A DNA stretch of 32,443 bases from an uncultured bacterium. Its GTDB lineage: Bacteria > Patescibacteriota > Minisyncoccia > Phycocordibacterales > GWA1-40-21. The first letter of the stretch is position 1. Each line of letters begins with the position of its first letter. Made by a program: the position numbers and the translations under genes. The notes beneath the pieces are model-generated. The model was not told where the DNA came from, did not search any database, and worked only from the letters and a program-made list of their open reading frames with translations. This document shows positions 1-32,443 of this stretch, piece after piece. The stretch is taken from assembly GCA_903850545.1 (NCBI GenBank), contig CAINLW010000048.1, positions 1 to 32,443 on the forward strand, read 5' to 3'.

Positions 1-278
1 GGCAACAGAGAAAGAATTGGGTCGAACCCTTGCGGAGTTTCGTTTTGTCCTTGAAACAAGCGGCCGATTTAGAAAAAACTTCCAATCATTTAGAATGGAA
101 GAAGTTTTTTCAGAAAATCGGCTCTAACCCTGAAATCAAGAACAAAACGGTTTCCATACGCTGGGGGGAATTATGGGATTTCGCTATGTCCGCCAAGGGC
201 GGACAAATTTCCGACTATTTTTGTATCGCTTCGCGATACTCTTTTGACCCGACCATTTTTGCCGATGTCTCTACCTGT

Positions 279-358
279 GCACGGGAGAGGACTTGAACCT
301 CCATGCCTTGCGGCACTAGCTCCTAAGGCTAGCGTGTCTGCCATTTCACCACCCGTGC
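279..358 (-). tRNA. tRNA-Leu(TAG)
   Basis: Cloverleaf on minus strand: acceptor GCACGGG/CCCGTGC, anticodon arm CTAGC-CTTAGGA-GCTAG, long variable arm, T-arm GGTTCAAGTCC; CCA not encoded. Confidence 0.93.
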
Positions 359-370
359 AATAAAACCAAG

Positions 371-444
371 TGCGTCCAGTTGGAGTCGAACCAACGACCT
401 TATCCTTAAGAGGGATTTGCTCTACCAGCTGAGCTATGGACGCA
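371..444 (-). tRNA. tRNA-Lys(CTT)
   Basis: TGCGTCC...GGACGCA acceptor, anticodon loop CTCTTAA (CTT), T-loop GGTTCGACTCC. Confidence 0.92.
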
Positions 445-582
445 GTTATGTTCTAAACGCAACATACACTAAAGTAACAGAAAAAATGATAAAAATCAAT
501 GTTAATCTGTCTATTTAATTAAAAATGATAATAGTGTATATTCAATTTAGAGGTAAGTACACTTTGAGGAGGTTTATATTAT

Positions 583-1050
583 ATGCAGACAAATAGATCT
601 TTGTTTTTATTTGTACGACACGTATTCTGGTATTTAATGTATCTTGTTAAATACTTTGAGTATGAGCTGTGGATTATGTATTTGCTTACACATGCTCCAG
701 TTTTGGTTGCTGTCTATCTTGGACAAATAGACCGTATTAAATGGGTGAATCAATTTGGAAGGAGTGCCAGAGACGCGTCAGATAGATTTTCTGATGGTTT
801 AAGTAACAACATATTCTTCGAGAAGCGATTAAAAAAACTTCTTGTAAATATCGTCGCGTATGCTAGTGTCCATGGTCTGTTAGGCAAAAATGGTAAGAAA
901 ATTGAAGAATTAGCGGTTGACTTAAAGGAGGGGGCCATCGAAGCAATTGGATTGTCAATTATTATATATCCAATATATAACATGACTCTAGGTTTTGCGA
1001 TATATAATATAGCGAAGAGATTGATTGCATGGTTCGTTGGTCAGTTTTAA
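583..1050 (+). CDS. hypothetical membrane-associated protein, 155 aa
   Basis: ORF with strong SD (gaggaggt) about 8-15 nt upstream, hydrophobic segments at both ends; followed by hairpin ggggtcctg...caggatccttttt. Confidence 0.65.
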   Translation: MQTNRSLFLFVRHVFWYLMYLVKYFEYELWIMYLLTHAPVLVAVYLGQIDRIKWVNQFGRSARDASDRFSDGLSNNIFFEKRLKKLLVNIVAYASVHGLLGKNGKKIEELAVDLKEGAIEAIGLSIIIYPIYNMTLGFAIYNIAKRLIAWFVGQF

Positions 1051-1092
1051 GGGGTCCTGAGTGGAATATAATTCTGCACAGGATCCTTTTTA
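1051..1092 (+). terminator. rho-independent terminator-like hairpin
   Basis: ggggtcctg ... caggatcc followed by ttttt after the 583-1050 ORF. Confidence 0.55.
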
Positions 1093-1096
1093 ATTG

Positions 1097-1265
1097 GTGC
1101 CTGGGGTGGGAAGTTCGACCCTTACAGGGTCAGTATCCCCATTGGATATTTTGTTTCGCTATGCTCGCAAAATATACACAATGGGGCTTCGATTTCCACA
1201 CGAAAGTGCTCCCAGCACTTTCTCCCAGGCACAATAAAAAAACCGCTTTGTGCGGATTTTTTAGT
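1097..1265 (-). other. tRNA-tail-flanked structured element downstream of tRNA-Leu(TAA) (core type B)
   Basis: Direct tail copy 1097-1111 is identical to 1266-1280 (GTGCCTGGGGTGGGA); inverted tail copy is split by hairpin 1202-1222; conserved hairpins at 1146-1175 and 1117-1131 shared with the Cys and Phe units. Confidence 0.7.
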
Positions 1266-1266
1266 G

Positions 1267-1351
1267 TGCCTGGGGTGGGAATCGAACCCACATGATGTTG
1301 CCACCGAGAGATTTTAAGTCTCTAGCGTCTACCAATTTCGCCACCCAGGCA
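1267..1351 (-). tRNA. tRNA-Leu(TAA)
   Basis: TGCCTGG acceptor, anticodon arm AGAGA-CTTAAAA-TCTCT, class II variable arm, T-arm GTGGGTTCGATTCCCAC. Confidence 0.93.
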
Positions 1352-1374
1352 GGATAATAATGCGTATTAAAATT

Positions 1375-1649
1375 TGGGTCCCACCCCAAATCTTAATTAG
1401 GAGAAACGTGATTACGCTTTCGGTCACGAATAATTTGTTCGCCGTCGCTCACAAATTTTCGCTACCCCGACTCGCACCCGATTTTTGCTTAAATCGGACT
1501 TCGTGACTCTTACAGAGTCTGTACACCTGTTCTGTTTTATATTTTGCTATCGCTTATATAAAACTATCACAGGTCTTGCGTTTGGGTCCCAACCCAATCT
1601 CACTCCGTCTTTCGATTCTCCCCGAAACTCACTTCCAGTGAGTTTCTTG
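1375..1649 (-). other. tRNA-tail-associated structured element downstream of tRNA-Cys (core type B, extended)
   Basis: Inverted T-arm copy TTCGATTCTCCCC at 1611-1623 next to 10-bp hairpin 1624-1646; hairpins 1581-1599, 1534-1564, 1505-1519, 1432-1457 match the core motifs at Leu and Phe. Confidence 0.65.
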
Positions 1650-1721
1650 AGGCCTGGGGGAGAATCGAACTCCCGCATATTCCTTTTGCAGAGGAATGCT
1701 TTACCACTTAGCAACCAGGCC
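1650..1721 (-). tRNA. tRNA-Cys(GCA)
   Basis: GGCCTGG/CCAGGCC acceptor, anticodon arm TTCCT-CTGCAAA-AGGAA, T-arm GGGAGTTCGATTCTCCC. Confidence 0.92.
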
Positions 1722-1790
1722 ATTTGTTATTTAATTAAAATTTTCGTGGGATTTCGTTAATATTCGTAGTTCCTATTTTCGCATATTCAA

Positions 1791-2114
1791 TTAATTTAAA
1801 GGAATAGTATCTATTTTTTGTCTATGTTTTTCACCCAGATCAATTTGAAAATCAAAAGTGGGGATTCTACCTAATTTTGTATGATTTTTAATATATTGTC
1901 TAAATTCCGACCTCATTCTCTTGGCGAATTCAAGAGCTGCAGCCTCCTTGTCTTCAGGTAGAACTGTAAAAAGAATATTAACATATTTTTCATCATTTGA
2001 AAGTCTAACATCAGTAATCGTGATGAGAGAAGCGCCGTTTGATTCTTTTTGCATAAATTCTGCGGCTGCAGTTTTAACTATTCTCATTATTCTTTCAGAT
2101 CTATTTTCAGACAT
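1791..2114 (-). CDS. rbfA: ribosome-binding factor A
   Basis: MSENRSERIMRIVKTAAAEFMQKES...LITITDVRLSNDEKYVNILFTVLP is RbfA-like; adjacent to infB. Confidence 0.88.
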   Translation of the reverse strand: MSENRSERIMRIVKTAAAEFMQKESNGASLITITDVRLSNDEKYVNILFTVLPEDKEAAALEFAKRMRSEFRQYIKNHTKLGRIPTFDFQIDLGEKHRQKIDTIPLN

Positions 2115-2142
2115 GTTTTTTTGTATTGTTTATTGTTTGTGT

Positions 2143-2183
2143 TTATTCGTAGCCATTCGTAACATTCGCATAATTTTCGTATC
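2143..2183 (+). repeat. TTATTCGTAGCCATTCGTA(A/C)... intergenic repeat, copy 1
   Basis: About 41 bp, near-identical to 6144-6184 and to the inverse of 22591-22631. Confidence 0.85.
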
Positions 2184-2186
2184 TTA

Positions 2187-3731
2187 TTATTTTTCCATTA
2201 CTTTATAAACTTGAATCTTATCTCCAGGTAAGGGTATAATTTCTGATTGAAACTGACAACCAAATTCAACACCTTCACGCACTTCGCCAACTTTGTTTTT
2301 GTCTTTTTGTAAATCTCTAATTTTGCCTCTGCCTATTTCAACATCCTTACGTATTATTTTAGCTTCTTCTCCAACAAAAACAGTTCCTTTTTCTACTCGA
2401 GCTCCAAGAACATGTTTATCTTTTGTTGTACTAAAGTTTTTTAACACTTTTATTTCGGAAGTAACTTCCTCAACCATAATTTTGGGTGTTCTTTTTTCAA
2501 CTTCTTCAGCTAGCCACTCTGCAATCTTATAAATTATATCAAAGGTTTTTATTTCTATTCCAGAACGTTCGGCCAAGTCCTTTGCGGAAGCGTCCACTTT
2601 AACATCGAAACCAAGTATGATGGCTGGATTTCTTCCGAATGCTTGTTTAACATCATTTTCTGAAATATTACCTGTACCAGCTCCAACAATTTTGATAGTT
2701 ATTTTTTCTTTATTTAATTTGTCAATTTCGTGTTCAACTGCATGTATAGATCCTGCGGCCTCAGTTTTTATCATAATTCTAATAATATTTAAGTCAGCCT
2801 CATCATTTGTAACTTCAGCACTATAATTTTTAATTGGAATTTTTTTCTCTTTCTCCTTTTCTTCTAAAATATATTCTTCGGCATCTTTTTTATTATCAAA
2901 TGTTACGAAGTATCCACCAGCTTTTGGAAGTTTATCAAAGCCAATAATTCTGATGGGGGATGAGAAAACCGCCTCAGTTATTTTTTTACCCAAAAAACTT
3001 TCCATCATTCTTGTTGGTGCGATTCTGTCTCCACAAACCACGTACATCCCAGTTCCGATGTGACCGTCTTTTATTACCAGCACCGCAGTCATCCCTTTTT
3101 GTTTATCAAGGTGAGCTTCTATAACAATACCCTCAGCAAGTTTTTTTGTATCTCCTGTAAGTTCCTCCATTTCGGCTACTAGAAGTATCATGTCCATAAG
3201 TTCTGGCACGCCTTGCCCGGTTTTTGCAGAGATAGGTATATATGGTATTGATCCACCGTAACCTTCAATATAGATCCCATTTTCTACCAAACTATTTTTA
3301 GTTTTTTCTACATTTGCGCCAGGTCGGTCAATTTTATTTATTGCAATAATATATGGAATTCTGCTGTCGACAATACATTTCAAGGCTTCAAGCGTTTGTT
3401 TTTTTACTCCTTCTTCTGCGGAAACGACAAGTACTGCAACATCAGCGATTTTTGTTCCGCAAGTTCTCATAAATCCAAAAGCCTCATGTCCTGGAGTATC
3501 AAGAAAAGTAATTCTCTCATCTTTTCCTTCAGGCGTTTTGTGTACAACTTCATATGCAGAAATTCTTTGGGTAATTCCTCCAGCCTCTGTGTCAACAATG
3601 TTAGTTTTCCTAATATAGTCTAAAAGAGTTGATTTTCCATGGTCAATATGCCCCATTATACAAACAATGGGTGAACGCTTTATTATTGAGTTTTCAGAAA
3701 GTTTTTTAGGCATAGGTTGACAGTTTAGCAT
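2187..3731 (-). CDS. infB: translation initiation factor IF-2 (short form)
   Basis: GTPase motifs GHIDHGKSTLLD, DTPGHEAF, NKID; 514 aa, lacking a long N-terminal region; alternative ATG at 3713 (MPKKLSE). Confidence 0.95.
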   Translation of the reverse strand: MLNCQPMPKKLSENSIIKRSPIVCIMGHIDHGKSTLLDYIRKTNIVDTEAGGITQRISAYEVVHKTPEGKDERITFLDTPGHEAFGFMRTCGTKIADVAVLVVSAEEGVKKQTLEALKCIVDSRIPYIIAINKIDRPGANVEKTKNSLVENGIYIEGYGGSIPYIPISAKTGQGVPELMDMILLVAEMEELTGDTKKLAEGIVIEAHLDKQKGMTAVLVIKDGHIGTGMYVVCGDRIAPTRMMESFLGKKITEAVFSSPIRIIGFDKLPKAGGYFVTFDNKKDAEEYILEEKEKEKKIPIKNYSAEVTNDEADLNIIRIMIKTEAAGSIHAVEHEIDKLNKEKITIKIVGAGTGNISENDVKQAFGRNPAIILGFDVKVDASAKDLAERSGIEIKTFDIIYKIAEWLAEEVEKRTPKIMVEEVTSEIKVLKNFSTTKDKHVLGARVEKGTVFVGEEAKIIRKDVEIGRGKIRDLQKDKNKVGEVREGVEFGCQFQSEIIPLPGDKIQVYKVMEK

Positions 3732-3767
3732 TTTAACGTGGTTTTTGCCAGCTAAATTAGCTGTAAG

Positions 3768-3853
3768 CTGTTAGAAAATACAAATTTTAAAAGGATTTTT
3801 CGCTTTGCGAAAACCCCTTTTAAAATTTGTATTTTTGTGTATTTTCTAACACC
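3768..3853 (-). terminator. large palindromic hairpin between the DUF4446 gene and infB
   Basis: TGTTAGAAAATACAAATTTTAAAAGG ... CCTTTTAAAATTTGTATTTT...ATTTTCTAACA with inner TTTTCGCTTTGCGAAAA. Confidence 0.6.
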
Positions 3854-3873
3854 TAAAAGCTAGTAGCTGATAG

Positions 3874-4338
3874 CTATTCTAAGATGTTTTCTTTAGCTTT
3901 TTGCAATGCCGTTTTTTCTTCAGAAGTTAGCTCATATTCAGACGACATGTCTTTAATTGGCTTAGAAAACACACTTAAATGATCTCTAGAATATATACTA
4001 GATATTACAACTCCATCTCCTTCGCTATTTATAAGAGCGGTGGCAAAACTTTGATTACTTCCTGAACCATTTCCTTTGAAAGGGTTAAATCTAACAGTTT
4101 CGTTTCCGGAAACTGTCTTTTTTAGTTTTTTGTCTACAATATCTAATTTCTCAGTGGTTTTTTCTGCATATTTTTTAAGTATATCCGTATCTTTTCGTAG
4201 AATACTTATTGCGTCATCTATAGAACCATTTCTGCTTCCAAGAAGTTTTCTTAATTTTATTTCAAGTCTAATAATCCAAGTTAAGAGTAGTAAAATTATA
4301 ATTGCAACTCCAATAATCATATATGTTTCAAAAGTCAT
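3874..4338 (-). CDS. DUF4446 family protein
   Basis: N-terminal TM (MIIGVAIIILLLLTWIIRLEIKLRKLLG) then FNPF...GSNQSFATALINSEGDGVVISSIYSRDHLSVFSKPI, characteristic of DUF4446; start taken as MTFETYM. Confidence 0.85.
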   Translation of the reverse strand: MTFETYMIIGVAIIILLLLTWIIRLEIKLRKLLGSRNGSIDDAISILRKDTDILKKYAEKTTEKLDIVDKKLKKTVSGNETVRFNPFKGNGSGSNQSFATALINSEGDGVVISSIYSRDHLSVFSKPIKDMSSEYELTSEEKTALQKAKENILE

Positions 4339-4388
4339 AGTGTGAATTATATATTTATTTATATCAATTTGCAATTTTTTATAAAAGA

Positions 4389-4437
4389 AAAAGCCCGCCA
4401 AACGATGGAGAGCTTCTCCTTGTTTGTGCGGGCTTAC
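4389..4437 (-). terminator. hairpin terminator of the 4434-4784 gene
   Basis: aagcccgc ... gcgggctt with A/T tract, overlapping the stop codon region. Confidence 0.6.
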
Positions 4438-4784
4438 TGAAAAACTCGGAGCCAGAATCTGTCTGGAAAGAAACGACTTATCTGAACTTTGGTTGGTATG
4501 TGGTCTCCAACTTCCATACAGTCGCAAACTGACTTGGAAACATAGACCCACTGTGTTCCTTTTGATGTGGATATTGCGAGCATATCATTTACTCCAAACC
4601 AGCTATTTAACCCGACATCGAGCCGGGGATATACGCGGAACCATATCTTTTCTATTTTGCCGCGTTCCATCATCTGCGGCTGTCCGATGAAATCGAGATC
4701 GAATATCTCGCACAGCCATCGGAACAATGTTTTTATATCCTTCTTTAACATTGTTGCACCACTATCCTTCATAATTTTTTCCAT
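4434..4784 (-). CDS. hypothetical protein, 116 aa
   Basis: Minus ORF with strong SD (ggaggg) 5' of ATG and a hairpin at the stop. Confidence 0.65.
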   Translation of the reverse strand: MEKIMKDSGATMLKKDIKTLFRWLCEIFDLDFIGQPQMMERGKIEKIWFRVYPRLDVGLNSWFGVNDMLAISTSKGTQWVYVSKSVCDCMEVGDHIPTKVQISRFFPDRFWLRVFQ

Positions 4785-4884
4785 ATTTCCCTCCGTCCGA
4801 AGATTTTTTTTGTATTTGTGCTGCTTGTCTAATTATAGTATAATAGAACGGATTTGTCAAATTGTAAAAAACCATCAAATTGTT

Positions 4885-6111
4885 ATGCTTTATAAACAAA
4901 TGCAAAAAATATATTTAGACAACTCTGCCACAACACCAGTAGATAAAGAAGTTTTGAAAACAATGGCCAAATATTGGTCAAGCAATTTTGCAAATCCAAG
5001 TTCAATACATTCAATGGGTGTTACGGCAAAAATTGCGCTTCAAAAATCTAGAAAGATAATTGCGGATTTAATAAACGGACATGATAGAGAAATAATTTTT
5101 ACTTCAGGTGGAACTGAAGCAAACAACTTGGCAATTTTTGGTTTAATAAATGACGTAAGAAAATCAAACAGGAAATATTCAGAAATTCATATTATTACTA
5201 CCGAAATCGAACACAGTTCTATTCTTGAATGTTTAAAGGAAATTGAATCTAGGGGTGGAAAAATAGATTATTTGAAAGTGGACGAATTTGGACTAATAAA
5301 TCCAAAAGATTTGCGAGAAATGATTAAGCCCGAAACGTTGCTTGTTTCGATCGGTTATGCAAATGGAGAAATTGGAGTTGTTCAATCTATTAAAGAAATA
5401 GCAAAAGAAATCAGAAACAAAAGAAGAGAATACAGCGGTAGCAGGTTTGGTCAGCCGTATTTGCATATAGATGCGTCAGCCGGTGGACTTTATCTAAACA
5501 TAAATGTGGAAGAACTAGGGGTTGATCTTATGACACTCGATGCACAAAAAATATACGGTCCAAAAGGAGTTGGTGCGCTTTTTGTTCGCGATGGAATAAA
5601 AATAAGCCCAATGATTTTTGGTGGAGGACAAGAAAGAGGAATTAGAAGTGGAACAGAAAATATTCCGCTGATTGTTGGCTTTGCAAAAGCTTTTGAAATC
5701 GCAAGAAAAATGAAAGACAAGGAAAGTTTAAGATTAATAAAGATAAGAGATGAATTTTTTAAATTAGTTAAAAGATTCGTTCCAAATGTTGTAATTAATG
5801 GTAGTTTGGATGCTCGACTTCCAAGTAATATTAATATTTCTGTCCCTGATCAAGATGGGGAAATGTTAGTTTTTAGATTAGATGAAGCTGGAATAATATG
5901 TTCTTCTTCAAGTGCCTGTGCTTCTGGAAGCGGGGAATCGGTAGTAGTAAGAAAACTTGCTGAAAAAACTGGCGCAAGTAAAGAAGAAATAGACTCCCGT
6001 GCCAAATCAACCCTTAGGTTTTCATTGGGGAAAGCCACAAAAATGAATAATATTAAAAAGTTGTTAAAAGTTTTAAAGAAATTGACTGGTGATTCGAAAG
6101 TTTGTTTTTAA
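4885..6111 (+). CDS. cysteine desulfurase (NifS/IscS class V aminotransferase)
   Basis: YLDNSATTP, TSGGTEANN, HIDASAGG, DAQKIYGPKGVGALFVR, SSSSACASGSGE; ORF-track N-terminal extension is probably not translated. Confidence 0.93.
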   Translation: MLYKQMQKIYLDNSATTPVDKEVLKTMAKYWSSNFANPSSIHSMGVTAKIALQKSRKIIADLINGHDREIIFTSGGTEANNLAIFGLINDVRKSNRKYSEIHIITTEIEHSSILECLKEIESRGGKIDYLKVDEFGLINPKDLREMIKPETLLVSIGYANGEIGVVQSIKEIAKEIRNKRREYSGSRFGQPYLHIDASAGGLYLNINVEELGVDLMTLDAQKIYGPKGVGALFVRDGIKISPMIFGGGQERGIRSGTENIPLIVGFAKAFEIARKMKDKESLRLIKIRDEFFKLVKRFVPNVVINGSLDARLPSNINISVPDQDGEMLVFRLDEAGIICSSSSACASGSGESVVVRKLAEKTGASKEEIDSRAKSTLRFSLGKATKMNNIKKLLKVLKKLTGDSKVCF

Positions 6112-6143
6112 GGTAACATTGTATTATAATATTTATTAGTTAA

Positions 6144-6184
6144 TTATTCGTAGCCATTCGTAAAATTCGCATAATTTTCGTATC
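6144..6184 (+). repeat. TTATTCGTAGCCATTCGTAAAATTCGCATAATTTTCGTATC intergenic repeat, copy 2
   Basis: Near-identical to 2143-2183. Confidence 0.85.
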
Positions 6185-6187
6185 CTA

Positions 6188-7048
6188 ATGGAACACCTTA
6201 CTAAACAACAAATAATACTACTTACACTTTTGGTTAGTTTTGTCACGTCTATTGCGACGGGGATTGTTACAGTTGCCCTTATGAACCAGGCTCCTGTGGG
6301 AGTTGTTCAAACAATAAATAAAGTTGTTGAAAGAACCATTGAAACTGTTTCTGCTCCAACAAAAGAGACTCAAACAATAGTTAAGGAAACAGTGGTTGTT
6401 AGTACTGATGACCAAATTGTTAGCGCAATAGAGAAAAATTCAAAAAATGTAATAAGAATTTATAGGACAAATACTGATCCAACTGCGGACTCAAATCAAA
6501 TGGTATTTGTTGGTTTAGGAGCGCTCATTTCAAGTGAAGGAATGATTGCAACTGACAATAATATAATTTCTGATGGCGGAAAGTATTTTGCAACTCCTGC
6601 AGATAAGTTACTTGAATTAACCGTTGTGAGATCAGTTGGCGGAGAAAAGATTGCTTTGCTGAAAATAAAAAATGATGAAAAAAATCCAGTAACTTTTCCA
6701 AGTGTTGTTATTTCAAAGAGTGATTTAAAATTGGGACAGGCTGTAATTTATATTGGGGGAGAAACAAAAGACTCGGTTTTTAACGGAATAATTTCTAGTT
6801 TATCTGCAAAAGAAATAAAACCTACCGATAATGCTACATCTACTTTAGTTACAACAAAAATATCATCAATTGAAACATCAATACCAAACAACTTTATTTC
6901 AGGTGGTTTGTTACTCAATCTTTCAGGAGAACTTGTGGGAATAAAAACTGTTTTTGTAGATAGTTCAAAAACCGATTTATTTACTTCAAGTACCGATATT
7001 CAAACAGCACTTTCTGCAGTTTCAAATTCTCAGAAAAAAGCTCAATAA
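6188..7048 (+). CDS. HtrA/DegP-like trypsin-fold membrane protein, probably catalytically degenerate
   Basis: N-terminal TM; GLGALISSEGMIATDNNIIS, ALLKIK, ISGGLLLNLSGELVGIKT resemble S1C motifs, with His and Asp positions changed. Confidence 0.65.
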   Translation: MEHLTKQQIILLTLLVSFVTSIATGIVTVALMNQAPVGVVQTINKVVERTIETVSAPTKETQTIVKETVVVSTDDQIVSAIEKNSKNVIRIYRTNTDPTADSNQMVFVGLGALISSEGMIATDNNIISDGGKYFATPADKLLELTVVRSVGGEKIALLKIKNDEKNPVTFPSVVISKSDLKLGQAVIYIGGETKDSVFNGIISSLSAKEIKPTDNATSTLVTTKISSIETSIPNNFISGGLLLNLSGELVGIKTVFVDSSKTDLFTSSTDIQTALSAVSNSQKKAQ

Positions 7049-7092
7049 TTTTATTGATAAAAAGTCAGATTACTATTTAATATAAATTTATT

Positions 7093-7722
7093 ATGGAAAA
7101 TGAACAAAAAAATTCAGGAAATTTGGTGAACAAAAACGAAATAGTATCTGATAAAATAAAAGAAACGAATGGATTTGATATAGAAAAATTAAAAATGAAA
7201 TTAAACGTTCTAGTAATGAAGATTTTATCAGAATGGAACGGTGAAAAAAGTGCAAAAAAAGCTAATATATCTGGAGAAACCGTAAATTTATCAAAATTAG
7301 ATCTCAGTCCTTATCAAAAAGATGATAGTGAATTATTTGGTAGTTACACAATAAATCTAGAATCAATAGGGGTGAATTATTTAAAAAAAGAAATTATAAT
7401 AAAAATATTAGACGTTAAAGACCTTGGACATTTCAACGGCAGATCAAGATCTGAATTAGTAAAGTATGTTGTTAAAACATATGGCGAAAAGTATTATATT
7501 CCAGGACTTGAATATGAAAATTATTTAGTTGAAAATCCAGACATGATCCCGGAAGAAATTAAAGATGGTAATAGATACAATTTTATTGGTTCATTTGTGC
7601 GTGGTGTAGATGGTGAGTGTGGTATTCCATTTGTTAAATTTGGTGCCAAATTTCATCACGGTTTAACTGAGCTTAATGGTAATTATGGTAATGAAAATCG
7701 TGTTGTTCTCATTGAGAAATGA
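7093..7722 (+). CDS. hypothetical protein, 209 aa
   Basis: Uninterrupted plus ORF between co-oriented genes; no family recognised. Confidence 0.7.
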   Translation: MENEQKNSGNLVNKNEIVSDKIKETNGFDIEKLKMKLNVLVMKILSEWNGEKSAKKANISGETVNLSKLDLSPYQKDDSELFGSYTINLESIGVNYLKKEIIIKILDVKDLGHFNGRSRSELVKYVVKTYGEKYYIPGLEYENYLVENPDMIPEEIKDGNRYNFIGSFVRGVDGECGIPFVKFGAKFHHGLTELNGNYGNENRVVLIEK

Positions 7723-7825
7723 TTACTAGTTTAATCCCCAATGTTATTTCTTTGACTTTTTGTGATTTTAATATAAACTTTATTTTGAAAGTGTTTTTTA
7801 CTTTCAACTTTATAACTTTTAACTT

Positions 7826-10513
7826 TTGACTATCTTGCCTCCATTTAATAATTTTACAACAAAAGCAAAGGAAGTAATAAGAAGGGCTCATGAGCTTGCT
7901 ATTGAACGTGGACAAAATCACGTCAATCCAATGCATCTTTTGGCTGCATTAGTTCTTCAAGAAGAAAGCGTCGTGTCATCTATTTTGGACAGATTAGAAA
8001 TTGATATTATTTTATTTACAGATACTATATTAGAGGCGATAGAATCCACAACTTCATCAACTACACTTTCTCCAGCAAATCAAATATATTTAACTCCTGA
8101 TTTGGCGCAAGTTTTGGATTTGTCCGGAAAAGAAGCCAAAGAATTAAAAGACGAATTTATTTCTACTGAACATTTATTTTTAGCAGTTCTTGACACACCG
8201 TGCTCCGCTCGAGATATTTTGCAAAAATTTAAAATTGATAAGACAACCATAATAAAAATTCTTTTGGAGTTAAAAACTTTGAAAGGTGATGAAGTAAATC
8301 AACCAAAAAAATATAGAGCGATTTTGAAATATACAAGAAATCTTACAAAACTTGCAAAGGATAATAAACTCGACCCAGTCATAGGACGCGATAATGAAAT
8401 TTCCAGAATCATTCAAATTCTTTCAAGAAGAACAAAAAATAATCCGATTTTGATAGGAGAAGCAGGGGTAGGAAAGACCGCTATTGTGGAAGGTTTGGCT
8501 ATAAGAATTGCAACAAATGATGTTCCTGAATCCTTAAAAGACAAAGAACTTGTTTCTCTTGATCTTGGACTTTTAATAGCAGGAACAAAATACAGAGGTG
8601 AATTTGAAGAAAGATTAAAAGGAATAATTAAGGAAATAGAAAAATCTGATGGGAAAATAATTCTTTTTATAGACGAGATACATACTATTGTTGGTGCCGG
8701 TTCTGCTGAAGGTTCGATGGATGCCTCAAATATGTTGAAGCCAGCTTTATCGAGAGGAGAACTTAGGACTATTGGTGCAACCACCCTGAAGGAATATCAA
8801 AAAATAGAAAAAGACCCTGCCCTTACTAGACGTTTCCAATCTGTTATTGTTGCCGAACCATCAATAGAAGACGCCATTGCAATTTTGAGAGGCCTTAAAG
8901 AAAAGTACGAACTTTATCATGGAGTAAGAATTACTGATGACGCTATTTTGTCTGCAGTAAATTTAAGTAGCAGATATATTACAGATAGATTTTTACCTGA
9001 TAAGGCGGTTGATTTAATAGACGAGGCTTCATCGATGCTTAAAATTTCTCTAGAAAATATGCCACCTATTCTTGAAGAAACCAGAAGAAAAGTTATGAGA
9101 CTTGAAATAGAAAAAGAATCTCTCAAACCCTCAACTACGCTCGGGTCAGGAAAAAAAGCTGAGGTGTCTAACAGAATTAAAGTTATAGAAAAGGAGATTG
9201 CTGATTTAAAAGAAAAAACTTCAGATATAGAATTAAGATGGACAACTGAAAAAGATATTCTTAGTGGAATTAAAGCTCTAAAGAAACAATTAGAACTTTT
9301 AAGAATTGAAGCCGAAAATGCAGAAATCAAAGCCGATTTATCTTTGGCTGCTGAAATAAGATATGGAAAAATTCCTGAAGCAGAAAAAGAATTAGATATT
9401 AAATTAAAAAAATTAAAAAAACTTCAAACATCAAGAAGGGTACTTAAGGAAGAAATTACAGAAGAAGATATTGCAACCGTTGTTTCAAAATGGACAGGAG
9501 TTCCAGTTTCAAGGATGTTGGAAAGCGAAGCTCATAAACTCGTAAGAATGGAACAAGAGCTTGAGAAGAGAATAGTTGGACAAAATGAAGCTGTTAGGAA
9601 AATTTCTGACACAATAAAAAGATCTCGCACAGGAATTTCAGACCCAAACAGACCGATAGGCTCATTTATTTTTCTTGGTCCTACAGGAGTTGGAAAAACA
9701 GAGCTTACAAAAGCGCTAGCCGAATTTTTATTTGATGATGAAAAAGCTCTTATTAGAGTGGATATGTCCGAGTTTATGGAAAAACATTCCACGTCTAAAC
9801 TCATTGGTTCTCCACCAGGGTATGTCGGATATGAAGAGGGAGGTTCGCTTACTGAAACAATAAGACACAGGCCTTATTCTGTGGTTTTGTTTGATGAAAT
9901 TGAAAAAGCTCATCCCGAGGTTTTTAATTTATTGTTACAGGTTCTTGATGGAGGTAGACTTACTGATTCAAAGGGTAGAGTTGTAAACTTTAAAAATACT
10001 GTGATAATAATGACATCAAATATCGGTGCTCAGTTTATAGACAAAATGGAACAAATAGGATTTACGGCAAAAGATGAAAAAGGAAATGAATATAATTTAG
10101 TTAAAGAAAAGATTTTTTCTAGTTTAAAAGATTTCTTTAGACCTGAATTTATGAACCGACTTGACGATGTGATTGTTTTTGATATCTTGAGCAAAGAAGC
10201 TATAAGAAAGATAGTTGATATACAAATTAATTTAGTTAAAGACAGATTACAAACAAAAGAAATTGTTTTGCAGATATCTGAAAAAGCTTTGGACTATCTT
10301 GCAAAAGAAGGATATAACCCTCAATATGGTGCAAGACCACTCAAGAGACTGATTCAAGACAAAATTCTAAATCATGTAGCATCACTAATTATTTCTCAAG
10401 AAATATTGAAAGGGGGCACTGTGATAATTGATATGAAAAATAACGAATTAATTTTTGATATTAAGAAGGGTAGAAGGGGAATGATACTTCAGTCACAACT
10501 TGTAGCTTCTTAG
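7826..10513 (+). CDS. clpC: ATP-dependent Clp protease ATP-binding subunit ClpC-type
   Basis: Clp_N repeats, two Walker A motifs (GEAGVGKTAIVEGLA; GPTGVGKTELTKALAE), UVR-like middle region, C-terminal D2-small; start codon uncertain (TTG). Confidence 0.95.
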   Translation: MTILPPFNNFTTKAKEVIRRAHELAIERGQNHVNPMHLLAALVLQEESVVSSILDRLEIDIILFTDTILEAIESTTSSTTLSPANQIYLTPDLAQVLDLSGKEAKELKDEFISTEHLFLAVLDTPCSARDILQKFKIDKTTIIKILLELKTLKGDEVNQPKKYRAILKYTRNLTKLAKDNKLDPVIGRDNEISRIIQILSRRTKNNPILIGEAGVGKTAIVEGLAIRIATNDVPESLKDKELVSLDLGLLIAGTKYRGEFEERLKGIIKEIEKSDGKIILFIDEIHTIVGAGSAEGSMDASNMLKPALSRGELRTIGATTLKEYQKIEKDPALTRRFQSVIVAEPSIEDAIAILRGLKEKYELYHGVRITDDAILSAVNLSSRYITDRFLPDKAVDLIDEASSMLKISLENMPPILEETRRKVMRLEIEKESLKPSTTLGSGKKAEVSNRIKVIEKEIADLKEKTSDIELRWTTEKDILSGIKALKKQLELLRIEAENAEIKADLSLAAEIRYGKIPEAEKELDIKLKKLKKLQTSRRVLKEEITEEDIATVVSKWTGVPVSRMLESEAHKLVRMEQELEKRIVGQNEAVRKISDTIKRSRTGISDPNRPIGSFIFLGPTGVGKTELTKALAEFLFDDEKALIRVDMSEFMEKHSTSKLIGSPPGYVGYEEGGSLTETIRHRPYSVVLFDEIEKAHPEVFNLLLQVLDGGRLTDSKGRVVNFKNTVIIMTSNIGAQFIDKMEQIGFTAKDEKGNEYNLVKEKIFSSLKDFFRPEFMNRLDDVIVFDILSKEAIRKIVDIQINLVKDRLQTKEIVLQISEKALDYLAKEGYNPQYGARPLKRLIQDKILNHVASLIISQEILKGGTVIIDMKNNELIFDIKKGRRGMILQSQLVAS

Positions 10514-10540
10514 AACTATAGCTTATTGTATAATTCAAAT

Positions 10541-10579
10541 CACAAAAGGAGTTTCGCTTTGCGAAACTCCTTTTGTGAA
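10541..10579 (+). terminator. terminator-like hairpin after clpC
   Basis: cacaaaaggagtttcgctttgcgaaactccttttgtg perfect stem; a second hairpin cgcactctcgttaacgagagtgcg follows at about 10599-10622. Confidence 0.7.
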
Positions 10580-10755
10580 TACTGAATATAAAATTTCCGC
10601 ACTCTCGTTAACGAGAGTGCGTAAAACTTAGTTTTTTTGTGTGGGGAAAATGACAGGAGAAGGTGAATCCTCAGTTTTTAGAGATAGAATCTGTTTATCT
10701 CAAATAGTTTTGTGTTTGAAATATTACATAATAAATGATACTATGTTTTTTACAT

Positions 10756-10837
10756 GCGCCGGTCGTATAGTGGCAATTACACGAGACTGTAAATCTTGCG
10801 GCTTCGGCCTTCGGGGGTTCGAGTCCCTCCCGGCGCA
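10756..10837 (+). tRNA. tRNA-Tyr(GTA)
   Basis: GCGCCGG/CCGGCGC acceptor, anticodon loop CTGTAAA, long variable arm, T-arm GGGGGTTCGAGTCCCTC. Confidence 0.92.
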
Positions 10838-10989
10838 CAAAATATTTAATCTTAAAAAACAAGGTTATTTTTTTAATGCAAGTTTTTAGTGGATATTAGC
10901 GTTTGGATAAAACTTGGAATTATCTTATCATTTTTTAGACATGATATAATATGGTATAATTAGTTTTATAAAAATAATTAATTATAAAT

Positions 10990-13221
10990 ATGGACAATCA
11001 AAATTTTAATCAACAGTTTCCAGATAGTTTTCAGTCGATCATGCCGAAACCCAAAAAAACTAAATTATTTGTCACTCTCGGTACCGTAGTGTTAGTGGTC
11101 GTAGCAGTAACAGTCTATTTTGTTATTCCAAAATCAAGTCAAGATATTATTAAAAAAACTGCAGAAGATATTTATAAACCAGCCGTTGCGTTTGCTTCTA
11201 AATTTGCAATGTATGAAGAAGTACCAGTAAACATAACACCGAAAGTACCGGCTTATTCTGTGAACCAAGATTTAAGCAATATATCTAATGCAAGTGATTT
11301 CGCTTTTCTTACTGGCTCTACGAATGCAAAAAATTTGCTTGTTAAAAATGCTTTTGTAGTTAAGAAATCTTATAACAATGAATTTTATCCGCTTTATGAA
11401 GCAAACCGATATGATTACACACCGAGTTTCATTACCACCGACTCAATGCTCCACAATTATCACTTGATGTTTGATTTTTTGCTTAAGCAATTGGAGGAAC
11501 AAAAACTTGCAACGGAATTAAAAAATCTTAATGCAAATATGCTTTCTGAAGCGGTGAGTCAATATAATGATTTGAAAGGAACTGAATGGGAAAATGCAGC
11601 CAAGAGAAATGTTGGATTTTTTGCAGTTGGTAGCAAACTTTTAGATCCATCAGTGAGTGTACCATCTGTAGTCCAAAACGAAGTTGAACAGGAACTGACG
11701 CTAATTGACGCACATCAAGGTATTACTCTTTCTCCACTCATGAATATTGGTAGTGAACCCAGTGTTCTTGAAGGTTTAAAAGAAGACTATTCGCAATATA
11801 TTCCAAGAGGACATTACGACAAAACAGATCAGCTCAAGGCCTATTTCAAATCAATGATGTGGTATGGTAGATTAACTTTCCGTTTGAAAAATGATGATGA
11901 AATAAAATCTGGAATATTGATCACCCTGGCTTTAAACAAGGACGCCAATCAAACTAGCTGGAATAAAATATACGAACCGATAAATTTTTTTGTTGGCAAA
12001 AGTGATGATATCACTTACTACCAATTCAAAGATTTGGTTCAGCAAGTTTATGGCGACAACGTCACATATCAAATTGTTTCAACCGACAAAAACAAATTTG
12101 CTATTTTTGTTGATGCCACAAAGACACTTGAACCACCACAGTTAAATTCAATGCCGATTTTTAATTCGGATATACAGCCAGACCGAGAAAAAGAAATAAA
12201 AGGCTTCAGATTTATGGGACAACGATTTACAATAGATGCTTCCATTTTCCAAAGACTTATTGATAGAGAAACTCCAGACAGAATGTTACCAAAAGGACTG
12301 GATATTCCAGCGGCACTGGGGTCAAAAGAGGCGTTGAATATTTTGACACAGATGGGAGAAACAAATTATTCTAATTATTCAGAAAATATGTCTAAGATGC
12401 AAATATATTTAGTTGGCCTGCCTACTGAAAACTGGACACAGAATTTATATTGGGGTTGGCTATACCAGCTTATTCCTCTCACCACTGTCAAATCGGCTGG
12501 TTACCCTACATTCATGCAGAATGATTCCTGGGTCAGAAAAGATCTAAATACATTTTTAGGTAGCTGGAGTGAATTAAAACATGACACCATTCTTTATGCT
12601 AAACAGGTTTATGCTGAGATGGGTGGTGGTGAATCGGATCAAAAAGATGATCGTGGATATGTTGAACCGAATGTATATGTATATGCTCGTCTTGCCTCTC
12701 TCCTTAAAATGACGTCTGATGGGCTAGACGAACGCGGACTATTAACGGCAACAATGAAGGACGACCTATCCAAGATGGAGCAATTAGCAACGTCACTAAA
12801 AACAATATCGGAGAAAGAACTCAACAACGAAAGTTTGACGGACGCAGACTATGAGCTTATACGTTCATATGGTGGTCAATTAGAACATTTCTGGCTTGAA
12901 GTTAACAAAGACGATCCGGCATTCAAAGCATCGACGGGTCAGAGAGATTACTTGAATGAAAATCCTGCTGCTATTGTTGCGGATGTTGCAACCGATCCCA
13001 ATGGTCAAGTTTTGGAAGAAGGTACAGGTAAAATTTATGAGATTTATGTCGTGGTTCCAATTGACGGTAAGTTGAGGATTGCTAAAGGTGGTGTCTATTC
13101 ATACTACGAATTCCCATGGCCATTATCGGATAGATTAACTGATAAAAAGTGGCGAGACATGCTAAATACCAGCCCAACACCAAAATTACCTGATTGGACG
13201 AGCGCGTTTGTGGCACAATAA
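10990..13221 (+). CDS. DUF3160 domain-containing membrane-anchored protein
   Basis: N-terminal TM then YNNEFYPLYEANRYDYTPSFITTDSMLHNYHLMFDFLLKQLE, typical of DUF3160. Confidence 0.85.
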   Translation: MDNQNFNQQFPDSFQSIMPKPKKTKLFVTLGTVVLVVVAVTVYFVIPKSSQDIIKKTAEDIYKPAVAFASKFAMYEEVPVNITPKVPAYSVNQDLSNISNASDFAFLTGSTNAKNLLVKNAFVVKKSYNNEFYPLYEANRYDYTPSFITTDSMLHNYHLMFDFLLKQLEEQKLATELKNLNANMLSEAVSQYNDLKGTEWENAAKRNVGFFAVGSKLLDPSVSVPSVVQNEVEQELTLIDAHQGITLSPLMNIGSEPSVLEGLKEDYSQYIPRGHYDKTDQLKAYFKSMMWYGRLTFRLKNDDEIKSGILITLALNKDANQTSWNKIYEPINFFVGKSDDITYYQFKDLVQQVYGDNVTYQIVSTDKNKFAIFVDATKTLEPPQLNSMPIFNSDIQPDREKEIKGFRFMGQRFTIDASIFQRLIDRETPDRMLPKGLDIPAALGSKEALNILTQMGETNYSNYSENMSKMQIYLVGLPTENWTQNLYWGWLYQLIPLTTVKSAGYPTFMQNDSWVRKDLNTFLGSWSELKHDTILYAKQVYAEMGGGESDQKDDRGYVEPNVYVYARLASLLKMTSDGLDERGLLTATMKDDLSKMEQLATSLKTISEKELNNESLTDADYELIRSYGGQLEHFWLEVNKDDPAFKASTGQRDYLNENPAAIVADVATDPNGQVLEEGTGKIYEIYVVVPIDGKLRIAKGGVYSYYEFPWPLSDRLTDKKWRDMLNTSPTPKLPDWTSAFVAQ

Positions 13222-13227
13222 AATTTA

Positions 13228-14964
13228 ATGCAAAGAAGAATCACGTGGACGATATTACTTTTAATTGTTAGTTTTGCCGTAGCTATTCTAGCCGGTAGTT
13301 ATTATTTTCGTTTTACTACCAGCAAAAAGATCCCGAATAATCAGCAACAAGTCAAAAAAGATTTTTTGGATTTTTCGATACAGAAAAAGAAACTTCCTCT
13401 GATAAATAAGGAGGTTTCTTTTATTGCTGTTGGTGATATTTCTTATTCACGAGCGGTAGGAAGAAAGGTTCAAAAACAAAAAGATATCAACTACCCATTT
13501 TTGAAGATTCAGGATTATTTGAAAAGCGCAGATTTGGTTTTTGGTAATTTGGAAACACCAATTACTCAAGGAAGAGAAATTTCTGATTTTGAGATGGTTT
13601 TTAGATCGGACCCAGGCACTGAGCAAGCATTAAAAAATGCCGGCTTTTCTATTTTATCATTAGCTAATAATCACACGCCAAATTTTGGTGAACAAGGGTT
13701 AATGGATACTTTCAAATATCTTGAGAATGCTAATATTAAGTATGTCGGGGCAGGAAAAGATAAACAGCAAACTAATCAGCCAGTCTATATAGATGTAAAA
13801 GGTATAAAATTTGCTTTTCTTGCTTATAATGATCCAGATGTTGCACCCCCTTCATATGAGGCAAGTGATATTCGTGCAGGGACTGCGTTTATGAGAATTG
13901 ATAAAATGACCGAAGCGGTAAAAACAGCAAAAGAAAAAGCTGATTTTGTTATTGTTTCCATGCATTCTGGAATTGAATATGTGGATAAGCCGGATGATTC
14001 ACAAGTAAATATTGCCCACAATGCAATTGATGCTGGAGCAGATTTAATTATCGGACATCACTCACACGTAGTGCAAACAATGGAACAATACAAAGGGAAA
14101 TACATATTTTACAGTTTAGGAAACTTTGTTTTTGATCAGCCACAATCACAAGAAACAAAAGATGGATTAACAATTAAAGTCTATTTTACGAAAGATAAAA
14201 TTAATAAAATTTATATTTTACCGATAGTAATGGAAAGTTTTGCTCAACCGAAAATGGCAGAAGAAGGTGAAGCTGATAAGATTTTGCAGAGGCTAAAATT
14301 TTCATTGGCAAGAAATGACGCATATTTTTGGAACGATAGTATCGATAGTTTTGACAAAACTTCTATGGTTGCACTATATGATGGGTCTCAGATTGATGGG
14401 GGACTTGTTTCGAAAATCGAAAAAAAAGATATAGATGGGGATTTAATTGAAGAAACCTATGCTTTAGAAAATGGTCAATTAACGATTACTAGAAATTTAA
14501 AAATACTTTGGCAATCACAATCTGATTGGTGGATAGATGATTTTGTTATTGCCGATTCTAATAATGATGGAGTTCCCGATATAAATTTATCCGTATGGAG
14601 ACCAGGTAATTTTGGTACTTCAAAACCATTTTGGATTAAGGAAAATGATATGAGTATAAAAAATCATTTTTTTGTCTTTGACCTCGTTGGTGACAAAATG
14701 AAACCAATCTGGCAATCATCAAATCTTGGAGTACCAAATTGTGGATTTACTTTTGCAGACATTGATGGTGACGGAAATAATGATTTAGTAACAATTGAAG
14801 GAGATTATTTGCAGATGCCTGAATGCAAAGGGAATTATTTTGCAGTTTGGAAATGGAATGGTTGGGGGTTTTCAAATGAATGGCGAAGTGGTTTAGGAAA
14901 GTTTTCCAATCTTGAAATTGAAAAAATTGATAGAAGAAATTATATTGTCGCTGATTCTCTTTAG
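13228..14964 (+). CDS. CapA family protein (PGA_cap metallophosphatase-like) with C-terminal FG-GAP/VCBS-like repeats
   Basis: FIAVGDISYSR, FGNLETPIT, SLANNHTPNFGEQGL, VSMHSGIEY, GHHSHVVQ; C-terminus DSNNDGVPDINL and DIDGDGNNDLVT. Confidence 0.88.
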   Translation: MQRRITWTILLLIVSFAVAILAGSYYFRFTTSKKIPNNQQQVKKDFLDFSIQKKKLPLINKEVSFIAVGDISYSRAVGRKVQKQKDINYPFLKIQDYLKSADLVFGNLETPITQGREISDFEMVFRSDPGTEQALKNAGFSILSLANNHTPNFGEQGLMDTFKYLENANIKYVGAGKDKQQTNQPVYIDVKGIKFAFLAYNDPDVAPPSYEASDIRAGTAFMRIDKMTEAVKTAKEKADFVIVSMHSGIEYVDKPDDSQVNIAHNAIDAGADLIIGHHSHVVQTMEQYKGKYIFYSLGNFVFDQPQSQETKDGLTIKVYFTKDKINKIYILPIVMESFAQPKMAEEGEADKILQRLKFSLARNDAYFWNDSIDSFDKTSMVALYDGSQIDGGLVSKIEKKDIDGDLIEETYALENGQLTITRNLKILWQSQSDWWIDDFVIADSNNDGVPDINLSVWRPGNFGTSKPFWIKENDMSIKNHFFVFDLVGDKMKPIWQSSNLGVPNCGFTFADIDGDGNNDLVTIEGDYLQMPECKGNYFAVWKWNGWGFSNEWRSGLGKFSNLEIEKIDRRNYIVADSL

Positions 14965-15235
14965 TATATATTATCTTGAGGTGTAGAGTAAAATCACATT
15001 ACTAAACAAGCGTGTTTTGAAATGTTTGGTATATAGGAAATGACTGTAGACTCCATAAGATAGGTTCTAAAATTATCCAATACTACACACATAGAAGGAT
15101 GTTCGAAAGATTATTATAGAGGAAAGTAAAACAAAGGTTCTTGACGTCTCTTTCTCAAAAAGGAACAACTGAGAAGTTTTTGTCGATGGATTTCTCCCAG
15201 CACATTAATAATCTTTTTGTAAAAAAACTAGTTTT

Positions 15236-16417
15236 ATGTTTAAATGTAAATATATATTTATGAACAAATTATTACGCAAAGGTTTAAGGACTTGGATAGA
15301 AATTGATAAAAAGGCGGTGGCTCACAACTATCGTATTTTTCGTAATTTTATTGGCGGTAATGCTCTGAACAGCAAAGGTGTCGGGCAAGTCAAAATGCTT
15401 TCGGTAGTAAAATCAAATGCTTATGGACACAATTTTATTGAATTTGCGAAAGAACAAGAAAAGCTTGGAATTGATTTTTTAGGAGTTGATTCTGTGCTCG
15501 AAGCATTGGCACTTAGAAGGGAAGGAATAAAAGTTCCAATTTTAGTTCTAGGCTATACGCTTCCTGAAATGATAAAAAAAGCTTCTGAAAAAAATATTAG
15601 TATTACAATTTCCAACTTCGAATCTCTTTCAGCAGTAATACAAATTGGAAAGAAAATAAAAGTTCATATAAAAGCAGACACAGGATTTAATCGACATGGA
15701 TTTTTAGAAAGTGATATTTCAAAGGTTATAGAGAAATTAAAAAAGAATAGAAATATTATTGTTGAAGGACTCTTTACTCATTTTTCTATGTCAAAAGATC
15801 CATATTATTTAACTTATACAAAGACTCAAATAAATAGGTTTAATAAATGGCAAGAATCTTTTAGAAAAGCTGGTTTTAGTCCGATTTGTCATGCTTCTGC
15901 CACATCAGGAACTTTACTTTATAAAGAAGCACATTTGGATATGGTTAGGGTTGGAATAGGTTTGTATGGTATTTGGCCATCGGATGAAGCAAAACATTTT
16001 TTTGGAGATAAATTATCTCTAGTCCCCGTTTTATCATGGAAAACGATTATTGTTGAAACAAAAATAATACCAAAAGGATCAAAAGTTGGATATGACGGTA
16101 CCATAATAGTTAAAAGAGATTCTGTAATAGCAATTTGTCCAATTGGTTATTGGCACGGATATCCCAGAGCTCTCTCAAATATCGGTTACGTTTTGATAAA
16201 TGGAAAAGAGGCGAGAATTCTTGGTAGAGTTTGCATGGACATTATTATGATTGATATTACTGATATAAAAAATGTAAAAGTTGGAGATGAAGTTGTTCTT
16301 ATTGGCAAATCAAAAAATGCTGAAATTTCTGCGGATGAAATTGCAAAACTTTTAAGCGCTTCCACGTATGAACTTTTGACTAGAATAAATCCGCTGATAA
16401 AGAGGTTTTATATTTAA
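15236..16417 (+). CDS. alr: alanine racemase
   Basis: WIEIDKKAVAHNYR, VVKSNAYGHN, PLP-Lys region, MVRVGIGLYG, GRVCMDIIMIDIT; start may be 15260 (MNKLLRKG). Confidence 0.94.
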   Translation: MFKCKYIFMNKLLRKGLRTWIEIDKKAVAHNYRIFRNFIGGNALNSKGVGQVKMLSVVKSNAYGHNFIEFAKEQEKLGIDFLGVDSVLEALALRREGIKVPILVLGYTLPEMIKKASEKNISITISNFESLSAVIQIGKKIKVHIKADTGFNRHGFLESDISKVIEKLKKNRNIIVEGLFTHFSMSKDPYYLTYTKTQINRFNKWQESFRKAGFSPICHASATSGTLLYKEAHLDMVRVGIGLYGIWPSDEAKHFFGDKLSLVPVLSWKTIIVETKIIPKGSKVGYDGTIIVKRDSVIAICPIGYWHGYPRALSNIGYVLINGKEARILGRVCMDIIMIDITDIKNVKVGDEVVLIGKSKNAEISADEIAKLLSASTYELLTRINPLIKRFYI

Positions 16418-16543
16418 AATACGGATATAAATTTTAGTGCTTCGATATTTGACAAAACAACTGTATTTATATATCTTATTGTGGAGTGTTCTTAGCTATT
16501 AAAGTAATCGTAGTTTATATTTTAGATTTCTAAAGGAGATAAT

Positions 16544-17110
16544 ATGATATATTCGAAGAAAACTCGAGTAATGGTTGACGCAATGATTGACAGACTCGGA
16601 GGATTAGAAGGAGTAAAACGTTATTTAGATGGTGAGATAACGATGGTGGAAGTCTACAAAAAAGTTTCCAATTTCATCAGCAGTACTTTTAAAGTTATAA
16701 TTTATGAAAAATTAACTTTAGAAGAACTTGCTAAAAAAGGCAAGTTTGGATGGATCACTGGTAATTTTGATGATCGCTACTTTTCAGAAGTAATAAAGGC
16801 GAAGCAGAAGCACAAAAAGAAAATTGCAATCTTTCATTTCAACAAAAAAATGCTTTCCCCAGCTATTATTGCTGAGATGAACAGGGTTGGTTTTCGTCCA
16901 GCAACACCAAGAGAGCTTCTGTGTTTGGCAATTACAAAGCCTGATTTACACAGGTTGTTTCCGGTTGTTGCATTGGGTTACATTTGTAATATTCGTCGTA
17001 TTCAACTTGTTGTTTGTATATGTGAAAGATTTGGCCGTAGCAATCTTTCCTTTCGCCATTATATTCGTTGTTGGCCTGTAGGTTATAGGTTTGCAGCCGT
17101 GCAAATATAG
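16544..17110 (+). CDS. hypothetical protein, 188 aa
   Basis: Strong SD (aaaggagata) and a downstream terminator-like hairpin at 17160-17195. Confidence 0.7.
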   Translation: MIYSKKTRVMVDAMIDRLGGLEGVKRYLDGEITMVEVYKKVSNFISSTFKVIIYEKLTLEELAKKGKFGWITGNFDDRYFSEVIKAKQKHKKKIAIFHFNKKMLSPAIIAEMNRVGFRPATPRELLCLAITKPDLHRLFPVVALGYICNIRRIQLVVCICERFGRSNLSFRHYIRCWPVGYRFAAVQI

Positions 17111-17159
17111 TTAAAATTATTTATTGTTCACCAATAGGAGGATTGGTAAATTGATAAAT

Positions 17160-17195
17160 CAAGGCCTCACCTGGATAAATCTGGGTGGGGCTTTC
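17160..17195 (+). terminator. terminator-like hairpin
   Basis: aaggcctcacctggataaatctgggtggggctttc, imperfect stem. Confidence 0.5.
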
Positions 17196-17376
17196 GACTT
17201 TATATTTTAAGTTTTCTATTTCCCTCTTTTTTCTGCTAGCCTGCCAGATTTTTGTGTTTGGAATTAAAAAAATATTAATTATTACTAATTTATTGAATTA
17301 TAAAAAAATATATGCTTTACTTAATATCGGAGCAGAAAGATTTGTAAAAAATTATAGGCTGAAAAAGGAACAAGAA

Positions 17377-17556
17377 ATGAAAAAAGTGAAAGACGGACAC
17401 CCAGAAAGAGATATTCGGGGGAAAGGTCGCATCACTCTCGTGGGGGTGCGAGCATTACCCGAAAGGAAGAGAGGCGCTTTTTATCATCATCGCATAAAGG
17501 TGTGCCAAAAGCCGTGTGGCTCAAAGAGCTTAACAGTAAAAAAGGGTAGCTGGTGA
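17377..17556 (+). CDS. small basic hypothetical protein, 59 aa
   Basis: MKKVKDGHPERDIRGKGRITLVGVRALPERKRGAFYHHRIKVCQKPCGSKSLTVKKGSW; AGGA upstream; followed by strong terminator. Confidence 0.45.
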   Translation: MKKVKDGHPERDIRGKGRITLVGVRALPERKRGAFYHHRIKVCQKPCGSKSLTVKKGSW

Positions 17557-17597
17557 GCTCCATATTCAAGTCGTCTTTAATGCGATTCATGTCATGT

Positions 17598-17632
17598 CCC
17601 CGCCAGAGATTTTCGGATCTCTGGCGGGTTTT
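17598..17632 (+). terminator. rho-independent terminator
   Basis: cccgccagagat ttt cgg atctctggcggg followed by ttttta. Confidence 0.85.
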
Positions 17633-17677
17633 TATTTTTCTCATTTTTCTGCTAGTATAAGAAACAACCAACAATAT

Positions 17678-19489
17678 ATGAATATTAGAAATTTTAGTAT
17701 AATAGCTCACATTGATCATGGTAAATCCACGTTGGCTGATCGTATGCTTGAGATTACAAACACGATAGAAAAGCGTAAAATGATGGACCAGGTTCTGGAT
17801 AGTATGGAGCTTGAAAGAGAGCGCGGTATTACCATTAAAATGCAGCCAGTTCGCATGAAATGGCACCTAAATGATGAGGAATATGTGATGAACCTTATTG
17901 ATACTCCTGGGCATATAGACTTCTCCTACGAGGTTTCTAGGGCTTTGAAAGCCGTTGAAGGTTCTATACTTTTAGTTGATGCTACTCAGGGTGTTCAAGC
18001 TCAAACTTTGACTACTTTAAATATGGCACGAGAATCAAATCTCATTATTATTCCTGTTGTTAGTAAAATAGATTCGCCTCTTGCAAGAACTGCCGAAGTT
18101 AAAGAAGAAATTTCAGAACTTTTAAATATAGATATAAGCGAAATTTTGGAAGTATCCGGAAAAACTGGTGATGGTGTTGCTGAACTTTTAAATGAAGTTA
18201 TAAAAAAAATTCCTGCACCAAGAGGGGAATCAGGGGAAGACAATTATCAGTTGCAAATTGATGAAAAATCTTTTAGGGCGTTAGTTTTCGATTTTAAATA
18301 TTCCAACCATAGTGGTGTTACGGTCTTCGTCAGAGTTTTTAATGGCGAGGCAAAAAGAAATACTCCGTTAACTTTTAAAGTTTCAGGAAAGTCATTTACA
18401 GCCACAGAGGTTGGAATTTTTTCTCCATCAGAAGTACCCACTGATACTTTGTCAGCTGGAGAAATTGGTTACATTGTTACGGGAATAAAAGAATCAGATA
18501 TTGCCTCTGTTGGAGACACCATTTCTCACATTAAGGATCCTTTGCCACCACTTCACGGCTATTTTAGACCATCACCAGTAGTTTGGGCATCAATATATCC
18601 AGAAGGTGCTGATGATTTTGCTATGCTTAAATTGGCGCTCGGAAAACTTAGACTTTCTGATTCATCTTTTACATATGACGAAGAAACTTCTGGAACTTTG
18701 GGTAGAGGATTTCGTTGCGGATTTTTAGGAATGCTTCATTTGGAAATCATCGTTGAAAGATTAAAAAGAGAATATACTTTGCAACTTATTGTTACAACTC
18801 CAAGTGTGAATTACGAAATAACTTTTAATAATGGAAAGAAGGAAATGATTTTTTCTCCGTCACTTTTTCCTGAGGATCATATGGTTACAAAAATAATGGA
18901 GCCTTGGGTAAGAGTTAGAATTATTACTCCCGGTCAATATATTGGAGCGATTATGCAACAACTTTATGAGCATGAAGCAGTGATAGGAGATTCTGAAAGC
19001 TTTGGGGACAATAGAACCTCGCTCACACTCGAGATGCCTTTAAGAGAACTTATGAGAAATTTTTTCAATGAACTCAAAAGTATGACATCGGGTTACGCAT
19101 CAATTTCATATGAGGCAATGCCGATGAAAGAAGCTGATGTTGTAAAAATGGATGTTTTGGTGGCAGATGAGCCGGTAGCTGCATTTTGTAAAATTGTTGC
19201 TAGAAGAAGAATGCAGGAGGAGGCGGATTTGACCGTGGAAAAACTTCACGGAGCTATAGAAAGAACAATGTTTAATTTTAAAATTCAAGCAAAGGCAACA
19301 GGAAGGATTCTTGCCTCCAGGTCTGTCTCGGGAATGAAAAAGGACGTTACTGATTATTTGTACGGAGGTGATATTACAAGAAAAATGAAACTCAGAGAAG
19401 CACAGAAAAAAGGAAAAAAGAGAATGAAAGAAAGAGGAAAGGTAAATATTACTCAAGATGTTTTCTTGAAGATGATGAAGTCGGAATAA
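17678..19489 (+). CDS. lepA: elongation factor 4 (LepA)
   Basis: MNIRNFSIIAHIDHGKSTLADRMLE, DTPGHIDFSYEVSRAL, LepA C-terminal domain. Confidence 0.96.
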   Translation: MNIRNFSIIAHIDHGKSTLADRMLEITNTIEKRKMMDQVLDSMELERERGITIKMQPVRMKWHLNDEEYVMNLIDTPGHIDFSYEVSRALKAVEGSILLVDATQGVQAQTLTTLNMARESNLIIIPVVSKIDSPLARTAEVKEEISELLNIDISEILEVSGKTGDGVAELLNEVIKKIPAPRGESGEDNYQLQIDEKSFRALVFDFKYSNHSGVTVFVRVFNGEAKRNTPLTFKVSGKSFTATEVGIFSPSEVPTDTLSAGEIGYIVTGIKESDIASVGDTISHIKDPLPPLHGYFRPSPVVWASIYPEGADDFAMLKLALGKLRLSDSSFTYDEETSGTLGRGFRCGFLGMLHLEIIVERLKREYTLQLIVTTPSVNYEITFNNGKKEMIFSPSLFPEDHMVTKIMEPWVRVRIITPGQYIGAIMQQLYEHEAVIGDSESFGDNRTSLTLEMPLRELMRNFFNELKSMTSGYASISYEAMPMKEADVVKMDVLVADEPVAAFCKIVARRRMQEEADLTVEKLHGAIERTMFNFKIQAKATGRILASRSVSGMKKDVTDYLYGGDITRKMKLREAQKKGKKRMKERGKVNITQDVFLKMMKSE

Positions 19490-19499
19490 ACGCGGACTT

Positions 19500-19790
19500 C
19501 ACGCAGACTAGACCCCAGTACCATAACTTTGACAAAGGGCAAAGTTAGCTACGGGGCACGGCGCGGACTAGATGCGGAAAAATACAAAATACAATGTGAT
19601 TACTTCGCAGGTGTATTGTTTTTTGTGTGTCGTATGTTAATATCCTGTACAACTATACTGGTCGGTGTGGTCGCAAACCATCCGGTTTCCCTCTCGGGGA
19701 ACTCGCCGGCCAGTATAGCCTTATAAACACAGGAAGACTAATAATTTAGTCTCACACTGTTAGACCCTCCAACCAAGGGTCTTTTTTAAT
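19500..19790 (+). ncRNA. candidate structured non-coding RNA of unknown family with intrinsic terminator
   Basis: Nested hairpins 19513-19556 (CCCC..GTA..TAACTTTG/CAAAGTTA..TAC.GGGG) and 19644-19734 (13-bp stem CTATACTGGTCGG/CCGGCCAGTATAG), then agaccct..agggtctttttt. Confidence 0.5.
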
Positions 19791-19894
19791 GTAATTATAT
19801 AGAAATACAAATATTTGATAAATATTGCCTTGTCATAATTTTTAAACTAGTTTAATCTTGTCAAGAGTCTTGACAAGAAACTTCAACACACAAA

Positions 19895-19940
19895 TAACAT
19901 ACTAACAAACTGGAGTTTGTTAGTATGTTATTTTTAACTT
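19895..19940 (+). terminator. AT-rich perfect palindrome upstream of arsR-like gene
   Basis: aataacatactaacaaactggagtttgttagtatgttattttt. Confidence 0.55.
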
Positions 19941-19964
19941 GCACATTTTTTTGCAAATGATAGT

Positions 19965-19984
19965 ATATCAATACTCATTGATAT
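19965..19984 (+). promoter_or_regulatory. candidate ArsR/SmtB-type operator
   Basis: Palindrome ATATCAA-TACTCA-TTGATAT abutting the ATG at 19985. Confidence 0.6.
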
Positions 19985-20266
19985 ATGAAAAAGAAAAGTC
20001 TTGTGAATCTTCCACAATATCTAAAAGCGATAAGTGATAGTAACCGTTTATCTATTCTTAATGCTCTTAAAAAACGACCTCTGTGTGTTTGTGAGATTTT
20101 TTTATTGCTCAATTTGTCTCAAAATCTAGTCTCACATCATTTAAAGGTTTTGAAGGATATTGAACTAATCAAGAATAAAAGAGATGGTGTAAATATAATT
20201 TATTTTCGGGATGAGAAAAAAATTAATAGGTATCAGACATTATTAAATAATATAATAAAACAATGA
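19985..20266 (+). CDS. ArsR-family transcriptional regulator
   Basis: KAISDSNRLSILNALKKRPLCVCEI..LNLSQNLVSHHLKVLKDIELIKNKRDGVNIIYF, winged HTH. Confidence 0.92.
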   Translation: MKKKSLVNLPQYLKAISDSNRLSILNALKKRPLCVCEIFLLLNLSQNLVSHHLKVLKDIELIKNKRDGVNIIYFRDEKKINRYQTLLNNIIKQ

Positions 20267-20544
20267 AAATACAGGTTTTGGGTTCTGGATGCAAAAAGTG
20301 TAAAGAATTATACGAGCGTACTCAAAAAGCAGTTGAGTCTATTGGCCTGGATACTCAGGTAGAATATATAACTGATGTTCAGAAAATTGTAGAAATGGGT
20401 GTAATGTCTAGTCCGGCTTTAGCGATTGATGGAAAACCTATTATTGTAGGCACGCTTCCAGAAATAGAAAAAATTAAACAGGTAATTTCAGATCATATTT
20501 CTGGTAGCGATACTAAAATAGATGGCAAAAAATGTAGTTGTTGA
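20263..20544 (+). CDS. small thioredoxin-fold protein (redox-active disulfide protein 2 / MTH895-like)
   Basis: MKIQVLGSGCKKCKELYERTQKA..MSSPALAIDGKPIIVGTLPEIEKIKQVI; overlaps preceding stop. Confidence 0.88.
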   Translation: MKIQVLGSGCKKCKELYERTQKAVESIGLDTQVEYITDVQKIVEMGVMSSPALAIDGKPIIVGTLPEIEKIKQVISDHISGSDTKIDGKKCSC

Positions 20545-20550
20545 TCCAAT

Positions 20551-20633
20551 TGTCATCCTCGCGGATGCGGGGATCCAGGTTAATTAAATTGAAATGCAAC
20601 GCAACTTGGATCCCCGTGTTCACGAGGATGACA
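20551..20633. repeat. REP/MITE-like imperfect palindrome
   Basis: TGTCATCCTCG.GGATGCGGGGATCCAGGTT ... AACTTGGATCCCCGTGTTCACGAGGATGACA. Confidence 0.7.
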
Positions 20634-20670
20634 GAAAAGGGAATTTCGTAATTCAAAGTAATAAAATAAT

Positions 20671-21636
20671 ATGAATATTTTTTATCCTATACAATTATTG
20701 GCCGATTGGCTTACATATACTGTTTTTAATATTGAATCAGAAACACTTTTGGCAAACGCAGTCAATTTTTTTATATTTGATACCATTAAAGTACTCGTTC
20801 TTTTATCAGTGATCATTTTTGTCGTTTCTATTATTCGCTCATATCTACCTCCAGAAAAAATACGCGCAATTTTGTCACATAAAAATAAATATGTTGGAAA
20901 TATTTTAGCTTCACTTTTGGGAATTATTACACCTTTTTGTTCCTGCTCCGCTATTCCTTTATTTTTAGGTTTTATTCAAGCAGGTGTTCCACTCGGAACA
21001 ACATTTTCTTTCCTAGTTGCTTCACCAATGATTAACGAAGTGGCGTTGGTTTTACTTTTGGGACTATTTGGTTGGAAAATTGCTCTTATGTATATAGTGA
21101 GTGGACTTATCATTTCTATTTTCTCTGGAATAATTATCGGTAAGATGAAAGTAGAAAGTTTGGTAGAGTCATTTGTTTACCAAAGTACAATTAAAGGAAA
21201 TATTGATTTACCAAAAATGTCTCAAAAAGAAAGAATTATATATGCTAGAGATTACACATTAGATATCTTGGATAAAGTTTGGATTTATGTATTGTTTGGT
21301 ATAGGAGTCGGAGCTTGGATACACGGTTATGTCCCAGCTGACTTTTTGGCTCAATACGCAAGTGCTGATAAATGGTATGCTGTGCCACTCGCAGTTCTTA
21401 TTGGTATTCCTCTTTATTCAAATGCTACAGGAATTATTCCGCTAGTATCAGCTCTGACTGAAAAAGGGGTTTCTATTGGAACAACACTGGCTTTCATGAT
21501 GTCTGTCACAGCCCTTTCCTTGCCTGAATTTATGATTTTGAAAAAAGTTATGAAAATTAAACTGATCTTGATTTTTGCAGGAATTGTGGGAATAGGGATT
21601 ATTTTTACAGGATATCTATTTAATATGTTTCTTTAG
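20671..21636 (+). CDS. permease of the DUF318/SO_0444 family (putative metal/metalloid efflux)
   Basis: Multi-TM; ITPFCSCSAIPLFLGFIQAGVPLGTTFSFLVASPMINEVAL signature. Confidence 0.9.
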   Translation: MNIFYPIQLLADWLTYTVFNIESETLLANAVNFFIFDTIKVLVLLSVIIFVVSIIRSYLPPEKIRAILSHKNKYVGNILASLLGIITPFCSCSAIPLFLGFIQAGVPLGTTFSFLVASPMINEVALVLLLGLFGWKIALMYIVSGLIISIFSGIIIGKMKVESLVESFVYQSTIKGNIDLPKMSQKERIIYARDYTLDILDKVWIYVLFGIGVGAWIHGYVPADFLAQYASADKWYAVPLAVLIGIPLYSNATGIIPLVSALTEKGVSIGTTLAFMMSVTALSLPEFMILKKVMKIKLILIFAGIVGIGIIFTGYLFNMFL

Positions 21637-21661
21637 GTTAGGGTGGTGTGGAGATGAAGTG

Positions 21662-21718
21662 AATAACAAAACACAAAAAAAGACGATTTTTGGTCGTCTT
21701 TTTTTGTGTTTTGTTATT
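21662..21718. terminator. bidirectional terminator between convergent genes
   Basis: aataacaaaacacaaaaaaagac...gtctttttttgtgttttgttatt, perfect long stem. Confidence 0.85.
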
Positions 21719-21926
21719 TTGAGTTTGGAGTTGGAGATTTATTAAAATCCTCCTCATCCTTTTCATTTCCCCTTACTTCATCAGCAGCTTTTATTCGTGC
21801 TTCCGCAAGACTCATCTTTGGATTTTCAATAGAAATTTGGTAGGTAAGTGCCTCAATATTAAATTCTCTTATTTCTGCTGGGCTTGCCTTAGGTTCAATA
21901 GATTCTGTTTTTTTAAAATCAACCAT
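21714..21926 (-). CDS. hypothetical protein, 70 aa
   Basis: Minus ORF ending at the convergent terminator; acidic. Confidence 0.55.
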   Translation of the reverse strand: MVDFKKTESIEPKASPAEIREFNIEALTYQISIENPKMSLAEARIKAADEVRGNEKDEEDFNKSPTPNSK

Positions 21927-21978
21927 ATAGATAATATATTATAATTAATTAGTAAAACCACTCCATTTATTATTTCAA

Positions 21979-22089
21979 TCACTTCCAAAGTGATGGAGAA
22001 AAAGCCAAAATCATACTAATAATTAGGAGGAAGCCTACCACCGCCCATGTATATTTAATTACTTTTTTTGTTCTTTTATCGAAAAGCAT
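21979..22089 (-). CDS. small single-TM protein, 36 aa
   Basis: MLFDKRTKKVIKYTWAVVGFLLIISMILAFSPSLWK, read by hand; below the ORF-track length cutoff. Confidence 0.55.
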   Translation of the reverse strand: MLFDKRTKKVIKYTWAVVGFLLIISMILAFSPSLWK

Positions 22090-22212
22090 TTTAATGTGTA
22101 GAGTTTTATAGCTGTTAAAGTTTATGGTAATATATGTATGTCTAAGAATAATAAATTAATTTATTTTATACTTATACTAATTCCTTATACTACTTTATAA
22201 CTATACACCAAA

Positions 22213-22590
22213 ATGATAGATTTTCAACAAAAAAGAAAAGTAAACAAATTTATTTATTCAAAACTTACTTTTGTTGTATTATTGGTTCTGGTTATTTTTC
22301 TGGGTAGAGCAACATATAATATATATCTAAAATCAAGATTCAGTTATGATAATTATATTTCAGTAAAAAAAGATTATGACAATTTAAATTCTAGGAAAAA
22401 TATGCTAGAGTCTGAAATCGGGAGATTGAAAACAGATTCGGGTACAGAGGAAGAAATCAGGAGTAAGTTTGATGTTGCGAAGCCGGGAGAAACCGTGGTA
22501 ATTGTAATAAACGGAAGCAGTAGTAGCTCCACGGATATATATAGTAAAGGAGGAGGTTTTTGGTCTAGGGTGTGGGGAATGTTTCAATAA
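22213..22590 (+). CDS. septum formation initiator-like (DivIC/FtsB-like) protein
   Basis: Single TM plus coiled coil: VIFLGRATYNIYLKSRFSYDNYISVKKDYDNLNSRKNMLESEIGRLKTDSGTEEEIRSKFDVAKPGETVVIVI. Confidence 0.8.
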   Translation: MIDFQQKRKVNKFIYSKLTFVVLLVLVIFLGRATYNIYLKSRFSYDNYISVKKDYDNLNSRKNMLESEIGRLKTDSGTEEEIRSKFDVAKPGETVVIVINGSSSSSTDIYSKGGGFWSRVWGMFQ

Positions 22591-22631
22591 GATACGAAAA
22601 TTATACGAATTTTACGAATGGCTACGAATAA
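22591..22631 (-). repeat. TTATTCGTAGCCATTCGTA... intergenic repeat, copy 3 (inverse orientation)
   Basis: gatacgaaaattatacgaattttacgaatggctacgaataa. Confidence 0.85.
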
Positions 22632-22640
22632 ATTAAATAA

Positions 22641-22711
22641 GCGAGTGTAGTTTAGTGGTAGAACTGGTGCTTCCCAAGCATCGGGCGAGGGTCCGATTCC
22701 CTCCACTCGCA
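22641..22711 (+). tRNA. tRNA-Gly(CCC)
   Basis: GCGAGTG/CACTCGC acceptor, anticodon loop TTCCCAA, T-arm GAGGGTCCGATTCCCTC. Confidence 0.92.
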
Positions 22712-22851
22712 CAAAAAATTATATATTGCTTTTTATGACCCGTGATATATAATTTAGTTATTAGTAAAATTAATTTAAACCTAAAACATTTTAACCCTAT
22801 AACAAATATTAATTTGTTCGGGCAAAGCAAAATGTTCGGTGAACAAATAAA

Positions 22852-23100
22852 ATGAAAAAAGTAATAATGTATTCAACGCCAACTTGTCACTATTGTAATT
22901 TAGCAAAAGATTTTTTTAATGATTACAATATTCCATTTGAGGTTTATAATGTGCAATCAGACTTGGTAAAAAGAAAAGAAATGGTTGAAAAAAGTGGGCA
23001 AATGGGTGTGCCAGTAATATTTGTAGATGACGAAATGATCGCGGGTTTTGACGAAGAAAAATTAAGAGAACTCTTAGATATTCCAGAACCAGAGATTTAA
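22852..23100 (+). CDS. glutaredoxin family protein
   Basis: MYSTPTCHYCNLAKDFFNDYNIPFEVYNV..MGVPVIFVDDEMIAGFDEEKL. Confidence 0.92.
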   Translation: MKKVIMYSTPTCHYCNLAKDFFNDYNIPFEVYNVQSDLVKRKEMVEKSGQMGVPVIFVDDEMIAGFDEEKLRELLDIPEPEI

Positions 23101-23112
23101 AAAAAAGAGATA

Positions 23113-23142
23113 AAAAACAGGTTATAGAAACCTGTTTTTTTA
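23113..23142 (+). terminator. rho-independent terminator
   Basis: aaaaacaggttatagaaacctgttttttta. Confidence 0.85.
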
Positions 23143-23179
23143 TTGTATTTTTGTGTTATATTTGAGAAGTTGTTCATTT

Positions 23180-23251
23180 GCCTTCGTAGTTCAATGGATA
23201 GAACGATTCCGTCCTAAGGAATTGATGTCGGTTCGATTCCGGCCGAGGGCA
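23180..23251 (+). tRNA. tRNA-Arg(CCT)
   Basis: GCCTTCG/CGAGGGC acceptor, anticodon arm ATTCC-GTCCTAA-GGAAT, T-arm GTCGGTTCGATTCCGGC. Confidence 0.92.
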
Positions 23252-23450
23252 CTATTTTAAAAACACCGTTAAGGTGTTTTTTAAAATAGTGCCCGAGAGT
23301 AAGCAAACTTCTTTGCTTACGCGCCGGAATCGAACAGCGGAATGATGTTCCACAAGCTTGTGGAACGAATGAGCTGGTGCCCAGACAAAGCTGAGTGTCG
23401 ACGAAGCTTTAGTTGAGGGAGAATGCGAAGCGCGTCCGGCCGAGGGTACA
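23252..23450 (+). other. tRNA-tail-flanked structured element downstream of tRNA-Arg (core type A)
   Basis: Spacer hairpin 23251-23290, inverted tail GTGCCC-[hairpin 23299-23320]-GCCGGAATCGAAC, core 23332-23381 with 49/50 identity to 24001-24050, direct tail copy CCGGCCGAGGGTAC 23436-23449. Confidence 0.75.
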
Positions 23451-23489
23451 GAATTGTTATTTTATTAAGATTTTTGATATAATATTCCT

Positions 23490-23753
23490 ATGAATCCAAA
23501 TGAAAACGATTTGTTAAAAAAAACATACGAATTAGCAGAAGAGAACAACCATATTCTCAAGGGTGTTCGAAGTTCAAATAGATGGTCAATGTTTTTTCTA
23601 ATAACAAAATGGGTAGTAATTATTGGTGTCGCGGTTGGAGCGTTTTATTATATTCAACCTTATGTAGATCCATTTTTTAAGGCCTATCAAGATATACAAA
23701 ATAGTTTTGGTAGAGTAAAATCTGTCGTAAATTCTATACCAAAAAACAACTAG
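23490..23753 (+). CDS. hypothetical single-TM protein, 87 aa
   Basis: Plus ORF with TATAAT 6 nt before ATG; TM WVVIIGVAVGAFYYIQPY. Confidence 0.65.
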   Translation: MNPNENDLLKKTYELAEENNHILKGVRSSNRWSMFFLITKWVVIIGVAVGAFYYIQPYVDPFFKAYQDIQNSFGRVKSVVNSIPKNN

Positions 23754-23843
23754 AATTTTTTTAATAAATAGTGTAATATCTCCTATGTGCCCTAAAACAT
23801 TGAATACAGTGTTCGGGCAAACAATTTTAATAAAATTGTTTAA

Positions 23844-23916
23844 GCCAAGGTAGCTCAGTTGGTAGAGCATATCCCTGAAGAGGATGTGGTCGTGGGTTCA
23901 AGTCCCACCCTTGGCA
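23844..23916 (+). tRNA. tRNA-Phe(GAA)
   Basis: GCCAAGG/CCTTGGC acceptor, anticodon loop CTGAAGA, T-arm GTGGGTTCAAGTCCCAC. Confidence 0.93.
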
Positions 23917-24109
23917 CATATTTAAAATCACCCATTTATATGAGTGATTTTAAATATGTGCCAAGGGAACGAGCTGACTGCTCAGCTCGTGTTGGGACTT
24001 GAACAGCGGAATGATGTTCCACAAGCTTGTGGAACAAATGAGCTGGTGCCTAACCCGAAGCGAGTGTCGACGAGCTGAGAGGTGAAGGAAAGATTCCCAC
24101 CCTTGGCAC
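23915..24109 (+). other. tRNA-tail-flanked structured element, Phe unit 1 (core type A)
   Basis: Spacer hairpin 23915-23960, inverted tail split by hairpin 23969-23990, core 24001-24050, direct tail copy TCCCACCCTTGGCAC 24095-24109. Confidence 0.75.
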
Positions 24110-24396
24110 AAAAATAAAACCCCGAACAGGGTGTTTTGTTTTTGTGCCAAGGGAGGAAGCAAATTTCTTTGCTTCTGTTGGGACTTGAAAGACGGAGTAT
24201 GTCGCAAAGCGACTACGAGTCGGGTTGAGGATTGGGTGGGGACCCAACCGAAAGACCTTTTGAGATATTTTATGAGTGTAGCGAAATAAAATATCCAAAA
24301 TGGTGTACTGACCATGTAATGGTCGAGAGTACTTTGGCTTTTGCGAATACTTGAAGCAAAAGACTTAGTAACTCATGACCTAGCCACCCTTGACAC
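24108..24396 (+). other. tRNA-tail-flanked structured element, Phe unit 2 (core type B)
   Basis: Spacer hairpin 24108-24145, inverted tail split by hairpin 24156-24175, hairpins 24230-24248, 24265-24294, 24310-24324 matching the Leu/Cys units, degenerate direct tail CCACCCTTGACAC 24384-24396. Confidence 0.75.
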
Positions 24397-24487
24397 AAAT
24401 GATTTGGCGGTGTTATACTTGATATAATTATAAGAGGTCCAGTCGGCTTTTTGTAAAAATAATATACAAAATTTTAATATAAAATAT

Positions 24488-25219
24488 ATGATAAATCCAG
24501 GAGGTTATTTGGAAACGATGGTTAAGCGCGGAGAGGCCAGATCTAACGAACGGGTTATCGATCCAGAAGATGCTCGATCTGCAGCTTTATCAGAACAACC
24601 GTTTAGAGATGAGGCAGCAAAAGCTAATGAAGACTTTGATAACAATCCCGAAAATTCAGATGCGTTGATAAAGAAATTTGACCTTACAAAGGAAGCTGTA
24701 TCAGCTGGTGAGAGAACGCTCGCTAATATTAGAATTGCAAAAGAAACTGAGAAAGGCCGTATCAACAATATAGAGGTAGCTCGAGAAGGTGTTGTGTATG
24801 AAGAAACTGCTAGAAATTTAGGAATAGCTCCTGAACTAGCGAAGGCTGTGTATGAAGAAGTATTAAAAAATTTAAAAAAGGTTGGATTAGCAGGAGAAAA
24901 TGCAATTGCTATGGAAGCAATTGCTGTTGAGAAAGGCCGTATTTATAACCCAGATATAGCGCGAATGGGAGCTAAGTATGAAAATTTGGCGAGAAATTTG
25001 GAAATGAATCCCGAACAAGTGAAATCGGTGGGAGAAAAAGCAATTAGGGTAGAAGAAAAAGAAATTCAAAAAGGCCGTATTCTTGACTCAGAGTTGGCCC
25101 AAGTTGGCGCAATACATGAAAATAAGGCTAGAGATTCAGGAGAGACTCCCGACCTAGCGGATTACATAGGAGAAAAGGCAATTGAAAGAGAAAAAAAAGA
25201 GAGAGGTATTACTGAATAA
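24488..25219 (+). CDS. repeat-containing hypothetical protein, 243 aa
   Basis: Three tandem modules: KGRINNIEVAREGVVYEETARNLGIAPE / KGRIYNPDIARMGAKYENLARNLEMNPE / KGRILDSELAQVGAIHENKARDSGETPD. Confidence 0.75.
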   Translation: MINPGGYLETMVKRGEARSNERVIDPEDARSAALSEQPFRDEAAKANEDFDNNPENSDALIKKFDLTKEAVSAGERTLANIRIAKETEKGRINNIEVAREGVVYEETARNLGIAPELAKAVYEEVLKNLKKVGLAGENAIAMEAIAVEKGRIYNPDIARMGAKYENLARNLEMNPEQVKSVGEKAIRVEEKEIQKGRILDSELAQVGAIHENKARDSGETPDLADYIGEKAIEREKKERGITE

Positions 25220-25382
25220 ATCATTAATTTTCTACTAGCAAAACAAAAAATTTTTATAAATGGAAAATTGCCAATAGTTTAGAGTACTGTAACTTTACTA
25301 GCGTTTGAACTACAAACCATTATTAACAATTGTTTTTTTGTGTCTATCTTTAATAATAACGATAAATTATCAATAAATTAAC

Positions 25383-25835
25383 ATGAGTATAAATACAAAT
25401 AATACAATTCAAAACGATAATCATAATTTGGCAGATTACTCTAAAAAGGAAGAAGAGTTAAAAAAACTGGTAGAAATAAATGATAAACTAGGAGAGGAAA
25501 CCACAGATATTATAGACAAATCTCCTTTAAATTCAGTAAGATTAACAGAGATAGAAAAAGAAATTTCAGAGAACTTAAGAAAAATTGAAAAATTAGGTAA
25601 AGAGATAGAAATAGAAAAAGAGATAAAAAGGATAAAATTAAAAGAAGAGAGTATTATAAATAAAATTAATAAACTTAAAGAGGAAAACAGATTGATTTAC
25701 GAAAACAGGTTAGATTTAAAAATGAGGGTAGATATCCCCGACGAAAGGACAGAAAGCAACAATAAGGTTATAAAAGAGTTGGAGATAGAAAATATAAAAA
25801 ATTTAGAATACCTAAAAAAATTACAGGTCATGTAA
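25383..25835 (+). CDS. coiled-coil hypothetical protein, 150 aa
   Basis: K/E-rich heptad-like ORF. Confidence 0.6.
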   Translation: MSINTNNTIQNDNHNLADYSKKEEELKKLVEINDKLGEETTDIIDKSPLNSVRLTEIEKEISENLRKIEKLGKEIEIEKEIKRIKLKEESIINKINKLKEENRLIYENRLDLKMRVDIPDERTESNNKVIKELEIENIKNLEYLKKLQVM

Positions 25836-25909
25836 TATCATAAATATAGTTGAGAATTTTGTTAATGAAAAAATGAAGGAGGTAAGGATATCTCAGGAAA
25901 AGTAGTTAA

Positions 25910-25936
25910 AAACCGCCAAAAGGCAGTTTTTTGTTT
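25910..25936 (+). terminator. terminator-like hairpin
   Basis: aaaaaccgccaaaaggcagttttttg. Confidence 0.6.
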
Positions 25937-26021
25937 GAATTAAAATATTCACTATGTTATAAATTATGTGGAATTCTAAACTTGTGTTTAGAATAAAGAT
26001 CTTTTGGTAAGGGAGAGTGAT

Positions 26022-26318
26022 ATGAATAAAATTTTGGCTATTGGAAATACAGAGTTTCTTCGACTTGTTATTGAATATAGCGCCAAATATCCAAACAATG
26101 TTTCGTTTGTTTTAAAAAGAGAAGTTGAGCCTGTGTTTAGCGAAGAGTTTATTCAAAAACTCATCGTTATGGAGGAACGTAAGTATCCGCAAACTAAACC
26201 AAATAAACACGGTGTTTTTTTTGGCCGATTTAGTAAACTTTGTAATATTAGGCCAAATACAAAGATCAGCTGGTCAAAAAAACGTTTCAGGATAAGAAGA
26301 CAAATAGTCACACGGTAA
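26022..26318 (+). CDS. hypothetical protein, 98 aa
   Basis: SD gggagag before ATG, terminator immediately after. Confidence 0.65.
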   Translation: MNKILAIGNTEFLRLVIEYSAKYPNNVSFVLKREVEPVFSEEFIQKLIVMEERKYPQTKPNKHGVFFGRFSKLCNIRPNTKISWSKKRFRIRRQIVTR

Positions 26319-26321
26319 TAA

Positions 26322-26352
26322 AAACCCCGAGTCGCAGACTCGGGGTTTTTCT
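26322..26352. terminator. bidirectional terminator
   Basis: aaaaaccccgagtcgcagactcggggttttt. Confidence 0.88.
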
Positions 26353-26353
26353 A

Positions 26354-26812
26354 TTAAACACTCTTTATTTTCAACTTAGCTTGTCTATGTTTATCTATTT
26401 TAGGCATTCTTATTGTAAGTAAACCATTTTTGTTCAGTGCTTCTGATTCGTCAACGTTAATTTCTTGTGGAAGAAGAACCGTTCTTGAAAATGATCCCCA
26501 ATATAATTCCTTGTGAAAATAATCGTTACCCGCAGTGCTGTTTAATTCATCTCTTCTGCCTTTAATAATTACCATATCTCTGGTAATAGACACATCCAAA
26601 TCTTCTTGTTTAACACCAGCTATCATTGTTTTTATCACTATTTCAGATGGGGTTTGATACATATCAATTGCGAGCTGACCCTCAGTCTCCATCTCTTCAG
26701 TTTCTTCCTCAACTTCTAATTCTACCTGATCATCATTTGATTCTTGATCATTATTTTCATCATCAACTCTTACAATTCCTGTAAGTTTTTCAAAAAAAGA
26801 TTTTTTCTTCAT
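26354..26812 (-). CDS. Hsp20/alpha-crystallin small heat shock protein
   Basis: LAIDMYQTPSEIVIKTMIAGVKQEDLDVSITRDMVIIKGRR..ALNKNGLLTIRMPK. Confidence 0.92.
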   Translation of the reverse strand: MKKKSFFEKLTGIVRVDDENNDQESNDDQVELEVEEETEEMETEGQLAIDMYQTPSEIVIKTMIAGVKQEDLDVSITRDMVIIKGRRDELNSTAGNDYFHKELYWGSFSRTVLLPQEINVDESEALNKNGLLTIRMPKIDKHRQAKLKIKSV

Positions 26813-26826
26813 TTAAATTTAAATAA

Positions 26827-27672
26827 TTATGCTAATAAAATTTGTTCCTTTCTTATTTTCTTAATTTTTTCAAAAGCTAATAGTATGATTATAACAATAA
26901 CCCAAATAAATTCCAATGCCAAAATAGAATTTTGACTATTTCCAATCATCATATAATTAAATGTTCCGTGAACAATAATTGCAGAAATTATACCAGCTAT
27001 AATATACAAATCTTTTTTAATTTTACTGTAAAAGAAATGAAAACTAATAAACATAGCTATTATTGCTGATGAGGTTGTGTGTACTAAGGTTGCACCTATA
27101 AACCTCATATTTCCTGTGAATAATGTTGCAAGGTAATCTTGCTTGCTAAATGGTCCAATTAAAAAAAGCATATTTTCTATAGCAGCAAAACCAAGTGCCG
27201 TTGAAATCAAATAAATCATCGGATCTATCGGTTTGTTATCAAACTTGGATGAAAGTACCAGCACATAAGACATTACAAATTTTGAGACTTCTTCTATAAA
27301 AGGTGCGAACATTGTAACAAGTAAAAGATTGTCTAGAGTGACAAACTGTTGTTTACTTGCACCTATCGGTAGTAATTTGTTGGCAACCGCTATTGAAGCG
27401 TTTATATTTTTTAAAATTGTTTCAAACCAAGGTACTATGTGGCTCAATAAGCAAGATTCTAATACATGTTTTAAACCTAAATTGTAAAAATACTTTTCTA
27501 AAATTAAAGAAATAACAACTGCAACCATTCCTCCAATAAAAGATAGCGCGACTATGCTTTTTGGCTCCGGATCTTTTCCAGCTTCTCTTGTCCAAAAATA
27601 GAGCCAAATAAGAGTGGGAATAAGACCACCTAAAAAAGCATAAAATATGGGAACTAATGATTGTATATCCAA
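26827..27672 (-). CDS. PrsW-family intramembrane metalloprotease
   Basis: FIEEVSKFVMSYV, GFAAIENMLFL, H(A/T)..H motifs within multi-TM protein. Confidence 0.82.
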   Translation of the reverse strand: MDIQSLVPIFYAFLGGLIPTLIWLYFWTREAGKDPEPKSIVALSFIGGMVAVVISLILEKYFYNLGLKHVLESCLLSHIVPWFETILKNINASIAVANKLLPIGASKQQFVTLDNLLLVTMFAPFIEEVSKFVMSYVLVLSSKFDNKPIDPMIYLISTALGFAAIENMLFLIGPFSKQDYLATLFTGNMRFIGATLVHTTSSAIIAMFISFHFFYSKIKKDLYIIAGIISAIIVHGTFNYMMIGNSQNSILALEFIWVIVIIILLAFEKIKKIRKEQILLA

Positions 27673-27718
27673 ATTAATTAAGTTGTTTAATTGTTCAAAT
27701 CTATTTCCTCTTTATATT

Positions 27719-29974
27719 TTAACCTATTATTGGCCATTTTTCTATCATTAACATATGTTTATCTGCGTTTATCTGCGTATTATCTGCGTCATCAGCGTTT
27801 AGTAGTGACTGCCAGATTTCTTCTGTAACGAAAGGCATAAAGGGGTGGAGAATTACTACAATTTTTCTAAGTGTATGAAGCAGAAATTGTTTTCTGGATT
27901 CTTTTTCCTCCTCGTTGCCTTCAGAAAATATTTTTTTACTTTCCTCAAGTAAAATATCAGCCAAAGTATGCCAAGTGTAATGATATATTTTTTCTCCTGC
28001 CATATAAAATCTGTACTCTTCCATATCTTTTGTTACACCAACAATCATCTCGTGTCTTTCTTTGGCTAGTTCTTGATCTCTTTTTGAATATTTTTCAAAT
28101 ATTTCCTCCATAAGTTTTGTTCCTTCGGTATTTTCTAAAATAAATCTTGTAATATTCCAAATTTTATTTGCAAAGTTTTTGTAACCTTTAATTTTATCTT
28201 CCGATATTGCAGTATCTGTACCCGGAGTGTTGCCTATAACAAGTGCCATTCTTCCGGCGTCCGCCCCGAATTTTTCTGTGACGTTTAATGGGTCAATACC
28301 GTTATTTTTTGATTTTGACATTTTTCCACCTTTAGCATCACGAACCATTCCGTGAAGATACACAGTTTTAAATGGAATAGTTCCTAAAACATAGCCTGTC
28401 ATGAGAACCATTTTTATTACCCAAATAGGCAAAATATCATAACCTGTTTCAAGAACATCTGTAGGATGATATAGTTCCAAATCTTTTGTTTTTTCTGGCC
28501 ATCCAAGTGTCGAGAAAGTCCACATAGCACTCGAAAACCAAGTATCTAATGTATCCTCGTCTTGAATCCAACCTTCTCCTCCAGGTGGATTTGTTCCGCA
28601 ATATATTTCGGTATTTACTTTTGACTTTTCGCTTTCGACTTTTGACTCGTTTTTGTACCAAACTGGAATTCTATGACCATACCAAATCTGTCTTGAAATA
28701 CACCAATCTCGAAGGTTATCTATCCAATGAAAATAAGTTTTGCTAAAATATTCCGGAATAATATTTATTTGCCCTTTTTCTACTGCATTTTTCATTATTT
28801 CTTTTAATGTAGTTTCCTGACCAGTTTTAATGCCGTTTATTTCCGAGTGTTGAATTTTAAAAGGTTTATTTACTGCAATAAACCACTGAAGTTTTGGTAA
28901 TGGTTCAACGATGCCACCAGTTCTCTCTGATGTGGAAACATTCTGTTTAATATTTTCTTCTTTTTCCAAAAGCTCTTCGGATTTTAGCCATTCAACAATC
29001 ACTTCTCTTGCCTCCGTAACTTTTTTGCCAAAGATTTTTTCATCTCCGACTGTCATTTTTGATCTCTCATCTATAACAACTTTATCTTTTGGAAGATCGT
29101 GTCGTTCAGCCATTTCCCAGTCAATCATCGAATGAGCTGGGGTTACGCCAAGCGCACCTGTACCAAATTCTTTATCAACTTCTTTGTCAGCAATGATCTT
29201 GATGTGAATTTTTACACCACAAAAAATAGCGTCATATTCTTTACCCACATACTGTTGATATCTAGTGTCATCTGGATGTACTGCTACTGCAACATCTCCA
29301 ACTTTTGTTTCAGGTCTGGTTGTTGATATTGAAATAGGGAAGTCTTTTGAATATTTAAAGGTATAAAATTTTGCGTCTCTTTCCTCATAAACTATTTCAT
29401 CATCAGAAATTGTTGTTTGTCCTTTTGGGTCCCAATTTACAATTCTATTTCCTCTGTATATAAGCCCGTCATCATACATTTTTTTAAAAACTGTTCGGAC
29501 AGCAAGATTTCTTTTTTCATCTAGCGTAAAAGCTTCACGAGACCAGTCACAAGAAGCACCAAAAGTTCGTAGTTGGGAAGTTATAGTGTCATGACTTTGC
29601 TTTGCAAAAGCATCTATTCTTTTTAACAATTCTTCTCTTCCTAAATCATATCTAGATTTATTTTCTTCCTTTTTAATTATTTTTTCAACTTTAGATTGAG
29701 TTGCAATAGCAGCATGATCTGTTCCTGGAAGCCAAAGTGTTTTTTTACCCCTCATTCTTTGGTAGCGAATCATAATATCTTCAATAGTAAGCGTAAGAGC
29801 GTGTCCCATATGAAGAGTACCCGTAACATTTGCAGGTGGAAACATTATTGAATATTTTTCCTTATGTCTTTCAGGAAGGTTGTCTGGATTGAAAAATCCT
29901 GAATCTTCCCACTTTTTATATATTCTTGGTTCAGTTTCTTGAGGATTGTATGGTTTTAAAAATTTATCGTTCAT
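27719..29974 (-). CDS. valS: valine--tRNA ligase
   Basis: MFPPANVTGTLHMGHALTLTIEDIMIRYQRMRG, KMSKSKNNGIDPL, TTRPETKVGDVAVAVHPDD. Confidence 0.96.
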   Translation of the reverse strand: MNDKFLKPYNPQETEPRIYKKWEDSGFFNPDNLPERHKEKYSIMFPPANVTGTLHMGHALTLTIEDIMIRYQRMRGKKTLWLPGTDHAAIATQSKVEKIIKKEENKSRYDLGREELLKRIDAFAKQSHDTITSQLRTFGASCDWSREAFTLDEKRNLAVRTVFKKMYDDGLIYRGNRIVNWDPKGQTTISDDEIVYEERDAKFYTFKYSKDFPISISTTRPETKVGDVAVAVHPDDTRYQQYVGKEYDAIFCGVKIHIKIIADKEVDKEFGTGALGVTPAHSMIDWEMAERHDLPKDKVVIDERSKMTVGDEKIFGKKVTEAREVIVEWLKSEELLEKEENIKQNVSTSERTGGIVEPLPKLQWFIAVNKPFKIQHSEINGIKTGQETTLKEIMKNAVEKGQINIIPEYFSKTYFHWIDNLRDWCISRQIWYGHRIPVWYKNESKVESEKSKVNTEIYCGTNPPGGEGWIQDEDTLDTWFSSAMWTFSTLGWPEKTKDLELYHPTDVLETGYDILPIWVIKMVLMTGYVLGTIPFKTVYLHGMVRDAKGGKMSKSKNNGIDPLNVTEKFGADAGRMALVIGNTPGTDTAISEDKIKGYKNFANKIWNITRFILENTEGTKLMEEIFEKYSKRDQELAKERHEMIVGVTKDMEEYRFYMAGEKIYHYTWHTLADILLEESKKIFSEGNEEEKESRKQFLLHTLRKIVVILHPFMPFVTEEIWQSLLNADDADNTQINADKHMLMIEKWPIIG
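27757..27800 (-). repeat. phased ACGCAGAT repeat inside the valS 3' end
   Basis: ATCTGCGT at 27761, 27771, 27782 and ATCAGCGT at 27791. Confidence 0.7.
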
Positions 29975-30047
29975 TGTGATTATATAATAGCAAAAACCTG
30001 CTTAACTGAACAGTGCTGATTGTATTAATTAGTAGTTAAAAAAGGAA

Positions 30048-30089
30048 GGGCCCGTCACGCAATATTTTCTGCAAATAAGTGACGGGCCC
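30048..30089. terminator. strong hairpin upstream of valS
   Basis: gggcccgtcac ... gtgacgggccc, perfect 11-bp stem. Confidence 0.6.
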
Positions 30090-30126
30090 GATATTTGGAG
30101 ATCGCGAAGATCTCAAAAAGAACTGG

Positions 30127-30207
30127 TGTGTCGGCCGGCGGGTACTCCTGTTTTCTTTTACTGCGCGCGCCCGCTAAAAGACGCGTCTGCATTGGCCGGC
30201 CGACACA
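30127..30207. ncRNA. candidate structured RNA/DNA element
   Basis: Perfect 13-bp terminal stem tgtgtcggccggc / gccggccgacaca enclosing a GC-rich interior unlike its AT-rich surroundings. Confidence 0.4.
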
Positions 30208-30262
30208 TGTACTATATTAATTATAAATAGAAAAAAGTCAAACATTTTTAAATTAATAAAAA

Positions 30263-30299
30263 TACCGTGCACACCATAATACTACTGGTGTGCACGGTA
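30263..30299 (-). terminator. strong hairpin downstream of the 30333-30773 gene
   Basis: taccgtgcacacca taatactac tggtgtgcacggta, perfect 14-bp stem. Confidence 0.65.
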
Positions 30300-30332
30300 C
30301 CAACCAAACGATGGTCTGGTTGTTAGTTTAGC

Positions 30333-30773
30333 TTAGTGGCAGCCAGCGAACTCGCGCCTTCTGCTTCCGCGGTGGCCCTGCCGTGAGGCCTGGTTGTTGC
30401 GGGGATTTTTCTTTTTGCTCGGCAGAGGCTCGTTGAAGTCCTCTCCCGTCCATCCCTGGTTGTGGCCGAAATTGACCAGTACCGAGAAACGCTTTTTTGT
30501 GCGCTCGACTTCTTCGATGGTTTTTTGACTTACCTGAGTTTTCAAGAAATGCGAGGTTTCGCCATTCTTGTCCAGGTCGGTGATCATGTTGGCGAGAAAG
30601 CCGGGCGTTTTAAGCTCGGCATCGGTAACCGGCAGGTCGTGAATCTGTTCCGACGTTATACCATACCTTTTGCAGATAGCAGAAGCCATTGCTCCGGGTA
30701 TTTTCCGTGTCATTCCCGGTATCCCGATTCTGATCAGGTTAACGCAGGTAACTTTGTTATTGCTATGGTTCAT
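30333..30773 (-). CDS. hypothetical protein, 146 aa, GC-rich
   Basis: SD aaggagag before ATG; basic Q/R/H-rich C-terminus. Confidence 0.65.
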   Translation of the reverse strand: MNHSNNKVTCVNLIRIGIPGMTRKIPGAMASAICKRYGITSEQIHDLPVTDAELKTPGFLANMITDLDKNGETSHFLKTQVSQKTIEEVERTKKRFSVLVNFGHNQGWTGEDFNEPLPSKKKNPRNNQASRQGHRGSRRREFAGCH

Positions 30774-31059
30774 TTTCTCTCCTTACCGTTTTTTCAACTA
30801 AGCTTCGATAGTTATCGACAGCGCTTTATCAACCAAAATTGATTAACAAAACGCTATCGATAAAATTTGTAAAGAACAATCTGTTTTTTAAACAGAAAGA
30901 AAAAGTATATATTATTTTAAATTCTTGTCAAATTTTTTTATAATAAAAAAACCGCTACTTCGTTTTTTTAGACGTCATAGCAGTTGTTAACAATTCCGTA
31001 GAATTGACCTACTTGGTCACAAATGTGACTAAAATAGGATTTGATTATCACTGAAATTG

Positions 31060-31098
31060 GTGGAGCCCTGCAAAAGCCCGTTGAATTTGCAGGGCTCC
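31060..31098 (-). terminator. hairpin terminator
   Basis: ggagccctgcaaa agcccgttgaa tttgcagggctcc. Confidence 0.7.
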
Positions 31099-31152
31099 AT
31101 AATTCATGTAAACCTCCAGTTGCGTATTATATACGCCATTGCAACCAGCAGA

Positions 31153-31485
31153 TTATCTGCCGGGAGCGCTCACTGTATCGCCGTTTGCATAGTACGCCAT
31201 AAGTACGCTATGGTTGTTGAAAATGACACCGAAACGACGCCCTGTGGCCCACGCATTTTTTAAACCCTCCTCTGACATCTGAATTTTCATGACATATATT
31301 AACTCTTTGTTGGTGGGGTTGTTTAGCCAATCTGTAAGTCCTTCATCAGTGTTGAGAATACTCAGTGATTCCTTATCGTTTACTATAACCACTTTTTCGC
31401 CGGGGTGACTACTTTTAATAAGTTCTTCGGCCCCTTTTGTATTGACTCCAATTTCTTTTTTAATGGCAAGGTACACCTTATTCAT
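31153..31485 (-). CDS. hypothetical protein, 110 aa
   Basis: SD aaggagct before ATG; downstream hairpin. Confidence 0.65.
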   Translation of the reverse strand: MNKVYLAIKKEIGVNTKGAEELIKSSHPGEKVVIVNDKESLSILNTDEGLTDWLNNPTNKELIYVMKIQMSEEGLKNAWATGRRFGVIFNNHSVLMAYYANGDTVSAPGR

Positions 31486-31837
31486 TTCTCAGCTCCTTGT
31501 TTTCTTCCATTGGTTTTTCCCAAAAAACTCAACACTAAAAAACTCGGAATCGGCATAATAGCATAAATATAAAAAATGTAAACCCTGTCATTAATTTTTA
31601 CTAAAATTTGGTTGTTGGATAAATTTACAAATTTAAAATATAAAAACACGAATAACTCAAAATATATAAAAAATTATTTGAAGTAAAATAAAACACCGCG
31701 CTTTGTCGTAATAGACATCGCGCGGCGTACATCAATACAGGGTTTTATCCTTTTACTACCTGATTTTTACTACAAAACGTTTATTTTCTCCTTACTGTAG
31801 TTTTTGCAGCAAAACAAAGATTTTCCTTTGGATGAAT

Positions 31838-32176
31838 TTAGTTAAACAGTGAAGTAAACCTTTGTGAAGAGGAATGGATGATTTCTCTTTCACCGGTCTC
31901 GGTATTTGTTACTATGGCAAAAAACTTTTTGCCACTCCGTGAAGCTATTTTTGCTTCAGAAAACAACCCCGTGCCTTTCTTGGTAATGTCTACGCAGATA
32001 TCGAATGCGTTCCCGGCTGAATCGATCAGCTGATGAAGCCTGCCTTTTTTCTCCAGTGATGTTCCGTTTATTTTTCCTTCCGGTTTTAAAACGTCCTTCA
32101 CTTTTGCAAGCAGTTCAGCGGTCGGACTCTCCGAGACAACGATAACGCATTTGATTTTGCATTCGGTCACAGCCAT
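31838..32176 (-). CDS. hypothetical protein, 112 aa
   Basis: SD agaggt before ATG; downstream imperfect hairpin at about 31690-31728. Confidence 0.65.
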   Translation of the reverse strand: MAVTECKIKCVIVVSESPTAELLAKVKDVLKPEGKINGTSLEKKGRLHQLIDSAGNAFDICVDITKKGTGLFSEAKIASRSGKKFFAIVTNTETGEREIIHSSSQRFTSLFN

Positions 32177-32349
32177 TTGTTATTACCTCTTTGTTTATTT
32201 ATTTCCGCTAGTTTCTTTCGAAACTATCGGATACTGATTTCTGACAGAACTCCAAACAAGCGACTATAATACCATAGGCATAAATAAAGTCAAGAAAAAT
32301 ACATCTGAGTTCAAGAAATAATCGCAACTAAAGTGTAAGATTAATAATT

Positions 32350-32443
32350 ATGGCGAAAACAATAACAAGGAACAAAAACAAAGTAAAATCATTTAAAAGA
32401 TTGAGTTTCCAAGAAAGAGTCATCATTGAAACAAGATACTGTA
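32350..32443 (+). CDS. IS30-family transposase, N-terminal fragment cut by window edge
   Basis: MAKTITRNKNKVKSFKRLSFQERVIIETRYC resembles the IS30 N-terminal HTH (LT..ER..IE). Confidence 0.5.
   Translation, partial: MAKTITRNKNKVKSFKRLSFQERVIIETRYC

Follow-up and report, generated by a model that had tools for sequence, protein, structure and literature searches.

tRNA-anchored non-coding units with a structured core: a tRNA-Leu(TAA) locus and its relatives in Patescibacteria

The tRNA-Leu(TAA) locus and further units in the window

The window analyzed here is a stretch of 32,443 nucleotides from the 985-kb draft genome of an uncultured member of the Patescibacteria (G000). Near its left end lies a tRNA-Leu(TAA) gene on the minus strand, directly followed at its 3' end by a unit that is made up in part of copies of the tRNA's own tail, and further units adjoin tRNA-Cys, tRNA-Arg(CCT) and tRNA-Phe. 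The features are as follows:

1..276, plus: 3' end of a serine-recombinase-type gene that runs into tRNA-Leu(TAG), parting this tRNA from its own unit array (contig C47 of the same genome)
1097-1265, minus: whole tRNA-Leu(TAA) unit
1097..1112, minus: direct tail copy (3' strand of the T-stem plus acceptor), exact
1117..1131, minus: class B core, hairpin P7 with GUA triloop, covarying in 5/5 pairs
1137..1186, minus: class B core, long hairpin P6, 80% identical to tRNA-Ser units
1188..1199, minus: inverted T-stem and T-loop, matching the tRNA at 11/12 positions
1200..1223, minus: P2 hairpin with linkers (stem 1202-1222, 9 bp, 3-nt loop)
1224..1232, minus: inverted acceptor (5' strand of P1a), matching the tRNA at 9/9 positions
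1233..1265, minus: terminator-like palindrome from tRNA-Leu(TAA) to the unit, an inverted repeat
1266..1350, minus: tRNA-Leu(TAA) (ARAGORN, Rfam); its tail, 1266-1281 on the plus strand, is the anchor of the unit
1611..1646, minus: start of the tRNA-Cys unit, with a hairpin (1624-1646) and the inverted T-stem/T-loop (1611-1623); its core runs toward 1360
1649-1721: tRNA-Cys, with this further unit, which has no inverted acceptor, adjoining
23253..23451, plus: tRNA-Arg(CCT) unit, with palindrome, inverted acceptor (23289-23297), P2 (23298-23322), inverted T-stem/T-loop (23323-23335), class A core (23332-23421) and direct tail (23435-23449)
23918..24109, plus: first tRNA-Phe unit, with class A core (24001-24090) and direct tail (about 24095-24109)
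24110..24400, plus: second tRNA-Phe unit, in tandem, with class C/B modules and a decayed direct tail (24384-24397)

The tail of tRNA-Leu(TAA), GTGCCTGGGGTGGGAA (1266-1281), has an exact second copy of 16 nt at 1097-1112, which bears out a repeat that a sequence-only reading of this DNA had placed at 1266-1280 and 1097-1111. Between the two copies, the plus strand reads TTCGATTTCCAC (1188-1199), a linker AC, GAAAGTGCTCCCAGCACTTTC (1202-1222), a linker T and CCCAGGCAC (1224-1232). The inverted tail (1188-1232) is, as had been claimed, split at the T-arm/acceptor boundary by a hairpin, here of 9 bp (1202-1222), and departs from the tRNA by a single mismatch, located in the T-stem. The AT-rich spacer hairpin, noted earlier at 1237-1262, is present as 1233-1265 and is fused with the tail into one palindrome with arms at 1224-1246 and 1252-1274. 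This description can be refined in that the inverted copy takes in the T-loop and the direct copy begins at the T-stem, and in that a structured core, of class B in the Leu unit and absent from the first description, lies between the inverted and the direct copies.

The rule that this unit had been said to obey holds there and in most full units of this and other genomes, and the hairpin falls at the acceptor/T-stem junction in nearly all tabulated two-armed units. The Leu core is 80% identical over 97 nt to that of a tRNA-Ser(tga) unit on a different contig. The locus, which had been counted as an independent third one, is thus independent in place but not in descent, the loci forming one related family, and given this homology, a formal probability computed for four 'independent' hairpin landings would be misleading. 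The observation on the Leu unit is therefore confirmed, and the family is larger than first noted.

In the right-hand part of the window, the block of tRNA-Arg(CCT) and tRNA-Phe (22641-24400) is inverted between congeneric species relative to tRNA-Gly(CCC) and the glutaredoxin gene, as seen by comparison with the corresponding loci of two other genomes (L090 of G002 and L122 of G001).

Anatomy and distribution of the family

Read outward from the tRNA, a full unit consists of the tail, a terminator-like palindromic spacer (often a bidirectional terminator), the inverted acceptor, P2, the inverted T-stem/T-loop, the core and a direct copy, the last composed of the 3' strand of the T-stem and the acceptor. 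The units are about 115-280 bp in size, non-coding and oriented as the tRNA, begin exactly at the 3' end of the tRNA gene and occur in tandem arrays. The stem of P2 measures 9 bp in 32/54 units and 8-11 bp in 49/54. Among 56 genus-level units, 45 reproduce the T-loop exactly in the inverted arm, even unusual loops such as TGCAAAT and TCCGATT. Of 67 core-defined units, 39 have an exact (12/12) direct copy. In core-defined units, the direct copy is preserved at least as well as the inverted arm, and a seemingly better preservation of the inverted arm was put down to detection bias. The core classes, with examples from this genome, are A (P3 and P4; Arg, Phe), B (P6 and P7 with GUA triloop; Leu) and C, and they mix and nest.

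The simplest form, found in other classes of the phylum, runs tRNA, P2, inverted T-stem, class A core and tail copy, with neither spacer nor inverted acceptor. As the inverted acceptor and the terminator are frequently absent from distant classes, the long hairpin is not universal. In G000, the tRNA-Arg(tct) unit has lost P2 and its inverted tail is uninterrupted. Two loci showed other kinds of repetition. At a contig end, a class A unit is itself repeated in tandem, near-exactly and with a period of about 144 bp (L271; G137:C9:1-1800). On a further contig of G000 (L039; C30), tRNA-Arg(gcg) is followed 3' by two degenerate tRNA-like repeats, GGTTCGATTCCAACTGGAAGCAC and GGTTCGATTCCACATGGGAGCAC, a duplication of a kind unlike the units.

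Units stand behind 20/43 tRNA genes of G000, and occupancy across species of one genus is patchy (20/43, 13/28, 13/31 and 1/22). When tRNAs of 15 genomes were searched for the reverse complement of their own T-loop and T-stem (12 nt, at most one mismatch, within 300 nt downstream), it was found for 50 of 188 (27%), as against 1.3% when tails were exchanged between tRNAs, which rules out chance. An assembly artefact at repeated tRNA ends, a concern attached to the first reading, is excluded because many other genomes carry homologous units; some contigs of the draft genome do start or stop at or near units or tRNAs, but with the same architecture in many unrelated assemblies, this explanation is scarcely credible.

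Class A units were found in 14/30 relatives by DNA search, and a covariance model (E <= 1e-4, strict filters) detected them in 14 genomes of a phylum-wide sample of 295; with this model, the class A core can be found in any genome. In the phylum sample, 17 of the 20 loci read have a same-strand tRNA at most about 400 nt upstream. A pattern scan covered 85,488 species genomes and, among the matches listed, the tRNA-linked ones are almost only from Patescibacteria; matches in Streptomyces and other non-Patescibacteria have no nearby tRNA and were judged to be chance or coding. A viral origin was rejected, as the class A pattern is absent from 2.9 million viral contigs. At three loci (L148, L175 and L190), the tRNAs were missed by ARAGORN, apparently because they are interrupted by group I-like introns just 5' of the units, and these loci are thus apparently not tRNA-less 'orphan' units.

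Core fold, matched arms and spread

In an alignment of 59 class A sequences, 15 of 20 pairs show double compensatory changes, and the junction nucleotides are conserved. Read in tRNA sense, one-sided changes give G-U 31 times and A-C 5 times, an excess for which the binomial p of about 1e-5 overstates the evidence, since related sequences are treated as independent. The excess should also not be taken as proof of RNA function, because template switching itself can bias wobble pairs. Covariation is seen in all five pairs of the class B hairpin P7. All 17 of 17 class A units and 18 of 22 other units fold more stably in tRNA sense than in antisense. Since the tRNA-sense strand also bears the G-U pairs, the alternative of an antisense RNA that shares the tRNA terminator was rejected. 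For the window and 13 further loci, only tRNA passed the Rfam gathering score, and a relaxed threshold added only chance matches. Judged by these comparisons, the core shows a conserved, covarying fold in the tRNA-sense strand, and the unit probably acts as RNA. As the core is conserved, the RNA would be expected to do something for the element or for the host.

The inverted arms fit the unit's own tRNA and not other tRNAs. Cores found at different tRNAs reach up to 80-96% identity while their arms differ, each fitting its own tRNA, and one tRNA can be occupied by different core classes. At orthologous tRNA-Arg(CCT) loci, the acceptor has changed from CGAGGGC to CAGGGAC and the T-stem from CCGGC to CTGGC, and both copies in the unit have changed likewise, in concerted evolution. 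Where the direct copy deviates from the tRNA, the inverted arm agrees with the tRNA in 8/8 cases of the core-defined set and in 35 of 37 of the genus set. This tracking of the tRNA suggests that the arms are copied from the neighboring tRNA or pair with it. Such inverted copies are known to be made and repaired by template switching during replication (PMC8794818), and the uninterrupted inverted tail of the P2-less tRNA-Arg(tct) unit looks like the outcome of such an event.

Empty and filled sites with alignable flanks could be paired for tRNA-Lys and tRNA-Met (filled in G001, empty in G002) and for tRNA-His (filled in G000, empty in G005). In all three pairs, the downstream flank of the filled site directly follows the tRNA tail in the empty genome, so that a filled site equals the empty site plus the unit and one tail copy. 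At tRNA-Lys of G001, where the flanking repeat is 21 bp, the cassette is placed between the tRNA and an older unit, which resembles a newest-first array. In these alignments, the cassette together with one tail copy is present or absent en bloc between sister species, as would be an integrative element with attL/attR-like repeats. Gain is not proven by this, since slippage between the tail repeats could empty sites by loss, and loss by slippage together with core exchange via gene conversion could give the same picture.

No recombinase gene was found within the units read, which are also too short to hold one. Xer-type recombinases are present in 16/16 genomes tested, with units or without, and the tyrosine recombinase matches, obtained by a search without an IntI-specific model, number one or a few per genome and are Xer-like in size. 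Large serine recombinases occur in the unit-poor G005 and G013. The unit-bearing G054, a draft of 6 contigs with 4 class A units, has no PF07508 match, and the units were thus rejected as satellites of large serine recombinase elements. More generally, a tyrosine or serine recombinase was rejected as the agent, as its occurrence does not track the units, and so was a reverse transcriptase, as no RVT_1 match was found in G001, G054, G177 or G188, all of which carry units. In the Xer-type recombinase of G000 (L283:304-2571, plus, contig C42), the catalytic HxxRH/FATD motif is the insertion site of an intein that bears a LAGLIDADG domain.

Serine recombinase genes do lie at the same tRNA ends. 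A large one, with Resolvase, Recombinase and Zn-ribbon domains, runs into tRNA-Val(tac) (contig C63, L009:1507-3033, minus), and the product of window positions 1-276 is 32% identical to it over 56 residues. The unit array of tRNA-Leu(tag) is found on contig C47, behind a matching repeat, GCACAGGTAGAGACATC. Displaced arrays, with tails matching tRNA-Leu(tag) and tRNA-Val(tac), lie at about 440-900 of L298 (contig C47) and at about 160-420 of L008 (contig C11), respectively. A similar sequence (TTCAAAATAAnTTCG) precedes both, and these preceding sequences are probably the far ends of serine recombinase elements. Such elements use the same tRNA 3' ends and separate tRNAs from their unit arrays, which explains arrays without an adjacent tRNA in this genome; two supposed 'orphan' units of G000 are the displaced arrays of these two tRNAs. 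Orphan units in other genomes may have been displaced likewise.

Interpretation and relation to known systems

On balance, we favor the reading that the unit is a non-coding integrative cassette that encodes a structured RNA of the tRNA trailer, its arms being maintained in agreement with the host tRNA. The cassette would be transcribed as the 3' trailer of the tRNA, and its inverted arms could pair in two ways: with the tRNA's own tail, forming a single long hairpin that runs through the terminator, or with the direct copy, forming a stem P1 that closes the core. Cores would move between tRNAs by recombination or insertion, the candidate agents being Xer, a serine integrase that works in trans and general recombination. 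The arms would meanwhile be fitted anew to each host tRNA, most probably through palindrome correction, in which a template switch copies the tail next to the unit; selection on the RNA may contribute. A bolder version, to which we give only limited credence, is a non-coding mobile element that writes its arms afresh at every new target, the tail being copied once forward and once backward around P2 and the core, and that spreads via folded RNA or a single strand with no dedicated protein.

The two mutually exclusive stems that share the inverted arm would also suit a host-owned, riboswitch-like switch in tRNA precursors that acts on the upstream tRNA. On the tRNA tail, the inverted arm would unfold the tRNA, on the direct copy it would free it, and the core would sense and tip the balance. 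While the conserved junction nucleotides, the covariation and the arms that track the tRNA instead of the direct copy agree with this, the patchy occupancy within one genus and the different core classes at the same tRNA are unlike conserved regulation, and the inverted acceptor and terminator are missing in distant forms, so that we regard a switch as unlikely. Somewhat less probable still is an integron-like DNA cassette, in which the folded single strand would be the substrate of a tyrosine or serine recombinase in trans, with the arms as R and L boxes and the core as terminal structure, and in which RNA would be irrelevant. The attC-like order of boxes (inverted acceptor, spacer hairpin, inverted T-stem, core, T-stem, acceptor), the single orientation of arrays, the position of the G001 tRNA-Lys cassette between the tRNA and an older unit and the use of the same tRNA ends by serine recombinase elements are in its favor. 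Yet the primary sequence of the core and its junctions are conserved across the phylum, as attC terminal structures are not known to be, and no integrase tracks the units. Finally, tandem duplication and template switching at tRNA terminators, followed by slippage losses, might leave the units as by-products with neither function nor true mobility. Perfect palindromes running through the terminator, the loss of P2 in tRNA-Arg(tct) and empty sites that deletion could explain are consistent with this, but neither a constant P2 nor a covarying, sequence-conserved core across classes of the phylum would be expected, and we consider it improbable.

In open-access papers, we found no description of such units, and these non-coding cassettes, anchored at tRNA genes and built around a conserved structured core, are apparently a family not described before. 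If the favored reading is true, a family of structured RNA cassettes that has no name yet is carried by a whole phylum of ultra-small bacteria, whose genomes are otherwise stripped down, and adjoins as many as about half of their tRNA genes. It would then have to be asked how a non-coding element gets tailored to each target, whether tRNA trailers serve as regulatory RNAs in Patescibacteria and how stems remain perfectly complementary to a neighboring gene. Annotators should expect spurious ORFs and partial-tRNA calls within unit blocks.

Several known systems share some of these properties. Template-switch hairpins in RNA genes (PMC8794818) are similar in that a single event yields an inverted copy without mismatches and can preserve the pairing of stems; this could account for the arms of the units, but not for P2, the core or the block-wise presence and absence. 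Integrative elements with tyrosine or serine integrases at tRNA 3' ends show the same exact location, direct repeat of the tail, alternation of empty and filled sites and tandem accretion. Unlike these, the units measure only about 115-280 bp, contain no gene and no integrase, include both inverted target copies and a core that is conserved and covaries, and occupy about half of the tRNAs of one genome. Integron gene cassettes likewise have inverted boxes (attC) ordered around a terminal structure and form one-orientation arrays beside an anchor. The arms of the units, however, equal the tail of the neighboring tRNA and change with it, no core sites independent of the anchor are seen, the spacer holds a 9-bp hairpin, the core sequence is conserved, and there is neither cargo nor an identified integron integrase. 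The 3'ETS of E. coli leuZ is a non-coding RNA derived from a tRNA trailer, where it acts as an sRNA sponge at a single locus. The RNA of the units would also derive from the tRNA trailer, whereas the units have tail copies and form a cassette family.
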